DNA from: Flavobacterium cheniae
Lineage (GTDB): Bacteria > Bacteroidota > Bacteroidia > Flavobacteriales > Flavobacteriaceae
Assembly: GCF_004363695.1 (NCBI RefSeq)
Contig: NZ_SNZC01000003.1
Coordinates: 124,001-188,000 of the forward strand
DNA length: 64,000 nucleotides
Direction: 5' to 3'
In this document: in pieces, positions 1 through 64,000 of the stretch
Numbering within the stretch: the stretch's first letter is position 1
How the letters are laid out: every line of letters begins with the position of its first letter
The notes under the pieces: model-generated
What the model was told of the DNA's origin: nothing
The model's database searches: none
Seen by the model: the letters and a program-made list of their open reading frames with translations, nothing else
Program-made: the position numbers and the translations under genes

Positions 1-654
1 TTTAATAATGTGGCAGGCATTAAAACAGGAGATACTCCTGCTTTCTTATTTAATTTAGGAGGCGTAATGGTTTGGAGTTATTTTACTTCCTGCTTGAATG
101 ATACATCGGATACATTTAAAAAAAATGCCTCCATATTTGGTAAAGTTTATTTTCCAAGACTAATAGTTCCTTTATCTATTGTAATTTCTAATTTGGTAAA
201 ATTTGGAATTCAGTTTTTAATTTTCGTTGCTTTCTATGTGTTTTATCTAACACAAGGAATGAAAATGCAACTTACCACATCAACACTTTTTTTCCCAATA
301 TTAGTTGCTATTATGGGGATACTAGGTTTAGGATTAGGAATGATTATATCTTCATTAGTTACTAAATATCGCGATTTAAGTTTCTTGGTTGGGTTTGGAG
401 TTCAGCTTTTAATGTATGTTTCTGCAGTAATGTACCCAATGGCTTTGTTAAAAGAAAAATTGCCCGATTTTGGTTGGTTAATTGAGTATAATCCTTTAGC
501 TTATGTTATTGAAACAGCCCGTTACATGTTATTGCATGAAGGAAGTATTTCTATTTCAGGTTTGCTTTATACAGTTGCAGTAACAATCGTCGTGTTTTTT
601 GTAGGGTTATTGATTTTTAATAAAACAGAAAAGAGTTTTATTGATACAGTTTAG
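1..654 (+). CDS. ABC-2 type polysaccharide export permease (Wzm-like), 5' end outside the window
   Basis: This is the inner-membrane permease of an ABC exporter that moves a lipid-linked glycan across the cytoplasmic membrane. The frame is open from base 1, and the GTG at 10 is not a convincing start, so the N-terminus lies upstream. About 217 residues are visible, against roughly 270-290 for the family. Several hydrophobic segments are present (about residues 13-28, 50-80, 90-115, 123-145 and 184-207 counted from the GTG). The KVYFPRLIVP segment and the NPLAYVIETARYMLL segment are typical of Wzm/TagG permeases. The ATPase gene follows after 7 bases. Function is confident from family features; the glycan substrate is inferred from the cluster. 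Confidence 0.9.
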   Translation, partial: FNNVAGIKTGDTPAFLFNLGGVMVWSYFTSCLNDTSDTFKKNASIFGKVYFPRLIVPLSIVISNLVKFGIQFLIFVAFYVFYLTQGMKMQLTTSTLFFPILVAIMGILGLGLGMIISSLVTKYRDLSFLVGFGVQLLMYVSAVMYPMALLKEKLPDFGWLIEYNPLAYVIETARYMLLHEGSISISGLLYTVAVTIVVFFVGLLIFNKTEKSFIDTV

Positions 655-661
655 TAAGAGA

Positions 662-1954
662 ATGAATAAAAAAGATATCATATTAAAAGCCGAAAATATT
701 TCTAAACAATACCGTTTAGGAACTGTGGGTACAGGAACATTGAGTCATGATTTGAATAGATGGTGGCATGCTATTCGTGGAAAAGAAGATCCTTATTTGA
801 AAGTAGGCGAGACAAATGACAGAAGTTCAAAGGGAAATAGCGATTATGTATGGGCATTACAAGATATTAATTTTGAAGTAAATAGAGGAGAAGTTTTAGG
901 TATCATTGGAAAAAATGGTGCTGGAAAATCTACGTTACTAAAAATATTATCTAAAGTTACAGCGCCTACAACAGGAGTAATTAAATCTAGAGGAAGAATT
1001 GCTTCTTTATTAGAAGTAGGAACCGGCTTTAATCCTGAGTTAACAGGTAGAGAAAATATCTATTTGAATGGTGCTATTTTAGGAATGACTAAAAAAGAAA
1101 TCACTTCAAAATTAGATGAAATCATTGCTTTTAGTGGTTGCGAACGCTATATTGATACGCCAACAAAGCGTTATAGTAGCGGAATGACCGTTCGTTTGGC
1201 TTTTGCTGTAGCTGCTTTTTTAGAACCTGAAATATTGGTTGTTGATGAAGTATTAGCTGTTGGTGATGCTGAGTTTCAAAAGAAAGCGATTGGAAAAATG
1301 CAAGACATTTCTAAAAGCGAGGGCAGAACCGTTTTATTCGTGAGTCATAATATGGCGGCGGTTAGAAGTTTATGTACTAGGGGAATGTTAATTGAAAATG
1401 GAAAAACTATTTTCTTTGGAGATATTGATGAAACTATCGATTTATACTTAAAAAGTAGTATTTTTTCGTTTAATAGTAATAATTATATTGAGTTTGATGA
1501 AAAAGAAGCTCCTATTCAAATTTCCAAATTTGAAGTTAGTTCTTTGAATTTAAAAGGAGAACGTTCAAATTCAAGTGGTGTTTTAATGGGGAATATTTTA
1601 GAGTTTTCCATTTTTGTTTTAGCAAATCAAGCTTATAATAATTTAAAAGCCAGTATTATTATTTCAACAGCTAGTGGTACTAGAATTGCCGCAATACGAT
1701 CGCATGAAATAACTGATTTTATTTTTGATTCAAAAGGAGATTTTGTTTTTAAAGCAACCGCTTCAGATTTAAAATTAATGCCAGGTGATTATGTTGTTAC
1801 AATTGCTTTAGCAGAAAATAATACAACTATAGACATAAAAGAGGAATGTTTAGGTTTTACAGTTGTACCTAATGATGTTTATGGAACAGGAAGAATTCCA
1901 AAAGGGAATTTATATGTTTATTCAGATGCGAAATGGGAATTAAATCAAAAATAA
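662..1954 (+). CDS. ABC transporter ATPase with C-terminal glycan-binding-type extension (Wzt-like)
   Basis: This is the ATPase partner of the upstream permease and should energise export of the finished glycan. With the ATG at 662 it has 430 residues; a TTG at 641 would add seven residues that overlap wzm and is less likely. Walker A (GKNGAGKST) is near residues 83-91, the signature YSSGM near 171, Walker B ILVVDE near 190 and the H-loop FVSHN near 227. Residues about 280-430 form an extra domain, as in Wzt proteins of O-antigen systems where such a domain recognises the modified chain end. The last 22 bases overlap the acyltransferase gene, suggesting translational coupling. Confidence 0.92.
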   Translation: MNKKDIILKAENISKQYRLGTVGTGTLSHDLNRWWHAIRGKEDPYLKVGETNDRSSKGNSDYVWALQDINFEVNRGEVLGIIGKNGAGKSTLLKILSKVTAPTTGVIKSRGRIASLLEVGTGFNPELTGRENIYLNGAILGMTKKEITSKLDEIIAFSGCERYIDTPTKRYSSGMTVRLAFAVAAFLEPEILVVDEVLAVGDAEFQKKAIGKMQDISKSEGRTVLFVSHNMAAVRSLCTRGMLIENGKTIFFGDIDETIDLYLKSSIFSFNSNNYIEFDEKEAPIQISKFEVSSLNLKGERSNSSGVLMGNILEFSIFVLANQAYNNLKASIIISTASGTRIAAIRSHEITDFIFDSKGDFVFKATASDLKLMPGDYVVTIALAENNTTIDIKEECLGFTVVPNDVYGTGRIPKGNLYVYSDAKWELNQK

Positions 1955-2520
1955 AATATTGGTTATCAAAAAATTTAAAAAGTGTATTGGAATACGAAAA
2001 ACTTCCAGTACTAATTCAGCCATCAAGCAATATTGAAGTTGGTAAAGATACTTTTCACAATGGAAATTTTGAAATTAGAGGTTCTGGTAAAATTAAGATT
2101 GGTTCATTTTGCGCATTAGGTAGAGATGTAAAATTTATTACATCTAATCACGATTATAATTTTGCAGTAATGCAATATGGTTTTTACAAAAAATATTTTC
2201 AAGATAAACCCAAAAAAGCTAATCTTTATACAAACAAGTTTTCAATAGAAATTGGAAGTGATGTTTGGATTGGTGACAATGTAAGTGTTTTGCCAAATGT
2301 TAAAATTGGTCATGGCACTATAATTGGAACTGGAAGCGTAGTTACTAAAGATGTTGAACCTTACTCCATTATTGGAGGAGTTCCAGCAAAGTTTATAAAA
2401 AATAGATTTACAGAAGCTTCAAAAAAAATACTTCTAGCTTCAGAATGGTGGAATTGGGATGATGAAAAAATAAAAGTAAATAAAGATTTCTTCTTTAAAA
2501 ATTATAATGCTAATGAATAA
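1933..2520 (+). CDS. CatB-related (XAT-type) hexapeptide O-acetyltransferase
   Basis: A 195-residue left-handed beta-helix acyltransferase that probably adds acetyl groups from acetyl-CoA to a sugar. Hexapeptide turns run through about residues 35-155 (IEVGKDTF, IKIGSFCALG, IEIGSDVWIGD, VKIGHGTIIG). The SNHDYN segment carries a candidate catalytic histidine. The GGVPAKFIK motif and the C-terminal SEWWNWDDEKI segment are characteristic of the xenobiotic/CatB-type group. The gene overlaps wzt by 22 bases and the pyruvyltransferase by 14, so it belongs to the polysaccharide operon. Antibiotic acetylation is unlikely in this context; O-acetylation of the glycan is the inference. Confidence 0.85.
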   Translation: MGIKSKIKYWLSKNLKSVLEYEKLPVLIQPSSNIEVGKDTFHNGNFEIRGSGKIKIGSFCALGRDVKFITSNHDYNFAVMQYGFYKKYFQDKPKKANLYTNKFSIEIGSDVWIGDNVSVLPNVKIGHGTIIGTGSVVTKDVEPYSIIGGVPAKFIKNRFTEASKKILLASEWWNWDDEKIKVNKDFFFKNYNANE

Positions 2521-3328
2521 AATTCATGTTTATTGGTGGGCACTCAATGCGCAAGGAGAGATTGATAACTACGGAGATATTTTAGCTCCTTTTTTAGCTG
2601 AAAAATTATCTGGTAAAAAAGTGGTTAAAGTTTCGCATCCTATGCAACGCTGGTATAAATGGTTTATTAAGCATTATATAACTGTTGGAAGCATTATTTG
2701 TGCTGCCAGTAAAAACTCAATCGTTTGGGGAAGCGGTATTATTAAAAAAAATGAAAATGTAAGAGCAGCTAAATTTGTAGCTGTTAGAGGACCAAGAACT
2801 AGAAAGCGTTTATTAGAATTGGGCTATCAAGTTCCAGAAGTATATGGAGATCCTGCTCTTTTATTACCTAAATTCATCTCAAATGTAAAAGAGGAAAAAT
2901 ATGCTTTAGGAATTATTCCGCATTATGTTGATTATGATGCTATTGTTGCTCGATTTAAAGATGATACAACAATTAAAGTTATTAATTTAATGACTAATGA
3001 TGTTGTAAAAACAACTCAAGAAATACTAGAGTGTCAGCAAATTATTTCTTCTTCTTTACATGGTGTAATTGTATCTCATGCTTATGAAATACCGGCTTTA
3101 TGGGTTAAATTTTCAAATAAAGTATCTGGTGATAATGTCAAGTTTTATGACTATTTTGAATCATTAAATATTACTTATCACCAAGAGTTTTTCATTAACC
3201 CGTCTGAAAGTTCAATTGTTGATTTTGAAAAATTATTAAGTGAAAACACCTCTGTTTTATTACCTTCAAAAGATAAGTTAATTCAAACACAAGAAGCTTT
3301 ATTTGCTTCGTGTCCGTTTAAAAAATGA
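2507..3328 (+). CDS. Polysaccharide pyruvyltransferase family protein, copy 1
   Basis: A 273-residue member of the polysaccharide pyruvyltransferase family, which transfers the enolpyruvyl part of PEP to sugar hydroxyls to form ketal pyruvate, adding negative charge. Family features seen are the NYGD segment near residue 22, WGSGI near 77, VRGPRTR near 93, GDPALLLP near 117 and the SSSLHGVIVSHAY block near 185. It is clearly paralogous to the gene at 8726-9544, with matching motifs and length. Start codons at 2507 and 2513 are both possible; the first is used here. It overlaps the following glycosyltransferase by 4 bases (ATGA). Substrate is unknown. Confidence 0.88.
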   Translation: MLMNKIHVYWWALNAQGEIDNYGDILAPFLAEKLSGKKVVKVSHPMQRWYKWFIKHYITVGSIICAASKNSIVWGSGIIKKNENVRAAKFVAVRGPRTRKRLLELGYQVPEVYGDPALLLPKFISNVKEEKYALGIIPHYVDYDAIVARFKDDTTIKVINLMTNDVVKTTQEILECQQIISSSLHGVIVSHAYEIPALWVKFSNKVSGDNVKFYDYFESLNITYHQEFFINPSESSIVDFEKLLSENTSVLLPSKDKLIQTQEALFASCPFKK

Positions 3329-4353
3329 GAAAAGGCGCAAATATTTCAAAGGATGTATTATTAAATCCGAATGTTTCATCACATCGGGTAATTATTCCTT
3401 TGTATATTCCAAATGAAGAAGACTATTACAAAGAAGCGTATCAAATATTTGAATTTTGTTTGTTTTCGGTTATTAAAACTAGCGTAACACAATTAAAAAT
3501 ATCCGTAGTAAGTAATAACTCATGTGATTCGGTAAACGATAAACTTTACGAATTACAAAAAAAAGGATTTATTGATGAGTTAATTATTGAAAAAGAAGCT
3601 GTTGGAAAAATCAATAGTATTTTAAAATCACTTAGAACTGCTGAAGAACGCTTAATCACCATAACAGACGCCGATGTTTTGTTTTGTAATGGATGGGAAG
3701 AAGCCGTTTCGGAAGTTTTTGAAGCATTCCCAAAAGCAGGAGCTGTATCACCTGTACCTGTTTTTAGAAAACATTTCCACTTAACGGCTAATATTTGGAT
3801 TCGAAACCTTTTCTCCAAGCGTCTTTTTTTTAAACCAATAAAAAACGTTGCTGCATTAACTCGATTTGCTAATAGCATTGGTTGGCCTTGGCTTGATGAA
3901 AAATGGAAAGATACGATTGGAACATTAACCTCAAAAAACGGAACCGTTGCTGTTTTGGGTTGTCCTCATTTTGTAGCAACTTATAAAAGAGAAGTTTTTC
4001 AAGAATTACCTAAAACGAACAGCAAATTTAAATTAGGTGGCGATAGCGAATATTTATATACAGATGAACCTGTTTTAAAAATGGGAGGTTATCGTTTGTC
4101 AACATATGATAATTATGCGTATCACATAGGAAATCAAGTGGAACCTTGGATGAGAGAAATGTATAATTCACTTATAGAGATTTCAAAAAAAGAAAATAAA
4201 TATTCAAAATTTGCTATTTTAAAAAAAAATCGATTGGAATATTTGTTTTCGGAATATCTATTTAAAAAAATATTGTACTTTAAACCTATAAAAAAGGCAC
4301 TTTTAAAAAGTAAAGGATTAACAAAAGAACAAATAAATAATTTTACATCTTGA
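3325..4353 (+). CDS. GT-A (GT2-like) glycosyltransferase
   Basis: A 342-residue protein with GT-A features: an early beta strand at VIIPLYIP (about residue 22), a TITDADVLF block near 112-120 whose DAD matches the metal and nucleotide-sugar binding DXD, and a later region with GGDSEYLY near 230. No membrane segment is evident, so it probably acts at the cytoplasmic face. It starts within the stop codon of the pyruvyltransferase gene and overlaps the next gene by 4 bases. The donor and acceptor cannot be read from sequence. It lacks the strict GT2 opening motif, so the family assignment is by fold-level resemblance. Confidence 0.72.
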   Translation: MRKGANISKDVLLNPNVSSHRVIIPLYIPNEEDYYKEAYQIFEFCLFSVIKTSVTQLKISVVSNNSCDSVNDKLYELQKKGFIDELIIEKEAVGKINSILKSLRTAEERLITITDADVLFCNGWEEAVSEVFEAFPKAGAVSPVPVFRKHFHLTANIWIRNLFSKRLFFKPIKNVAALTRFANSIGWPWLDEKWKDTIGTLTSKNGTVAVLGCPHFVATYKREVFQELPKTNSKFKLGGDSEYLYTDEPVLKMGGYRLSTYDNYAYHIGNQVEPWMREMYNSLIEISKKENKYSKFAILKKNRLEYLFSEYLFKKILYFKPIKKALLKSKGLTKEQINNFTS

Positions 4354-5423
4354 TTACCTTAGTTTTAACCAATAGAAATCGTGATATCCGAATCATTAAA
4401 AATTGTTTGGATTCTCTTCAAAGCCAATCGGATATTGATTTTGAATGGTTTCTTGTTGATTATGGTTCAAACGAAACGTATTTGAACGAACTAAAAACAT
4501 TAGTGCTTCAGTATCCTAAAATTCAATTTGTTTCTTGTCCTACTTCTGGTCAGTTATGGAGCAAATGTCGCGCTATCAATATAGCGCTTCAAAAGGCTAC
4601 CCAGCCTTATTTTGTGGTAGGTGATATTGATTTGATTTTTCATCCAAACTATATTCAAACTTTAAAAAGTGTAGTAAATCCTAATATCGTACATTATTTT
4701 CAATACGGATTTTTAAGTGAGACAGAATCGGTTAAAAAGCAAAGTTTTGAAGATTTAAAAGTCGATTTTAAAGGAGGTAAAGATGTAACAGGAAATACCC
4801 TATTTCCGACAGCAATTTTAAAAAGCGTCAATGGTTTTGATGAGTTTTATCAAGGTTGGGGAGCAGAAGATACCGATGCTCATATTCGAATGCAAAATTT
4901 AGGATTACAAGTTGCATTTTATGAAGAACAAATTTTGGTTAAGCATCAATGGCATCCAAAAGCGTATCGCAGTAAAAGGAGTACGCATCCTTATCATTCA
5001 CAATTAGAGCGCATTAATCATGCTTACATGATTCAAACGCAAAAAAATAAACGTACAGTAGTTAATCAATATCAAAATTGGGGACAATTAACCCATGATG
5101 CCGATTATCAAAAGTTGCAATTTCCCGAAAAGAAAATAATTGTTTCCTCTTCTTTGCTTCAAGTGAATGCTTTATTAGCACAATTGAAAAATTTTAAAAA
5201 TGAAGTTATTCAAATAGAAATTCATGACCTTTCACGCAAAGAGAAAAATAAGAATTTTATCAAAAGAATTCTAGGAAAAAAAGCACTCCCTTTTTATAAA
5301 ATGGAATATGTAAACAATCTAGTTTTAGAAGAAATTATAAAAAATTATCGCAATTGCCCTTATCACTATTCATTTAATAGACAAACGAATAAAATCATTT
5401 TAGTTCTAAATTTTGTAGCATGA
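4350..5423 (+). CDS. GT2 family glycosyltransferase, TTG start
   Basis: A 357-residue glycosyltransferase. The protein opens directly with the GT2 first strand (ITLVLTNRNRD), so initiation must be at the TTG at 4350, which overlaps the preceding TGA in a 4-base TTGA junction. A GDIDLIF segment near 91-97 gives the DXD. A GWGAEDTDAH block near 170-180 is like the ED acceptor/base region of chondroitin-synthase-type GT2 enzymes. The C-terminal third (after about 250) is less conserved-looking and of unknown role. It is coupled to genes on both sides by overlaps. The sugar is unknown. Confidence 0.85.
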   Translation: MITLVLTNRNRDIRIIKNCLDSLQSQSDIDFEWFLVDYGSNETYLNELKTLVLQYPKIQFVSCPTSGQLWSKCRAINIALQKATQPYFVVGDIDLIFHPNYIQTLKSVVNPNIVHYFQYGFLSETESVKKQSFEDLKVDFKGGKDVTGNTLFPTAILKSVNGFDEFYQGWGAEDTDAHIRMQNLGLQVAFYEEQILVKHQWHPKAYRSKRSTHPYHSQLERINHAYMIQTQKNKRTVVNQYQNWGQLTHDADYQKLQFPEKKIIVSSSLLQVNALLAQLKNFKNEVIQIEIHDLSRKEKNKNFIKRILGKKALPFYKMEYVNNLVLEEIIKNYRNCPYHYSFNRQTNKIILVLNFVA

Positions 5424-6553
5424 AAATTTTAATGGTTTCCATACCTACTTTGCATTTCTTTCGTTGGGCCAATCAATTACAAGATGCCGGACACGAGGTA
5501 TATTGGTTTGATATTACAGGAATGAGTAAGACAGTATCAAAAATTTCTTGGATGCAACAAAAAGTAGATTGGAAATTAAAGTGGAATTATCCAGGACGCA
5601 TATTTGTTAAAAATAAGTTTCCGAAATTATATGAATACATTCATCAATTTAACGAAAAATACACAGCGAAAACTTTTGAAAATTATTTGAATGAAATTCA
5701 ACCTGATGTTGTGCACAGCTTTGCTTTGTATTTATCTTGTTCCCCTATAATGGAAGTTATGGAGAAAAATCCAACTCAAAAATGGATTTATTCTTCTTGG
5801 GGTAGCGATTTGTTTTATTTTCAAAACGAATCTACTTACTTAAAAGATATTAAACGTGTTCTACCACGAATTAATTATTTGTTCACCGATTGCCAGCGCG
5901 ATTATGAAATAGCAAAACAATACGGATTTACAGGTAAATTTTTAGGAGTTTTTCCCGGTGGCGGCGGTTTTGAGTTAAACGAGATGGAAACATACAAATT
6001 ACCCATTTCACAACGAAAAACTATTTTGATAAAAGGTTTCCAAGGTCGTTCTGGTAGAGCTATTCCTGTTTTAAAGGCGATAGCAACGTTAAAAGAACAA
6101 TTACATAATTACGAAATTGTAGTTTTTGGTGCCGATCCTCAAACTTTTGATTTTGTGAAACAATCACCATTAAAAAGTTGGGGTAATTTTGAAATTTTAG
6201 GAAAGATTCCACACGAAGAAGTACTAAAATTAATGGGTAAATCCTTAATCTACATAGGGAATAGTAATTCAGATGGCATGCCAAATACTATGCTTGAAGC
6301 TATTTTTATGGGAGCGTTTCCTATTCAATCTAATCCTGGTGGTGCTACAGCTGAGTTAATTCGAGATGGAGAGAATGGTTTGTTAATTGAGGATTGTGAA
6401 GAAGTACAGAAAATAAAAGAAATTGTAATTCACGCTGTCAATAATTGTAATTTTGAAAAAGCTGAAAGTTTAAATCAAGCAGAAATTGTTCCAAAGTTAC
6501 ACTACATAAAAGTTAAAAATGAAGTGATTTCTATCTATAAAAAATTAAATTAA
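5420..6553 (+). CDS. GT4-type (GT-B) glycosyltransferase
   Basis: A 377-residue GT-B glycosyltransferase that probably adds one residue to the glycan in the cytoplasm. The N-terminal Rossmann strand is MKILMVSIPTLHF. The C-terminal donor-binding domain has the DGMPNTMLEAIFMGAFPI segment near 288-306 with the E-x7-E-like spacing of GT4 enzymes, followed by NPGGATAELI. The start ATG overlaps the previous stop (ATGA), and the sialic-acid-type gene begins one base after its stop. It directly precedes the nonulosonic acid genes, but there is no evidence that it uses that donor. Confidence 0.85.
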   Translation: MKILMVSIPTLHFFRWANQLQDAGHEVYWFDITGMSKTVSKISWMQQKVDWKLKWNYPGRIFVKNKFPKLYEYIHQFNEKYTAKTFENYLNEIQPDVVHSFALYLSCSPIMEVMEKNPTQKWIYSSWGSDLFYFQNESTYLKDIKRVLPRINYLFTDCQRDYEIAKQYGFTGKFLGVFPGGGGFELNEMETYKLPISQRKTILIKGFQGRSGRAIPVLKAIATLKEQLHNYEIVVFGADPQTFDFVKQSPLKSWGNFEILGKIPHEEVLKLMGKSLIYIGNSNSDGMPNTMLEAIFMGAFPIQSNPGGATAELIRDGENGLLIEDCEEVQKIKEIVIHAVNNCNFEKAESLNQAEIVPKLHYIKVKNEVISIYKKLN

Positions 6554-6554
6554 A

Positions 6555-7712
6555 ATGAAAAAAGTTGCCATCATTCCACTTAGAAAAGGTTCTAAAGGAA
6601 TTCCAGGAAAAAATAAAAAGAAAATGTTAGGACGTCCTTTATTTTCATGGGTTTTAGGTGCCGCTATTTTTTCTGATTTGGACGAAGTTTATGTGTTTAC
6701 AGATGATGAGGAAATTTTAAACTTTATAAGTAAAGAATATCACTGGACAAGTAAAGTAAAAGGTTTGCTTCGCAATGATGAAAATGCGAATGATACCGCA
6801 TCTACAGAAAGTGCTATGTTAGAGTTTGCTGAAAAAATCAATCACGATTTTGATGTTTTATGTTTGTTGCAAGCTACGTCGCCTTTAACCACTTCACAAG
6901 ATATTAATAGTGCTTTATCTGAGATAAGTACCGAAGGAAAAACGGCTGCATTAAGTGTAGTAAAAACACATCGTTTTACTTGGAATGTAGATGGAACACC
7001 TCAAAATTATGATGTTTTTAATCGTCCAAGAAGACAAGATTTTGCAGGTTTATTGATGGAAAACGGAGCTGTTTATGCTACAACAAAAGACGCTTTCCTA
7101 AAAAGTAAAAACAGAGTTAGTGAAACCATAGGTTTGGTTGAAATGCCTGAGGAAACTTTAATGGAAATCGATAGCCTTTCCGATTGGACTATTATAGAAA
7201 GTTTACTAGCAGAACGCCAAAAAGCTTTTAAGAAACAAGAACGAATTAATTATTTAGTATTAGATGTTGATGGTGTTTTTACAGATGGATGTGTTTATTA
7301 CGGAGCAGAAGGCGAGTTGATGAAAAAGTTTGATATGCGTGACGGTATGGGATTAGAAATCTTAAGACAAAATAACGTTGAAGTTGTTGTAATCACTTCA
7401 GAAAACTCTGATTTAGTAGCGAAACGCATGCAGAAACTTCAAATAAAACATACCTTTTTAGGAGTAAAAGATAAGTATTCCTTTTTGCAAGATTTTATAA
7501 ATCAACAACAAACTTCATGGGCCAATTTGGCTTATGTAGGAGATGATGTAAATGACTTGGCTAATCTTTGCACAGTAGGTTGGTCGTTTGCTCCAGCTAA
7601 TGCTACGACAATTGTTAAGCAACAAGTAGATTTTACATTGTCAAATAATTCTGCAGATGGTGCTATCAGAGAAGTTTGTGAATGGATAATGAATTACAAT
7701 AAAAGATTTTAA
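6555..7712 (+). CDS. Acylneuraminate cytidylyltransferase fused to a KdsC-like HAD phosphatase
   Basis: A 385-residue two-domain protein. Residues 1-225 resemble CMP-sialic acid synthetases: LRKGSKGIPGKN at 9-20 (nucleotide loop), LLQATSPLT at 104-112 and a RRQDF block near 159. Residues 230-385 form a KDO-8-phosphate-phosphatase-like HAD domain with motif I DVDGVFTDG at 237-245, a threonine at 281, lysines near 305-307 and GDDVND at 329-334, so the catalytic residues look intact. Vertebrate CMAS has the same domain order. In a pathway sense it would dephosphorylate a nonulosonate-9-phosphate and activate the sugar with CTP. That order of reactions is inferred from the fusion. Confidence 0.88.
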   Translation: MKKVAIIPLRKGSKGIPGKNKKKMLGRPLFSWVLGAAIFSDLDEVYVFTDDEEILNFISKEYHWTSKVKGLLRNDENANDTASTESAMLEFAEKINHDFDVLCLLQATSPLTTSQDINSALSEISTEGKTAALSVVKTHRFTWNVDGTPQNYDVFNRPRRQDFAGLLMENGAVYATTKDAFLKSKNRVSETIGLVEMPEETLMEIDSLSDWTIIESLLAERQKAFKKQERINYLVLDVDGVFTDGCVYYGAEGELMKKFDMRDGMGLEILRQNNVEVVVITSENSDLVAKRMQKLQIKHTFLGVKDKYSFLQDFINQQQTSWANLAYVGDDVNDLANLCTVGWSFAPANATTIVKQQVDFTLSNNSADGAIREVCEWIMNYNKRF

Positions 7713-7838
7713 TGTTTTTTTTGGCTTGACTAATTTTTTAAATCATATGAAAATGTTATCGTTCATAAATAACTGAAGATTAACAGAGATTAGTTGTGAT
7801 TATTCGATAAAATTATTTTTCTTTGCCTTTCTAATAGA
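7713..7838. other. Spacer between the two nonulosonate genes
   Basis: This 126-base gap is the longest break in the plus-strand cluster between 662 and 24790, where other genes overlap or nearly touch. It is AT-rich and holds no ORF. A TTTCTTTGCC stretch near 7818 resembles the flavobacterial -7 element TAnnTTTG but lacks the A, and the nearest upstream TTG is about 21 bases away, so an internal promoter for the NeuB-like gene is possible but weakly supported. No hairpin terminator was seen. Confidence 0.4.
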
Positions 7839-8720
7839 ATGAAAATGACAGAATATAAAAAACCTTACGTAATTGCCGAAATTGGTTGTAACCATAAAGG
7901 TGAAATGGAAATCGCAAAAGAATTAATCAAAATAGCTAAAATATTTTGTAATGCGGATTCAGTAAAATTTCAGAAACGTAACAATAAAGAATTATTGACA
8001 GAAGATCAATACAATGCACCACACCCTAATCCTGCTAACTCTTATGGAGATACTTATGGTGCGCACAGAGAATATTTAGAATTTGATGTTAATCAACATG
8101 CTGAATTAAAAGCCTATTGTGAGGAAATGGGTATTGTGTATTCAACATCGGTTTGGGATACTACTTCTGCAAAAGAAATTGCATCTTTAAATCCAGAATA
8201 CATAAAAATTCCTTCTGCATGTAACAACAACTATGATATGTTAGGTTGGTTATGTGATAATTATAAAGGAGAAATTCACATTTCAACTGGTATGACTACT
8301 AAAGGAGAAGCTGATGATTTAGTTAATTTCTTCATTGAAAAGGGTAGAAACAAAGATTTAGTATTGTATAACTGTACTTCTGGATATCCAGTTCCATTTG
8401 AAGACGTTTGCTTATTAGATATCAATTTATTGATTGAAAAATATGGAGACAAAGTAAAACACATTGGTTTTTCTGGACATCATTTAGGAATTGCAGTAGA
8501 CGTTGCCGCTTATACTCTAGGGGCAAATGTTATTGAGCGTCATTATACAATTGATAGAACTTGGAAAGGTACTGATCATGCGGCATCTTTAGAGCCAGAA
8601 GGGTTACGTAAATTATGTCGTGATTTAAAAGCGGTAAGTAAAGCACTTAGTTTTAAAAGTCAAGATATTTTACCAATTGAGCAAGTACAACGCGATAAGT
8701 TGAAAAATAAAAAAGTATAA
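7839..8720 (+). CDS. NeuB-like nonulosonate synthase lacking the SAF domain
   Basis: A 293-residue TIM-barrel enzyme that condenses PEP with an N-acylhexosamine or hexose (or its 6-phosphate) to give a nine-carbon ulosonate. Family features are AEIGCNHKG at 13-21, VKFQKR near 42-47, STSVWD near 102-107, KIPS near 123, the FSGHH segment near 211-215 and ERHYTIDR at 233-240, whose histidines match the metal ligands of NeuB, plus TDHAASLEP at 245-253. Typical NeuB/NANS proteins are about 340-360 residues and end in an antifreeze-like SAF domain; this one stops shortly after the barrel. ATG at 7839 or 7845 could start it. Exact sugar is not known. Confidence 0.87.
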   Translation: MKMTEYKKPYVIAEIGCNHKGEMEIAKELIKIAKIFCNADSVKFQKRNNKELLTEDQYNAPHPNPANSYGDTYGAHREYLEFDVNQHAELKAYCEEMGIVYSTSVWDTTSAKEIASLNPEYIKIPSACNNNYDMLGWLCDNYKGEIHISTGMTTKGEADDLVNFFIEKGRNKDLVLYNCTSGYPVPFEDVCLLDINLLIEKYGDKVKHIGFSGHHLGIAVDVAAYTLGANVIERHYTIDRTWKGTDHAASLEPEGLRKLCRDLKAVSKALSFKSQDILPIEQVQRDKLKNKKV

Positions 8721-8725
8721 TTTTT

Positions 8726-9544
8726 ATGCTTAAAAATACCATCCGATTATTTTGGTGGAATGAAAAAATTATCCAAGGCAAATCCAAAGAAAATTATGGG
8801 GATGTCTTGGGTAAATTTTTAGTAGAAAAAATTTCGGGTAAAAAAGTGGTTTTTGCTTGGCCTAAAAAGTTTTCTTTTTTAGATTTTTTCTCACCCATTT
8901 ATGTAACTATTGGAAGCATTCTAGCTAATGTAAATCATAAATGTATCGTTTGGGGAAGTGGCATTATCAATAAGGAAATCAAAATTAAAAACGCTAAATT
9001 TTTAGCCGTTCGTGGCCCTCAAACCCGAAAATATTTAATGGATTTAGGTTATGAAGTGCCAGAAGTTTATGGCGATCCTGCTTTGTTATTGCCGCGTTAT
9101 TTTAATCCGAAAGTAGATAAGAAATATCAATATGGCATCGTTCCGCATTACAACGATTATAAAGTTGTGGAGAAGTGGTTTGAAAACAGATCGGATATCC
9201 ATTTAATAGATATGATGACCAATGATATCGAGTCTAAAACCATTGAATTTTTACAATGTGAAAGAATAATTTCTTCTTCCTTACACGGTGTAATTATTGC
9301 CCATGCATATGGAATTCCGGCTATTTGGCAAAAATTTTCAGACAAAGTTTTTGGTGATGACATCAAATATCAAGATTACATGGAATCGATTCAAATTCCA
9401 TTTTACCATCCCGAAATAAAAACAGAAGCCTACACTAATGATGAAATGACCAGCTTATTTCAACAATATGTTTCATTGCCAAATCCTCAAGTACTGGAAG
9501 ATTTAAGAAATGGATTAATGGAAGTTTGCCCTTTTAAAAATTGA
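8726..9544 (+). CDS. Polysaccharide pyruvyltransferase family protein, copy 2
   Basis: A 272-residue paralogue of the gene at 2507-3328. Shared motifs in the same order are NYGD, VWGSGIINK, AVRGPQTRK, VPEVYGDPALLLP, a MTND segment and SSSLHGVIIAHAYGIPA, and both end in a CPFK motif. It should transfer pyruvate from PEP to a sugar in the same glycan, probably on a different residue or position from copy 1. It sits 5 bases after the NeuB-like gene and 1 base before the next gene, inside the operon. Duplication followed by divergence is the simplest explanation; which acceptors differ is not visible. Confidence 0.87.
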   Translation: MLKNTIRLFWWNEKIIQGKSKENYGDVLGKFLVEKISGKKVVFAWPKKFSFLDFFSPIYVTIGSILANVNHKCIVWGSGIINKEIKIKNAKFLAVRGPQTRKYLMDLGYEVPEVYGDPALLLPRYFNPKVDKKYQYGIVPHYNDYKVVEKWFENRSDIHLIDMMTNDIESKTIEFLQCERIISSSLHGVIIAHAYGIPAIWQKFSDKVFGDDIKYQDYMESIQIPFYHPEIKTEAYTNDEMTSLFQQYVSLPNPQVLEDLRNGLMEVCPFKN

Positions 9545-9545
9545 T

Positions 9546-11021
9546 ATGAATAGCATCAGTTCCCAAGACGAAATTAAAAAAGTAATTCTTCATATTGAAG
9601 AAAAATGGCCAGTTGAAAAATGGGAAGTAAATCATATCAAAATATGGCCTTATCTCCGAATTAAACTTTACATTCATCTTTTAATGATGATGAATAAAAA
9701 GCTAGAAAAGGATGAAACAACTTCCGATGTTAAGCACACTTCTAGTTCAAAAAAAACCATATTTTCTAAACTCTTTCTAATTTTTTCTTCTTTTTTTAAG
9801 TTGAATTTTTTCTTTTTCAGTTTAAAAAAGAAGCCTCATTTGTTGTTTGGTTCACACATTCATAGGGTAAAGCAAAACGGACTTTATTTTAATCGATTTT
9901 ATGATTCTTTAGTGGATATTCACCATCTTAAAAATGAGGTTTATAATGTAGAGTATCAAAAAGTTTATCCTAATACTTTTAATAAAGAAGCGGTTATTTC
10001 TTTAGAACAAGAAGTAAGAAATTATAAGAATTTATTAAATTTTAAAGAAAAGTTTACGTCTAAAAACGATAGTGTTTCTTTAGAAAATTATGATGATTTT
10101 TATGCCTATTTAAAGCAATTACCTATCCGATTGGATTTGTTGCGATTCTCCGTTCAAGATTTGAAAAATTGGTCTAGAAGAGTTATTGCTTTGCAACCTT
10201 TCTTTAGAAGATTTTATAAGAAGACACAACCTAAAACATTAGTTTTTTTAGGCTTCTATGGTTATGACGATTTGTATGCGGCTCTTTTAACGGCAAATCA
10301 AATGGGAATAAAAACGGTTGATTTTCAGCACGGTCCGCAAACGAATATTCACATGGTTTTTTCAGCATGGACTAAATTCCCATCAGATGGATATGCTTTA
10401 TTGCCTAAAGAATTTTGGAATTGGGATGAATTTTCAAAAATAAATATTGAAAAATGGTGTCATAAAAATAATAGTATAGCAAAAGTGGTGGGACAGCCTT
10501 TTGTTAATTATTGGTTGAAGCATAATCATTTTGAAAGAAGCGAGAGCAATACAATTATTTACAGTTTGCAAACATTTCCTTTTGAAATTCAAGATATGTT
10601 GACTCCTAAAGTTATTCAATTAATTAAGGATTTACCCTATCAATGGATATTGCGTTTGCATCCCAGAAATTACATTGAAATTGAAGAAATAAAGGCGTTT
10701 TTAATTCAACATCAAATTGAAGATAAAGCAATCATACAAAGTTCTATTGATGAAATGCCTTTGCCAAAAGCATTACTTTCCTCAATTGTTCATATAACTA
10801 ATTTTTCAGGTTGTTTAATTGAAGCTCATTTGTTAGGTGTTCCAACTATATTGATTAATAACATTGGCAAAGAAATGTTTTCTCAATATATTGATGATGA
10901 AAAAGTTTTTTATTTAAATCAGGAAGATGATGATTTTTGCTTTAATTTTTCAACATTAACAAAATATATAAAACCATCAAATAGCAAATTAATTTCAGAA
11001 CATGGAAATCCTTTCAAATAA
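9546..11021 (+). CDS. Putative GT-B-like glycosyltransferase of unassigned family
   Basis: A 491-residue protein I cannot place in a named family. The first 100 residues contain a basic, hydrophobic stretch (about 70-95, rich in F and K) that may associate with the membrane. The second half looks like a GT-B donor domain: VDFQHGPQTNIH at 258-269, VVGQPFV near 314-320, WILRLHPRN near 367-375 and NFSGCLIEAHLLGVPTILI near 419-437. HG, HP and S/T-rich motifs of this kind occur in capsule Kdo transferases and bacterial sialyltransferases, so it is a candidate nonulosonate transferase, by analogy and position only. It overlaps the methyltransferase gene by 20 bases. Confidence 0.6.
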   Translation: MNSISSQDEIKKVILHIEEKWPVEKWEVNHIKIWPYLRIKLYIHLLMMMNKKLEKDETTSDVKHTSSSKKTIFSKLFLIFSSFFKLNFFFFSLKKKPHLLFGSHIHRVKQNGLYFNRFYDSLVDIHHLKNEVYNVEYQKVYPNTFNKEAVISLEQEVRNYKNLLNFKEKFTSKNDSVSLENYDDFYAYLKQLPIRLDLLRFSVQDLKNWSRRVIALQPFFRRFYKKTQPKTLVFLGFYGYDDLYAALLTANQMGIKTVDFQHGPQTNIHMVFSAWTKFPSDGYALLPKEFWNWDEFSKINIEKWCHKNNSIAKVVGQPFVNYWLKHNHFERSESNTIIYSLQTFPFEIQDMLTPKVIQLIKDLPYQWILRLHPRNYIEIEEIKAFLIQHQIEDKAIIQSSIDEMPLPKALLSSIVHITNFSGCLIEAHLLGVPTILINNIGKEMFSQYIDDEKVFYLNQEDDDFCFNFSTLTKYIKPSNSKLISEHGNPFK

Positions 11022-12066
11022 AATCCTTTCAAGTAGATATAAGGCTAATGGTAAAGCTATATTGGAGTTAAATAAATCCCAAACGGAAGCTCTTAATGCA
11101 ATTAAATCTAAAATAGATTCAAGTAAATATGTATTTGAAGCTGTTGAATGTTTAAATTGTAATTCTAATGGATTTGATTTAATTGCTGAAAAGGATAGAT
11201 ATGGTTTAGCTGTTTCTACTGTAATTTGTAGAGAATGCGGACTTTTACAAACAAATCCTAGAATGAATCAGAATTCATATAATGATTTTTATGAAAATCA
11301 CTACAGACAATTGTATTCTGGGAATAGCATTGGAACAGATGTTTTTTTTAAAAATCAACATAATCATGGAAAATTAATATATGATTTTATAAGACAAAAT
11401 GTAAATCTTGAAGATTTAAATATTGTTGAAGTTGGCGCTGGTGCTGGAGGAATTCTTAGTTTTTTTAAAGAAAATGGATGTGCTGTTTGGGGGGTTGATT
11501 TGGGGAGTAGTTATGTGGATTTTGGAAAAGAAAAAGGAATTGAACTTTTTAGTGGAACAATAGATGTCATTTTTGAAAAAAAAATAAAACCAAATTTGGT
11601 TATTTACTCCCATGTTTTAGAACATATATTAAATCCAAATATTGAAATTCAGAAATGGTATAATTATTTAAATGTAGGAGATATGATTTACATAGAAGTT
11701 CCTGGTTTAGATAATTTAACCAAAAATTATAGAAATGATTTTTTAAGATATCTTCAAAATGCACATACAGTCCATTTTAATTTAGCTATTTTAGAGTCCT
11801 TTATGAATAAGAATGGTTTTGATATGGTGATTGGTAATGAAAATGTACAGGCTTTATTTGTAAAAAGAGAACTTGTGACTAATAAAAAGAAAAATAATAA
11901 TTACGAAACAGTTATCAACATATTAAAAAAGTATGAGAGCAAAAGAAAAAATATTTTTGATTCTAACAATAGAAAATATTTTTTCAGTAATGTTAAAAAT
12001 AAGTCAAAGAGGAATATAGTTTCTTTTTTTAAAAATATTGGGGTTTATAAGTTTTTAAAAAAATAG
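11002..12066 (+). CDS. Class I SAM-dependent methyltransferase with N-terminal zinc-finger-like cysteines
   Basis: A 354-residue methyltransferase. Two Cys pairs (C50/C53 in CLNC and C76/C79 in CREC) form a probable zinc site ahead of the Rossmann domain. Motif I is VEVGAGAGG at 142-150, followed by an acidic residue in WGVDLG near 163-168, and YSHVLEHI near 203 matches motif IV. The layout resembles sugar C-methyltransferase-like and other methyltransferases acting on nucleotide-linked or polymer sugars. The gene is visibly more AT-rich than its neighbours, with many AAT/AAA codons, which may reflect separate acquisition. It overlaps the preceding gene by 20 bases, and the next one starts one base after its stop. 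Confidence 0.8.
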   Translation: MEILSNKILSSRYKANGKAILELNKSQTEALNAIKSKIDSSKYVFEAVECLNCNSNGFDLIAEKDRYGLAVSTVICRECGLLQTNPRMNQNSYNDFYENHYRQLYSGNSIGTDVFFKNQHNHGKLIYDFIRQNVNLEDLNIVEVGAGAGGILSFFKENGCAVWGVDLGSSYVDFGKEKGIELFSGTIDVIFEKKIKPNLVIYSHVLEHILNPNIEIQKWYNYLNVGDMIYIEVPGLDNLTKNYRNDFLRYLQNAHTVHFNLAILESFMNKNGFDMVIGNENVQALFVKRELVTNKKKNNNYETVINILKKYESKRKNIFDSNNRKYFFSNVKNKSKRNIVSFFKNIGVYKFLKK

Positions 12067-12067
12067 T

Positions 12068-13465
12068 ATGAGTAAAAAAGCCTTTATTTTTTTACCTGAC
12101 GGTGTAGGTTTGCGTAATTTCGCTTTAACCAATTTTAATGCTATTGGTACAACTTTAGGATATGAAATGGTGTATTGGAATAATACGCCTTTTAAAATAA
12201 AAGAAGAATTAGGATATGATGAAGTAAATATTACAAATCATCAATTACATCCTTGGACAACGGTATATACTCGTGCTAGAAAGCGTTGTGAGTTAAACGT
12301 TTTCGATAAAAAATTCAAGGAAACGGTTTATAATACCTATAATTTTCCGCAATCTTACAAGGGAATAAAAAATATTATTAAAAGTTTAAATGTCGATTTT
12401 TTAGTAGCTACAAAATCTACTGAAAAAGGAGTAGAGAGCATTCGAACTAAAATTAAAAAGTTAGAAAGAAGTACCTCTAAATATGAGTATTGTAAAAAGC
12501 AATTACTAGAGCACAAACCCGATATTGTTTTTTGTACGAATCCTCGACCAACTCAAGCTATTGCGCCTATTTTGGCTGCTCAAGATTTAGGAATTCCTAC
12601 GGCTTCCTTTATTTTTTCATGGGATAATTTACCTAAAGCTACCACGCTAATTGAACCCGATTTTTATTTTGTGTGGAGCGATTATATGAAAAAAGAATTG
12701 CTTCAATATTGTCCGTATGTACAACCAGAGCAAGTTTTTGTTACAGGAACACCACAATTTGAAAGCCATTTCGATACGAGTTTATTGCAATCAAAAGAAG
12801 ATTTTTATAAGTCACACCATTTAGATTTAGAAAAAAAATACATTTGTTTTTCGGGAGATGATATTGTAACATCACCTTTAGATCAATATTATTTAGAAGA
12901 TTTAGCGATTTCAGTTCGTGAATTAAACCAACAAGGATATAACTTGGGCATTATTTACAGAAAATGTCCTGTAGATTTTACGAATCGATACGATGCTGTC
13001 TTACAACAATATCAGGATGTTATTGTTTCTATTGATCCCTTATGGCGACCAGTAGGCACGAGTTGGAACGAAATTATGCCAACCAAAGAAGATTTTGCTC
13101 TACAATCTAATATTTGTGAGCATACTGAATTCGTTGGAAATATTGCCTCTTCAATGGTCTTCGATTTTGTGGCACATGATAAATCGTGTTTGTTTTTTGA
13201 TTACGAACAACCGCAATTACAAAAAGGAATTCGCGATATCGGACAAAATTACAGGTACATTCATTTTCGTTCGATGCCAAATAAAGAAGCGGCCTTGTTT
13301 GTTTATGATAAAAAAGAACTAACTTCTATTGTAAAAGCTATTTTAGACGGAAAGCAATCCAATGTTCCAGTCGGGAAAAAATGGTTTGATGTAGTAGTAG
13401 GAATGGAGCCAACAAAAGCTTCAGAGAATATTTGGGAAGGCATTAATAGTATTGTAAAAAAATAG
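12068..13465 (+). CDS. Putative GT-B-like glycosyltransferase, family unassigned
   Basis: A 465-residue soluble protein. It begins with a Rossmann-like strand (KAFIFLPDGVGLRNFALTN). A central segment has PDIVFCTNPRPTQAIAPILAA (shortened here to its key part, near 156-176) followed by SFIFSWDNLPKATT, and then a VTGTPQFE turn near 225-232 that resembles the linker region of GT-B enzymes. No signal peptide or membrane segment is seen. The position between a methyltransferase and an MBOAT acylase, with 1-base gaps on both sides, supports a role in assembly of the same glycan. I do not recognise a specific family; a phosphoglycerol-type transferase is an alternative. Confidence 0.55.
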   Translation: MSKKAFIFLPDGVGLRNFALTNFNAIGTTLGYEMVYWNNTPFKIKEELGYDEVNITNHQLHPWTTVYTRARKRCELNVFDKKFKETVYNTYNFPQSYKGIKNIIKSLNVDFLVATKSTEKGVESIRTKIKKLERSTSKYEYCKKQLLEHKPDIVFCTNPRPTQAIAPILAAQDLGIPTASFIFSWDNLPKATTLIEPDFYFVWSDYMKKELLQYCPYVQPEQVFVTGTPQFESHFDTSLLQSKEDFYKSHHLDLEKKYICFSGDDIVTSPLDQYYLEDLAISVRELNQQGYNLGIIYRKCPVDFTNRYDAVLQQYQDVIVSIDPLWRPVGTSWNEIMPTKEDFALQSNICEHTEFVGNIASSMVFDFVAHDKSCLFFDYEQPQLQKGIRDIGQNYRYIHFRSMPNKEAALFVYDKKELTSIVKAILDGKQSNVPVGKKWFDVVVGMEPTKASENIWEGINSIVKK

Positions 13466-13466
13466 T

Positions 13467-14900
13467 ATGTTTTTCAACTCCTTATCCTTTGCCATTTTTT
13501 TACCCATCGTATTTTTACTGTATTGGTTAGTATTTAATAAAAATAAAACTACTCAAAATGCGGTATTGATTATAGCGAGTTATTATTTTTACTCGTGTTG
13601 GGATTGGCGATTTTTGTTTTTATTGGTGTTTTCTACTTTGCTGGATTACTTCAGCGCTATTATGATGGAAAACAGCACTTCGGATAAAAAACGCAAGTTG
13701 TGGTTGTGGTTAACTATTGGGATTAACTTAGGATTTTTAGGCGTTTTTAAATACTACGATTTTTTTGCGCAATCTTTTGCCGATTTGTTAAACGGTTTCG
13801 GATTTCAAACGAATCCAGTTTTATTGAAATTAATTCTTCCTGTTGGAATATCCTTTTATACATTTCATGGTTTGTCATATGTAATTGATATTTATTACAA
13901 ACGCATCACAGCTGAGCTTAATTTTATTGATTATTCTTTATTCGTAAGTTACTTTCCACTTTTGGTTGCTGGACCTATTGAAAGAGCCACACATTTATTA
14001 CCACAAGTAAAAATCAAACGCCATTTTAATTTTGAAAAAGCGAAAGAAGGCGTTTATCAAATCATTTGGGGATTGGTTAAAAAAGTAGTAATTGCAGACA
14101 GTTGCGCCACTTATGCCAATGCAGTTTTTGACAACTACGAATCTATGAATTCGTTGTCGTTAATTTTAGGAGCTATTTACTTTGCCTTCCAAATTTATGG
14201 TGATTTCTCAGGGTATTCCGATATTGCATTAGGAACCTCTAAATTATTCGGAATCGATTTATTAAAGAATTTCAATTATCCTTATTTTTCCAGAGACATT
14301 GCCGAGTTTTGGCGTCGTTGGCACATTTCGTTATCATCATGGTTCCGCGATTATTTATACATTCCTTTAGGAGGAAGTCAAGGGGGTATGTGGATGAAAG
14401 TTAGAAATACATTCATCATTTTCCTAGTGAGCGGATTCTGGCATGGAGCCAATTGGACGTTTATTATTTGGGGCTTATTGAATGCAATTTATTTCTTGCC
14501 TTTGTTATTGCAAAATAAGAATCGTTCCAATATGGGCGAAATTGAAATGGGTTGGAATATAAGCAGTGTAAAAACCATTTTGAATATTTTAGGTACTTTT
14601 GCTTTAACTACAATTGCGTGGATTTTCTTTAGAGCAAAATCAATGACTGAAGCTGTCGGATATATCCAAAAAATGGTGACCGATTTCCATTTTGATTCGC
14701 AATATTTGAGTAACGAACGTTATAATTTTGAATTACTATTTTTGGTAATGATTTTTGTATTTGTTGAATGGTTCAATCGTACTAAAGTAGAGCCTTTATC
14801 AGGAAAAGCAAGTTGGATAAAAGTAACCTTAGCGATTATGGCTTTATTAGCTTTAGGCGTGTATTCCGATTATAAAGAATTTATTTATTTCCAATTCTAA
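13467..14900 (+). CDS. MBOAT family membrane O-acyltransferase, copy 1 (AlgI/DltB-like)
   Basis: A 477-residue polytopic inner-membrane protein of the AlgI/DltB type, which passes an acyl group (often acetyl) from the cytoplasm to a periplasmic acceptor. The MBOAT core is plain: YGDFSGYSDIALG near 244-256, FWRRWHISLSSWFRDYLYIP near 281-300 and SGFWHGANW at 322-330 with the catalytic histidine at 326. It aligns without gaps through residue 330 with the second MBOAT at 15782-17209. Its stop overlaps the start of the SGNH partner (TAATG). In known systems MBOAT plus a periplasmic SGNH-like partner completes the transfer; that partner role is inferred here. Confidence 0.92.
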   Translation: MFFNSLSFAIFLPIVFLLYWLVFNKNKTTQNAVLIIASYYFYSCWDWRFLFLLVFSTLLDYFSAIMMENSTSDKKRKLWLWLTIGINLGFLGVFKYYDFFAQSFADLLNGFGFQTNPVLLKLILPVGISFYTFHGLSYVIDIYYKRITAELNFIDYSLFVSYFPLLVAGPIERATHLLPQVKIKRHFNFEKAKEGVYQIIWGLVKKVVIADSCATYANAVFDNYESMNSLSLILGAIYFAFQIYGDFSGYSDIALGTSKLFGIDLLKNFNYPYFSRDIAEFWRRWHISLSSWFRDYLYIPLGGSQGGMWMKVRNTFIIFLVSGFWHGANWTFIIWGLLNAIYFLPLLLQNKNRSNMGEIEMGWNISSVKTILNILGTFALTTIAWIFFRAKSMTEAVGYIQKMVTDFHFDSQYLSNERYNFELLFLVMIFVFVEWFNRTKVEPLSGKASWIKVTLAIMALLALGVYSDYKEFIYFQF

Positions 14901-15778
14901 TGAAACAGTTTTTTGTCTTTGTCGGAAAAATTTTGTTGGTGCTTTTGCTCTCCGCTTTTGCATTAGATTTCATTTATACCACTGTTTTTGCACAATCGGA
15001 AACTCGAAATAAAGTAGAAAATGTTATCAATTCGAAACCTCAAAATTATGATGTTATTATTTTAGGAACTTCAAGAGCGAATAACCATTTTGTGTCGGAG
15101 TTGTTTGAAAAAGAAGGGTTGAAAACTTTTAATTTCGGAATGAGTGGTGCACATTTGTTTGAAACTTCTTTGCTACTAAAATTAATGATAGAGCGCGGTT
15201 GGGAAATAAAAAACGTCATTGTAGAAACGGATTTAAATCTGTCCAACGAAAAACGTGATGATGGTACTTTTGGACGTTTCATGCCGTTTATGCATCAATC
15301 GAATACTATTGCAGAACATTTTAAAAACGAACCCGATTTTACCGAATTGTATTATGTGCCGTTTTATCGTTACATACAATTTGATGCTAAAGTAGGTTTT
15401 AGAGCTTGGTGTAAAACCTTGGTAAACGAACCGACCAATACCTTGGCAAATAATGGGTATTATCCGCTTGGATATAATCCTAAAGCCAACATGAAGAACA
15501 ATATTGAAAGTTTAGTGCCTTTACGTAATCGTTATTTCGAAGAAATTAAGCAAATTTGTAATGCTAATAATGTCAATTTGATAGCAGTAACGACTCCTAT
15601 GTGTTCGAATGTAAAAGGAATGGAATATTTTAAAAAAGTGAAAGCTTTGTATCCTGAAATTAAAGAGTATGAACATGTAGTAGATGGAGATCAATACTTT
15701 TCTTCATGCGGACATTTGAATGATAAAGGCGCTAGGTTATACACCACTAAAATTATTGAAGACTTATTTAAAAAATAG
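14900..15778 (+). CDS. Membrane-anchored SGNH/DltD/AlgJ-like acyl-transfer partner, copy 1
   Basis: A 292-residue protein with one N-terminal membrane segment (about 6-27) and a periplasmic domain. It carries an SGNH-like first block LGTSRANNHF with a candidate nucleophile serine at 58. In the C-terminal block the usual D-x-x-H is S-C-G-H (S269, H272), so the aspartate is replaced in this copy, although HLND follows as expected. It is translationally coupled to the upstream MBOAT and is 3 bases from the second MBOAT. It probably hands an acyl group to the glycan, but with the altered triad it might be a weak or non-catalytic partner. Confidence 0.75.
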   Translation: MKQFFVFVGKILLVLLLSAFALDFIYTTVFAQSETRNKVENVINSKPQNYDVIILGTSRANNHFVSELFEKEGLKTFNFGMSGAHLFETSLLLKLMIERGWEIKNVIVETDLNLSNEKRDDGTFGRFMPFMHQSNTIAEHFKNEPDFTELYYVPFYRYIQFDAKVGFRAWCKTLVNEPTNTLANNGYYPLGYNPKANMKNNIESLVPLRNRYFEEIKQICNANNVNLIAVTTPMCSNVKGMEYFKKVKALYPEIKEYEHVVDGDQYFSSCGHLNDKGARLYTTKIIEDLFKK

Positions 15779-15781
15779 TAA

Positions 15782-17209
15782 ATGCTTTTTAACTCGATAG
15801 AATTTTTACTTTTTCTGCCTACTGTTTTTTTCTTGTATTGGTTTGTATTTAAAAACCAACTACGAGCACAAAATGTATTGTTGTTGGTAGCCAGTTATAT
15901 TTTCTATGGTTGGTGGGATTGGCGTTTTTTATCCTTAATTATCGCCAGTACTTTTTTAGATTATTTTATTGCTATACAATTAGGAAAAACATCCATTTCC
16001 AAAAAACGAAAATTACTTTTAGGAATTAGTTTAGTGGGGAATCTGGGGATGTTAGGTTTCTTTAAATATTACAATTTTTTCGTGGCAAGTTGGATAGAAG
16101 CTTGGTCAAGTGTTGGAATTACAATGGAAGCCAGTACATTAAATATTATACTTCCAGTAGGAATTTCGTTTTATACGTTCCAAACCTTGAGTTACACCAT
16201 TGATGTATACCGAAAGGAAATGAAACCTACAAAAAGTTTTATCGATTTTGCCGCTTTCGTAACTTTTTTTCCACAATTAGTAGCGGGTCCAATTGAAAGA
16301 GCTTCTCATTTATTACCTCAGTTTTATAAAAACCGAACATTTGAGTATCAAAATGCGGTGGACGGTGTCAAATTGATTATTTGGGGAATGTTTAAAAAAG
16401 TGGTGGTTGCGGATAACTGTGCTTTTTTTGTAAACAAGATTTTTGAAAGTCCTGAAACGTATTCTAGTGGCGAATTGTTCGTTGGAATGGTTTTCTTCGC
16501 TTTCCAAATTTATGGTGACTTCTCAGGATATTCAGACATTGCTATAGGTTTATCTAAACTTTTTGGGTTTGATTTAATGGTAAATTTCAAGTTTCCGTAT
16601 TTCTCAAGAGATATTGCAGAATTTTGGCGTCGTTGGCACATTTCATTATCTACATGGTTTCGCGATTATATTTATATTCCGCTTGGCGGTTCAAAAGGTT
16701 CACAATGGTTTCAAATTAGAAACGTTATGATTATCTTTTTGGTAAGTGGTTTTTGGCATGGCGCCAATTGGACCTATGTAGTTTGGGGTTTATTTCATGC
16801 TTTGATGTTTTTACCATTATTACTATTCAACATAAATAGAAGTCATTTGATTACCAAATCCTATGGTTGGCTCGATTTTGCTAAAATAGGGGTAACCTTT
16901 TTAGTGGTTTGTATCGGTTGGGTCTTTTTTAGAGCGGATTCAATTACAGATGCTTTTCAATATTTAGCTCATATGTTAGAATTGAAAAATTTAGGATTGA
17001 CCTTATTCTATAAAACCAATGCGAATTTGATGATTTTTGGTTTAAGTGTTTTGGCTGTCGGAATTTTATCTATGCAAGAATTAGTTTGGGTTATCAAAAA
17101 AAGAGAATTACCTAAAATCTCTGCTTTTGGGGCTTTACTTTTAGTGTTGTTAATTTTCTTTATGGGAAGTTTTAAAAATCAAATGGACTTTATTTATTTC
17201 CAATTCTAA
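15782..17209 (+). CDS. MBOAT family membrane O-acyltransferase, copy 2
   Basis: A 475-residue paralogue of the MBOAT at 13467. The same motifs fall at the same residue numbers: VAGPIERA near 167-174, YGDFSGYSDIA near 244-254, FWRRWHISLS at 281-290 and SGFWHGANW with H326. The C-terminal part differs more, ending in a long hydrophobic region. It starts 3 bases after the first SGNH gene and its stop overlaps the second SGNH start (TAATG). The unit MBOAT-SGNH is thus repeated head to tail. The two copies may transfer different acyl groups or act on different sugars. Confidence 0.92.
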   Translation: MLFNSIEFLLFLPTVFFLYWFVFKNQLRAQNVLLLVASYIFYGWWDWRFLSLIIASTFLDYFIAIQLGKTSISKKRKLLLGISLVGNLGMLGFFKYYNFFVASWIEAWSSVGITMEASTLNIILPVGISFYTFQTLSYTIDVYRKEMKPTKSFIDFAAFVTFFPQLVAGPIERASHLLPQFYKNRTFEYQNAVDGVKLIIWGMFKKVVVADNCAFFVNKIFESPETYSSGELFVGMVFFAFQIYGDFSGYSDIAIGLSKLFGFDLMVNFKFPYFSRDIAEFWRRWHISLSTWFRDYIYIPLGGSKGSQWFQIRNVMIIFLVSGFWHGANWTYVVWGLFHALMFLPLLLFNINRSHLITKSYGWLDFAKIGVTFLVVCIGWVFFRADSITDAFQYLAHMLELKNLGLTLFYKTNANLMIFGLSVLAVGILSMQELVWVIKKRELPKISAFGALLLVLLIFFMGSFKNQMDFIYFQF

Positions 17210-18090
17210 TGAAGAAGTTTCTAACCAAAATAGCCATTTATACGTTTTTCATTCTTTTGATTGGAAACGGAATTGCTTATTTATCTCTATATGTTTTAGG
17301 GAAGTCGCAATTGTATAAAAATCAGTTTGTAAAAAATGGTGTCAAAGAAACTCATTTTGATTATGTGGTTTTAGGTTCTAGTACCGGATTAACTACATTA
17401 GATACGAAGTTGATTGATAAAATTTTAAATACTTCTGGTTTAAATATTAGTATGGACGATACTTCTTTAAGTTCGCATTATTTGATGTTGCAATATTTCC
17501 TTTCTTTAGGAAAATCTATAGATCAATTGATTTTATGTGTTACTCCGAGTGATTTACAAAATCCGGTAAACGAATTAAATAATAACGATTATCGTTTTTT
17601 AACGGAAGTTCAAGATACTTTGATTTATAATTATTATAATCGAATGGAGCATGGAGGATTGAAAGTACTTACTTATTCTAAGTTCATGCCTATTTTAGGA
17701 GTGAGCTATTATAATAATGAATTGTTTTATCCTTCAATGTATGCCTTTTTAAAACCTACAAAAAGAAATAGATTTGATGATAAAGGAAATTACACGTATC
17801 CACAAATTGAAAATCGTATAGAAAAAGGAATTGTTACTAATATTGAAACAAGTTATTTAAATCCATCATTTTTAAAGATTAAAAAGCTATGCAAACAAAA
17901 AGCTATTGATTTAATTGTGTATCAATCTCCTATTCATAGAAAAAATGTCGTTTTTCCGAACACTGACCAATTTAAAATAATTAATCATTCCAGAATTTTA
18001 CCAGAAGATTTGTTCTTCGATAACATTCACGTAAATAGTAAAGGAAGAACTTTTTGTACTTTAGCCTTTTGTAAAGAATTAAGTAAATAA
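17209..18090 (+). CDS. Membrane-anchored SGNH-like acyl-transfer partner, copy 2
   Basis: A 293-residue protein with an N-terminal membrane segment (about 7-30) and a periplasmic SGNH-like domain. The first block LGSSTGLTTLD places a serine at 58, at the same position as in copy 1. The C-terminal block FFDNIHVN has the canonical D271-x-x-H274, unlike copy 1. Overall similarity to copy 1 outside these blocks is low, so the pair has diverged strongly while the MBOAT copies have not. It follows its MBOAT by a 1-base overlap and precedes a GT4 gene by 2 bases. Function as acyl-transfer partner is inferred from the pairing. Confidence 0.75.
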   Translation: MKKFLTKIAIYTFFILLIGNGIAYLSLYVLGKSQLYKNQFVKNGVKETHFDYVVLGSSTGLTTLDTKLIDKILNTSGLNISMDDTSLSSHYLMLQYFLSLGKSIDQLILCVTPSDLQNPVNELNNNDYRFLTEVQDTLIYNYYNRMEHGGLKVLTYSKFMPILGVSYYNNELFYPSMYAFLKPTKRNRFDDKGNYTYPQIENRIEKGIVTNIETSYLNPSFLKIKKLCKQKAIDLIVYQSPIHRKNVVFPNTDQFKIINHSRILPEDLFFDNIHVNSKGRTFCTLAFCKELSK

Positions 18091-18092
18091 CT

Positions 18093-19238
18093 ATGCATAT
18101 CGCTTTTTTAACTCCAGAATATCCACATTCGAAAATAAAACATTCGGGTGGTTTGGGCACCAGTATTAAAAACTTGGTGGTGGCTTTGGTTGCAAAAGGG
18201 GTAAAGGTAACGGTTTTTGTATATGGTCAGCCAAAATCGGAAGTTTTTGAAGAAAATGAGATAGTTTTTCATTTTATTTCAGACAAAAAATATCGATTAG
18301 GAAAATGGTTTTTTTACAGAAAACACCTTCAAAACTATATTAATTCGGTTGTTAAGAAAGAGAAAATAGATCTAATTGAAGCACCCGATTGGACAGGAGT
18401 TACTGCTTTTATAAATTTTACGGTTCCGTTAGTAATTCGTTTTCACGGAAGCGACACTTATTTTTGTCATATCGAAAAAAGAAAACAGAAGTTTAAAAAT
18501 CGATTGTTTGAAACTTTAGCGGTAAGAAAAGCAAAAGGATTTATAGCTCCTACGAAATACGCAGGTGAAGTTTCGGCTGAACTTTTTGGATTGCACAAAG
18601 AGAAGATAAAAACCATTCATTACGGATTGGATTTAACTCAATTCAATAATGAATATCCAGAAAGTTTTGAGAAAGGACTTGTTTTGTACATTGGGACTAT
18701 AATAAGAAAAAAAGGCGTTTTTGAATTGCCTGAAATCTTCCATAAAGTGAGAAATCAGTTTCCAGAAGCCCAATTGGTTTTAATTGGTGGCGATTCTGGA
18801 GATGTAGCCACAGGAAACAAATCTACTTGGGAATTAGTTAAGCAACAGTTTTATGAAAAGGATTTGGAACAGGTTTCCTATTCAGGCAAAATGCCTTACG
18901 CAGAAGTGCAAGATTATATTAAAAAAGCAAATGCTTGTGTATTTCCTACTTACGCTGAAACCCTCGGAATGGTCACTATCGAATCGATGGCAATGAAAAA
19001 AGCAGTAGTGAATAGTAACATTGGTTGGGCACAAGAATTAATGCAAGATGGGAAAAGTGGTTTCTTAGTACATCCTGCTAATCATGAGGTGTTTGCACAA
19101 AAAATAATTACACTTTTAAGCGATACGGATTGTAATGCCAAAATGGGTAACGAAGCTAGACTATATGTTGAAGAACATTTTGATATTACTAAAAAAGTAG
19201 CAGAAAATATTAATTACTATCAGCATTTGATAAAGTAA
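18093..19238 (+). CDS. GT4 family glycosyltransferase
   Basis: A 381-residue GT-B glycosyltransferase. The N-terminal strand IAFLTPEYPHS is followed by the GGLGTSIKNL glycine-rich loop (about 20-29). The donor domain has VLYIGTIIRKKG near 197-208 and FPTYAETLGMVTIESMAMKK near 295-314, including the E-x7-E motif of GT4. No membrane segments are present. It is 2 bases after the second SGNH gene and 3 bases before the next GT, inside the operon. The donor sugar cannot be deduced. Confidence 0.9.
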   Translation: MHIAFLTPEYPHSKIKHSGGLGTSIKNLVVALVAKGVKVTVFVYGQPKSEVFEENEIVFHFISDKKYRLGKWFFYRKHLQNYINSVVKKEKIDLIEAPDWTGVTAFINFTVPLVIRFHGSDTYFCHIEKRKQKFKNRLFETLAVRKAKGFIAPTKYAGEVSAELFGLHKEKIKTIHYGLDLTQFNNEYPESFEKGLVLYIGTIIRKKGVFELPEIFHKVRNQFPEAQLVLIGGDSGDVATGNKSTWELVKQQFYEKDLEQVSYSGKMPYAEVQDYIKKANACVFPTYAETLGMVTIESMAMKKAVVNSNIGWAQELMQDGKSGFLVHPANHEVFAQKIITLLSDTDCNAKMGNEARLYVEEHFDITKKVAENINYYQHLIK

Positions 19239-19241
19239 AAC

Positions 19242-20783
19242 ATGAACCTAACTTTTGTACATAATTTTAAAAAAGTTACAGCAATCTATAAAGATTTCGC
19301 TGCCGTTTCTTCGTTTGATTCTTCTAAAGATATTCAGAAGTTAATTTTCGAATTTTCGCAACAATATCCGAATGCTCAATTGATCTGGATTCACGAATCA
19401 TTGAAGAATCATGTAAATTACAATTGGGTTGAACTAAATGCTGAAAGTCAAGTGATGCATTTTTTTAATCCATCTGAAACAGAGTTTTTAACAGAAAAAG
19501 TAGGTTATGTAGAACCTTCACCTTTTATAAAAATTAATAAAAGAGTTTCCTTTGCAAGTTGGCAAGCAAGTGCTTTTATAGGAACTATTTCGGCTCAAGG
19601 TTTTGTAAGTTTCGGAAGTCAATTCATTAATGATAATTTTAGTTTTGGTTTTTTTTTGACCATTATGGCAAAAATGGGTCACAGAAACGGATTGCGAACT
19701 TATTCAAATCACAATTTGCTTCTAGAAGTAAAGGTTGTAAAGCCACACTTGGGAACAACCAATGAACTTTTTCAATGGACAGCACAATACTATGGTTTTT
19801 CAAAATGTTTGCAGTTGTTTTTGTTATTTATTTTATTTGAAAAACGATTTCCTATTGCATCTTTAATGAGTGTAATTTCAGTTAAACGAATTGTTTTTGA
19901 CCCAAATGCTAAAACAGAGCAAGAAATTTCAAATGTAGATTTTTCAGAAGTTACTTTAGATGTTTTGATTCCAACTATTGGTAGAAAAAAATATTTATAC
20001 GATGTGCTTTGTGATTTAAGAACGCAAACGAAAATTCCAAATCGTATCATAATTGTAGAACAAAATCCTCTTGAAAATAGTCAGTCCGAGTTAGATTATG
20101 TGAAGAATGAAATTTGGCCTTTTGAAATAATTCATCATTTTATTCATCAAACAGGTGCTTGTAATGCAAGAAATATGGCTTTGAAAGAAGTAAAAAGTGA
20201 TTGGGTGTTTTTTGCCGATGATGATATTAAACTAGCACCTGCTTTTATTGAAGAAAGTTTAAAAAGCATTTTAAAAACCACTGAAAAAGCGTTTACCTTA
20301 GCCTGCTTTAGACCTAATGAAATTCCCGTTTTTCATCACCTGATGCATTGGGATACTTTTGGTTCAGGCTGTAGTATGGTAAAAAGAGAAGCATTGGAAG
20401 GTTTGAAATTTGATATGCGTTTTGAAAATGGTTTTGGAGAAGATGCCGATTTTGGGATGCAATTGCGAAACAAAGGATATGATGTTTTATATTTGCCACA
20501 ACCACAAATTTTACATTTAAAAGCACCAGTAGGAGGATTTAGAGTACAACCTACTTTGCCTTGGCAAGAAGAAGCAATACAACCCAAACCTTCGCCAACT
20601 GTAATGTTGTTTAAAATGTTGTATCATACAAATGAGCAAATACTTGGATATAAATTAAATTTGTTTTTAAAATATTACAACCAACAAACGATTAAAAATC
20701 CGTTTAAATATTACAAAACCATGCAAAAGCAATGGGAAGTAAGTGAAAAATGGGCTAAAAAATTAAAATTACAATCAAAATAA
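19242..20783 (+). CDS. GT2 glycosyltransferase with a long N-terminal domain of unknown function
   Basis: A 513-residue protein. The GT2 catalytic domain covers about 240-470: LDVLIPTIGRKKYL at 239-252, the invariant-looking WVFFADDDIKL near 320-330 holding the DXD, and ENGFGEDADFGMQLR near 405-420 with the ED motif. Residues 1-235 form a separate domain I do not recognise, with several WIHE/FVSFGSQF-like stretches and a hydrophobic helix near 188-200. Such an extension might bind the acceptor or another GT. It lies between a GT4 and a GT2 gene with gaps of 3 and 1 bases. Confidence 0.85.
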   Translation: MNLTFVHNFKKVTAIYKDFAAVSSFDSSKDIQKLIFEFSQQYPNAQLIWIHESLKNHVNYNWVELNAESQVMHFFNPSETEFLTEKVGYVEPSPFIKINKRVSFASWQASAFIGTISAQGFVSFGSQFINDNFSFGFFLTIMAKMGHRNGLRTYSNHNLLLEVKVVKPHLGTTNELFQWTAQYYGFSKCLQLFLLFILFEKRFPIASLMSVISVKRIVFDPNAKTEQEISNVDFSEVTLDVLIPTIGRKKYLYDVLCDLRTQTKIPNRIIIVEQNPLENSQSELDYVKNEIWPFEIIHHFIHQTGACNARNMALKEVKSDWVFFADDDIKLAPAFIEESLKSILKTTEKAFTLACFRPNEIPVFHHLMHWDTFGSGCSMVKREALEGLKFDMRFENGFGEDADFGMQLRNKGYDVLYLPQPQILHLKAPVGGFRVQPTLPWQEEAIQPKPSPTVMLFKMLYHTNEQILGYKLNLFLKYYNQQTIKNPFKYYKTMQKQWEVSEKWAKKLKLQSK

Positions 20784-20784
20784 C

Positions 20785-21777
20785 ATGGTATTTGCTTTAA
20801 TCATTTGTACGTATAAACGTTCGCAGCCTTTATTGAAGCTTTTGCTTTCAGTGCAGCATCAAACGTTGCATCCAAATGAGATTTTGATAGTAGATGGTTC
20901 TCCGGATGATTTCACTAAAGAAATGCTGACTCAAAATTCGTTTCAAGGTTTAAAGTATTTCAAAGTAGATGATAAAGATAGAGGTTTAACGAAACAACGC
21001 AATTATGGTATTGCAAGAGTTCAGGAAGCAAGCGAAGTAGTTTGTTTTTTAGACGATGATACCGTTTTAGAATCCAACTATTTTGAAGAAATTATAAAAA
21101 CGTATACTTTATTTCCGGAAGCATTAGGTGTTGGCGGCTATATTACAAATGAAACTAATTGGACCAAAACAACTTCAGATTATCAAGCGAAAGCAAATGA
21201 GTTTTATTACGATGGTTGGAAAAGAAAAGATGGTTCCCGATTTGTTTGGCGTAAGAAGTTAGGATTAGATAGTAATCGCCCTCCAGGTTGTTTGCCTGAA
21301 TTTTCTCACGGAAGAAGTATCGGTTTTTTACCACCTTCAGGGAAAATTTACGAAGTAGAGCAACTTATGGGAGGCGTTTCTTCTTTTCGAAAATCGGTTT
21401 TTAAGGAATTTCAATTTTCAACTTATTTTGAAGGGTATGGATTGTATGAAGATGCCGATTTTACCCTTCGATTATCAAAAGTTGGGAAATTATATATCAA
21501 TACCAATGCGCAATTAGGACATTATCACGATGCCTCAGGACGACCTAATAAATATGATTATGGCAAAATGGTGGTACGAAATGGATATTATGTTTGGCGT
21601 GTGAAGTATCCAAATCCGTCCTTTAAAGCGAAAATAAAATGGCATTTGATTACGCTATTATTAACCGCTATACGATTTACGAATGTTGCTACCAAATCAA
21701 AAAGAAAAGAAGCGTTAACGGAAACTTTAGGGCGAATTTCAGGATGGTTCACTTTGTTTTTTAATCCTCCAATATAA
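20785..21777 (+). CDS. GT2 family glycosyltransferase
   Basis: A 330-residue GT2 enzyme. The opening strand is FALIICTYKRSQPLLKLL (2-19), the DXD is in VCFLDDDTVL near 86-95, and GLYEDADFTLRLSK near 228-241 carries the ED motif. A GGVSSFRK acceptor-region loop is near 193-200. There is a weak hydrophobic patch near the C-terminus (about 290-302) but no clear transmembrane domain. The stop overlaps the next start by one base. It is a plausible galactosyl/rhamnosyl-type transferase by family, but the sugar is not determined by sequence inspection. Confidence 0.88.
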   Translation: MVFALIICTYKRSQPLLKLLLSVQHQTLHPNEILIVDGSPDDFTKEMLTQNSFQGLKYFKVDDKDRGLTKQRNYGIARVQEASEVVCFLDDDTVLESNYFEEIIKTYTLFPEALGVGGYITNETNWTKTTSDYQAKANEFYYDGWKRKDGSRFVWRKKLGLDSNRPPGCLPEFSHGRSIGFLPPSGKIYEVEQLMGGVSSFRKSVFKEFQFSTYFEGYGLYEDADFTLRLSKVGKLYINTNAQLGHYHDASGRPNKYDYGKMVVRNGYYVWRVKYPNPSFKAKIKWHLITLLLTAIRFTNVATKSKRKEALTETLGRISGWFTLFFNPPI

Positions 21778-22793
21778 TGTTGTATTTACTTAAAAAGAAA
21801 ATAAATCGAAAACTCAAAGAGTTTAGAGAAAACTACCAACATGTTCGTTTTTACAACGATACAGAAGAAGTGTTGTTTTTAAGTTTAAAGCGAAATACAA
21901 AAGTTAGAACGTATTTGAATATTATTTTTAGATTACAACAACAGTATAAGCAACCCATTGTAATTGAGTTTTCTTTGTTTCGTTATTTTGTATTGGTTAA
22001 GTGGTTTAAAGAATTGGATTTTATTTATTTCTCAAAACCATTTCAAAAACCTAAGATCTATCGTTTGTTTTCGCACCAAAAAAATGCCGATTTTCAAGTA
22101 AATTTTAATTATAAGAAAGTGTATACTACTGATGTATATGTAAAAGAAGCGGTCCCGTATATTATGCATCCAAGAAATTATATGATTGCTAAACCTGATT
22201 TATTAGAAAAACAGGTTGGAATTGTAATGAGTGGCAATTTTGAAGCTAAAATTTACGATTCGGATGCGATTACTAAAAATTTTCAACTACTAAATCGATG
22301 GCAGATTTACAGTGAAATTATAAAGCACAAAACTGTAGTAACGATTACAGGAACAGAATTTAAAGAACAATTAGAATCTAGTATTTTCAAGAATTCATTT
22401 GTAGTAATGAAATGGCAACAAGGCGCAATCCCTTCAGAAGAATGGCGTCACTATTTGTCATCGGCCAAATTTTTATTTTGTGCACCAGGAATGACAATGC
22501 CGATGTGTCACAATGTGATAGAAGCCATGTCGGTTGGAGTAGTGCCCATCATTAATTATCAAAATTGGTTAAATCCAAGTTTAATAGATGGAAAAAATGC
22601 GTTACTTTACCAATCTGAAACAAGTATTTCTCAAGTTATTGATAAAGCTTTACAAATGAATGATTCAGAATATTTTGCACTTCAAAAAAATGTAATTGCT
22701 TATTACGAATCGTATTATAAAAATTATGATTTTGAAGCGAATAGATTTCAAACTTTAATTTTATTAAATGAAGACAGTAAAGACCTTGTTTAA
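21777..22793 (+). CDS. GT-B-like glycosyltransferase-related protein
   Basis: A 338-residue protein with a very basic N-terminus (LKKKINRKLKEFRE) that may contact membrane lipids. The N-terminal half has no motif I recognise. The second half resembles a GT-B C-terminal domain: FLFCAPGMTMPMCHNVIEAMSVGVVPIINY (key part PGMTMPMCHNVIEAM, near 240-255), then GKNALLY. The HN-x-IEAMSVG arrangement recalls GT4/exostosin-like donor sites. It overlaps the FkbM methyltransferase gene by 26 bases. Assignment as a glycosyltransferase is tentative. Confidence 0.6.
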   Translation: MLYLLKKKINRKLKEFRENYQHVRFYNDTEEVLFLSLKRNTKVRTYLNIIFRLQQQYKQPIVIEFSLFRYFVLVKWFKELDFIYFSKPFQKPKIYRLFSHQKNADFQVNFNYKKVYTTDVYVKEAVPYIMHPRNYMIAKPDLLEKQVGIVMSGNFEAKIYDSDAITKNFQLLNRWQIYSEIIKHKTVVTITGTEFKEQLESSIFKNSFVVMKWQQGAIPSEEWRHYLSSAKFLFCAPGMTMPMCHNVIEAMSVGVVPIINYQNWLNPSLIDGKNALLYQSETSISQVIDKALQMNDSEYFALQKNVIAYYESYYKNYDFEANRFQTLILLNEDSKDLV

Positions 22794-23676
22794 AAAATAT
22801 AAATACGTTCTTAAGAGATATCAATCTTTTAAAACGAATCCTTTAACCAAATCAAATCCATTTTGGGCTTTAATTAAGTATTTATATATTAATTTTTTGC
22901 TTTATGTGTTAAAAAGAGAAGTAACGATTACGTATCTAAATGGTATTAAAGCTAAAGTTAAAAAAGGAGATGGTATTGTTGGAAATTATCACTCAGGATT
23001 ACATGAAGCTGCTGATTCTCTTTTTTTGATGCATTTACTGCGAGAAGGAGACTCTTTTTTGGATATTGGGGCTAACGTTGGACATTATACTTTGCTAGCG
23101 GGCTTGTGTTCAAAATGTAAAGTAACTGCAATTGAGCCTATTCCTTCAACATTTGAACGATTATCAAACAATGTTAAAATAAACAATTGGATACATCAAC
23201 CTGAATTGTTAAATATTGGTTTGTCAAATGAATCGGGAGAATTAGTGTTTACTAATCAGCAATTTACTACCAATAAAGTTTCAACTACAGGTCATGGAGT
23301 AAAAGTAAAAGTAAGCACGTTAGATGAAATTTGTTCACACCAGGTTCCTGATTTTATAAAAATTGACGTAGAAGGTTATGAGTGGTTTGTGTTAAATGGA
23401 GGATTAAATACCTTGTCAAATGCTAATCTCAAATTGATTTTAATAGAGTTAAACGAATCAGGGAAGAATTTCAATATTCAAGACGAACAAATTATTCAGT
23501 TATTAAGAGATAAAGGATTTTTGCCTTATGTTTTTAATCTTGAAACGAAAGCTTTTAAAGAAATTGATTTTAAAAACACGAACCAGTTCAATACGTTGTT
23601 TATTAAGGATTTAGATTTTGTAAAGCAACGAGTATTTAGTTCAAATAAAATTAATGTAGGAAGTTTTACATCATAA
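22768..23676 (+). CDS. FkbM family SAM-dependent methyltransferase
   Basis: A 302-residue methyltransferase of the FkbM type, which O-methylates sugars or related hydroxyls. Motif I is FLDIGANVGHYTLLAG near 93-108, the acidic post-I residue is in AIEPIPSTFERL near 118-129, and IKIDVEGYEW near 193-202 is the family's IDVEG signature. The ATG at 22768 lies inside the previous gene (26-base overlap), giving a basic leader before the domain. It probably methylates a sugar of the glycan, either blocking extension or decorating it. Confidence 0.88.
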   Translation: MKTVKTLFKKYKYVLKRYQSFKTNPLTKSNPFWALIKYLYINFLLYVLKREVTITYLNGIKAKVKKGDGIVGNYHSGLHEAADSLFLMHLLREGDSFLDIGANVGHYTLLAGLCSKCKVTAIEPIPSTFERLSNNVKINNWIHQPELLNIGLSNESGELVFTNQQFTTNKVSTTGHGVKVKVSTLDEICSHQVPDFIKIDVEGYEWFVLNGGLNTLSNANLKLILIELNESGKNFNIQDEQIIQLLRDKGFLPYVFNLETKAFKEIDFKNTNQFNTLFIKDLDFVKQRVFSSNKINVGSFTS

Positions 23677-23677
23677 T

Positions 23678-24790
23678 ATGAAATTTGCTATTATAACTCA
23701 CGTGCAACACATTAAAAGTGATAATCAATATTTTGGTTATGCACCCTATATTCGTGAAATGAATATTTGGCTAAAATATGTAGATGAGGTTATAATTGTA
23801 GCACCTTTGGTTGATAAAGAGCTAAACCCTATTCATGAAAAGTACAATCATTCAAGCGTGGATTTTCGTCAAGTGGAAGAGTTTGAAATTACTTCTATAG
23901 CTAATGTATTCAAGACAATAGCTAGGCTGCCTAAGATAGTGTCTCAAGTTTATAAAGCCATGTCTCAAGCCGACCATATTCATTTGCGTTGCCCAGGAAA
24001 TATGGGATTAATTGGAGCTATGGTTCAAATTTTATTTCCTAAAAAACCTAAAACCGCTAAATATGCTGGTAATTGGGATCCGAACGCCAAACAACCTTTT
24101 ACATACAAACTACAGCGTTGGATTTTATCCAATACTTTTTTGACAAAAAACATGCAGGTATTGGTGTATGGTGATTGGGAAAATCAAACTAAAAATATCA
24201 AGCCTTTTTTTACAGCAACATATTCAGAATCAGATAAAAAGGTAATACAGTCAAGAGTATTAGAAGAATATATTGATTTTTTATTTGTTGGAACATTGTC
24301 AAAAGGCAAGCAACCTTTATTTGCTATTCAATTGGTCGAAAAATTATACCAACAAGGAAAAAAGGTCCGACTGAATTTGTATGGAGATGGGATTTTGAGA
24401 TCAACTTTAGAAACGTTTATAGAAGAGAATAATTTACAAGATATTGTTTTTTTGAGAGGAAATCAGTCAAAAGAAACAGTTTTAAAAGCCTATCAAACGA
24501 GTCATTTTTTAGTTTTGCCATCAAAAAGCGAGGGTTGGCCAAAAGTTGTAGCGGAAGCTATGTTTTGGGGTTGTGTGCCTATTGTTTCTAAAGTTTCTTG
24601 TGTGCCTTATATGTTGGGCTACGGAGAAAGAGGTATTCAGTTAGAAGAACAATTGCAAACCGATGTAAGTCAAGTAATGAGTGCACTAAATAACGAATTG
24701 TTATATCAAAAAATGGCTTCGGAAGGGCAAAACTGGTCGCGCCAATTTACTACGGATAAATTTGAAGAAGAGATTAAAAAGTTACTCTAA
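23678..24790 (+). CDS. GT4 family glycosyltransferase at the convergent junction
   Basis: A 370-residue GT-B glycosyltransferase. The donor domain shows [14 protein letters not shown] near 204-217 and [20 protein letters not shown] near 283-302 with the E-x7-E motif. The N-terminal domain begins [12 protein letters not shown]. The gene is the last of the first plus-strand series; its final 9 bases overlap the end of the minus-strand acyltransferase, so the two transcripts run into each other without an obvious terminator between them. Confidence 0.88.
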
Positions 24791-25282
24791 ATTTTTACTA
24801 AAATCTTTTGTATACCCAATTACTGTTGCAGGATTTCCTCCTACAATAGTTCCAGGCGGTACATCTTTAGTGACAACTGCACCAGCACCAATTACGGCAC
24901 CTTTTCCAATTGTTACGGGTTTGATAATTAGCGCATTCATGCCTATAAAAACATTGTCTTCTATAATTACATTGCCCATGCTAAACTCAGAAACGCCTTC
25001 TGGGGTAATAATTGGAAAATGATTTAAAATTTTTGCACCAGAAGTAATTAAAACATTGTCTCCAATAGATGTAGAAACGTTTTTTAAATTGTCGAATAAT
25101 ACATTGGTTCCAATAAAAACAGTCTTGCGATTTTTAAATTGAATACCATACAATTTTAGTAATTTAGTTCGCAACGAAGGCGGAACAAAAAATTGCATTG
25201 AAAGGTGAAGTAAAATAAATTTAAAACCTTTTTTAAAGAAAGAAAGAGAAATTTTATTCCAAGTAGCACTATGCTTTTCCAT
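24782..25282 (-). CDS. Hexapeptide-repeat (CysE/WbbJ-like) acyltransferase
   Basis: A 166-residue left-handed beta-helix acyltransferase. The N-terminal 60 residues are helical and basic, followed by hexapeptide turns from about 55 to 155 ([49 protein letters not shown]) and GGNPATVIG at 148-156. A histidine in ILNHFP near 89 is a candidate catalytic base. It probably uses acetyl-CoA to O-acetylate a sugar. It overlaps the start of the upstream acyltransferase gene by 14 bases and is the last gene of the minus-strand block. Confidence 0.83.
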
Positions 25283-25814
25283 AATTTATTTTATTTCTAT
25301 ACTTTAAATGCTTCGCTGGAACTCCTGCAACAATGCTGTAATCTTCAACGTCTTTAGTTACGATTGAGCCCGAAGCAATTACAGCTCCTTTACCAATTTT
25401 ATTTACACTATTTGTAATAATTACATTATTGCAAACCCAAACTTCATCTCCTATTTCTAAGGGAGATGATGATGTTTTATTTTTATACAAACTAAAACCA
25501 TCATATTCGTGTTTATGGGTTTGTATAGTAACATGGTCAGAAATAGTGACATTTTTTCCCATAACAATACCTCCACAAATATCTACTTCAATGTTTCTTG
25601 ATAACACACATTTTCCTAAAAAAGTAATTCCTGAATTTTGGTTAGGCTTATCAAAATTAGTGATTACAACATTATTAGTAGCTTCAATGTAAGTTGTTTT
25701 AAAACGAACAAAAAAATATGCTTTTTTAATCAATTTAATTATTGGAAAAGTAAATAGCAACGAAGTCAAAAATCGTTGTAAAACATAATCTATTTTGTAT
25801 AAAAATTTTTGCAT
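25269..25814 (-). CDS. Hexapeptide-repeat acyltransferase
   Basis: A 181-residue acyltransferase with hexapeptide turns over about 60-165 ([50 protein letters not shown]) and the family end motif VAGVPAKHL near 163-171. THKHEY near 98-103 provides a candidate catalytic histidine. The N-terminus (about 15-35) is hydrophobic and basic and may sit at the membrane. Its ATG overlaps the stop of the GtrA-like gene by one base (TAATG), so it is coupled to the glycosyl-translocation trio. A sugar O-acetyltransferase role is likely. Confidence 0.83.
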
Positions 25815-26200
25815 TATTTGTAAACGTAAAATTTTGAAATAATAAATCGTAAAGGTGTTAAAATCAAAATAGTTATAAATGTACTTATCAAATAATTTAT
25901 TTCAAAATAATTAAAAGTATTATATAAAATATTAGCCAATAAGTAAAAGAAAACCAAGCTTAAGCAAAACTTAATTAGCTTACTATTACTATGAGTGGTT
26001 TTAAAAAGCAATCTTAATTGAAGCGTATAAAGCATTAAGTAAGAAATTCCATAAACAATCATGAATGCAATTGATTTATTGATTTTTAAAATATCAACAA
26101 AAGCATAAAGCGATACAAATACAAAACCATAACCAAAAAGACTAATGATAATGTATTTTAAAACTTGAGATTGTAATTCTTTATTTTTTAGGATCTTCAA
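25814..26200 (-). CDS. GtrA-like family small membrane protein
   Basis: A 128-residue protein with four hydrophobic helices (about 14-34, 39-58, 75-95 and 102-120), the size and layout of GtrA-like proteins. These are linked to flipping of undecaprenyl-phosphate-linked glucose or other sugars to the periplasm. It overlaps the GtrB-like gene by 20 bases and lies between it and an acyltransferase. The C-terminal RFIISKFYVYK is typical of the family's basic end. Role in translocating a lipid-linked sugar is inferred from family and neighbours. Confidence 0.82.
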   Translation of the reverse strand: MKILKNKELQSQVLKYIIISLFGYGFVFVSLYAFVDILKINKSIAFMIVYGISYLMLYTLQLRLLFKTTHSNSKLIKFCLSLVFFYLLANILYNTFNYFEINYLISTFITILILTPLRFIISKFYVYK

Positions 26201-27143
26201 AATGCGTTTGTTTTAAAAAATATAATATTTTTTCTTGGTTTTTCCTTATTCTGCCTAACATATCAGCCATGAAAGCAAAAATAGTGATAATAACACTCAT
26301 TCCTAAAAGAGATAATCCTATAATACCAAAACTTTTGTAAGGTGTTATCGTATTATAGATAATCCAATGTAATAAAGCCCATCCTCCAAAAAAAACAGCG
26401 ATTAAAAAAATAACGGATGCAATTCCAAGGAAAAACTGTAAAGGACGATAATCTTTTAATGACTTGAAAATTATTGACGAAGTTTTGTAAGCATATTTAA
26501 AAAGATTGTTAGCTACTCTGGAAACTCTATCTTCAAAATATAAAACGGTAATTGGAATTTGGGCTACCTTAAATCCTTTATCTAATAAATCCAGAATTGT
26601 TTCATGTGTGTAAGTGAAACTTCCATGTAGGTTTAAACTTAACAAAGTGTCTTTTGAATAGGCTCTAAAACCACAAGAGGCATCATAAATTTTAGTTTTA
26701 CTTACAAAACTTACAATTTTATTAACTTGTTTGTTTCCCCAAAATTTTATTCCTGGCATGTTATCTGGTTTTCCACCAGAAAATCTAATGCCTAAGCAAA
26801 AATCTGCTTGTTGAAGAATTATTGGATTGATTAATTCAGAAATTTGATTTACATCAAATTGTCCATCGGCATCAATACTTACTAAAACATCCGCTTTAGT
26901 TTTTAGGGCATAATTAAGAGCTGTTTGAAATGCCTCTCCAACGCCTTTATTTTTATTGTGACTCAATACAGTTGCGCCTGCCTTTTTTGCTTCTTCAACA
27001 GTATTGTCTGAGCTTCCATCATTAATTACCAAAACTTCGGTTAGGTTAAAACCTTCAAAGCTTTTTGGTATGGATTGAATGACCTTAAAAATTGTTGCTT
27101 CTTCATTTAAAGCAGGCATATAAATAACAAGTTTTTCTAACAT
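26181..27143 (-). CDS. GtrB/DPM1-like polyprenyl-phosphate glycosyltransferase
   Basis: A 320-residue GT2 enzyme with a soluble catalytic domain and two C-terminal membrane helices (about 235-262 and 270-295). Motifs are YMPALNEEATI near 8-18, LVINDGSSDNT near 38-48, VSIDADGQFD near 88-97 (DAD) and the DASCGFRAY segment near 153-161. Proteins of this type transfer a sugar from a nucleotide donor onto a polyprenyl phosphate. With the GtrA-like and GT-C genes on either side it forms a three-gene glucosylation-type module. The actual sugar is not evident. Confidence 0.88.
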   Translation of the reverse strand: MLEKLVIYMPALNEEATIFKVIQSIPKSFEGFNLTEVLVINDGSSDNTVEEAKKAGATVLSHNKNKGVGEAFQTALNYALKTKADVLVSIDADGQFDVNQISELINPIILQQADFCLGIRFSGGKPDNMPGIKFWGNKQVNKIVSFVSKTKIYDASCGFRAYSKDTLLSLNLHGSFTYTHETILDLLDKGFKVAQIPITVLYFEDRVSRVANNLFKYAYKTSSIIFKSLKDYRPLQFFLGIASVIFLIAVFFGGWALLHWIIYNTITPYKSFGIIGLSLLGMSVIITIFAFMADMLGRIRKNQEKILYFLKQTHFEDPKK

Positions 27144-27144
27144 C

Positions 27145-28293
27145 TTAGATTATTTTTTTTATCAACAATAAGGTTATTCTGAATTCGTTTAGTAATAGAA
27201 CAATGAAAAATAAGTTACTGGCGTAAATAAAGTAGTTCGCTTTTTTTGTAAATAAAGTATAAATATAATAAAAACTTAAATAGATAATCGGTAGCAACAC
27301 TAACCAATAACGACTAAATCCTGTTCCAGCTAATACAAAACCTAAAAATACTAACCCAAATGAAATACTTAACTGTTTAATTATTGGATTCTTCCAATTC
27401 TTGTAAAGACCAAAAATTACAGCTAATAAAAGAACTAAACTAATAACAAAATTTCTAATTCCCGTTACTGGAACAAATAGTGAAATAAAGGCAGGAATAC
27501 CATTGATTCTGTTTACTTGATAGTGTTGTTCAATTCCTAAGCCACATTTAATGTTATACCATAGTGGATTTTCGTCCATTTTATAACGACTAAAATAGCT
27601 TATTTCGCTTAAATTTTGAGATTCAATATTGTAAACATATTTAAACCAAAAGAGTAGCGGAGTTGTTAGAATTATGGAGTAAAGAACTATTTTTCCAAAG
27701 TTTTTTCTATCCTGTTGAAAATAAGAATAGTAGTAAAGTAATACCATTAATCCTAAAACAGCATAAACATAACGGGTAAAAACCAAAAGGATAAAAAGAG
27801 CAAAAAGACGCTTAAAGTTTGAAAGGTTTTTTTCTGAGTTTAGATAATAAATGAATCCCCAAAATGTCACAAAAACAATTGCTTCAGGATATAAAGAAGG
27901 TAAAAATGATAAAAAACCTGAAGAAACACATGTTAAAAGCAATAAAATGTATGTAATTGTAGGCTCTAAATTGAGTTTTTTGAAAGTTAAGAAAGCAAAT
28001 CTAATTCCTAAAATACAAAGACCAATATGAAATAACTTATGTAAAGCAAAACCTAATAAAGGAAATTTTGGAATTGAAAAAAAAGCCATTAAAAAAGGAA
28101 CTATAGGAATAACAGAAGAAGGGTTTTTAGTTTGATAATATTGGCCTTCTAATACATTTTGAGCAATTTTGTTATAGGTGAGTTCATCCCCTTGTAAGGG
28201 TAAAAATAAATTCCTCAAAGAGAGCAAAACAAGTATGCCAAAAAGAATGTAATATAATCTTTTACTTTCTAATAGTTTTTGTATTTGATTCAT
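27145..28293 (-). CDS. GT-C membrane glycosyltransferase (PMT/ArnT-like)
   Basis: A 382-residue polytopic protein with about ten hydrophobic segments. After the first helix comes LQGDELTYNKIA with D36-E37, the acidic pair expected in the first periplasmic loop of GT-C enzymes that use polyprenyl-phosphate sugars. A PSSVIPIVPFLMAF stretch follows as in GT39/GT83 enzymes. It would transfer the sugar prepared by the GtrB-like enzyme to the glycan in the periplasm. It is the first gene of the minus-strand block, one base ahead of gtrB, with a 148-base divergent gap to the next plus gene. Confidence 0.8.
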   Translation of the reverse strand: MNQIQKLLESKRLYYILFGILVLLSLRNLFLPLQGDELTYNKIAQNVLEGQYYQTKNPSSVIPIVPFLMAFFSIPKFPLLGFALHKLFHIGLCILGIRFAFLTFKKLNLEPTITYILLLLTCVSSGFLSFLPSLYPEAIVFVTFWGFIYYLNSEKNLSNFKRLFALFILLVFTRYVYAVLGLMVLLYYYSYFQQDRKNFGKIVLYSIILTTPLLFWFKYVYNIESQNLSEISYFSRYKMDENPLWYNIKCGLGIEQHYQVNRINGIPAFISLFVPVTGIRNFVISLVLLLAVIFGLYKNWKNPIIKQLSISFGLVFLGFVLAGTGFSRYWLVLLPIIYLSFYYIYTLFTKKANYFIYASNLFFIVLLLNEFRITLLLIKKII

Positions 28294-28395
28294 ATAGGTT
28301 AGTTTTCATTGGTAAAAATACTATTTTTTACTAATTAATTGTCTAATGATTGATTAAACATAGGTTTTATGTCTGATATGAATAAAAGAAAAGAT

Positions 28396-28403
28396 TATAT
28401 TTG
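28396..28403 (+). promoter_or_regulatory. Candidate -7 element for the 28442-31839 genes
   Basis: The octamer TATATTTG matches the Bacteroidota -7 consensus TAnnTTTG and lies 38 bases before the ATG at 28442, in the 148-base gap between divergent genes. No TTG at the usual 17-23 base distance upstream was found, so it is a one-box match. Confidence 0.4.
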
Positions 28404-28441
28404 TCGATGAATTTAATTGTATTTCTGCTATTAAAACAAAC

Positions 28442-29518
28442 ATGCGCATAGTTCAACTTATAGACAGCCTTGAAGCAGGCGGCGCTGAGCGCATGGCTGT
28501 TAGTTATGCTAATGCGCTTCAAAAAAGGGTCTCTTTTTCTGGTATTGTGGTAACGCGTAATGAAGGTAGTTTACAAAATCAATTAGACAAAGATGTTTCT
28601 TATTTATTTTTGGCTAAAAAGAAAGTTTTAGATTTACAAGCATTATTTAAGTTAAGAAGTTTTTTGAAAGCAAATAATGTAAAATTCATTCAAGCCCATA
28701 GCACCTCTATATATTTTGCCTTTTTAATAAAATTAGTATTTCCAAGTATTAGAATTATTTGGCATGATCATTATGGTAAAAGCGAAATGTTAGAAAAAAG
28801 AAAGTCTTTTTTTTTAAGGATTATTTCTGTTTTAGTTTTTGGAATTGTAGCTGTAAATCAAAAGTTAGAGGCTTGGTCAAAAAATAATATGTTTTGTAAA
28901 AAAGTAATTTATTTAGCTAATTTTACTGTATCAGCTAATGAAACTTCATTTATAAAAACAAAATTAAAAGGAATAACAGGAAAACAAATTGTTTGTTTAG
29001 CAAATTTAAGATCTCAGAAGAATCATATCCTTTTGTTAGAAGTAGCAGAAAAATGTAAAGTAAATCATCTTGATTGGTCGTTTCATTTAGTTGGAAAAGA
29101 TTTTCAAGATTCTTATTCTGAAACGATTAAAAATTTAATTATAGAAAAAGGACTTCAAGAAAACGTTTTTTTATATGGTTCATGCGATGATGTAAGCTCT
29201 ATTTTGCAACAATGTCAAATAGGAATTTTAACATCAGATTCTGAAGGTTTGCCAGTAGCACTTTTAGAATATGGATTTCAAAAATTAGCTGTAGTTTCGA
29301 CTGCTGTTGGAGAAATACCAGAAGTGATTGACGATAAAAAAAGCGGTATGTTAATTCAGCCTAATGATGCATTGTCATTTTCGAATGCTTTAATTGAATT
29401 AATAGAAAATGATTCTTTACGACTTTTATTAGGGGAAAATTTAAAAACAACTATTTTAAATACTTATTCTGAAGAAAAAGTGTTGTTAAAATATTTAAAT
29501 TGGGTAAATGAAAAATAG
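28442..29518 (+). CDS. GT4 family glycosyltransferase
   Basis: A 358-residue GT4 enzyme. The N-terminus RIVQLIDSLEAGGAERMAV (key LEAGGAER, 10-17) is the glycine-rich loop of the family, and ILTSDSEGLPVALLEYGFQK near 261-280 is the donor-binding E-x7-E region. It is the first gene after the divergent gap and overlaps the polymerase/ligase gene by 11 bases. It should act in the cytoplasm on the same glycan. Donor is not known. Confidence 0.88.
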   Translation: MRIVQLIDSLEAGGAERMAVSYANALQKRVSFSGIVVTRNEGSLQNQLDKDVSYLFLAKKKVLDLQALFKLRSFLKANNVKFIQAHSTSIYFAFLIKLVFPSIRIIWHDHYGKSEMLEKRKSFFLRIISVLVFGIVAVNQKLEAWSKNNMFCKKVIYLANFTVSANETSFIKTKLKGITGKQIVCLANLRSQKNHILLLEVAEKCKVNHLDWSFHLVGKDFQDSYSETIKNLIIEKGLQENVFLYGSCDDVSSILQQCQIGILTSDSEGLPVALLEYGFQKLAVVSTAVGEIPEVIDDKKSGMLIQPNDALSFSNALIELIENDSLRLLLGENLKTTILNTYSEEKVLLKYLNWVNEK

Positions 29519-30866
29519 TCAATTAACATATTTTAATTTAATTATAGTACATGTAATTATTGGATTTGTAATTTATTTATTACCATTCCTAGCAAAGTTA
29601 TATGCTGTTTTTGTTTTTGTTTTTGGAGTTATGTACATGCTAAGAACTAAAAACAAGAATAACGAAGCTTTGCTTATATGTGGTTATATTGTAGGTGTCG
29701 AAGTTTTTCTGCGAATGACAGAAGGAAATCCAATACACGAGTTATCCAAGTATTTAGTTATTGTTTTTCTCGTTTTTGGAATGATTTATAAAGGATTTTC
29801 AAAGAATTCATTTATTTATATTGTTTTTCTATTACTGTTAATTCCTGGTATTATTATTGGAGCCAATGAATTAAGTTTTGATACTAATGTTAGAAAAGCA
29901 ATCGCATTTAATATTTCTGGTCCAGTATGTTTGGCAATTGCTTCGTTGTATTGTTATCAGCGAGTGGTTACAAAAGAGCAATTGTTCAAGATGTTTGTTT
30001 TTATAGGGCTACCTATATTGAGTATGACTATTTATTTATTTTTGTTTACACCTAGTAACAAAGAAATTTTTATCAGTACACAATCAAATTTTTCTGCCTC
30101 AGGAGGATTTGGACCTAATCAAGTGTCTACATCTTTAGGTTTAGGTATGTTTGTTTTTTTTGTATTAGCATTACTTTATTCAAATACAAAAAAAATGATT
30201 ATTATAAATTTAATAATTTTTGTATTAGTTTCTTACCGCGGAATCTTAACCTTTTCAAGGGGAGGAGTTATAACTGGGATAGCAATGATTATTTTTTTAA
30301 TGGTTGTGTTATTTTATTATTCAGGTCCAAAGGTTAAGAGTAAATTGTTGACAGTAATATTGTTTTCTGTAATTGGAGGCGGTTTGTTATGGTCTTATTC
30401 TGTTTACAAGACAAATGGGATGATTGAGTATCGCTATGCAAATAAAGATGCTAGAGGAAGGGATAAAGAAGATAGGCTTGGAGGTCGCGAGGCAATTGCA
30501 GGAACAGAAATAAATGCTTTTAAAGAAAATCCTATTTTTGGTATTGGAGTTGGTAAAAATGCTGAATATAGGGAAGAAATCATAGGGCATAAAGTTTCCT
30601 CCCATAATGAGATTACACGTATGTTAGCTGATCATGGCTCATTAGGATTGTTTGGTTTGCTAATATTGTTTATAACTCCAATTTCTTTATATTTTGGAAA
30701 TAAGCAAAATGTATTTCTACTTTCCTTTTTTATTTTTTGGGCACTAACCATTAATCACGCTGCTATGCGCACCGCTGCTCCCGCATTTATATACGCCTTA
30801 TCACTTTTAAAAGTAAAATTTGTAGATGATGAAACACCTGTTGTACATAGGGAACCAGCTATCTAA
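29508..30866 (+). CDS. O-antigen ligase/polymerase family membrane protein (Wzy/WaaL-like)
   Basis: A 452-residue polytopic protein with about twelve hydrophobic segments and one large loop (about 300-370). The loop carries FKENPIFGIGVGKNAE and SSHNEITRMLADHGSLG, close to the family's G-x-G and H-N-x-x-L-x-x-x-x-x-G pattern in the Wzy_C region, and FSRGGVITG lies before it. Such proteins either polymerise repeat units or ligate the glycan to a lipid A core. Because the cluster also has Wzm/Wzt, ligase is the more coherent role, but sequence alone does not separate the two. It overlaps the flanking GT genes by 11 and 41 bases. Confidence 0.82.
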   Translation: MKNSQLTYFNLIIVHVIIGFVIYLLPFLAKLYAVFVFVFGVMYMLRTKNKNNEALLICGYIVGVEVFLRMTEGNPIHELSKYLVIVFLVFGMIYKGFSKNSFIYIVFLLLLIPGIIIGANELSFDTNVRKAIAFNISGPVCLAIASLYCYQRVVTKEQLFKMFVFIGLPILSMTIYLFLFTPSNKEIFISTQSNFSASGGFGPNQVSTSLGLGMFVFFVLALLYSNTKKMIIINLIIFVLVSYRGILTFSRGGVITGIAMIIFLMVVLFYYSGPKVKSKLLTVILFSVIGGGLLWSYSVYKTNGMIEYRYANKDARGRDKEDRLGGREAIAGTEINAFKENPIFGIGVGKNAEYREEIIGHKVSSHNEITRMLADHGSLGLFGLLILFITPISLYFGNKQNVFLLSFFIFWALTINHAAMRTAAPAFIYALSLLKVKFVDDETPVVHREPAI

Positions 30867-31839
30867 ACACGGATATAACAAAACTTCTATTGAAACACTT
30901 GGGGTTTTTCTTGAGGTTGAAGGGTATCATGTAATATTTACCTCTAGCAAGAAAAATCAGTGGTCTAGAATGTTAGATATGTTATATGTTACTCTTTTAA
31001 AAGCAAAAAAAGTAGATTATATATTGATAGATACTTATAGCACTTCAAGTTTTTGGTATGCTTTTTTTTGTAGTCAGATTGCTCGAATTTTCAAAGTTAA
31101 ATATGTTCCCATATTAAGAGGCGGCGATTTACCTAATCGGCTTAAAAACAATCCCAAGTTATGCCAAATGGTGTTTGCTAACGCCTATCAAAATGTGGCG
31201 CCTTCTGGTTATTTAAAGCAGGCGTTTGAAAGTGCTGGATTTACAAATGTAGTCCACATTCCTAATTCTATTGAAATAGATAAATACGAGCTCAAAACAA
31301 GAGTTGAGTTAGCACCAAAATTACTTTGGGTTCGCGCTTTTGCATCCATTTATAATCCTGAAATGGCGGTTAAAGTGCTACAACAATTGCAAGAAAAACA
31401 TCCTTCAGCTTCTTTAACTATGGTAGGACCCGACAAAGATGGTAGTTTGCAAACGACTAAAGATTTTGCTGATTCTATTGGGGTTGCTGTAAATTTTACC
31501 GGACAATTAGCAAAAGAAGATTGGTGGCAATTAGCCTCAGAACATGATATTTTTATCAATACCACTCATTTTGATAATACACCAATTAGCGTAATGGAAG
31601 CCATGGCTTTAGGTTTGCCAGTTGTGAGTACTAATGTAGGTGGTATTCCTTATTTGTTGGCTGATAAAGAAAATGCTTTGTTGGTTAACGATGATGATGA
31701 TAAAGAGATGACGGAAACAATTTTAGATTTGTTAAATGATAAAGTTAGAGTGAACCAGTTGGCTAAAAATGCTAGAACTTTTATAGAACAAATGGATTGG
31801 CAAGTAGTGAAACAAAGTTGGATTTCGTTATTGAAATAG
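30826..31839 (+). CDS. GT4 family glycosyltransferase
   Basis: A 337-residue GT4 enzyme. The first strand is HLLYIGNQLSKHGYNKTSIETL, and the donor domain has LLWVRAFASIYNPEM near 166-180 and FDNTPISVMEAMALGLPVVS near 245-264, with the E-x7-E-type motif, followed by NVGGIPYLL. The ATG at 30826 (or the next codon) lies 41 bases inside the preceding gene, a long overlap that suggests coupling. A gap of 173 bases then separates it from the initiating transferase. Confidence 0.88.
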   Translation: MMKHLLYIGNQLSKHGYNKTSIETLGVFLEVEGYHVIFTSSKKNQWSRMLDMLYVTLLKAKKVDYILIDTYSTSSFWYAFFCSQIARIFKVKYVPILRGGDLPNRLKNNPKLCQMVFANAYQNVAPSGYLKQAFESAGFTNVVHIPNSIEIDKYELKTRVELAPKLLWVRAFASIYNPEMAVKVLQQLQEKHPSASLTMVGPDKDGSLQTTKDFADSIGVAVNFTGQLAKEDWWQLASEHDIFINTTHFDNTPISVMEAMALGLPVVSTNVGGIPYLLADKENALLVNDDDDKEMTETILDLLNDKVRVNQLAKNARTFIEQMDWQVVKQSWISLLK

Positions 31840-32012
31840 TTTAAGGTACTTTTGAATTTATTTTAAAGGTTCTTTAATAATCAGTTAAAAATTCTTCCTT
31901 TAACCAAACTTATGAATGATAATGCGTTACTCTATTATTAAATTAATAAAAAAGCGATACGAGTTTCCTTATTTCTTTTAAATTCGTTACTTTGCATTAG
32001 AATTACAAAAAA

Positions 32013-33395
32013 ATGAGTGCCTCCCAAAAAATACATTTTGAAATTTCCGAACGCAAAATCTTATTGCGTGTTATGGATGTTGTGTTTACGGTGCTTACAT
32101 TAGCATTAATTGGACATTATACTCAATTCGATTATTTCAGAGTTTCGCAAACAAGTTTTTATTGGACTATTGTACTAGCACTTTATATTGTTTTCTTTGG
32201 AACCATATTTGAAATGTACAATTTACAAACAGCAAGTAATCGTTTTCAAATTTCTAAAAGTATCATATTAACCACTTCGGTTACCGTATTGTTTTATTTG
32301 TTAACCCCTTTTTATACACCTGTATTGCCTTCTAATCGTTTGCAAATAATCCTGTTTTTCTTTTCTATTTTAATTTCGTTGTCGGTTTGGCGCTATTTAT
32401 ATATCGTTTTCTTTGCTTCAAATCGTTTTATGAAAAAAGTGCTTTTTGTAGGCAGCAGTAAAGATGTAGATGGTTTGGTAACTGAATTAGCCAAGTTTAA
32501 CCCACATTATAAAGTAGTGGGTTACGTCGCAATTGATGAAACTCCTAATGGGGCTAACGTGACACGTGTTTCTGCAGAAGAATTAGATGATTTTGTGTAC
32601 CAAAATTACGTTTCCGAAATCGTGGTTGCTAATGTTAAAAACAAACTTGCATCGGTTGAATTGTATAATAAATTATTACGATTATTAGAGAAAGGAATTG
32701 TTATCAGAAAATATAATCAGGTATACGAGAACAGTACTTATCGTTTACCTATTCAATTTGAAGATAGAGAATTGTACAAGTTTTTCCCATTTAGTAGAAG
32801 CAATCAGAACAAATTATACATGTATTATACTCGTTTTTTTGATCTTGTTTTTGCGGTTGTTGGGTTGATAGGATTCTTTTTGATTGCGCCTCTTTTATGG
32901 ATTATTAATCTTTTTGTAAACAAAGGAAGTTTCTTTTATACACAAGAGCGTGTAGGTAAAAACGGAATTCCATTTACCATTTACAAGATGCGAACTATGG
33001 TGCAAAATGCCGAACAAAACGGTGCTGTTTTTGCTACAACAAATGATAGTCGAATTACTCCTTTCGGGAAATTTCTACGTAAAACAAGATTAGATGAATT
33101 ACCACAATTTATTAATGTTTTAAAAGGCGAAATGGCTATTATTGGTCCAAGACCTGAGCGACCATTTTTTGTGGATCAAATTGCTGCTTCTATTCCGTTA
33201 TATCAAACGCGTCATGTAATTAAACCGGGGCTTACTGGTTGGGCACAAGTGAATTATCCTTACGGTTCTAACTTAGAAGATAGTTTGATGAAACTCCGAT
33301 ACGACTTGTATTACATCAAACACAGAAGTTTGTTTTTAGATGTAAATATCGTCGTAAAAACGTTGAGTACGGTATTGTTTTTTAGAGGACAGTAA
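32013..33395 (+). CDS. WbaP-type polyprenyl glycosylphosphotransferase (glycan-initiating enzyme)
   Basis: A 460-residue inner-membrane enzyme that transfers a sugar-1-phosphate from a nucleotide sugar to undecaprenyl phosphate, starting glycan assembly. The N-terminal half has four to five hydrophobic helices (about 15-130) and a soluble CoA-binding-like Rossmann segment with KKVLFVGSSKDVDG near 140. A further membrane segment (about 278-304) leads into the bacterial sugar transferase domain: YKMRTMVQNAE near 328, TRLDELPQFINVLKGEMAIIG (key DELPQ near 363) and GPRPERP near 382-388. It closes the polysaccharide locus; a 112-base gap to a convergent gene follows. Confidence 0.92.
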   Translation: MSASQKIHFEISERKILLRVMDVVFTVLTLALIGHYTQFDYFRVSQTSFYWTIVLALYIVFFGTIFEMYNLQTASNRFQISKSIILTTSVTVLFYLLTPFYTPVLPSNRLQIILFFFSILISLSVWRYLYIVFFASNRFMKKVLFVGSSKDVDGLVTELAKFNPHYKVVGYVAIDETPNGANVTRVSAEELDDFVYQNYVSEIVVANVKNKLASVELYNKLLRLLEKGIVIRKYNQVYENSTYRLPIQFEDRELYKFFPFSRSNQNKLYMYYTRFFDLVFAVVGLIGFFLIAPLLWIINLFVNKGSFFYTQERVGKNGIPFTIYKMRTMVQNAEQNGAVFATTNDSRITPFGKFLRKTRLDELPQFINVLKGEMAIIGPRPERPFFVDQIAASIPLYQTRHVIKPGLTGWAQVNYPYGSNLEDSLMKLRYDLYYIKHRSLFLDVNIVVKTLSTVLFFRGQ

Positions 33396-33507
33396 TTAGT
33401 GTTCAGTTGTTAGTCGTCCGTCTGTTGTTGGAGTTTGAGAGTATGTAAAGAAAAAATTAATTGATAAAAATCTGTGTATTTCAGCGTTTCGCAACAGCGA
33501 ATCAGTT

Positions 33508-34629
33508 TTATCCGCGTGCTGTGCTTGATTTCTTAATCTGCAAAACAATTTTTCCAATCCAATAAAAATGTAAGACAATAAAAGGCCAAACAATTCCTAA
33601 ATGAATTTTTGTAGTCATATAAGCTAAATACACCAATAACATTGCCAAAATTATTTTTCCAAAAAGCAGTATTTTATCTTTAATCCCTTTTTTAATATAC
33701 CAAGCAAATACCAATAAAAGAGGATTGAACAATAAAATGTTATAATTCCATAATATCTCTTCATGCAACGAATACAATCCCACCAAAGAGAAGAAAAGCC
33801 CTAATAATCCAGCAAAGATGAAGTAGCTAATTTTTATCCATTTCTTGTTTAAAAGTGCTAAAATTAAAAGCACTGTAATTAAAGAATAAACAGAGTTTAA
33901 CCAGTTAAAAGGAATTTCAGGTTTGGTTACTTGAAGAATTTTTGAATCACTCTTTTCAATTTTATTTCCATTTACTTTTGTAGTTGAAATCGCGTTTTTG
34001 AATTCATAAGGTAAAAATAGGCGAGTGGCTGGTTCATCTACTTTTGCTCCAAAAATCAATTGAATTCCTAGTTTCATATAAAAGTCGCTCATATACGGAT
34101 ATAAAATTTCGCGATACGATATCTTTGAACTATCCGATTTGATGTATTCTTTACCTAAAATTCCATTGATTTTATCCACCACCATCGTTGTACAATTTCG
34201 GTCAATGAATTTATAGGTGTAATAACGTTCATCACTATAAACGGAATGATTTAATTGTTGGAACAATGTATTGATTTGTGTTGGAGTTAGTGCTAATTCT
34301 TGTTCAATTATTTCACGATTTTCCGCTTGATAATTGTAATAGAAATCGATAAAACTACCATTGGTAACAAAATATTGTAAATCGCCTTTTATAAATCTGC
34401 CAATGAAATTAGGCGTACTAAAGTCAAAAGCGCCATAATTGTAAACTACATCAATAGCATGAATACTATCTTGAATACGAATACCAGTGTGACCATACAT
34501 AGCATACGATTCTGGTCCTAAACCACAAGTTAAAATGCTAACTTTTGCTTTTTCAGAAAGTGTAATGTTTTGGGCAAACCCATTAAAAGAAATTAAAATA
34601 AGTAAAGCGAAAAGTAGTTTTTTTGTCAT
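33508..34629 (-). CDS. DUF4105 protein, lipoprotein N-acyltransferase (Lnb)-like
   Basis: A 373-residue envelope protein with a signal peptide (about 1-20, cleavage near FAQ) and a periplasmic DUF4105/Lnb domain over about 25-230. Candidate catalytic residues are the histidine of MYGHTGIRI near 45 and the cysteine of DRNCTTMV near 145. About four to five membrane helices follow (about 240-365). In Bacteroides, Lnb proteins of this type have been linked to lipoprotein N-acylation, a step otherwise done by Lnt. The last residues (KKSSTARG) run into a distinct-looking intergenic sequence, so the original C-terminus may have been altered. It is followed upstream by the PorV-like gene after 46 bases. 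Confidence 0.78.
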   Translation of the reverse strand: MTKKLLFALLILISFNGFAQNITLSEKAKVSILTCGLGPESYAMYGHTGIRIQDSIHAIDVVYNYGAFDFSTPNFIGRFIKGDLQYFVTNGSFIDFYYNYQAENREIIEQELALTPTQINTLFQQLNHSVYSDERYYTYKFIDRNCTTMVVDKINGILGKEYIKSDSSKISYREILYPYMSDFYMKLGIQLIFGAKVDEPATRLFLPYEFKNAISTTKVNGNKIEKSDSKILQVTKPEIPFNWLNSVYSLITVLLILALLNKKWIKISYFIFAGLLGLFFSLVGLYSLHEEILWNYNILLFNPLLLVFAWYIKKGIKDKILLFGKIILAMLLVYLAYMTTKIHLGIVWPFIVLHFYWIGKIVLQIKKSSTARG

Positions 34630-34675
34630 TTTATATAAAGTCTTTCTTCTTGTTTCTTTTCTCTTATTTCTGAAA

Positions 34676-35755
34676 TTATCTAAACAATTCCCAATCTACT
34701 TTAATGGAAAAAATATTAGAATATAAAGCTGCACTTTGGTCACCTAAATCGGTTAAAGCGTAATCCACTTGAATGCCTTTGTATTTAAATCCTAAACCAA
34801 TATTCGGTTGAAAACTCAATTTTTTTGAATCATCAATTTGCGTGATTTGCTGAAAATTTCCAACACCAGCTCTCAAGTAAACCAAATCAATGTAACCAAA
34901 TTCCAATCCAAGTGCAGGATCAATACTCATTGTGTTGGTTGAAATAATATCATTGGTTCGAGTAAATTGCATGTTTAAATTGGTCGCCGCTAACAAACTA
35001 TAATCATAACGAATAATCCATTTTTTTGACATTCCTAATTGCGCTTTTGGTAGCGTAATCTCACTAGTTTCAGGTAATTCTTGATTTTCACCCGGAATGG
35101 CATCTGCAATTTCTTGAAACTTTTCTTCGTCTATGGTCCAAGTATTATAAGTAGTAGTAATATCACGAATCATCAAACCAAATTTCCAATCTTCATCATC
35201 ACTGATGTACTGAATTCCTAAATCCAATCCAAATCCCCAAGAATTAGCAAAATCACCAATAACTCTTCGGATTACTTTCGCGTTTACTCCGTAATTTAAT
35301 CCTTCAATAGGTAAACTTCTAGCATAAGAAACAGTTAAGCCATAATCGGCAGTAGAAAAAAGCGAAATTCTGTTGTAGTCGATATTTCCTTCGCTATCAA
35401 TTAATTGTGTGGTATTTAAAATATCATCAACTCCAAAACGAATTAAGGAAATTCCAACAGCACTTCGGTCGTCAATTGGCATGGCAAAACCAGCATAATC
35501 ATATTGCGCAATATTGGCAAAGTAATTAGCATGCATCAAAGCAAACTGTTTGTCTTCTAGTTTTAACAATCCAGCAGGATTCCAATAGCCAGAATTCACA
35601 TCGCCAGTATGAGACACAACAGCATTAGACATTCCTAAAGCAGCAGCGTCAACTCCAATATTCATAAACTCATTTGAATATTTTCGTACGGTTTGCCCAT
35701 AGGTTGTCCCACAAAAACAAATTAAAAGTAGTAAAATGGTCTTTTTCAATGCCAA
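34676..35755 (-). CDS. PorV/PorQ-like outer-membrane barrel (type IX secretion related)
   Basis: A 359-residue protein with a signal peptide (about 1-20, ending TYGQ) and a body of alternating strands typical of the FadL-like PorV/UPF0164 barrels. The GVDAAALGMSNAVVSHTGDVNSGYWNPAGL region (key parts AALGMSNA and YWNPAGL, about 34-62) is the signature block of the family. PorV acts in type IX secretion as a shuttle and holder of cargo in Bacteroidota. This copy may be a paralogue (PorV2-like) and not PorV itself. It lies upstream of the Lnb-like gene on the same strand, probably in one transcript. Confidence 0.8.
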   Translation of the reverse strand: MALKKTILLLLICFCGTTYGQTVRKYSNEFMNIGVDAAALGMSNAVVSHTGDVNSGYWNPAGLLKLEDKQFALMHANYFANIAQYDYAGFAMPIDDRSAVGISLIRFGVDDILNTTQLIDSEGNIDYNRISLFSTADYGLTVSYARSLPIEGLNYGVNAKVIRRVIGDFANSWGFGLDLGIQYISDDEDWKFGLMIRDITTTYNTWTIDEEKFQEIADAIPGENQELPETSEITLPKAQLGMSKKWIIRYDYSLLAATNLNMQFTRTNDIISTNTMSIDPALGLEFGYIDLVYLRAGVGNFQQITQIDDSKKLSFQPNIGLGFKYKGIQVDYALTDLGDQSAALYSNIFSIKVDWELFR

Positions 35756-35845
35756 TTTTTTTACAAAGATGAAATAAATTTCTCAAATAGTAAACTCTAA
35801 AAGTATTAACTTATTGTATTACATTTGCTGTAAATTAGGGAAGGC

Positions 35846-35877
35846 TTGTTTTTAGGTCTTTTTTAGTTGTAATTTTG
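35846..35877 (+). promoter_or_regulatory. Candidate promoter for pssA and the lysozyme gene
   Basis: A TTG at 35846-35848 and TAATTTTG at 35870-35877 are 21 bases apart, matching the Bacteroidota TTG-N17-23-TAnnTTTG promoter. The ATG at 35940 is 62 bases downstream. Confidence 0.6.
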
Positions 35878-35939
35878 CAATTCGTTTTAGTTGCAATAAC
35901 AGCAATAAATTAAGTAAAGAGTTTATAAAGTCACGTTAT

Positions 35940-36683
35940 ATGAATATCAAAAAGCACATTCCCAATCTAATCACTTTGCTAAATTTAGCAGCAGGATTGT
36001 TAGCCATCATCGCTATTTTTAAAGGCTATTATGATGAAGCGTTTATTTTTGTTTGTTTGGGTATTTTCTTTGATTTTTGGGACGGATTTTTAGCTAGAAA
36101 ATTCAATGTTGCCGGACCTTTAGGTGTGCAATTAGATTCTTTAGCAGATATGGTGACTTGTGGCGTAGTGCCAGGATTAATGATGTTTGTGTTGTTTCAA
36201 AATATTCAAGGAGATTCTACTTCGGTTTATTATTTAACGGAAGAGTATTTTTATATGGGATTTGTACCTTATTTAGGCTTCTTAATTACGTTAGCTTCTT
36301 GTTATAGATTGGCAAAATTTAATATCGATACACGCCAAACCGATTCTTTCATTGGATTGCCAACACCTGCAAACGCTTTGGTAATTATGAGTATTCCGAT
36401 GATTCAATATACAAATGACTCTGAAGTATTAAATTCTATATTGTATAATCCTTACGTGTTATTGTTTATTACAATTTTGAGTTCGTACATCTTAAACGCT
36501 GAAATTCCTTTGTTTTCATTGAAAATTAAAGAATTTACTTGGGCGAAATATAAAATGCAAATCTTGTTTTTAATTGGGTCGTTATTATCCTTTTTTATTT
36601 TAGGATTCGTGGCTATTCCGTTGATTATCATTAGTTATGTGCTGGTTTCTGTAATCAGTAATAAAATGATAGCGAAGGCGTAA
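35940..36683 (+). CDS. pssA: CDP-diacylglycerol-serine O-phosphatidyltransferase
   Basis: A 247-residue inner-membrane enzyme making phosphatidylserine from CDP-diacylglycerol and serine, the precursor of phosphatidylethanolamine. The CDP-alcohol phosphatidyltransferase signature DG-x2-AR-x8-G-x3-D-x3-D is complete, starting at DGFLARKF near 48 and ending LDSLAD near 70. Six to seven hydrophobic helices are visible. It overlaps the GH25 gene by one base (TAATG). PgsA-type enzymes share the signature, but the length and the absence of PgsA-type features favour PssA. Confidence 0.85.
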   Translation: MNIKKHIPNLITLLNLAAGLLAIIAIFKGYYDEAFIFVCLGIFFDFWDGFLARKFNVAGPLGVQLDSLADMVTCGVVPGLMMFVLFQNIQGDSTSVYYLTEEYFYMGFVPYLGFLITLASCYRLAKFNIDTRQTDSFIGLPTPANALVIMSIPMIQYTNDSEVLNSILYNPYVLLFITILSSYILNAEIPLFSLKIKEFTWAKYKMQILFLIGSLLSFFILGFVAIPLIIISYVLVSVISNKMIAKA

Positions 36684-37534
36684 TGGCGTCCAAAAGTTAC
36701 AGACGAAAACCTATTGCAAAACGAAAATCCAATTCGAAAAGTAAATGGATTTTCTACCTGATTTCTTTTGTTTTATTACTATTTGTTGCGATTGGAATTT
36801 ATAAATTCCGAGATGGTTTCTTGTATTATTTAGGTTTTAAAACCGATAAAAATGTTGAAACTTTATCCAAAGAAGAGCGAAAATTAGCCGATATCCGAAT
36901 TTATGAAGTATTACACAAACACGATGACAAAGCCATAGGTTTTGATGTGTCGGAATACCAAAGTGAAATCGATTGGGAACAAACCTATCATATTGATGAA
37001 TCATTTGAATTGTCTTTTGTTTTTATCAGAGCTACAGCTGGAAAAAATAAAACAGACAAAAGATTCAAAGAGAATTGGAAAGCTTCAAAAGAACGAGAAC
37101 TTATTAGAGGCGCTTACCATTATTATCGTCCTAATGAAAATTCGATTGCTCAAGCTGAAAATTTCATCAAAAATGTAAAACTAGAAAAAGGCGATTTGCC
37201 ACCTGTTTTGGATATCGAAAAATTACCAAAATCACAATCAATAGATAGTTTAAAAGTAGGATTACGTCGTTGGTTGAAAAAGGTGGAAAAACATTATAAA
37301 GTCAAGCCAATTATTTATTCGGGAGAAAGTTATTATACCGATTTCTTAAAAAAAGAATTTTCAGATTATCCGCTTTGGATTGCTAATTACAATTTTTGGC
37401 GTAATCATTTAGAAGACGATTGGCTATTTTGGCAATTCACTGAAAAAGCTCAAATTCAAGGTATAGAAGGAATGGTGGATGTGAATGTTTTTAATGGTAA
37501 TAAAAATAAGCTGTTGTTAAAGTGTATTCACTAA
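36683..37534 (+). CDS. GH25 family lysozyme, membrane-anchored
   Basis: A 283-residue protein with a basic N-terminus (about 1-22), one membrane helix (about 23-40) and a GH25 (Chalaropsis-type muramidase) domain over about 80-280. Catalytic-type residues are in GFDVSEYQ (D88) and VLDIEK (D177, E179); AYHYYRP near 144-150 and LFWQFTEKAQIQG near 249-261 are family motifs. It would cleave peptidoglycan glycan strands in the periplasm, tethered to the inner membrane. It is coupled to pssA by a 1-base overlap and is followed by a strong terminator. Wall remodelling is the inferred role. Confidence 0.88.
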   Translation: MASKSYRRKPIAKRKSNSKSKWIFYLISFVLLLFVAIGIYKFRDGFLYYLGFKTDKNVETLSKEERKLADIRIYEVLHKHDDKAIGFDVSEYQSEIDWEQTYHIDESFELSFVFIRATAGKNKTDKRFKENWKASKERELIRGAYHYYRPNENSIAQAENFIKNVKLEKGDLPPVLDIEKLPKSQSIDSLKVGLRRWLKKVEKHYKVKPIIYSGESYYTDFLKKEFSDYPLWIANYNFWRNHLEDDWLFWQFTEKAQIQGIEGMVDVNVFNGNKNKLLLKCIH

Positions 37535-37552
37535 TAGAAATGAAATTATATA

Positions 37553-37584
37553 AAAAAATCCCTCAAATAAGTGAGGGATTTTTT
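37553..37584. terminator. Bidirectional intrinsic terminator between the lysozyme gene and lptB
   Basis: A hairpin with arms around TCCCTCA (37559-37565) and TGAGGGA (37572-37578), loop AATAAG, extended by flanking A and T runs on both sides. It serves the two convergent genes. Confidence 0.88.
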
Positions 37585-38384
37585 TATTCTTCTTTATTTA
37601 AATTCAATTCTCCTTTACCGTGAATGATGGTAGTTTTCGGAGCATCAAAATCAATTTTTGTTTTACGTAATTCGAAGTTTTGTCCAAGGTAAACACGTCT
37701 TACCATTTCGTCTGCTACTAATTCTTCTGGTTTTCCAGCCTTTAGAATTCCACCTTCAAACATTAAATACGTTTTATCGGTAATTGCTAAGGTTTCTTGT
37801 ACGTTGTGGTCAGTAATTAGAATTCCGATGTTTTTATTTTTTAATTGGGCTACAATTCGCTGAATGTCTTCTACTGCAACAGGGTCAACTCCGGCAAACG
37901 GTTCGTCTAAAAGAATAAATTTTGGATCAGTTGCTAAAGCGCGCGCAATTTCTGTACGACGACGTTCACCTCCTGAAAGTAAATCACCTCTATTGGTTCT
38001 AATATGTTCCAATGCAAATTCGGCAATTAATTCTTCCATTTTAGCTTCTTGTTCCGCTTTTGAAAGAGTGGTTAACTGTAATACACTTAAAATGTTATCT
38101 TCGATACTTAATTTTCTAAAAACAGAAGCTTCTTGTGCCAAATAACCAATGCCGTGTTGAGCACGTTTGTACATCGGGAAGTTGGTAATATCCATATCGT
38201 CAAGATAGATATTCCCACTATTTGGTTTTACTAAACCTACAATCATGTAGAACGAAGTGGTTTTTCCGGCACCATTTGGACCTAATAAACCCACGATTTC
38301 TCCTTGATTTACTTCAACGGAAATTCCTTTTACAACACTTCTTTTTTTATAGGTTTTAACTAAATTTTCTGCTCTTAATTTCAT
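37584..38384 (-). CDS. lptB: LPS export system ATPase LptB
   Basis: A 266-residue ABC ATPase powering LPS extraction from the inner membrane with LptF/G/C. Walker A is GPNGAGKTT at 35-43, signature LSGGERRR near 138, Walker B ILLDEP near 160 and the GVDP D-loop after it. The frame is open to an ATG at 38447, but the upstream 21 residues do not resemble the family, and the ATG at 38384 opens directly with [15 protein letters not shown], the normal LptB start. The C-terminal 25 residues extend past the usual LptB end. It is the last gene of the kdsD-tatC operon-like group. Confidence 0.92.
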
Positions 38385-38470
38385 TCTAAGGTTTAAATGT
38401 TTAGAAGTTTGATTGTTTAATCGATTTACAAATAAACGAATAAACAATTTAACAATTTATCTTTTAACAA

Positions 38471-38821
38471 TTATTTAGTTTGCTCCTCTAAAGCTTCCCA
38501 AAATTCATAAGCTCTTCTTAAATGAGGAATTACAATGGTTCCACCTACTAAAGTGGCAATCCCCATGCTTTCCATCATTTCTTCTTTAGTCACGCCATTT
38601 TTATAAGCGGTTTCTAAATGATATTTAATACAATCGTCGCAACGTAAAACCGCTGACGCTACTAAGCCTAAAAGTTCTTTAGTTTTTACATCTAAAGCAC
38701 CTTCCATGTAAGCATTAGTGTCTACATTAAATATTCTTTTGATAACTTTATTGTTATCTGCTAATAATTTTTCGTTCATTTTCGAACGATAATCGTTGAA
38801 TTCTTTTACTAAATCTGCCAT
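38471..38821 (-). CDS. Carboxymuconolactone decarboxylase (AhpD-like) family protein
   Basis: A 116-residue all-helical protein of the CMD/AhpD-like family. The CDDCIKYH motif near 59-66 gives the C-x-x-C and following histidine used for disulfide redox in AhpD proteins, and the ETAYKNGVTKEEMMES block after it is typical of the family. It probably has alkylhydroperoxidase-type or general thiol redox activity, not muconolactone decarboxylation. It is 3 bases downstream of tatC and 86 bases upstream of lptB. Confidence 0.88.
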   Translation of the reverse strand: MADLVKEFNDYRSKMNEKLLADNNKVIKRIFNVDTNAYMEGALDVKTKELLGLVASAVLRCDDCIKYHLETAYKNGVTKEEMMESMGIATLVGGTIVIPHLRRAYEFWEALEEQTK

Positions 38822-38824
38822 TTT

Positions 38825-39646
38825 TTATGCTTTTAATTTTTCTCTTTCTTGACTTTTTACAACTAAAACACTAATCAAAATACTTGCTTCGTATAAAATC
38901 ATAATTGGGATTGTAACGATAATTTGGCTCAAAACATCTGGTGGTGTAATGACTGCTGCTACAATTAACACGATGACTAAAGTGTATTTTCGGTATTTTC
39001 TTAAAAATTCTGGTGTTACCAATCCAATCTTTGTTAAGAAGAAAATGATAATTGGTAATTCAAATAACAATCCGCTTGCAATAGCGGATGTTTTCATCAA
39101 ACTCATGTAGGAGTCAATATCAATCGAATTACTAATTTCTGGACTCACAATATAACTCGCAAAGAATTGTACTGATAACGGGGCAATTAAATAGTAGCCA
39201 AACAATACACCAATAAAAAATAGAATTGAAGAAACAATGATGAACGAAGCGGCATATTTCTTCTCTTTTTCATATAAAGCCGGGCTAATAAATTTCCAAA
39301 TTTCCCATAAAATAAAGGGGAATGCAAAAATAAATCCTACCGTAATTGAAGTCCACATGTGCATAGAAAATTGCCCACCCATTTCCCTGTTTTGAATAGG
39401 GAGATTGATTTCGTTGATACACATTGTGTCTGCCATGTCAAATTGTTTTCCTAAATCGCAAAAGAATTGATAGGTGACAAAGTCGGGACTTTTTGGTCCA
39501 AAAATAATTTCATTGAAAATAAAATCGCTAAAAAAGAAAGCTACCACACCGCAAATTAAAATTGCTGCTGAACTTCTTACTAATAACCAACGTAATTCTT
39601 CAAGATGGTCTAAAAACGACATCTCTTTTATGTTTTTTTCTGCCAT
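38825..39646 (-). CDS. tatC: Sec-independent translocase subunit TatC
   Basis: A 273-residue inner-membrane protein that recognises twin-arginine signal peptides. MSFLDHLEELRWLL near 9-22 is the conserved cytoplasmic N-terminal motif of TatC, and six hydrophobic helices are visible, with the FELPIIIFFL segment near 195-204 and VIVLIVAAVITPPDV near 224-238 as family marks. A loop of about 35 residues between the first two helices is longer than in E. coli, as often in this phylum. Its ATG touches the kdsD stop (1-base overlap). The DUF1501 protein in this window is a plausible substrate. Confidence 0.93.
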   Translation of the reverse strand: MAEKNIKEMSFLDHLEELRWLLVRSSAAILICGVVAFFFSDFIFNEIIFGPKSPDFVTYQFFCDLGKQFDMADTMCINEINLPIQNREMGGQFSMHMWTSITVGFIFAFPFILWEIWKFISPALYEKEKKYAASFIIVSSILFFIGVLFGYYLIAPLSVQFFASYIVSPEISNSIDIDSYMSLMKTSAIASGLLFELPIIIFFLTKIGLVTPEFLRKYRKYTLVIVLIVAAVITPPDVLSQIIVTIPIMILYEASILISVLVVKSQEREKLKA

Positions 39647-40611
39647 TATACGATTCCTTCTTTTAAAATATCGTGTAGGTGAAGTATTCCTTTGTATTCG
39701 TTGTTGTCAACCACTACTAATTGTGTGATTGAATTATTTTCCAAAATATCCAACGCTTCTGAAACTAAAATACCAGAATTAATATTTTTTGGATTTTTAG
39801 TCATAATATCTTGCGCTGTTAAATCGGTAAAAGTATCACGGTTGTTCAACATTCTACGAATATCGCCATCAGTTACAATTCCTACTACTTGATTGTTTTC
39901 AATAACCGCTGTTACACCCAAACGTTTTTCTGAAATTTCCATGATTACTTTTTTGATAGAGGCATCCGGAGTAACCATTGGTTTGTGAGTAGTATCTAAC
40001 ATGTCTTTCACACGAAGTAATAATTTTTTTCCTAAAGCTCCACCTGGATGATATACGGCAAAATCTTCACTTTTAAAGTTGCGCATTTCCATTAAGCAAA
40101 CAGCTAAAGCATCTCCTAATACTAATTGAGCTGTAGTACTATTTGTCGGTGCTAAGTTGTTTGGACAAGCTTCACTTTCAACATAAGCATGTAAAATATA
40201 GTGTGATTCTTTTCCTAAGTACGAATTTTTATCTGCTGTCATTCCAATTAAGGTATTGCCAAAACGTTTTAATAACGGAGCCAATACTTTAATTTCTGGA
40301 CTATTGCCGCTTTTTGAAATACAAATGATAATATCTTCTGGTTGTACCATTCCTAAATCACCATGAACGGCTTCTGCTGCATGTAAAAACATAGAAGGTG
40401 TTCCCGTCGAATTTAAAGTGGCTACAATCTTTTGAGCGATTAAAGCGCTTTTGCCAATTCCAGTTACTACCAATCTTCCTTTGGTGTTATAGATTTCGGT
40501 AACACTTTTGGCAAAGTCTTCATCTAAGTAATTTACAAGATCTGCGATGCTTTTACTTTCGGAAAGTAAAGTTCGTTTTGCGGTAGCTAAAATCGTTTCA
40601 GTTGTGCTCAA
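39646..40611 (-). CDS. kdsD: Arabinose-5-phosphate isomerase KdsD/KpsF/GutQ
   Basis: A 321-residue enzyme interconverting ribulose-5-phosphate and arabinose-5-phosphate, the first step to Kdo for the LPS core. The SIS domain (about 30-190) has VTGIGKSALIAQKI near 49-62, HAAEAVHGDLGMV near 77-89 and ISKSGNSPE near 97-105. Two CBS domains follow (about 205-321). It heads a minus-strand group with tatC, an AhpD-like gene and lptB, linking Kdo supply with LPS export. A divergent gap of 85 bases separates it from recQ. Confidence 0.93.
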   Translation of the reverse strand: MSTTETILATAKRTLLSESKSIADLVNYLDEDFAKSVTEIYNTKGRLVVTGIGKSALIAQKIVATLNSTGTPSMFLHAAEAVHGDLGMVQPEDIIICISKSGNSPEIKVLAPLLKRFGNTLIGMTADKNSYLGKESHYILHAYVESEACPNNLAPTNSTTAQLVLGDALAVCLMEMRNFKSEDFAVYHPGGALGKKLLLRVKDMLDTTHKPMVTPDASIKKVIMEISEKRLGVTAVIENNQVVGIVTDGDIRRMLNNRDTFTDLTAQDIMTKNPKNINSGILVSEALDILENNSITQLVVVDNNEYKGILHLHDILKEGIV

Positions 40612-40658
40612 AATAGAAAAATTAAAAAATTTGTATGTGTAAAAGAAAGTCGTATCTT

Positions 40659-40666
40659 TATGTTTG
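40659..40666 (+). promoter_or_regulatory. Candidate -7 element for recQ
   Basis: TATGTTTG followed by C matches TAnnTTTG(C), 30 bases before the recQ ATG. A TTG at 40631 is 25 bases upstream, slightly beyond the usual distance. Confidence 0.45.
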
Positions 40667-40696
40667 CAAATTTAGGTAAAATCATATTAATAGAGA

Positions 40697-42892
40697 ATGA
40701 ATCCACACGAAATTGATTTACATAAAGAATTAAAGAAATATTTTGGTTTTAACCAATTCAAAGGACTTCAAGAACAAGTAGTTAAAAGTATCATTACAGG
40801 GAATAATACCTTTGTGATTATGCCTACTGGTGGAGGAAAGTCACTTTGTTATCAGTTGCCAGCATTGGTATTAGATGGAACCGCGATTGTGGTTTCTCCG
40901 CTGATTGCCTTAATGAAAAACCAAGTAGATGCCATTCGAAGCTTAAGTTCTGAACAAGGAATAGCGCACGTATTAAACTCTTCTTTAAATAAAACTGAGA
41001 TTGCCAAAGTAAAAAAAGACATTACTTCGGGCATCACTAAACTATTATATGTAGCACCAGAATCCTTAACTAAGGAAGAATATATTGAATTTTTAAATAG
41101 TGTTCCAATTTCTTTCGTAGCGATTGATGAGGCACATTGTATTTCAGAATGGGGACATGATTTCCGTCCTGAATATCGTAACTTAAGAAATATTGTTCGT
41201 CTTTTAGGCGATGTACCGATGATTGGTTTAACGGCAACGGCAACTCCAAAAGTACAGGAAGATATCTTAAAAAACTTGGATATGCCTGATGCGAATACCT
41301 TTAAAGCATCGTTCAACCGACCTAATTTATATTACGAAGTACGTACCAAAACTAAAAATATCGAATCGGATATTATTCGATTCATCAAACAACATAAAGG
41401 AAAATCAGGTGTTATTTACTGTTTGAGTCGTAAAAAAGTGGAAGAAATTGCACAAGTTTTACAAGTCAATGGTGTAAGTGCTGTTCCTTATCATGCGGGT
41501 TTAGATGCTAAAACACGTGCTAAACATCAAGACATGTTCTTAATGGAAGATGTGGAAGTTGTAGTAGCAACCATCGCTTTTGGTATGGGAATCGACAAAC
41601 CAGACGTTCGTTTTGTAATTCACCACGATATTCCAAAATCATTAGAAAGTTACTACCAAGAAACAGGTCGTGCTGGTCGTGATGGTGGCGAAGGACATTG
41701 TTTGGCGTATTATTCGTATAAAGACATTGAAAAATTAGAAAAATTCCTTTCTGGAAAACCAGTTGCCGAACAAGAAATTGGTTTTGCGTTGTTACAAGAA
41801 GTGGTAGCTTATGCCGAAACTTCGATGTCACGTCGTAAATTCTTATTACATTATTTCGGTGAAGAATTCGATGATGTTAATGGAGATGGCGCCGATATGG
41901 ATGACAATGTTCGCAATCCGAAAAAGAAAGTCGAAGCACAAGACCAAGTGGTTACTTTGTTAAAAGTAGTTCGCGATACCAAACAATTGTTCAAATCGAA
42001 AGAAGTAGTTTTAGCACTTGTAGGTAAAGTCAATGCGATTATTAAAGCACAAAAAATTGATACGCAACCTTATTTTGGAAGTGGTGCTGATTTTGATGAG
42101 AAATATTGGATGGCTTTAATTCGTCAGGTTTTAGTAGATGGATTATTGACAAAAGATATTGAAACCTATGGTGTGTTGAAAATGTCAGAAAAAGGAGAAG
42201 CGTTTATTAAAAAACCAGTTTCTTTTATGATGTCGGAAGACCATGAATACAATGAAGAAGAAGATGAAGCAATTGTAACGGCAGCAAAATCTACAGGAAC
42301 AGCTGATGAAGCGTTAATGAGTATGTTGCGCGATTTACGCAAGAAAGAAGCTAAAAAGTTAGGCGTTCCACCATTTGTTATTTTCCAAGATCCTTCTTTG
42401 GAAGATATGGCATTAAAATATCCTATTTCAATTGATGAATTGAGTAATGTTCATGGAGTAGGAGAAGGAAAAGCTAAAAAATACGGAAAACCTTTTATTG
42501 ATCTAATCAATAGATATGTTGAAGATAACGATATTATTCGTCCTGATGATTTGGTGGTAAAATCTACTGGAGCCAATTCAGGTTTGAAGTTGTATATTAT
42601 TCAAAACGTAGACAGAAAGCTAGCTTTAGACGATATTGCCAAGGCAAAAGGTTTAGACATGGATGGTTTGTTGAAAGAAATGGAACAAATCGTTTATTCA
42701 GGAACAAAATTAAATATAAGATATTGGATTGACGAAATCTTAGATGAAGACCAACAAGAAGAGATTCATGATTATTTCATGGATTCCGAATCCGATAATA
42801 TTAAAGACGCTTTAAAAGAATTTGATGGCGATTACGATATCGAAGAACTTCGTTTAATGCGTATTAAGTTTATTAGTGAAGTAGCGAATTAG
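40697..42892 (+). CDS. recQ: ATP-dependent DNA helicase RecQ, zinc-binding cysteines absent
   Basis: A 731-residue 3'-5' helicase for recombination and repair. Motifs are PTGGGKS at 43-49, DEAH at 144-147, SEWGHDFRPEYR at 150-161 (aromatic-rich loop), TATATP near 179-184 and QETGRAGRDG at 321-330. In RecQ the next region normally has four zinc-binding cysteines. Here the matching stretch is SRRKFLLHYFGEEFDD then NGDGADMDDN (378-404), with none of the cysteines. The remaining winged helix appears to follow, and an HRDC domain lies near 550-615, with an extra tail of about 110 residues. A hairpin terminator follows. Confidence 0.93.
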   Translation: MNPHEIDLHKELKKYFGFNQFKGLQEQVVKSIITGNNTFVIMPTGGGKSLCYQLPALVLDGTAIVVSPLIALMKNQVDAIRSLSSEQGIAHVLNSSLNKTEIAKVKKDITSGITKLLYVAPESLTKEEYIEFLNSVPISFVAIDEAHCISEWGHDFRPEYRNLRNIVRLLGDVPMIGLTATATPKVQEDILKNLDMPDANTFKASFNRPNLYYEVRTKTKNIESDIIRFIKQHKGKSGVIYCLSRKKVEEIAQVLQVNGVSAVPYHAGLDAKTRAKHQDMFLMEDVEVVVATIAFGMGIDKPDVRFVIHHDIPKSLESYYQETGRAGRDGGEGHCLAYYSYKDIEKLEKFLSGKPVAEQEIGFALLQEVVAYAETSMSRRKFLLHYFGEEFDDVNGDGADMDDNVRNPKKKVEAQDQVVTLLKVVRDTKQLFKSKEVVLALVGKVNAIIKAQKIDTQPYFGSGADFDEKYWMALIRQVLVDGLLTKDIETYGVLKMSEKGEAFIKKPVSFMMSEDHEYNEEEDEAIVTAAKSTGTADEALMSMLRDLRKKEAKKLGVPPFVIFQDPSLEDMALKYPISIDELSNVHGVGEGKAKKYGKPFIDLINRYVEDNDIIRPDDLVVKSTGANSGLKLYIIQNVDRKLALDDIAKAKGLDMDGLLKEMEQIVYSGTKLNIRYWIDEILDEDQQEEIHDYFMDSESDNIKDALKEFDGDYDIEELRLMRIKFISEVAN

Positions 42893-42911
42893 TATTAGAT
42901 TCCAAAAAATA

Positions 42912-42948
42912 AAAATCCAAACTCCATTTAAAAAAGAGTTTGGATTTT
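42912..42948. terminator. Intrinsic terminator between recQ and the DUF983 gene
   Basis: Perfect 13-base arms (AAAATCCAAACTC at 42912-42924 and its complement at 42936-42948) around an 11-base loop, with a T-rich tail for recQ and an A-rich left side for the convergent gene. Confidence 0.88.
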
Positions 42949-42953
42949 CTTTT

Positions 42954-43316
42954 TTACACCGAATAATCCTTAAACATATAAATCCAAATAATTCGCGATA
43001 GTTTGATGTTGACTAAGGTTAAACTTAAAATCACAACTCCAATTATTGGGATAATTCTCAAATCGAAAGTTTCTTCAAAAAACGGCATGCAGATAAAATA
43101 AGTTATTAAGGCTTCTGCCACTCCAAGTCCGTAACTAACAAACATAGCGCCAAAGAAAAAGCCAGGTTCTTTTTCAAATTTCGTACCGCAATTAGAGCAA
43201 TTTTCATGCATTTTTGGGAAACTAAAACTAAAATGCAACAATCTTTTTTCAAAAATCTTTCCTTTGTTGCAATTTGGACATTTGTTTCCAAACATGCTTA
43301 TAATGGTTGTGATCAT
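42954..43316 (-). CDS. DUF983 family membrane protein
   Basis: A 120-residue protein with two CPNC/CSNC cysteine pairs (about C13/C16 and C40/C43), a likely zinc ribbon, followed by two to three hydrophobic helices (about 55-78, 88-108). EPGFFFGAMFVSYG near 49-62 is the DUF983 signature. The function is unknown. It is preceded by a small conserved-looking gene 2 bases upstream, probably in the same transcript. Confidence 0.85.
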   Translation of the reverse strand: MITTIISMFGNKCPNCNKGKIFEKRLLHFSFSFPKMHENCSNCGTKFEKEPGFFFGAMFVSYGLGVAEALITYFICMPFFEETFDLRIIPIIGVVILSLTLVNIKLSRIIWIYMFKDYSV

Positions 43317-43318
43317 AT

Positions 43319-43561
43319 TTAATTTGCTGTGTAAACTTCTCCTCGGTGTGGTTTTAAAATGTCTCTAAAGATAATCATGTCTTTTTCTTCTACCACAATG
43401 AAAGCAATTGCGTGCATTTCATTAATGATTTCAAATCCCGTTTTTTCTAACGTTATTTTTTCCTCAACTAAATATTCTTTTAAATGAATATCGTGATGCT
43501 CTGCTGTTTTAGCAGCTGCTTCTCCTCTAAAATCCCAAATTAGTTTTATTTTTCTAGACAT
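43319..43561 (-). CDS. Small protein of unknown function (80 aa)
   Basis: An 80-residue protein with no signal peptide or membrane segment. It opens SRKIKLIWDFRGEAAAKTAEHH and has a strand-rich centre (FEIINEMHAIAFIVV) with several histidines and acidic residues. I do not recognise a domain. The reading frame, clear start, -7-like box upstream and 2-base gap to the DUF983 gene support it being real. It may be a small ferredoxin-like alpha/beta protein, but that is a guess from the strand-helix pattern. Confidence 0.65.
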   Translation of the reverse strand: MSRKIKLIWDFRGEAAAKTAEHHDIHLKEYLVEEKITLEKTGFEIINEMHAIAFIVVEEKDMIIFRDILKPHRGEVYTAN

Positions 43562-43578
43562 TGTAATTAACTATTTTT

Positions 43579-43586
43579 CAAAGGTA
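43579..43586 (-). promoter_or_regulatory. Candidate -7 element for the 80-aa gene and DUF983
   Basis: On the minus strand the sequence reads TACCTTTG, matching TAnnTTTG, 18 bases before the ATG at 43561. No matching TTG box was found upstream. Confidence 0.4.
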
Positions 43587-43595
43587 AGTTTTTAC

Positions 43596-43603
43596 TAAAT
43601 TTG
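43596..43603 (+). promoter_or_regulatory. Candidate -7 element for the DUF2891 gene
   Basis: TAAATTTG matches TAnnTTTG and lies 15 bases before the ATG at 43619, only 9 bases from the opposing minus-strand box at 43579-43586. Confidence 0.4.
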
Positions 43604-43618
43604 AAAAAACTATTTGTT

Positions 43619-44665
43619 ATGAAAAGTGTACTTTTTTTTCTGGTTAGTAGTATTGCTCTCTCGCAAAATTTGACAATTGAACAAGCCAATCATTTGGCGA
43701 GTTTGCCTGTAAAATGCTTACAACAAGAATATCCCAATAAACTAAATCAACTTTTACTGAATGAAACCGAATTACTTTCTCCAAAAGTATTACATCCTGC
43801 TTTTTATGGTTGTTTTGATTGGCATTCTTCGGTACATGGACATTGGAGTTTAGTGTATTTGTTATCTAATTTCAAAGATATTAAAGATGCAGCACTCATT
43901 ATAGAGAAGCTTAAAATTAATCTTTCCAAAGAAAATATTGATAAGGAAATTGCCTATTTTGAAAAAACGCATGAAAAATCTTTTGAAAGAACCTATGGAT
44001 GGAATTGGCTATTAAAATTACAACATGAATTAGAAATTTCAAATGATTCGTATGCAAAAGAATTGGCTGACAATCTGCGTCCTTTGACGGATTTAATTAT
44101 CAAACGTTATATCGAATTTTTACCAAAACTTTTATACCCTATTCGTGTTGGAACACATTCTAATACTGCTTTTGGACTAACAAATGCTTGGGATTATGCT
44201 GTTTTTTCTGGTAATATTGCTTTGCAAAACAGTATTAAAGAAAATGCTAAACGTATGTTTTTAAAAGATGAAAATTGTCCTTTTAATTGGGAGCCAAGCG
44301 GTACTGATTTTCTTTCACCATGCATGGAAGAAGTAGCCATAATGCAACGAATTCTTCCTCAAAATGAGTTTATTCCATGGATTAAAAAATTTGCGCCTCA
44401 ATTATTCTCTAAAAAATGGAAATGGGATGTCGCAAAAGTGTCAGATAGAACCGATGGACATTTAGTACATTTAGATGGACTTAATTTTAGTAGAGCTTGG
44501 AATTTGTATGATTTGATTCAACAATATCCAAAACAATTTTCTCACTTGAAACCAATGGCAGATGCTCATTTGTCTTTTTCATTACCTTCCATTGTGGATG
44601 GAAATTATGAAGGTGAACATTGGTTGGCTTCATTTGCTTTGCGAGCATTTGCATCTAAAAAATAG
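43619..44665 (+). CDS. DUF2891 family secreted protein
   Basis: A 348-residue protein with a short signal peptide (MKSVLFFLVSSIALSQ) and a helical DUF2891 body; YGCFDWHSSVHGHW near 65-78 is the signature, and HSNTAFGL and LSPCMEE blocks follow. Its fold is reminiscent of alpha/alpha-barrel glycan-active enzymes, but no activity is established that I know of. The frame extends to a TTG at 43601, which overlaps the promoter-like box, so the ATG at 43619 is preferred. It probably works in the periplasm. Confidence 0.8.
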   Translation: MKSVLFFLVSSIALSQNLTIEQANHLASLPVKCLQQEYPNKLNQLLLNETELLSPKVLHPAFYGCFDWHSSVHGHWSLVYLLSNFKDIKDAALIIEKLKINLSKENIDKEIAYFEKTHEKSFERTYGWNWLLKLQHELEISNDSYAKELADNLRPLTDLIIKRYIEFLPKLLYPIRVGTHSNTAFGLTNAWDYAVFSGNIALQNSIKENAKRMFLKDENCPFNWEPSGTDFLSPCMEEVAIMQRILPQNEFIPWIKKFAPQLFSKKWKWDVAKVSDRTDGHLVHLDGLNFSRAWNLYDLIQQYPKQFSHLKPMADAHLSFSLPSIVDGNYEGEHWLASFALRAFASKK

Positions 44666-44676
44666 TTTCAAATGAT

Positions 44677-44684
44677 TACTTTTG
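44677..44684 (+). promoter_or_regulatory. Candidate -7 element for the FAD dehydrogenase gene
   Basis: TACTTTTG followed by C matches TAnnTTTG and sits 29 bases before the ATG at 44714. The nearest TTG is 25 bases further upstream. Confidence 0.45.
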
Positions 44685-44713
44685 CAAAATAATTCATTTT
44701 TTAAAACCAATTT

Positions 44714-46276
44714 ATGCCACGCGAATTTCAATTTCAAGTTTCACCCGAAGTAGCGGCAAACGAAAGTTTGTTAGCCCAACATGTTGCAAAGTTATTTCAG
44801 GTTAGCCCAAAAGAAATTCAAAAAGTGGATGTTTTAAAACGTTCTATCGATGCGCGTCAGAAAGCCATTAAAATGAATATTAAGGCGAATATTTTTTTGG
44901 TTGGTGAAGAATATAAAGCGCAAAAAATAGAATTACCTGATTACCCAAATGTTGCCAATAAACAAGAAGTAATTGTAGTAGGAGCAGGTCCAGCTGGATT
45001 ATTTGCTGCTTTACAATTAATCGAATTAGGTTTAAAACCTATCGTTTTAGAACGAGGAAAAGATGTTCGTGGTCGTCGTCGCGATTTAAAAGCGATTAAT
45101 GTAGATCATATCGTAAACGAAGATTCCAATTATTGTTTTGGCGAAGGTGGAGCAGGAACATATTCGGATGGAAAATTATATACACGTTCTAAAAAACGTG
45201 GCGATATTGATAGGATTTTAGCCCTTTTAGTTGGTTTTGGAGCTACGCCAGATATTATGGTAGAAGCACATCCGCACATTGGGACCAATAAATTACCTCA
45301 AATTATTCAAGATATTCGAGAGAAAATCATCGAATGTGGTGGGCAAGTATTGTTTGAAACTCGTGTGACTGATTTTGTAATCAAAAACAACGAAATGCAA
45401 GGTGTTGTGGTTCAAAATGGTGATGTGATTTCGGCTAATAAAGTCATTTTAGCAACCGGACATTCCGCTCGTGATATTTTCGAATTGTTACATAAAAAAG
45501 GTGTTCATATTGAAGCGAAGCCTTTCGCATTAGGTGTTCGAGCAGAACATCCACAGGAATTGATTGACCAAATTCAATATTCGTGTGATTTTAGAGGCGA
45601 TTATTTACCGCCAGCACCTTATTCGATTGTAAAACAAGTGAATGGTCGTGGTATGTATTCGTTTTGTATGTGTCCCGGAGGTGTAATTGCGCCTTGTGCT
45701 ACAGCTCCTGGCGAAGTAGTTACGAATGGTTGGTCGCCTTCAAAACGTGATCAAGCAACAGCAAATTCTGGAATTGTAGTGGAGTTAAAATTAGAAGATT
45801 TCAAGCCTTATGAAAAGTTCGGGCCTTTAGCTGGAATGGAATTTCAAAAAGCCATCGAACAAAAAGCATGGCATTTGGCTGGAGAAACTCAAAAAGTTCC
45901 AGCGCAAAGAATGATTGATTTTACTCAAAATAAAGTATCTAAAGACATTCCAAAAACGTCTTATGTTCCTGGGACTACTTCGGTAGAAATGGGACAAGTT
46001 TTTCCTGGATTTTTATCGCAAATTATGCGCGAAGGTTTTGTGCAATTCGGAAAAGCCATGAAAGGTTACATGACTAACGAAGCTATTTTACATGCGCCAG
46101 AAAGTAGAACATCATCTCCAGTTAGAATTCCAAGAGATAATTTTTCATTGGAACACGTTCAAATCAAAGGCTTGTATCCGTGTGGAGAAGGTGCAGGTTA
46201 TGCAGGTGGTATTATTTCCGCAGCGATTGATGGTGAAAAGTGTGCGTTGAAGATTGCGGAGAGTTTATCGAAATAA
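44714..46276 (+). CDS. Uncharacterised FAD-dependent dehydrogenase (COG2509-type)
   Basis: A 520-residue flavoprotein. After an 80-residue N-terminal domain, IVVGAGPAGLFAAL at 87-100 is the FAD dinucleotide fold. FGEGGAGTYSDGKLYTRSK near 142-160 and VILATGHSARDIF near 246-258 are typical of this dehydrogenase group, and GEGAGYAGGIISAA (near 493-506) is the second FAD contact. Substrate is unknown for the family. Cysteines in FCMCPGG and PCAT near 318-330 could be redox active. It stands alone between its own promoter-like box and a terminator. Confidence 0.85.
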   Translation: MPREFQFQVSPEVAANESLLAQHVAKLFQVSPKEIQKVDVLKRSIDARQKAIKMNIKANIFLVGEEYKAQKIELPDYPNVANKQEVIVVGAGPAGLFAALQLIELGLKPIVLERGKDVRGRRRDLKAINVDHIVNEDSNYCFGEGGAGTYSDGKLYTRSKKRGDIDRILALLVGFGATPDIMVEAHPHIGTNKLPQIIQDIREKIIECGGQVLFETRVTDFVIKNNEMQGVVVQNGDVISANKVILATGHSARDIFELLHKKGVHIEAKPFALGVRAEHPQELIDQIQYSCDFRGDYLPPAPYSIVKQVNGRGMYSFCMCPGGVIAPCATAPGEVVTNGWSPSKRDQATANSGIVVELKLEDFKPYEKFGPLAGMEFQKAIEQKAWHLAGETQKVPAQRMIDFTQNKVSKDIPKTSYVPGTTSVEMGQVFPGFLSQIMREGFVQFGKAMKGYMTNEAILHAPESRTSSPVRIPRDNFSLEHVQIKGLYPCGEGAGYAGGIISAAIDGEKCALKIAESLSK

Positions 46277-46277
46277 A

Positions 46278-46303
46278 AAAATCACAGCTTGCACTGTGAT
46301 TTT
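46278..46303. terminator. Intrinsic terminator after the FAD dehydrogenase gene
   Basis: Arms AAAATCACAG (46278-46287) and CTGTGATTTT (46294-46303) around a 6-base loop, flanked by A and T runs; it can serve both convergent genes. Confidence 0.83.
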
Positions 46304-46326
46304 GATTTTTGGGATAAAAAGGGGAA

Positions 46327-46773
46327 TTATATTTTTTTAACGTTTACAGCATTCATGCCTTTAGCGCCTTTTTCTAAATCGTAAGTTACTAAGTTACCTT
46401 CTTTTACATCATCTAGTAAACCACTAATGTGTACAAAGTATTTTTCTCCTGTTTCAACAGCTTTAATGAAACCAAAACCTTTAGAATCATTGAAAAAATC
46501 GATTGTTCCTCTGCGTTCCGTTGGTGCTTCATCTTCCTCAGTTCTTCTTGAAGTACCAATTTCGATGCTTTCTACATCAACAATAATTTTTTTAGATGGA
46601 TCTGGAGGTGTGCTGGTTAAGTGACCATTCTCGTCTACATACACATATAAATCTTCTCCCGATAATTTAGGGTTTGATTTACGTGCTTCTTTTTTCTCTT
46701 GTTTCTCTTTTCGTTTTTTAGCACGAAGTTTTTCTTGTTCTTTTTTGTTAAAGGTTTCCTGCGGTCTAGCCAT
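46327..46773 (-). CDS. Cold-shock domain protein with a highly charged N-terminal tail
   Basis: A 148-residue nucleic-acid-binding protein. The C-terminal 60 residues are a cold-shock domain with RNP1 KGFGFI at 98-103 and RNP2 YFVHIS at 112-117. Residues 1-35 are almost entirely K, R, E and Q (KKEQEKLRAKKRKEKQEKKE), a likely disordered or coiled RNA-contacting tail, and residues 36-85 are a linker. This tail plus domain arrangement is longer than the 65-70 residue CspA type. It likely binds RNA as a chaperone. The long 5' leader upstream is noted separately. Confidence 0.85.
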   Translation of the reverse strand: MARPQETFNKKEQEKLRAKKRKEKQEKKEARKSNPKLSGEDLYVYVDENGHLTSTPPDPSKKIIVDVESIEIGTSRRTEEDEAPTERRGTIDFFNDSKGFGFIKAVETGEKYFVHISGLLDDVKEGNLVTYDLEKGAKGMNAVNVKKI

Positions 46774-47046
46774 TAAATTTTAAATAATTTAAATTAATAT
46801 TTGTTTTAAAGTAAAAGGATAAAAACACACAAGCGAAATAAACAAGAAATTTATAAAGTACTTTTATTCAAAGTATTGCGAGAAGAAATTATTATCATTA
46901 CCAATGTGACAAAGGTAGTGAAAAAAACGTTCACTTCTATAAAACCCGCCAATTTTAAGTTTCGATTGCTCTTTTTACTTTGGAATTCAACACAAGTTAA
47001 ACTTATCACAAACTCAAAAACTAGTTTCCAATCCTTTCTTTTTTTG
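46774..47046. other. Divergent regulatory gap between the cold-shock-domain gene and idi
   Basis: About 270 bases without a supportable gene. On the minus strand TACCTTTG (46910-46917) matches the -7 element TAnnTTTG, which would give the cold-shock-domain transcript a leader of about 130 bases. Between it and the start codon the sequence is AT-rich with no strong hairpin. The plus-strand idi promoter-like box is at the right end. Confidence 0.45.
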
Positions 47047-47054
47047 TATTTTTG
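47047..47054 (+). promoter_or_regulatory. Candidate -7 element for idi
   Basis: TATTTTTG matches TAnnTTTG and lies 18 bases before the idi ATG at 47073. No TTG at the expected distance was seen. Confidence 0.4.
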
Positions 47055-47072
47055 ACAAGCATTACAAATCCT

Positions 47073-47600
47073 ATGATAGAAGAACAAGTAATATTAGTCA
47101 ACGAACAAGACGAGCCTATTGGGCTGATGAATAAAATGGAAGCCCATGAAAAAGCAGTTTTACATAGAGCTTTTTCGGTGTTTATTTTGAATGATAAAAA
47201 TGAAGTGATGTTGCAACAACGCGCGCATCACAAATACCATTCACCACTTTTGTGGACTAATACTTGTTGCAGTCATCAACGCGCTGGCGAAACCAATATT
47301 GAAGCTGGAAAACGCCGTTTGTTTGAAGAAATGGGTTTTAAAGCAGAGTTAAAAGAACTATTTCATTTCATATACAAAGCACCTTTTGATAATGGCTTAA
47401 CCGAACACGAATTGGATCATGTGATGATTGGCTATTACAACGGAGAACCTGTTATTAATGATGATGAAGTTGAAAGCTGGAAATGGATGACCATTGAAGC
47501 GATAAAAGAAGATATGATTTTAAATCCAGAGGCTTATACCGTTTGGTTTAAGATTATATTTGATGAGTTTTATCATTATCTAGAAGAACATAAATTATAA
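47073..47600 (+). CDS. idi: Isopentenyl-diphosphate delta-isomerase, type I
   Basis: A 175-residue Nudix-fold enzyme interconverting IPP and DMAPP for isoprenoid synthesis, including the polyprenyl carrier. HRAFSVFI at 31-38, the catalytic cysteine in WTNTCCSHQR at 61-70, the Nudix-type helix RLFEEMGF at 82-89 and the catalytic glutamate region EHELDHVMIG at 111-120 are present. A TTG at 47052 would extend the protein but lies in the -7 box, so the ATG at 47073 is chosen. The QueD-like gene follows after 49 bases. Confidence 0.92.
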   Translation: MIEEQVILVNEQDEPIGLMNKMEAHEKAVLHRAFSVFILNDKNEVMLQQRAHHKYHSPLLWTNTCCSHQRAGETNIEAGKRRLFEEMGFKAELKELFHFIYKAPFDNGLTEHELDHVMIGYYNGEPVINDDEVESWKWMTIEAIKEDMILNPEAYTVWFKIIFDEFYHYLEEHKL

Positions 47601-47649
47601 ATTTCCAAACCACTAATTCTGAATTCAAATTTCTAAATTCTAAATTGCC

Positions 47650-48060
47650 ATGAGAGTAACTGTTTCAAGAAAAGCCCATTTTAATGCTGCGCATCGTTTG
47701 TATCGCAAGGATTGGTCAATGGAAAAAAATCAGGAAGTGTTTGGAAAATGTAATAATCCTAACTTTCATGGACATAATTACGAATTGATTGTTTCGGTAA
47801 CTGGTGAAGTGGATATGGAAACGGGTTATGTAATTGATACTAAAATTTTATCCGATTTAATCAAAGAACATATTGAAGAAGCATTTGATCATAAAAACTT
47901 GAATGAAGATGTTCCTGAGTTCAAGGATTTGAATCCGACAGCCGAGCACATTGCTTATATTATTTGGAACAAACTTCGCGTTTTGATAGCTTCTGATAAA
48001 GAATTAGAAATTACCTTGTACGAAACTCCGAGAAACTTTGTAACTTATAAAGGAAACTAA
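47650..48060 (+). CDS. 6-carboxytetrahydropterin synthase / PTPS family (QueD-like)
   Basis: A 136-residue pterin enzyme. Zinc ligands are H15 in HFNAAHRL and H40 and H42 in FHGHNYEL, and C34 in GKCNNPNFHG is the catalytic cysteine position. DHKNLNEDVPEF near 80-91 and a late glutamate (TLYETPRNF near 124-132) are also family marks. Bacterial members usually act as QueD in queuosine synthesis, while some are in pterin pathways; sequence reading alone does not separate them. The peroxiredoxin gene starts 2 bases after it. Confidence 0.87.
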   Translation: MRVTVSRKAHFNAAHRLYRKDWSMEKNQEVFGKCNNPNFHGHNYELIVSVTGEVDMETGYVIDTKILSDLIKEHIEEAFDHKNLNEDVPEFKDLNPTAEHIAYIIWNKLRVLIASDKELEITLYETPRNFVTYKGN

Positions 48061-48062
48061 TT

Positions 48063-48515
48063 ATGGCAATTCAAATTGGAGATAAATTACCAAGTTTTAA
48101 AGCGGCTAAACAAGATGGAACTGCTTTTGAAAGTGCTTCTATTCAACATAAACCAGTTGTAATTTACTTTTACCCAAAAGATTTTACGCCAGGTTGCACT
48201 ACTCAAGCTTGTAGTTTTAGAGATGCGTATCAAGATTTTCAAGATTTGGGTGCCGAAGTTATTGGCGTAAGTGGTGATTCGGCTACTTCGCATCAAAACT
48301 TTCAACAAAAATATAAACTTCCTTTTATTTTACTTTCTGATGCTGATAGAAAACTGCGTCGTTTATTTGGCGTTCCAACCGCACTTTTCGGATTGTTACC
48401 AGGACGTGTAACTTATGTTTTTGACGCTAAAGGATATTGTATTTATATTTTTGATAGCATCAGTGCTAAAAATCATATTACAAAGGCTTTAGACGCTATC
48501 AAAAAGTCAAAATAA
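48063..48515 (+). CDS. bcp: Thioredoxin-dependent peroxiredoxin, Bcp/PrxQ type
   Basis: A 150-residue peroxiredoxin reducing peroxides in the cytoplasm. The peroxidatic cysteine is C45 in FTPGCTTQAC and the resolving-type cysteine C50 is five residues on, the spacing of atypical 2-Cys PrxQ enzymes. GVSGDSATSHQNF near 77-89 and LLSDADRKLRRLFGV near 96-110 support the family. It follows the QueD-like gene closely and is probably cotranscribed with it. Confidence 0.9.
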   Translation: MAIQIGDKLPSFKAAKQDGTAFESASIQHKPVVIYFYPKDFTPGCTTQACSFRDAYQDFQDLGAEVIGVSGDSATSHQNFQQKYKLPFILLSDADRKLRRLFGVPTALFGLLPGRVTYVFDAKGYCIYIFDSISAKNHITKALDAIKKSK

Positions 48516-48595
48516 AATATTTTTTCACAAAGTAAGACTTCCAATTTCTGTAATTCGTTAGAATTTTTTGCATCTTTGTACTTCACTATTTGACT

Positions 48596-49555
48596 ATGAA
48601 GTTTTATCCTTTAACCTTTACACCGATACTTAAAGACCGCATTTGGGGCGGTACGAAGTTGAAAACCTATCTCAACAAACCTATAGTTTCTGAAACTACT
48701 GGCGAGAGTTGGGAGATCTCAACCGTGCCTGGCGACATTAGTGTGGTTGCTACTGGTGTTTTGAAAGGAAAGAATATCAACGAAATTATTGATTTATATC
48801 CTGAAGAAATTTTAGGAAAATCGGTCATTGCTCGTTTTGGAAAACAATTCCCATTGCTTTTTAAATTTATAGATGCCAAGGAAGATTTATCTATTCAATT
48901 GCATCCGAATGATGATTTAGCTAAAGAACGCCATAATTCTTTCGGGAAAACCGAAATGTGGTATGTAATGCAAGCAGATGAATCGGCTCGTTTGGTGGTT
49001 GGGTTTAAGAAAGATTCTAATCAAGAAGAATACTTAGCACATTTAGAAAATAAAAATTTAGTGGCTTTATTGAATGAATCTCCAGTAAAAAAAGGCGATG
49101 TTTTCTTTTTAGAAACTGGCACTATTCATGCCATTGGAGCTGGGGTTGTGGTAGCAGAAATTCAACAAACAAGTGATGTTACTTACCGAATTTACGATTG
49201 GGATAGAGTAGATGCTAACGGAAACGGTAGAGAATTACATACCGAATTAGCTTTGGATGCAATTAATTATAACGCAACTGATTCTAAAATAACATATAAG
49301 GAAGAGGCTAATCAAAGTACTTTGGTGGTAGATTGTCCTTATTTTATCACTAATATTATCGCGTTACAAGATCGTTTTATTTGGAAACGAAAGAAACAAG
49401 CTTTCACCGTTTTTATGTGTACCAATGGACAATTTGAAATGGTAATGAATGGCGAAATCTTACGATACCGAATGGGAGATACAATTTTGATTCCGGCATG
49501 TATTGAGAATTTAACCATTAAAGGAAAGGCTACATTGTTAGAAATTTCCATATAA
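48596..49555 (+). CDS. manA: Mannose-6-phosphate isomerase, class I
   Basis: A 319-residue cupin enzyme interconverting fructose-6-phosphate and mannose-6-phosphate, the entry to GDP-mannose-type donors. Zinc ligands lie in QLHPNDD (H103), GKTEMWYV (E120) and TGTIHAIGAG (near H177). RIWGGTKL near 15-22 and WEISTVPG near 39-46 are family motifs. The TTG at 48590 is less likely than the ATG at 48596. Besides supplying the polysaccharide cluster with mannose derivatives, it would also make mannose-6-phosphate for a KDN-type nonulosonate route, but that is inference. Confidence 0.92.
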   Translation: MKFYPLTFTPILKDRIWGGTKLKTYLNKPIVSETTGESWEISTVPGDISVVATGVLKGKNINEIIDLYPEEILGKSVIARFGKQFPLLFKFIDAKEDLSIQLHPNDDLAKERHNSFGKTEMWYVMQADESARLVVGFKKDSNQEEYLAHLENKNLVALLNESPVKKGDVFFLETGTIHAIGAGVVVAEIQQTSDVTYRIYDWDRVDANGNGRELHTELALDAINYNATDSKITYKEEANQSTLVVDCPYFITNIIALQDRFIWKRKKQAFTVFMCTNGQFEMVMNGEILRYRMGDTILIPACIENLTIKGKATLLEISI

Positions 49556-49559
49556 TGTA

Positions 49560-49588
49560 TTGAGAACAAAATATATTATGTAATTTTG
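49560..49588 (+). promoter_or_regulatory. Promoter for the 89-aa gene
   Basis: TTG at 49560-49562 and TAATTTTG at 49581-49588, 18 bases apart, are a full match to the Bacteroidota TTG-N17-23-TAnnTTTG promoter. The ATG is 24 bases after the -7 element. Confidence 0.7.
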
Positions 49589-49612
49589 CTTCAAATTTTA
49601 AATTTATACAAA

Positions 49613-49882
49613 ATGGCAAGCGTTAAAAACTTGAAAAAAGAAATCAACTACGTTTTAGGTGATATTGTAAACATCGTTTACATTTGGGAAATGTCTACAA
49701 CAGGAAAACCAACTGAAGCATCTGATAAATTAATTGATGAAGTGTACGAAACTTTCGATGCTTTAATGACAAAAGCTAACGTAAAAGACGTTGAGAATAA
49801 AAAAGCACATTTTAAACAAATTCGTAAAGAATACGAAGCTGCTGCTAATCAATTTGTTGCGAAAATAAACGAATTAAAATAA
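49613..49882 (+). CDS. Small helical protein of unknown function (89 aa)
   Basis: An 89-residue, strongly helical and charged protein (MASVKNLKKEINYVLGDIV at the start, KKAHFKQIRKEYEAA near the end). No signal peptide or domain is recognised. The frame extends upstream to a TTG at 49586, which falls inside the -7 element, so the ATG at 49613 is used. The strong promoter, short leader and biased, smooth codon use suggest a well-expressed gene. It could be a small cytosolic helical-bundle protein, but no function is claimed. Confidence 0.75.
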   Translation: MASVKNLKKEINYVLGDIVNIVYIWEMSTTGKPTEASDKLIDEVYETFDALMTKANVKDVENKKAHFKQIRKEYEAAANQFVAKINELK

Positions 49883-49912
49883 AAAAATCAATAAAAAAAG
49901 TGTAAAAAATAT

Positions 49913-49942
49913 TTGGAAATTAAAAATTCACCCTTATATTTG
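49913..49942 (+). promoter_or_regulatory. Promoter of the tRNA-Thr gene
   Basis: TTG at 49913-49915, a 19-base spacer and TATATTTG at 49935-49942 give an essentially perfect Bacteroidota promoter. The mature tRNA starts 17 bases after the -7 element. Confidence 0.75.
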
Positions 49943-49959
49943 CACTCGAAATTTGAGTT

Positions 49960-50033
49960 GCCAGCGTAGCTCAGCTGGCTAGAGCAGCTGATTTGTAATC
50001 AGCAGGTCGTGGGTTCGAGTCCCTCCGCCGGCT
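49960..50033 (+). tRNA. tRNA-Thr (anticodon UGU)
   Basis: A 74-base cloverleaf is readable: acceptor arms GCCAGCG and CGCCGGC, D-stem GCTC/GAGC, anticodon stem GCTGA/TCAGC around TTTGTAA with anticodon TGT (49994-49996), and a T-loop TTCGAGT. Two stem positions do not pair as read: A4 with C69 in the acceptor stem and T50 with T64 in the T stem. The 3' end is T (discriminator) followed by CAA, so CCA is not encoded. Confidence 0.95.
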
Positions 50034-50040
50034 CAAATTA

Positions 50041-50072
50041 AAAACCATCACAGCAATGTGGTGGTTTTTTTA
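50041..50072 (+). terminator. Intrinsic terminator after tRNA-Thr
   Basis: Arms AACCATCAC (50043-50051) and GTGGTGGTT (50058-50066) with one T-G pair, a 6-base loop and a T-rich tail. Confidence 0.8.
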
Positions 50073-50306
50073 TTTCAAGTCGTTCTGAACTTGTTTAACT
50101 TCATTGAATCTTTGATTTCAGAATCTTTTAAAACGCATCCGCAAGCGTCACGCTTGTGTACACAAAGTATAAAAAAGGTTTTTTAATGTTTGAAATATGT
50201 AGTCACGAGCAAGATGCTCGCGCTAGCGGTGAACTAGTTAACTAATCTTATTTTAAATTAGGGTTTCTAAAATGTTGTAATGATTGTTTTTATAAATTAC
50301 CATTTA
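50073..50306. other. Palindrome-rich intergenic region
   Basis: About 230 bases with no supportable gene between the tRNA terminator and a lipoprotein gene. It holds a hairpin CGCAAGCG-TCA-CGCTTGTG (50140-50158), the palindrome GTGTACAC (50156-50163), a hairpin CGAGC-AAGAT-GCTCG (50206-50220), and the palindromes CGCTAGCG (50221-50228) and AACTAGTT (50232-50239). These GC-rich blocks stand out from the surrounding AT-rich DNA and look like a dispersed intergenic repeat. Confidence 0.6.
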
Positions 50307-50723
50307 TTATTTATAAATTTCATTTTTAATAAAATTAATAAATTCTTCTGAATCCTCTTTTGTAACTCCATTTACAACAATTCCAAAAGTCTCACCCATG
50401 CAAATGGTATCAACTCCTTTTTGTGAATGTACTAGAAAATGTATTCTAGCATCAAATCTTTCATCCTTTGCCTCTTTTAAATTAGTATAGTACGAAATTA
50501 CTTTTTCAGTAAACTCCTTATTATTGATTTTTTTATAATTTGGTTTACTATCAGTTTTTCCACTTATTAATTTCCCACAAGTATATCTCATAGGGTATTT
50601 AGCTCCCTTATTGTGATAGAAGAATTCAACAAAAAAAGTCTGATTTTCGTTCTTATTATTAAGAGTCGCATTATTACAATTTAACAATATTATTATTGAT
50701 ATTAATATTAATTTATATTTCAT
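50307..50723 (-). CDS. Hypothetical lipoprotein (138 aa)
   Basis: A 138-residue protein with a lipoprotein-type signal: a hydrophobic stretch (ISIIILLNC) ending at a cysteine near residue 16, followed by a polar N-rich region. The mature part contains two cysteines (YTCGK and DTICMG) that could form a disulfide. I recognise no domain. It stands alone with AT-rich flanks next to the palindrome-rich spacer, so recent gain is possible. Confidence 0.6.
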   Translation of the reverse strand: MKYKLILISIIILLNCNNATLNNKNENQTFFVEFFYHNKGAKYPMRYTCGKLISGKTDSKPNYKKINNKEFTEKVISYYTNLKEAKDERFDARIHFLVHSQKGVDTICMGETFGIVVNGVTKEDSEEFINFIKNEIYK

Positions 50724-50830
50724 TTTAATCTATTTTTTAAATGTCCACTCTCCGTTTGAATTCTTTCGCATGGACTATAAGTATCGATATTCTATAAAGA
50801 TAAAAATCAATTTTGAATATAGCATAAAAA

Positions 50831-50855
50831 AAAGCGGTCAATTACTGACCGCTTT
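50831..50855 (-). terminator. Intrinsic terminator after the DUF4369 gene
   Basis: Arms AAAGCGGTCA (50831-50840) and TGACCGCTTT (50846-50855), loop of 5 bases, with an A run on the left that becomes a T tail on the minus strand. Confidence 0.85.
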
Positions 50856-50858
50856 ACT

Positions 50859-51584
50859 TTATTTCTGAACTTCTAAAGTTTTTCTTTCCTTAATATGCTC
50901 GTTAAGCATTTTTCCGTATTTTGATTTGGCAACTTCAGGTGTCAAACTTTTTTGAATGGTGTCTAAATACGTTGTGTTGATATCAGCAATTTCTGAAAGC
51001 GCTAAATAAGGCGCAATTTCTTTATTTCCGTTTGTAGCTGCAAAATGTGCCGTGTAACGATATTTTCTCGTTAATAAGCTTTTATATGCCTTCTCAATGC
51101 TATCTGTAGTGGTTGCATTAGGTTTTAATTCGTTTTTTAACCGTTTTTCCATCAAAGCTAAGTTTTGATCTCTGAATTTACTATTAATGCTATCAAACTT
51201 TTTCCATAAATCATGATTTTTAGAACCTGATATTTTCGCATCAGCAAAAAAATGTTTTAAGGTAGTTTCAATTTTAATATTTCCAGGCTCAGCAAAAAAC
51301 GGTAAGCTGTTATCAATAGAATTGGTTTGTCCTCTATCTAAAAATAAATATAACATTTCTGGACTATCAAGTTTAATGTGACTCTCAAATTTTGAATCTC
51401 CGTTAACGATAATGCTATCTAAAATTACTAAAGCCGAATCTTGTATTTTTTGTAAATACAATTTCCCTTGACTTAAGCCTTTTACATCTCCAGTAATATG
51501 AATGTTAGCATCGGCATCAACTTCTTTTTTGTCACATGCAATAAGTGTGAAAACGGCAATAGCAACTAAAAATATCTTCTTCAT
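50859..51584 (-). CDS. DUF4369 domain lipoprotein
   Basis: A 241-residue lipoprotein. The signal MKKIFLVAIAVFTLIAC has its lipobox cysteine at residue 17. The following strand-rich DUF4369 domain (about 25-130) shows ITGDVKGLSQGKLYLQK and SPEMLYLFLD segments, as in the N-terminal domain of Bacteroidota thioredoxin-like lipoproteins, but here the thioredoxin domain is absent and a helical charged C-terminus (about 130-241) follows. It probably lies on the periplasmic face of a membrane. Function is unknown. Confidence 0.8.
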   Translation of the reverse strand: MKKIFLVAIAVFTLIACDKKEVDADANIHITGDVKGLSQGKLYLQKIQDSALVILDSIIVNGDSKFESHIKLDSPEMLYLFLDRGQTNSIDNSLPFFAEPGNIKIETTLKHFFADAKISGSKNHDLWKKFDSINSKFRDQNLALMEKRLKNELKPNATTTDSIEKAYKSLLTRKYRYTAHFAATNGNKEIAPYLALSEIADINTTYLDTIQKSLTPEVAKSKYGKMLNEHIKERKTLEVQK

Positions 51585-51620
51585 CCTTTTGTTTTATTTT
51601 ATGTTCGCAAAGTAAATAAA

Positions 51621-51655
51621 AAAATCCTCAAAATACTAAGTACTTTGAGGATTTT
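51621..51655 (-). terminator. Intrinsic terminator after the M61 peptidase gene
   Basis: Arms AAAATCCTCAAA (51621-51632) and TTTGAGGATTTT (51644-51655) with a T tail on the minus strand. Confidence 0.83.
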
Positions 51656-51739
51656 CAAGTGCAATATCAAATGCAAATTTCAAGTTTAAATTCAAGTTCA
51701 AATTCAAAAATCAAGATTTGTTACTCTTTAAACTTAAAT

Positions 51740-53599
51740 TTAACCTCTTAACCAAGCCTCTCTAACTGTTTTTTTAGTGTCATCAGTTGCTTGATATCCG
51801 TCTTGTTTTTCTTTTGGCATTACAACTTTTCCTTTTACAGTTTGTTCTTTACCATCTCTTTTGAATTTTACGGTCATAGCATCACCATCTTTCCAGTTCA
51901 TACTTGCCATGATTAAATCGTAGATATTATCTAAATTATAGTCTTTACCATTGAAAGCCAAAAGCGTATCATTGTTCTTTAAACCTAAAGTAGTCATGAA
52001 TACATTTAATTCTGTATCAGGTAAAATCATGATTTCTTTTGTAGCAGGATTTACCGTGATATAAGGTTGTGTTTGCCCTTTTAAGAATGGATTTCCAGCA
52101 ATTTCGATAGTTGCTTCTGTAACTCCCATTTTAGCAAAATATTGCTCGTAAGGAATTGGAGTTTCACCAGCTACGTGGTTTTTTAAGAATTCACCTACAG
52201 CAGGGTAAGTCAATGCCGTAATTTTATCAAATAACTCTTCGTCTTTAAATGCTTTTGTTGTTCCGTATTCTTTAGATAATTCTTGCATTAGGCTTAAAAT
52301 TCCTTTTTGACCATTGCTGTTTTCTCTAATTAAAATATCCATACACATAGCAATCAAAGCTCCTTTTTGGTATACGTTTAAATACTGTTCTTTGTAAGGA
52401 GGATTCAATACGTTTTTACTCATTTTTGTAAAACTCATATTGTCGTTCATTTGGCGCGATTGTGCAATTTTGCCTGCCATTCTTTCGAAGAATTCTTTTT
52501 CGTCAATTAAGCCTTGATTTACTTGGAATAAGTTAGCGAAATATTCGGTTACACCTTCATACATCCATAAATGTTCCGACATTTGAGGATTGTTGAAATC
52601 GAAATATTGAATTTCGTTTGAGTGAATTGTTAATGGTGTTACAATGTGAAAGAATTCGTGAGAAACTACGTCTTTTAATTGTTCTTGTAACATTTCTAAT
52701 CCCATCATTTCTGGCATAACTACTACAGTTGATGTTGGGTGCTCTAATGCTCCAAAACCTTTTGCATCTTTAGCTGCCATATCAGACAAGTACAATAAGA
52801 TGGCGTATTTTTTTGTAGAGTTAATTGGTCCTAAGAAACGTTTTTGTGCCTTCATCATGTTTTCCATGTGAGGTGTAATTTGTTTAGCGGTATATTTTCC
52901 TGTTGGAGAATACACACTGATGATAATTTCCATGTCATCTACCATGAAAGAAGTGAAATCAGGTTTAGAATACATGATTGGCATTTCAACCAAACTTGCA
53001 TATTTTGACATTAAAAATACATCTGAAGTAGCACTTGCATCTGTATCTATCATTGCCGAAACACCTAATAAAGTTTCAGGGTGTGTAACGGTTAATTTGT
53101 ATGGTGTTTCTTCTTTTCCTTTGAAGTATCCAATGAATCCATGCGTATTTAACATGAAGTTTGTTCCAGCATTAATATTTGTTCCTGAAGGTGAGAAAAT
53201 ATCTTCGCTTTCACCAAAACCTGCACCACCTTCTGTATCAAATGAATCATTAACTAAGTATGTGATTTTTGATAGTTTTTTAGCATCGGAAATAGTATAT
53301 GAATTTTCATCAATTTTAGCTACTTTAAGTGTATTTCCTTTAGCATCAAATGCTTTTACATTTTCAATAAAACGACCGTAATCGTCTTCTGAATAGGTTC
53401 CAGGAACTGTTTTAGGGAAATGAAAAGTTACAGTTTCACTTGTAATAGTTGGAGGTGTAACGGTAACCATTACTTTATCGTCTTTAACATTAATTAAATC
53501 GATTGTTACTGCTACATCATTTTGTTTAGCAGTTGTTTGAGTTGGGCTACAACTCCATAAAAATCCCACTAAAGAAAGGGAAAGGATTATTTTTTTCAT
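51740..53599 (-). CDS. M61 family metallopeptidase lipoprotein with PDZ-type domain
   Basis: A 619-residue lipoprotein (signal with WSC at residues 15-17). The M61 catalytic site is complete: HEFFH at 314-318 binds zinc and the YEGVTEYF segment near 347-354 provides the third ligand glutamate. The N-terminal region (about 30-200) is strand-rich and the C-terminal region (about 500-600) resembles a PDZ domain (GLKNNDTLLAFNG near 548). Members of this family are aminopeptidases with glycyl preference in some cases. It probably degrades peptides in the periplasm or at the surface. A terminator follows about 85 bases downstream. Confidence 0.9.
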   Translation of the reverse strand: MKKIILSLSLVGFLWSCSPTQTTAKQNDVAVTIDLINVKDDKVMVTVTPPTITSETVTFHFPKTVPGTYSEDDYGRFIENVKAFDAKGNTLKVAKIDENSYTISDAKKLSKITYLVNDSFDTEGGAGFGESEDIFSPSGTNINAGTNFMLNTHGFIGYFKGKEETPYKLTVTHPETLLGVSAMIDTDASATSDVFLMSKYASLVEMPIMYSKPDFTSFMVDDMEIIISVYSPTGKYTAKQITPHMENMMKAQKRFLGPINSTKKYAILLYLSDMAAKDAKGFGALEHPTSTVVVMPEMMGLEMLQEQLKDVVSHEFFHIVTPLTIHSNEIQYFDFNNPQMSEHLWMYEGVTEYFANLFQVNQGLIDEKEFFERMAGKIAQSRQMNDNMSFTKMSKNVLNPPYKEQYLNVYQKGALIAMCMDILIRENSNGQKGILSLMQELSKEYGTTKAFKDEELFDKITALTYPAVGEFLKNHVAGETPIPYEQYFAKMGVTEATIEIAGNPFLKGQTQPYITVNPATKEIMILPDTELNVFMTTLGLKNNDTLLAFNGKDYNLDNIYDLIMASMNWKDGDAMTVKFKRDGKEQTVKGKVVMPKEKQDGYQATDDTKKTVREAWLRG

Positions 53600-53693
53600 T
53601 TTATCAAAATTGAATTAGATATAAGTAGAAAAAAAGAGATGTTTGTTACAAATTCTCTTTGGAAATTTAACTAATCAAATTAATGTCAATAAA

Positions 53694-53720
53694 AAAGCTC
53701 TTATTTTATTTAAGAGCTTT
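53694..53720 (-). terminator. Intrinsic terminator after the TIGR03643 gene
   Basis: Arms AAAGCTCTTA (53694-53703) and TAAGAGCTTT (53711-53720) with a 7-base loop and an A run on the left that gives a T tail on the minus strand. Confidence 0.8.
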
Positions 53721-53725
53721 AGTTT

Positions 53726-54007
53726 TTAGTCGAATTTATTTTTGAAGTAATATTTACTATCTAAATCTTCATCTTCTAATTCGTTGTACTTTATGGGTTT
53801 TGGTTTAGGCTTACTTGCCGTTACTTTCTTTTTCCAAAGTTCAAAATTGTCTTTGGATAATCGTTTGCGCATTAATTCGGTGACTTCGTTTTCAGTCACT
53901 CCAAATTCCTCTTTTAAAACTTCAAAAGGTTTTTTTTCCTCTTGAGCCATAGCAACAACTCTATCTAGTGTTTCGTTGTCGAATTCTGAAATTTTCTTCT
54001 TTCTCAT
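53726..54007 (-). CDS. TIGR03643 family protein (93 aa)
   Basis: A 93-residue basic protein. The N-terminal 60 residues look helical, with a helix-turn-helix-like pattern (TLDRVVAMAQEEKKPFEVL then VTENEVTELMRKRL) as in the TIGR03643/DUF2805 family found in Bacteroidota and cyanobacteria. The tail is rich in K and P (KPKPKPIKY) and then acidic. A nucleic-acid-binding role is plausible but not established. It is a single gene with its own terminator. Confidence 0.82.
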   Translation of the reverse strand: MRKKKISEFDNETLDRVVAMAQEEKKPFEVLKEEFGVTENEVTELMRKRLSKDNFELWKKKVTASKPKPKPIKYNELEDEDLDSKYYFKNKFD

Positions 54008-54145
54008 CAGATGAATACTAATTCTAACTTTTTTATTGGTTTGTAATTCAATATTAGTAAAAAAATAAATTCAAAAAATATGCCAATTGTTTTTTTAGGA
54101 TTTTTTAAAATTATTAGAAAGTTGCTATGTGTTTTTAGAGAATAT

Positions 54146-54748
54146 TTACAAAATTGTTCGAAACGTTAAATTTATTCTCGCATTTTTGGATTGAGTAGCT
54201 TTTGGGATTTGATGTTTATAATGAATTTGGCTACCTTCTTTCATTACTAATAAACTACCGTGGTTTAAATTAAGCGATAATTTTACGTTGTTATCTGAAA
54301 TGTGTTTCAATTGAAATTTACGTTCTTCCCCAAAACTTACAGAGGCAATTATGGGATTTCTGCCCAATTCTTTTTCATTATCGGCATGCCAACCGTTGCT
54401 GTCTTTTTCGTTTCGGTATAAATTGGCTAAAACGGTGGTGAAATTTTGTTCGGAAATTTTGTCCACTTTCTCTTTTATAAACATCATAGTAGGATTCCAA
54501 GCATGAGGTTGCATTGTTAAACCCGAATAGGAATAAGGTTTACCTTCGTTTCCAAAAAGACAAGTTAGTCTAGGTTGAGCGACTTTCTTTCCAAAAATAG
54601 TGATGTCATCTTGTTGCCAAGGGGTTTCATTTATGAGCTTATCGAATAGTACATCCGCTTCTTCTTGATTGAAGAAATTGGGATAAAATTCAAAAACCGC
54701 ATCAGGTAGAGGTAAAATTATTTTTTCTTTTGGGAATAAATCGAGCAT
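54146..54748 (-). CDS. AlkB-like 2-oxoglutarate/Fe(II) dioxygenase
   Basis: A 200-residue dioxygenase related to AlkB/ALKBH enzymes that repair alkylated bases oxidatively. Iron ligands are H121 and D123 in NGWHADNE and H179 in HYKHQIPK; R191 and R197 in ARINLTFR are the 2-oxoglutarate-binding and substrate arginines. The frame runs upstream to 54769, but that start lies in the aquaporin terminator hairpin, so the ATG at 54748, at the end of the T run, is used. A DNA repair role is inferred from the family. Confidence 0.88.
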   Translation of the reverse strand: MLDLFPKEKIILPLPDAVFEFYPNFFNQEEADVLFDKLINETPWQQDDITIFGKKVAQPRLTCLFGNEGKPYSYSGLTMQPHAWNPTMMFIKEKVDKISEQNFTTVLANLYRNEKDSNGWHADNEKELGRNPIIASVSFGEERKFQLKHISDNNVKLSLNLNHGSLLVMKEGSQIHYKHQIPKATQSKNARINLTFRTIL

Positions 54749-54773
54749 AAAAAAAGCGATGATTAACATCGCT
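54749..54773 (-). terminator. Intrinsic terminator after the aquaporin gene
   Basis: Arms AGCGATG (54755-54761) and CATCGCT (54767-54773) with a T tail (minus strand) that ends directly at the AlkB-like start codon. Confidence 0.8.
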
Positions 54774-54797
54774 AATTTACTATTTTTATGGGGAATA

Positions 54798-55523
54798 TTA
54801 TTTGTTGTCTTGTAATAAATTCTTGTAAATAAAACCTGCTACAATGGCTCCAGCGATTGGTGCAACCCAAAATAGCCATAATTGACTCAAGGCTTCACCT
54901 TGTACAAAAAGAGCTTGAGAAGTAGAACGAGCAGGATTTACAGAAGTATTGGTTATTGGAATACTAATTAAGTGGATTAAGGTTAAAGCCAAACCAATTG
55001 CAATTCCAGCAAATCTTCCGTTGGCTAATTTATCTGTTGCTCCTAAAATGATAATTAAGAAAAACATTGTCAATATGAATTCAGCTAAAAATGCGGCTCC
55101 CATTGAAAATCCAACACCATTATAATATGTTTTCGGATCAAAAGCGTTAGATTCATAGAAATTTGATGCAAAAGCACCCGCAGAATCAGCTGCAAATTCA
55201 GTTCCGCCACCACCATTTAAAATTAAGTATAAAACTCCCGCGGCTGCAGTTGCACCAATTAGTTGTGCCCCAATGTAAGGTGCTATTTCTTTTGATGAAA
55301 AGCGTCCGCTTGCCCATAATCCAAAAGTAACAGCAGGATTAAAATGACCGCCAGAAATATGTCCAACAGCGTAAGCCATAGTTAAAACGGTTAATCCAAA
55401 TGCTAGTGAAACACCAACTAATCCAATTCCAATATCTGGAACTCCGGCTGCAAAAACTGCTGCGCCACAGCCACCAAATACTAACCAAAAGGTTCCGAAA
55501 AATTCTGCAAATAATTTTCTCAT
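54798..55523 (-). CDS. aqpZ: Aquaporin Z-type water channel
   Basis: A 241-residue integral membrane channel. Both NPA boxes are present, HFNPAVTFG near 60-68 and TSVNPARS near 194-201, with the arginine of the selectivity filter after the second. A histidine in LTLIHLIS near 180-187 and a phenylalanine in SLAFGLTV near 39-46 complete a water-selective filter of the AqpZ type. An insertion of about 25 residues between helices 3 and 4 ([19 protein letters not shown]) is present. It allows water flow in osmotic adjustment. Confidence 0.92.
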
Positions 55524-55634
55524 AGTTAAATAGTTTTAATTACAATTTCTTGTAATGGTTATTTAACTAAAATTACTAAAAAAAGAATGCTTTTTAAATC
55601 ACTGAAAATAAAGTTATTAACAGTATAATTCTTG

Positions 55635-56543
55635 CTATTTGTTTTTCTTAAACTGAATGTTCATAATAACAATGGCAGTAATTATCAACACAATTCCAAT
55701 CCATTGAATTAATAAAACTTGTTCGTTCAATAAGAAATAAGCCATCATAACCGAAACCGGTAATTCTAAAGAAGAAACAATACTTCCCAATCCAATTCCT
55801 GTAAGAGGAAATCCTGCATTTAATAACATAGGAGGAATGATGGTTCCAAATAAAGCCAAAACAATTCCCCATTTGGTGAAAATTTCAAAGTTAAAAGGAG
55901 TTACTTGCGTGTATAAGCTGAAACCAAATACGATAACTGCTCCACCTAACAACATATACAAACTTCTTTGAGCAGACGAAATGCCTAATGCGACTTTGTT
56001 TGCTGTAAACATAGTTGTAGTAAAAGAAGCAGCTGCTAATAATCCCCAGAATAATCCGTTTGACCAATCAATTGTTGGGTCGTTGAAATCTATTTTAAAG
56101 ATGTTTATCGCTAAAGCTGTTCCAATTAAAACAATAATTACAGAAATTATTTTTTGAAAAGAAGGTGCTTTTTTATCTAAAAACCATTCTAATAAAACGC
56201 CCATCCAAACGGTTTGCATTAATAATACAATTCCAATAGAAACCGGAATGTATTTTACAGCCAAATAATAGAAAACACTAGTCATTCCTAAAGAAGTTCC
56301 AGCTAACATTAAGTGCATGATGTTTTTTGGAGTAGCCTTTACAGCTGTATTTTTGTTTTTAGTTCTTTGGAATAAATTGATAATTAAAATTCCAATGATT
56401 CCATAGATGAATTGAGATGAAGTTACTTCAGCTGTTGTAAAATTTTCTTTGTATGCTAGTTTTACAAAAGTGGCTAACATTCCGTAACTCGTTGCTCCTA
56501 ATGCTACAAGAAAAACTCCTTTTATGATATTGTTGTTCGACAT
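55635..56543 (-). CDS. EamA/DMT family membrane transporter
   Basis: A 302-residue protein with ten hydrophobic helices and two EamA repeats (about 8-145 and 160-298), the layout of drug/metabolite transporter superfamily exporters. Repeat signals include SLGMTSVFYYLAVKYIPV near 89-106 and LNEQVLLIQWIGIVLIITA near 272-290. It probably exports a small metabolite or amino acid across the inner membrane. Substrate cannot be read. It is transcribed alone. Confidence 0.88.
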   Translation of the reverse strand: MSNNNIIKGVFLVALGATSYGMLATFVKLAYKENFTTAEVTSSQFIYGIIGILIINLFQRTKNKNTAVKATPKNIMHLMLAGTSLGMTSVFYYLAVKYIPVSIGIVLLMQTVWMGVLLEWFLDKKAPSFQKIISVIIVLIGTALAINIFKIDFNDPTIDWSNGLFWGLLAAASFTTTMFTANKVALGISSAQRSLYMLLGGAVIVFGFSLYTQVTPFNFEIFTKWGIVLALFGTIIPPMLLNAGFPLTGIGLGSIVSSLELPVSVMMAYFLLNEQVLLIQWIGIVLIITAIVIMNIQFKKNK

Positions 56544-56591
56544 TTCCTAAATTTTTAAGGGGCGCAAATATAGGGATTTAGAATTCAGAAA

Positions 56592-57755
56592 TTAAAACAA
56601 TCCGTTTAGAATTTGATTTTTGATTCCAATTTTTGTGTAGTCAAATTGAAGCTTTTGTTCTAAAATAGTAGCGTAAACACTTCTAAAATCGGTTTCAAAA
56701 ATTAAATCACCATTGTCTAAATTAGATAAGTTTGGATTTTTCCCAATGATAGTACCTTTGTTATTTCCACCAATGATGAACATTGGAGCAGCTGTTCCAT
56801 GATCTGTTCCATTGCCATTATCTTTTACGCGACGACCAAATTCAGAGAATATTACAATCGTTACATTTTGAAGTAGATTAGCTTGTTTTAATTCGGTATA
56901 AAAACTAAAAATGGCATCATTTAATTCGGTTAATTTATTGCTGTGGATGGCTAATTGATTATCGTGAGTGTCATATCCGTTTTGAGAAGTATAATATACT
57001 TTTGAATTTAAATTCCCTTTAACTAATCGGGCAATCCATTCTAAATTTTTACCCAATTGTGTTTTTGGATAGTTAATTTCAGTTTTGGATTGATTTAAAG
57101 CTTTTTGAATTTCGTCCGCACCTTCAGTAACTGAATTTGCAATTTTTCTAACAAAATCTAATTGTGGATTATCTGAAAGTTGTATGTTTTCTGTTTCAGA
57201 TTTTGATTTAAAACGGTTTGGATCTTTAACGGTTATAAAATTTGGTTCAACTCCTTTTAATGCCAAATTATCAATATTGTCAAGGTTTATGCCGGCTGTT
57301 GGAGCATGTTCAACACATTGTAAATCTAAATAACGCCCTAGCCAACCTTCATTGATGTATTGATCTGATGCAGATGCTGTTTGCCAAATTTCTTGAGAAC
57401 GAAAATGGGAACGATTTGGTTCTGGATATCCCACATTTTGAATTACAGATAAATGGCCGTTTTGTTGCATTGTTGCAAATCCTTTTAAGGCAGGATGAAA
57501 AGCCATGCTTTTATTTTTGCTTATTACTTCATTTTTTGAAATGGCAATCTTTGGACGTAAATTATAATATAATTCATTTTCAAAAGGGATAAAAGTGTTC
57601 AATCCATCATTTCCACCATTTAATTGAATAAATACAACTGAAGAATTACCTTGAATTAATTGCGTTTGGTTACCAAAAGCATGAAGAAAATCAGGTAGAA
57701 TTAACAATCCTCCAGTTAATGTTCCTGTAAGCGATAAAAAGTTACGTCTGTTCAT
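56592..57755 (-). CDS. DUF1501 family protein with a twin-arginine-type signal
   Basis: A 387-residue exported protein of the DUF1501 family, related to the alkaline-phosphatase-like fold. MNRRNFLSLTGTLTGG is a Tat-type signal (RRNFLS), with a hydrophobic region after it. The conserved FIQLNGGNDGLNTFIPF segment lies near 42-58, and FSEFGRRVKDNGNGTDHG near 304-321 holds D and H residues that suggest metal binding. The DUF1800 gene is 10 bases upstream on the same strand. The pair occurs together widely; their function is unknown. Confidence 0.87.
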   Translation of the reverse strand: MNRRNFLSLTGTLTGGLLILPDFLHAFGNQTQLIQGNSSVVFIQLNGGNDGLNTFIPFENELYYNLRPKIAISKNEVISKNKSMAFHPALKGFATMQQNGHLSVIQNVGYPEPNRSHFRSQEIWQTASASDQYINEGWLGRYLDLQCVEHAPTAGINLDNIDNLALKGVEPNFITVKDPNRFKSKSETENIQLSDNPQLDFVRKIANSVTEGADEIQKALNQSKTEINYPKTQLGKNLEWIARLVKGNLNSKVYYTSQNGYDTHDNQLAIHSNKLTELNDAIFSFYTELKQANLLQNVTIVIFSEFGRRVKDNGNGTDHGTAAPMFIIGGNNKGTIIGKNPNLSNLDNGDLIFETDFRSVYATILEQKLQFDYTKIGIKNQILNGLF

Positions 57756-57765
57756 AGCAAATGGT

Positions 57766-59163
57766 TTAAATTAATTGAAATTCTGGTGATTTGGTTATAA
57801 AATTGAATAACCGAACAACCGCCTGTTGTGAATTTTTAGAACTTGCGTCAAAATCATATTTTAAGATTGCTTCCATATCTTTTTGAATGTTCTCGTCTAT
57901 TTGAAACAAGTAAGCATCACTTAATTCTTTGATAATTTGTTTGTTTGTTCCCTTGGGATTAAAATTGATTCTTATGTCAATTTTTTCTAATGAAATTTTA
58001 AGTTCTTCACCATTTTCAGGTAAATTTTTAAATGTTTTTCGGTTAATGTTTCTTCCATTACAAAGCAAATCAGATACATTGTTACGCTGTAAATAGAGCT
58101 GTGATGTTAGCCATGATTTTCCACCATCCCAACCTTTTACATTTTGTTGGTTAAACAAATCCATGCCTTGTTGTTTTATGAAAAATACAATGATGGCAGC
58201 ATCTATTTCTTTAATTTGCAGGGCTTCGGTAAGTTGTAAGATATATTCTAATGGGTTTTTTATTTTGCTTCCTGAGGTTTTTTTCTCATATTCTTCTGTG
58301 AAAATTTTTAAAAGTAAAGGTTCAATTTCAAAATCTACTTTTCTTAAATAATCGCCATAATATTTTACCAATTCTTCTTTTGGATTATCATAAATAAACC
58401 ATTTTAAAATTTTTCGAGTAATAAGGTAAGGGATATTTGGTTGTTCAAAAATAATATCAACTAAATCATTTGCTTTGAAGTTTCCAGTTTTTCCTAAATA
58501 AGTAATGGTGTCGTTGTCTTCAAAAAAAGCTCTGTATTTAGCTTCATTTTCGCCTAAACCTAATCCTGCCAATGCTTTTGCGCCATTTTTTATATCGGAT
58601 TCGGTGTAATTTCCAATGCCTAAAGTAAATAATTCTAATAATTCTCTGCTTAGATTTTCGTTAATTTTACCTTTTCGGTTATCGGTATTGTCTAAATAAC
58701 GCACCATGGCATTCGTCTGAATCATTATTTTGGTTAATTGTCTAAAATTTCCAAAAGCATTTTCTCTTAAGATTTGATTGTGTTGATAAATCCACCAATT
58801 AACTTTTACTTTTTGTGAGGTTGATACAAAATGATTGTGCCAAAAAAGCACCATTTTTTCACGCAAAGGAAATTCTTGTTTTTGAATTTCATTAATCCAC
58901 CATTTTCTTAATTCAATACTGTTTTTGATTTGATTTTTTAAGGCTTTTTTACCTTCTTCAGAAGTAGTGTTTTTTACTTTTTCTCTAAAATCTTTAAGTT
59001 CACTTAAGGTTTTTGGATCTTCTATTAAACAATAGGGTATTTTATTTTCAAATGGAGCATAAAACGATTCTTTTAGAAATTTTTCAATTCCAATACTATT
59101 TATTTTCTGGCTTTGTTTTCCCGAAAATCCTAACCGAAGTGACCAAAGATTTGACTGATTCAT
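57766..59163 (-). CDS. DUF1800 family protein
   Basis: A 465-residue, mostly helical protein of the DUF1800 family. The REKMVLFWHNHFVST segment near 101-115 is the hallmark, followed by LSRELLELFTLGIGNYTESD near 168-187 and GWDGGKSWLTSQLYLQR near 344-360, and the body ends with FNFITKSPEFQLI. No signal peptide is obvious at the start, unlike its DUF1501 partner. It is the upstream gene of the pair. Function unknown; cooperation with the DUF1501 protein is inferred from adjacency. Confidence 0.85.
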   Translation of the reverse strand: MNQSNLWSLRLGFSGKQSQKINSIGIEKFLKESFYAPFENKIPYCLIEDPKTLSELKDFREKVKNTTSEEGKKALKNQIKNSIELRKWWINEIQKQEFPLREKMVLFWHNHFVSTSQKVKVNWWIYQHNQILRENAFGNFRQLTKIMIQTNAMVRYLDNTDNRKGKINENLSRELLELFTLGIGNYTESDIKNGAKALAGLGLGENEAKYRAFFEDNDTITYLGKTGNFKANDLVDIIFEQPNIPYLITRKILKWFIYDNPKEELVKYYGDYLRKVDFEIEPLLLKIFTEEYEKKTSGSKIKNPLEYILQLTEALQIKEIDAAIIVFFIKQQGMDLFNQQNVKGWDGGKSWLTSQLYLQRNNVSDLLCNGRNINRKTFKNLPENGEELKISLEKIDIRINFNPKGTNKQIIKELSDAYLFQIDENIQKDMEAILKYDFDASSKNSQQAVVRLFNFITKSPEFQLI

Positions 59164-59260
59164 GATGTATGGTATTGCATTTAAAATTTAGACTTTATTT
59201 AACACAAAAGGTTTAAATAAAAATCAAAAAGTGGAGTTATATCAATTTAATTCTATTTAT

Positions 59261-59857
59261 ATGAAACACTTTTTACTATTGATTGCGGTTTGTTTTTTAT
59301 GTTGTAATAATTCGGAAGTTGAAACCTTAACGTTAAAAGATTATAATTCCTTTCATAAAGAGGCAAAGGAATTTTGTAAGGAGAATGGTTATAATGAGTC
59401 CTATTATTTTTTAGTTGATTTGAGTTTGCACTCTGGAAAGAATCGTTTTTTTATTTATGATTTTACTACAAAGAAAGTATTAGATAAAAACTTGGTTACA
59501 CACGGAAGTTGCGACCAATTTGAAGAAAATCCAGACAAATGGAAAAAAGTAAAATTTGATAATAGAGTTGATAGTCATTGTTCCATGAAAGGTAAATACA
59601 AAATTGGAAATCGCGATTATAGTTCGTGGGGAATCAACGTGAAATATTGGTTGCACGGATTAGAAGCAACTAATAAAAGTGCTGAAAAAAGGGTTGTGGT
59701 TTTACATTCATGGAGTGCTGTTAAAAATAAAGAAGTGTATCCAAGACATAGTCCACTAAGTTGGGGATGTCCAGCGGTTTCTGATGCATTTATGGGAAAA
59801 TTAGATGTTCGCTTGCAACAATCGGAAAAACCAGTTTTGTTGTGGATTGTGGAATAA
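59261..59857 (+). CDS. Murein L,D-transpeptidase catalytic-domain-type lipoprotein
   Basis: A 198-residue lipoprotein with a signal ending at a CFLCCNN lipobox (cysteines near residues 14-15). The body has YYFLVDLSLHSGKNRFFIYD near 41-60 and a catalytic-type LSWGCPAVS near 178-186, matching the S-x-G-C-P cysteine of YkuD/ErfK-like L,D-transpeptidases; VLHSW near 148 may provide the histidine. The frame extends to 59231 but the ATG at 59261 starts the signal. It probably cross-links or trims peptidoglycan. Confidence 0.82.
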   Translation: MKHFLLLIAVCFLCCNNSEVETLTLKDYNSFHKEAKEFCKENGYNESYYFLVDLSLHSGKNRFFIYDFTTKKVLDKNLVTHGSCDQFEENPDKWKKVKFDNRVDSHCSMKGKYKIGNRDYSSWGINVKYWLHGLEATNKSAEKRVVVLHSWSAVKNKEVYPRHSPLSWGCPAVSDAFMGKLDVRLQQSEKPVLLWIVE

Positions 59858-59915
59858 ATAATTTTTTTTGTAACAAAATAGGAAAAAGCCTACTAATTGC
59901 AAATAAATTACTACA

Positions 59916-62015
59916 ATGAGAAATTTTTTGATTTTCCTTTCTTTTTTAACCTTTCAATTTTCTATTGCTCAAGAAGAAACATCTAAAGATAGTATTAAAA
60001 CCACCGAATTAAATGAAGTCGTGGTGCAATCTAAAAAGAAAAGTATTGAACAAAAAGCCGACAGAACCATATTTGATTTTTCTGAACAAAGTCATTTGAA
60101 TTCAGGCTCTGTGATGGAAGGATTAAAAAAACTACCCGGATTAATAGTTTCTGACGTGGCTGGAATGATGTATCAAGGAAAGCAATTAGAAGTGTTTATG
60201 GATGCCAGACCATTAAATATTTTTTCGAATGAACTTACTTCATATTTAGAAAGTATGCCTGCAAATTCAATTGAAAAAGTAGAAATTATTACGCAACCAG
60301 GAGCCGAATTTCCTGCAACTTCTGGTGGAGCAATTATAAATATTGTAACTTCAAAAAACGCTAAAAAATATCTTTCGGCAACGTATTCAAACGGATATAG
60401 TTATACAAAATACGACAAATCACGTCATCGATTTAATAATAGTTTATTGGTCAATGCAAAAAACAAATGGTTTGGTTGGCAAGTACAATTGGGGCAAAAC
60501 TTTAACCAAGGTTACCAGCGTACAAATTTTGAAAATGAAACAACTGTACTTTCTAAAAATACGACCGACAGAGAAAATCGTTTTTACTTTTTTAAAACAG
60601 GTTTAAAGTTCGATTTAAAAAAAGATAGATTTTTGGTCAATTACGATTTCACCACTTCAAATAATAATGCTTTAATTGATGCTAGTGGTTTTGGATTTGT
60701 AACCAGCGATAAAAGTAAAAACAAACTTAATAGAAATGATGTTGCTTTGAACTATCAGAAGCGATTTGATGATGCAACTAAAAAATTAGATTTTAGATTT
60801 AATGTCAATTCGGTTAACAATAATTTCGATTTGAATAATAGAGTTTCTGGGAATTCAGTCTTAGATAATGGTTACAATCAATTGTTTTATCAATTTAAAA
60901 CCGATTACTCACAAGAGTTTTCGTTTTTAGAGAAAACTAAATTTTCAACTGGAGTTTTAGCAGATAAATTAGAATTTGAAGCCCTAAATTTAGGTGTAAC
61001 TAATTTAGATTATCAACGAACCACTTTAGCAGCTTATTCTGAATTTCAATCTACCTATAAAAAGTTTGATTTTATTTTAGGAGGAAGATTAGAGTCGTAT
61101 GCTATTGATGGAAATACAGATACTGATGAATTAATTCCGTTTAATCAAACCCGATTTTTTCCAAATGCAAGTATTCAATACAATATAATTCCACAAGTTT
61201 TTGTGAATGCAAATTATAATAAAAAGATTAGCTTACCCAATACTTCTGCTTTAAATCCGAATAATACCAATTATCAAAATCCCAATGTTTCCTTTTTTGG
61301 AAATCCAAATTTAGAACCTACCATTTTTGATAATTATGAGTTTAAAATAAGTGCTTTTGAATATTTTTTTATTGGTTATTCTCGTAGCGATGCCAATAAT
61401 CAGGTAATGAATAGAATAATTACTGATGGTGATGGAGCTGCAAGTATTTCAGAAAATATTCCACAAGTAACCATTCATAATTTTAATTTTGGTTTACCAG
61501 TACCCTATATGTTGTTTACCAAAGGATTGAAAGAGACCTTAAAATTTGATTTTAATCCAGATGAGATTAATTTCTTGTATTTATATGTTGGACATCAAAA
61601 GCACATTTTGCCTGAGGTTAGTGGAAAAGGCTTGTGGTTTTTTAATGCTATGTCGCAAATTGTTTTACCAAGTAAAATTAAGTTTACAGCAACTTATAAT
61701 ACTTCATCAACGGGTGGGAATTATTTCTATTATGAAAATCGAGTGCCATTTAGTCAACAATTTGATGTTACATTTGCTAAGAAATTTTTAGACAATAATT
61801 TGTCAGTTTCGGTTTATTGTAATGATATTTTTAACACCAATAAACAAGGATTTAACGCATTAGGAACGAATTTAGTTTATGAAAGTAAAAACGATTCAAG
61901 ACGAGTAGGAATTACATTAAATTATAAAATCCCGACTAAAAATAAATTAGCAAAAGAAGAAGGTAATATTTTAAATAATGATAAAAAAGAAGATCAGCCT
62001 GCTATTGGTAATTAA
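59916..62015 (+). CDS. TonB-dependent-receptor-like outer-membrane barrel (OMP_b-brl_3 type)
   Basis: A 699-residue outer-membrane protein with a signal peptide (about 1-18, cleavage near IAQ). Residues 40-150 form a plug-like domain: TELNEVVVQSKKK, LKKLPGLIVSD and IEKVEIITQPGAEFPATSGG motifs. Many amphipathic strands make up the barrel to the C-terminus. It lacks the N-terminal carboxypeptidase-like domain that often precedes the plug in this phylum. The ligand is unknown; no SusD-like partner is next to it. A strong terminator follows 28 bases downstream. Confidence 0.87.
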   Translation: MRNFLIFLSFLTFQFSIAQEETSKDSIKTTELNEVVVQSKKKSIEQKADRTIFDFSEQSHLNSGSVMEGLKKLPGLIVSDVAGMMYQGKQLEVFMDARPLNIFSNELTSYLESMPANSIEKVEIITQPGAEFPATSGGAIINIVTSKNAKKYLSATYSNGYSYTKYDKSRHRFNNSLLVNAKNKWFGWQVQLGQNFNQGYQRTNFENETTVLSKNTTDRENRFYFFKTGLKFDLKKDRFLVNYDFTTSNNNALIDASGFGFVTSDKSKNKLNRNDVALNYQKRFDDATKKLDFRFNVNSVNNNFDLNNRVSGNSVLDNGYNQLFYQFKTDYSQEFSFLEKTKFSTGVLADKLEFEALNLGVTNLDYQRTTLAAYSEFQSTYKKFDFILGGRLESYAIDGNTDTDELIPFNQTRFFPNASIQYNIIPQVFVNANYNKKISLPNTSALNPNNTNYQNPNVSFFGNPNLEPTIFDNYEFKISAFEYFFIGYSRSDANNQVMNRIITDGDGAASISENIPQVTIHNFNFGLPVPYMLFTKGLKETLKFDFNPDEINFLYLYVGHQKHILPEVSGKGLWFFNAMSQIVLPSKIKFTATYNTSSTGGNYFYYENRVPFSQQFDVTFAKKFLDNNLSVSVYCNDIFNTNKQGFNALGTNLVYESKNDSRRVGITLNYKIPTKNKLAKEEGNILNNDKKEDQPAIGN

Positions 62016-62043
62016 TTTGAAATCATTTGAGCGATTGTAATAA

Positions 62044-62079
62044 AAAAATCTCGTTTAATTTACTTTAAACGAGATTTTT
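62044..62079. terminator. Intrinsic terminator between two convergent genes
   Basis: Arms around TCTCGTTTAA (62049-62058) and TTAAACGAGA (62065-62074), loop of 6 bases, flanked by A and T runs. Confidence 0.88.
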
Positions 62080-62104
62080 ATTTCAACTTTATATTAATTG
62101 TAAG

Positions 62105-62923
62105 TTATCTTCTACCACCACGACGTTTTGTTTTTACTACCGTAGTTTTTCCTCTTTTGTTTTTGTGTATAACTGTTGTTCCTCTTCTGTTGTGAACTAC
62201 AATTGTAGATTTACTTCTTCTAGGTGTATATACTTTTCGAGCAACAACAACCCTATGTGTTGTAGTTTTGCGATATAACACGCGATGATGCGCACATTTT
62301 CCGTAAAAAATTGAATATCTGTATGGTTTCCAAGGTTTCCACCATCTTGGATAAAATCCCCAACGATGAGGTGAAACCCAAACTACATAACCCGGTGCAT
62401 ATAAAAAGCGAACACTTGGCCAAAACCAAACATTTACTACTACTCCTGTTGATGTAATTACGGGAACATTTGGACCACCTTTTGTTTTCTCGATTTTTTC
62501 TTCCACTTCAAAAGGTTCAACAATTGTGTTTTCTGCATATAATTCTGAATCGCCTTCAATTTGCAGAATTGCTGATTCATTTCCAGTTTTTTCTATACCA
62601 ATTGTTGCAATGTCTTGTTTCTCTTTTTCGTTTAAATAAGTACTTAGAACAATGACATGAGTATCTTTTTCTTGAATGTCTTGTACCACAATGTAATCTG
62701 TTTCTCCATCATTGTTTAAATCAAGATTATTAACATTGTTCTTTTCGTCATTAATTAATTTTTCAAATTCTTCTAATGAGTTTGCTTGCTTAAATAAAGC
62801 CAAAGCACCTTCTAAACTAAAATTCTCACCAGTAAATTCAGGAAAATCATTTTTATCATTTTCTTGACCAAAGCTTGTTGTAATTCCAAGAATTAGCAAC
62901 AAAAAAACAGATAATTTTTTCAT
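62105..62923 (-). CDS. Secreted protein with acidic EF-hand-like segment and highly basic C-terminal tail
   Basis: A 272-residue exported protein (signal about 1-19, ending FGQ). The mature N-terminal half is acidic and holds DLNNDGETDYI near 72-82, which looks like a calcium-binding loop (D-x-D/N-x-D-G). Residues about 160-205 are rich in aromatic residues (W, F, Y, P). The last 60 residues are almost entirely R, K, T, V and G, with several VVxxRR/KR-type repeats. No domain is recognised. The bipolar charge suggests binding to anionic polymers such as DNA or polysaccharide, which is only an inference. Confidence 0.75.
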   Translation of the reverse strand: MKKLSVFLLLILGITTSFGQENDKNDFPEFTGENFSLEGALALFKQANSLEEFEKLINDEKNNVNNLDLNNDGETDYIVVQDIQEKDTHVIVLSTYLNEKEKQDIATIGIEKTGNESAILQIEGDSELYAENTIVEPFEVEEKIEKTKGGPNVPVITSTGVVVNVWFWPSVRFLYAPGYVVWVSPHRWGFYPRWWKPWKPYRYSIFYGKCAHHRVLYRKTTTHRVVVARKVYTPRRSKSTIVVHNRRGTTVIHKNKRGKTTVVKTKRRGGRR

Positions 62924-62989
62924 AATTAAAATATTTTTTATTGGAATTTGACATCATAAAATTAAAAAGGTTTAATGAAAAGTTAAAAA

Positions 62990-63388
62990 TTATTCAATGT
63001 CTTCCGATAAATCTTTTAAATGAACTCTCAAAGCATTAACGGAAATACTTATTTCCCAAAATGAGATTCCCAAAGAAATCAATAAACAAAGCAAACTGGC
63101 TCCAAAAAAGTAAATACCAAGATTTTCTTGACTTACATAAAGTAATAACATAGCAAAAACCGATAAGAACAAACACATCACTCCAAAAAGCTGCATGTAA
63201 CGAATTAATGTTAATCTTAAATTCAGATTTTTGATTTCTAGAAGAATATTCTTGTTATGATTGTCATCGTAGTTTTTCTTTAAATTACGAATGATCTGTG
63301 CAATAGTTAAAAACCGATTTGTATAGGCTAATAAAATTAACGAAGTTGCAGAGAATAGTAAAGCTGGAGTTTCGATAGATAGTGTCAT
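62990..63388 (-). CDS. DUF2721 family membrane protein
   Basis: A 132-residue protein with three hydrophobic helices (about 7-24, 64-84, 91-112). SATSLILLAYTNRFLTIA near 13-30 and the LRLTLIRYMQLFGVMC segment near 56-71 match DUF2721. The polar region between helices 1 and 2 holds a charged cytoplasmic-type loop. Function is unknown. It starts 2 bases after the PD40 gene ends on the same strand. Confidence 0.85.
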   Translation of the reverse strand: MTLSIETPALLFSATSLILLAYTNRFLTIAQIIRNLKKNYDDNHNKNILLEIKNLNLRLTLIRYMQLFGVMCLFLSVFAMLLLYVSQENLGIYFFGASLLCLLISLGISFWEISISVNALRVHLKDLSEDIE

Positions 63389-63390
63389 GA

Positions 63391-64000
63391 TTATAACTTT
63401 ATTTGATATTTGTAAATTCTGCTAAATCCGTTTTCATAACTAGAAATTTCGGTTTCAAATTCTTTTAAATTGGTAAATATTTTATCAATTACAATCATTC
63501 TTTTACTCGTGAAATACAGTGTTTGTGTAGTGGTATCGTAAAACGGACAATAATCCATTTGTTTAGAATTGATTTCAGCTCCTAAGTTTTTTGCGGTGTC
63601 CCAATTTCCTTTATTATTCTTGTAACTTATGTATAAATCACCACTTCCTAAACCATCAGGTCTTCCGTAACAAGTGTAAATAATGAATTCCTCATTCGGA
63701 CTCACAAAGGCGTTAAATTCGTATCCAGTTGAATTAATATTCATGCCTAAATTTTTAGGTTCTATATATTGTTTTCCGTCCCATTTGCATACCAAAATAT
63801 CATCTTTTCCGAGTGTTTTTATCGCATCTGAAGTAAAATATAAATTTCCATTCAGCGTTACACAAGGATAAAATTCATTGTTAGAAGAATTTACTGGAGC
63901 TCCAATATTTATTGGTTTCGACCATTTGCTTTTTAGGTCTTTTCTTTCAACATACCAAATGTCGTAATCTTTCGCATTTGTTGTCGTGTCGTTAATAGGT
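63391..64000 (-). CDS. PD40/WD40-like beta-propeller protein, 5' end outside the window
   Basis: The open frame runs off the right edge, so only the C-terminal 203 or so residues are seen. Repeats of the PD40 type are visible: PVNSSNNEFYPCVTLNGN then LYFTSD, NSTGYEFNAFVSPNEEFIIY (then GSGDLYISYK), and NSKQMDYCPFYDTTTQTLYFT, each with the family's INS/NSTxYE pattern and LYF/LYI strand. Such propellers occur in TolB-like and OmpA-associated exported proteins in Bacteroidota. A shorter TTG start inside the frame at 63795 is not real. Location is probably periplasmic. Confidence 0.8.
   Translation of the reverse strand, partial: PINDTTTNAKDYDIWYVERKDLKSKWSKPINIGAPVNSSNNEFYPCVTLNGNLYFTSDAIKTLGKDDILVCKWDGKQYIEPKNLGMNINSTGYEFNAFVSPNEEFIIYTCYGRPDGLGSGDLYISYKNNKGNWDTAKNLGAEINSKQMDYCPFYDTTTQTLYFTSKRMIVIDKIFTNLKEFETEISSYENGFSRIYKYQIKL

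Follow-up and report, generated by a model that had tools for sequence, protein, structure and literature searches.

Which sugar is made by a cytidylyltransferase-phosphatase fusion that lies beside a NeuB-family synthase? The pair occurs in Flavobacterium cheniae, within a window of 64,000 nucleotides (contig NZ_SNZC01000003.1, positions 124,001 to 188,000). It had been pointed out in a first-pass annotation, and both open reading frames are present with their domains matched (Table 1). Very probably, to judge from sequence, the two genes provide the dedicated steps of CMP-KDN synthesis, leading from mannose-6-phosphate (Man-6-P) and phosphoenolpyruvate through KDN-9-phosphate (KDN-9-P) and KDN, a simple sialic acid, to its activated form CMP-KDN. 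We infer what the enzymes act on, which reactions they catalyse and where the product goes as follows. Phosphomannose isomerase would convert fructose-6-phosphate to Man-6-P, from which the synthase would form KDN-9-P with phosphoenolpyruvate. The 9-phosphate would then be removed by the HAD at the C-terminus of the fusion, acting through Asp237/Asp239 and a divalent metal, the N-terminal domain would convert free KDN and CTP to CMP-KDN, and this product may serve a glycosyltransferase encoded in the surface-polysaccharide cluster around the two genes. Fusion and synthase are a member of a known pathway and not a new kind of system; the additions here are the link of the fusion to a synthase lacking the SAF domain, a synthase motif, and a conserved GT-B neighbour.

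Table 1. Features of the window discussed in the text, in window coordinates.
Feature	Position	Strand	Basis or description
Fusion ORF	6555..7712	+	385 aa, cytidylyltransferase + KdsC-type HAD
Cytidylyltransferase domain of fusion, residues 1-222; predicted CMP-KDN synthetase	6555..7220	+	PF02348, 9t4z likeness
HAD domain of fusion, residues 227-383; predicted KDN-9-phosphate phosphatase	7233..7703	+	TIGR01670, residues, 3e81 likeness
NeuB-family synthase, 293 aa, SAF-less; predicted KDN-9-phosphate synthase	7839..8720	+	PF03102
TYGAHREYLEF motif, synthase residues 72-82	8052..8084	+	[TS]YG.H[RK] pattern
465-aa GT-B protein; speculative candidate CMP-KDN transferase	12068..13465	+	neighbourhood, model fold
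Type I phosphomannose isomerase, presumed Man-6-P source	48590..49555	+	PF20511 53.1 bits, PF21621 35.1 bits

The domains, the catalytic and substrate-selective residues, the gene linkage and the missing enzyme families are read directly from the sequence. The first domain of the fusion matches CTP_transf_3 (PF02348) at residues 4-178 with 69.2 bits, above the cut-off of 22.6. Its top relative in the PDB is 9t4z, 'PpNeuA CMP-Kdn synthetase' (159.9 bits), followed at a distance by murine CMAS (93.1), bacterial CMP-Neu5Ac synthetases (59.1 and 50.8) and a CMP-Pse synthetase (42.1). The AF2 model of the domain superimposes on 9t4z with a Z of 29.4 and an rmsd of 1.3 over 216 residues, at 44% identity. 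This nearest solved relative is, we infer, the CMP-Kdn synthetase of Prymnesium parvum. According to its published description (PMC6200933), the algal enzyme is 273 aa long, carries a putative transmembrane segment at its C-terminus and does not convert Neu5Ac, the Kdn-9-P synthetase of the same alga uses Man-6-P as the sole substrate among seven sugars, and a KDN-9-P phosphatase homologue was not found in the transcriptome. Sequence and model together predict that the first domain of the fusion is a CMP-KDN synthetase.

The second domain (residues 232-382) is a HAD of the KdsC subfamily, TIGR01670, with 132.8 bits at a cut-off of 106.95. The motifs DVDGVFTDG and GDDVND are both present and the residues D237, D239, T281, K307 and D330 are invariant across 36 aligned fusions, in agreement with the earlier remark that the apparent catalytic residues are kept. 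Equally invariant are Glu283 and Lys294, the counterparts of Glu56 and Lys67 in PDB 3e81, the KDN-9-P phosphatase of Bacteroides thetaiotaomicron, and it is exactly these two residues that are mutated in 4hgq and 4hgr according to their PDB titles and sequences. Profile scores do not tell a KDN-9-P phosphatase apart from KdsC, because the domain reaches 140.9 bits with the KDN-9-P phosphatase equivalog NF058599 (cut-off 180) and 139.5 bits with the Kdo-8-P phosphatase KdsC equivalog NF007019 (cut-off 208), both under threshold. The domain is thus assigned to TIGR01670, not to NF058599, and is predicted from its residues to work like a KDN-9-P phosphatase. A structural comparison with KdsC, suggested in the first-pass annotation, does not decide between them: the model is close to 3e81 (Z 25.4, rmsd 1.3), but E. 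coli YrbI, of the KdsC type, scores Z 25.9, and the fold likewise fails to separate the two activities. The C-terminal domain of murine CMAS (3ewi) has the same fold (Z 25.4).

The residues were followed through an alignment of 169 HADs that excludes the domain of the window, which was checked separately. HADs shorter than 120 residues or below 30 bits were left out, as were three loci with the frame lost in GC-rich DNA (L150, L156, L159) and one in which no ORF was found (L083). The catalytic set (Asp/Asp, Thr, Lys, Asp) occurs in all 169, position 54 being Thr or Ser. Every one of the 102 other fused HADs (96 distinct) has the Glu/Lys pair; 24 of the stretches behind them belong to the first sets, and the others are 77 named records and L172, with some genomes standing under two records. 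The pair also occurs in all 24 stand-alone HADs next to NeuB (23 distinct), but in none of the 27 stand-alone HADs of the family without NeuB in the stretch, among them the KdsC of the F. cheniae genome itself, where Gly and Asn occupy the two selectivity positions. It is not confined to the vicinity of NeuB, however: of the 43 HADs without NeuB in the examined stretch, 8 carry it, all eight coming from a sample chosen for likeness to the KDN-9-P phosphatase profile and with flanks of at most 1.5 kb. That sample, 16 stand-alone HADs drawn from the 30 best scorers of a phylum scan, is biased, and some of the eight resemble ordinary housekeeping genes, judged by their neighbours.

In a rooted tree of 114 HADs that includes the domain of the window, this domain falls into a clade of 83 members (support 0.77), made up of 76 of the 77 Glu/Lys proteins, 3e81 among them, and 7 Asp/Arg proteins. 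One fused HAD lies outside, and the 27 KdsC-type HADs of the family form a clade of their own (support 1.0). In a tree of 113 HADs without the sequence of the window the deep branches are unresolved, the Glu/Lys proteins are not separated from KdsC and the clade is absent. With runs that differ and a modest 0.77, the trees lend weak support to a Glu/Lys clade.

A C-terminal SAF domain is typical of the NeuB_NnaB family. The synthase of the window matches NeuB (PF03102) with 227 bits (cut-off 22.1), but Pfam finds no SAF domain (PF08666) in its 293 aa, and its alignment to N. meningitidis NeuB stops at residue 285 of 349. It stays under the cut-offs of both N-acetylneuraminate synthase NeuB_NnaB (TIGR03569, 203.8 bits, cut-off 399.65) and pseudaminic acid synthase PseI (TIGR03586, 141.8 bits, cut-off 340.25). 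The long synthases L173 and L057 do carry the SAF domain, and SAF-bearing synthases of the B. thetaiotaomicron type are only 32-38% identical to the one studied here. The pattern [TS]YG.H[RK] occurs in 111 of 163 distinct NeuB sequences, 109 of which share a stretch with a Glu/Lys HAD, and 34 of the 163 have neither the pattern nor such a HAD. Among the 102 fused loci, 94 have a NeuB bearing TYG.H[RK] and 7 have no NeuB ORF in the stretch. The motif TYGxH[RK] tracks linkage to Glu/Lys HADs. Both this stretch and TWKGxDHxASLEP are common to the synthase and to NANS. Intact catalytic residues, the Glu56/Lys67 pair and the synthase motif all favour the proposal, made at first reading, that the synthase would yield a 9-phosphorylated product for dephosphorylation by the fused HAD.

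Of 299 genomes sampled from the family, 45 have a fusion matched across both its domains, the rest of the 149 matching genomes having one domain only. The synthase is found at E <= 1e-60 in 47/299 genomes, namely all 45 with the fusion and two others, and the pairing is far beyond chance. The only other genome of the same genus among the 299 has neither gene. The fusion is also present in Firmicutes, Lachnospiraceae included, and in Archaea. In only three of seven Lachnospiraceae loci a gene with a mannose-6-phosphate-isomerase domain lies between synthase and fusion (CBS and MannoseP_isomer by Pfam in L148, by similarity in L155 and L165). Ten of 395 genomes of the phylum score above the threshold of the KDN-9-P phosphatase model, and in two of these ten (G383 and G364) the phosphatase belongs to this same fusion, again next to the short synthase. 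A few genomes are arranged differently. In G087 an intact cytidylyltransferase without HAD adjoins the synthase, and a fusion at a second site elsewhere has a cytidylyltransferase without RPRRQD and an intact HAD, the pattern that a need for both activities would predict. In G025 a gene of its own within the same cluster encodes the Glu/Lys HAD, and G187 has synthase and cytidylyltransferase with no HAD within a 19-kb stretch. NeuC lies near 14 of 34 NeuB loci without a Glu/Lys HAD as a strong match, plus one weak, and near 8 of 127 loci with such a HAD, all weak; the stretches are of unequal length and the profile, built from 4 sequences of loci without a Glu/Lys HAD, is biased toward such loci.

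The F. cheniae genome is 99.98% complete. The NeuC-type epimerase noted as not visible in the window is missing genome-wide as well, with 0 matches to PF02350 (11/14 control genomes are positive), and the wider search for epimerase and kinase genes recommended alongside finds no GlcNAc 2-epimerase (PF07221) and no kinase of the ROK family (PF00480). The sole sub-threshold match to NanE is IMP dehydrogenase. These are four enzyme families that supply ManNAc or ManNAc-6-P, and none of them is found in the genome. The phosphomannose isomerase is the only PF20511 match of the genome and lies 40 kb off, outside the cluster. The sugar, previously left open as possibly KDN-like, can be narrowed to KDN on sequence grounds, because of the likeness to 9t4z, the missing supply families and the isomerase-domain gene in three operons.

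The foremost alternative, which we consider improbable, is a vertebrate-like Neu5Ac-9-phosphate route, with a synthase using ManNAc-6-P and a fusion making CMP-Neu5Ac. Cytidylyltransferase precedes HAD in the fusion just as in vertebrate CMAS, an order recognized at the outset; among solved relatives of the first domain murine CMAS comes next after 9t4z, and the synthase is 39% identical to human NANS. However, the first domain is far nearer the CMP-Kdn synthetase, three related operons hold an isomerase-domain gene, and the genome has no NeuC/GNE-type epimerase, GlcNAc 2-epimerase, true NanE or ROK kinase, although an enzyme of some other family may supply ManNAc-6-P. In vertebrate CMAS the HAD domain serves in tetramerisation, its activity having been lost. 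In contrast to this inactive domain, the HAD of the window retains both catalytic and selectivity residues, and a ManNAc-6-P supply by the four families is not found in the genome. Less probable still is another hexose-6-phosphate as true substrate, which would give a stereoisomer or derivative of KDN, activated in the same way. The synthase is of a type distinct from the SAF-bearing enzymes, but the HAD selectivity residues and the CMP domain both indicate KDN, as do the three operons with an isomerase-domain gene. It is very unlikely that the HAD is structural only and the synthase product a free acid: although the domain order, the shared fold of 3ewi and the HAD-less G187 are compatible with this, catalytic residues and Glu/Lys pair persist throughout the fused HADs, the HAD of G025 stands as a separate gene, and that of G087 is intact beside a decayed partner domain. 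Hardly any weight can be given to a KdsB-KdsC-like protein of Kdo synthesis, in spite of the KdsC score of the HAD, as the genome already has a stand-alone KdsC with Gly/Asn and a second CTP_transf_3 protein, which presumably serve Kdo, and the neighbour of the fusion is of the NeuB family.

The preferred CMP-KDN reading has a precedent in B. thetaiotaomicron, whose KDN-9-P synthase, phosphatase (3e81/4hgo) and CMP-KDN synthetase account for the same three predicted reactions, the phosphatase having catalytic residues and a Glu/Lys pair in common with the fusion HAD. In the genome of L056/L173, with a HAD very near 3e81, there are three separate genes and a SAF-bearing synthase; here transferase and phosphatase form one protein, and the synthase, 36% identical to that one, has no SAF domain. 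Orthologues of the phosphatase KDN9PP were reportedly described by Daughtry et al. in Biochemistry in 2013 as standing alone or fused to a transferase of the pathway, the Glu/Lys pair marking the lineage. The fusion of the window fits the fused proteins of that study, with nothing basic different. A literature search, with most subscription journals outside its reach, met no paper on this fusion among the titles listed. The bacterial NeuB/NeuC routes to Neu5Ac and legionaminate also use a condensing enzyme of the NeuB family, but the F. cheniae genome has no PF02350 match. A sequence rule for KDN producers may follow, applicable to genomes: a Glu/Lys pair in the HAD, TYGxH[RK] in the synthase and no NeuC nearby. 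Judged by the fusion, KDN synthesis would be predicted for 45 of the 299 genomes sampled from the family and, if this is true, KDN would shift from a B. thetaiotaomicron curiosity to a common envelope sugar.

The 465-aa neighbour is named as a candidate transferase. Its model (pLDDT 87.9) is nearest in fold to a non-hydrolysing UDP-GlcNAc 2-epimerase (Z 23.7), with glycosyltransferases next (Z 19-21), and no bacterial sialyltransferases are among the best 50 fold matches listed; the GT-B fold itself is compatible. Profile comparison by hhalign with 14 NeuC-type sequences gives a probability of 91% over 207 columns. A hidden NeuC was considered and rejected: of GDRFE and HGGE, the NeuC catalytic motifs, the first is replaced and the second falls in a gap of the hhalign alignment, and there is no Epimerase_2 (PF02350) match at E 0.001. 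Sequence and model are best read as those of a glycosyltransferase-like protein, not an epimerase, and its role as KDN transferase is speculative. We are doubtful of the broader proposal that SAF-less synthase and fusion constitute a KDN cassette widely shared by environmental bacteria and by some archaea, and that, in addition, the Bacteroidota GT-B neighbour is a CMP-KDN transferase, the first of a new glycosyltransferase family, which places KDN onto flavobacterial surface polysaccharides. In 43 of the 58 named loci from Bacteroidota, the gene for the GT-B protein follows the synthase gene downstream at a distance of no more than 2.4 kb.

The cytidylyltransferase-HAD fusion and the NeuB-family synthase beside it, a pairing that the first-pass annotation had recognized and that the domain matches of both ORFs bear out, very probably form a predicted KDN-9-phosphate route, judging from sequence. 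That annotation's main inference, a 9-phosphorylated synthase product, is thereby supported and sharpened. The genome comprises 2.74 Mb in 18 contigs, and proteins of Flavobacterium fragile, F. aquaticum and one Flavobacterium MAG share 95-96% identity with the fusion, which makes a Flavobacterium the very likely host. The surrounding plus-strand run starts with an ABC exporter (by eye) and contains glycosyltransferases, two pyruvyltransferase-family proteins and one methyltransferase (Pfam matches). The PF04230 family, present twice here, occurs in 9 of 21 compared loci, window counted. A 491-aa protein, found in 4 of these 21 loci (window counted) and in 10 of 58 named loci, matches nothing in Pfam or NCBIfam at E 0.001 and, judged by eye, is possibly a GT-B transferase.

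Features of the window and of compared loci (L handles)
Feature	Stretch	Positions	Strand	Remark
Plus-strand gene run	window	10-24790	+	includes fusion and synthase genes
PF04230 polysaccharide pyruvyltransferase-family protein	window	2507-3328	+	
Fusion	window	6555-7712	+	N-terminal cytidylyltransferase PF02348, C-terminal KdsC-subfamily HAD
NeuB-family synthase	window	7839-8720	+	293 aa, SAF domain absent
PF04230 polysaccharide pyruvyltransferase-family protein	window	8726-9544	+	directly after synthase
491-aa protein	window	9546-11021		
465-aa protein	window	12068-13465	+	GT-B model; conserved neighbour
Two tandem pairs	window	13467-18090		membrane-bound O-acyltransferase-like, then AlgJ/SGNH-like protein (by eye)
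Type I phosphomannose isomerase	window	48590-49555	+	the one found in genome
CBS + mannose-6-phosphate-isomerase (cupin) gene	L148	5208-5963		
CBS + mannose-6-phosphate-isomerase (cupin) gene	L155	5232-5987		
CBS + mannose-6-phosphate-isomerase (cupin) gene	L165	5233-5988		
Split pair of activities, genome G087	L052	8834-9961		
Split pair of activities, genome G087	L170	7980-8663		
Second NeuB (DKTRFDYW motif)	L139 (Salegentibacter)	12455-13152		near KDN pair
Second NeuB (DKTRFDYW motif)	L141 (Salegentibacter)	1142-2137		near KDN pair
Second NeuB (DKTRFDYW motif)	L051	15014-16012		near KDN pair

In the HAD domain, alignment places D10, D12, T54, K80 and D103 of the B. theta KDN-9-P phosphatase (3e81) at D237, D239, T281, K307 and D330 of the fusion. 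Glu56 and Lys67, the residues mutated by the depositors of that enzyme (PDB titles and mutant sequences), align with E283 and K294. Among 169 HADs besides the window's own, the Glu/Lys pair is present in all 102 fused domains and in all 24 stand-alone HADs adjoining a NeuB gene. Of the 43 whose compared stretch contains no NeuB, 8 carry the pair, all of them from a phylum-wide sample picked for likeness to the KDN-9-P phosphatase profile. The pair occurs in none of the 27 NeuB-less HADs of the window's bacterial family, the genome's own KdsC among them. Two fusions of the same make-up (genomes G383 and G364) score 192.7 and 182 bits, above the cut-off of that profile; the window's HAD, at 140.9 bits, lies under it. 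When the fusion is modelled with AlphaFold2 (mean pLDDT 92.6), its HAD fits 3e81 (Z 25.4, rmsd 1.3) about as well as it fits E. coli YrbI (Z 25.9, rmsd 1.6); the fold is right yet offers no choice between KDN-9-P and Kdo-8-P.

The solved structure nearest to the cytidylyltransferase domain is 9t4z, titled CMP-Kdn synthetase (159.9 bits; murine CMAS reaches 93.1, and the CMP-Neu5Ac and CMP-Pse synthetases of bacteria 42-59); the modelled domain matches it with Z 29.4 and rmsd 1.3 over 216 residues at 44% identity. Its protein name, PpNeuA, suggests Prymnesium parvum, and from that name we infer that it is the CMP-Kdn synthetase of PMC6200933. According to that paper, this enzyme does not convert Neu5Ac, and Man-6-P is the sole sugar among seven converted by the P. 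parvum Kdn-9-P synthetase (PMC6200933).

The lack of a NeuC-type epimerase seen earlier in the window extends to the whole genome: searches for Epimerase_2 (NeuC/GNE), GlcNAc 2-epimerase, ROK kinase and true NanE found none, the same searches being positive in 11, 2, 12 and 8 of 14 control genomes, respectively. With the enzymes found, a KDN route can thus be drawn, and a Neu5Ac route cannot with those searched. The genome also encodes a stand-alone KdsC and a further CTP_transf_3 protein, which presumably serve Kdo. In 3 of 7 loci titled Lachnospiraceae (L148, L155, L165), a CBS + MannoseP_isomer gene lies between synthase and fusion. Locus L169 has a stand-alone 119-aa mannose-6-phosphate-isomerase (cupin) domain about 6 kb from the synthase.

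The synthase is 66-71% identical to fusion-adjoining synthases of Lachnospiraceae (L148), Ca. Methanoperedens (L157) and another Bacteroidota genome (L172), vs 32-38% for five long, SAF-type synthases (SAF presence checked in L173 and L057) and 28-30% for catalytic fragments of N. meningitidis NeuB and the Leptospira enzyme. Its residues 72-82, TYGAHREYLEF, are predicted to bind the 6-phosphate. Among 163 distinct NeuB proteins, the window's excluded, which may share ancestry and are not independent cases, [TS]YG.H[RK] occurs in 111, of which 109 are accompanied by a Glu/Lys HAD in their stretch, and the related [TS]Y..[HY][RK] in 15, of which 12 do. Neither form is found in 37; 34 of these have no such HAD in the stretch, and each of the remaining 3 is a second NeuB gene accompanying a motif-bearing one in its stretch. 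The stricter form is common to fusion-linked and long SAF-bearing synthases, the looser one is carried by a third, short type, and human NANS bears the motif as well.

Of 299 sampled genomes of the family, 45 carry the full-length fusion and 47 the synthase (E <= 1e-60), namely those 45 plus G025 and G187. G025 encodes the three parts separately within 5 kb, as a synthase, a divergent cytidylyltransferase and a Glu/Lys HAD. G187 has the synthase beside a cytidylyltransferase that stands alone, and its 19-kb stretch contains no HAD. In G087, an intact cytidylyltransferase lacking a HAD adjoins the synthase, and far from it lies a fusion whose cytidylyltransferase is degenerate (RPRRQD segment lost) and whose HAD is intact. 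A scan of named genomes gave at least 80 loci among the matches listed, Flavobacteriaceae first, then Cyclobacteriaceae, Bacteroidales, Lachnospiraceae and other Clostridia, with Planctomycetes, Myxococcota, Gammaproteobacteria, a Euryarchaeota MAG and Ca. Methanoperedens also represented; this range depends on the query profile, and many distant records are metagenome bins.

The 465-aa protein is found no more than 2.4 kb downstream of the synthase in 43 of the 58 named loci from Bacteroidota. An earlier set, which overlaps with this one, has it close to the pair in 16 of 21 loci (window counted), and in G087 it again follows the synthase; it is in none of 13 long-synthase loci (L174-L186). 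Its GT-B model (pLDDT 87.9) is closest, among the matches listed, to UDP-GlcNAc 2-epimerases, then to glycosyltransferases, and NeuC motifs are absent. On gene linkage, we propose it as the best candidate here for an enzyme spending CMP-KDN. A 2013 paper in Biochemistry on the phosphatases of Kdo-8-P and KDN-9-P reportedly describes such fusions, so their kind is already known; what is added here is a rule that is useful for reading genomes, together with one new transferase family that is speculative.

The third synthase type (L241-L243, L245-L252, L071, L076, L077) is mostly about 290-310 aa long with a [TS]Y..Y[RK] motif, often adjoins a stand-alone Glu/Lys HAD in other Bacteroidota families, and may represent another 9-phosphate route. 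The second, different NeuB near the KDN pair in three loci suggests two nonulosonates per cluster.
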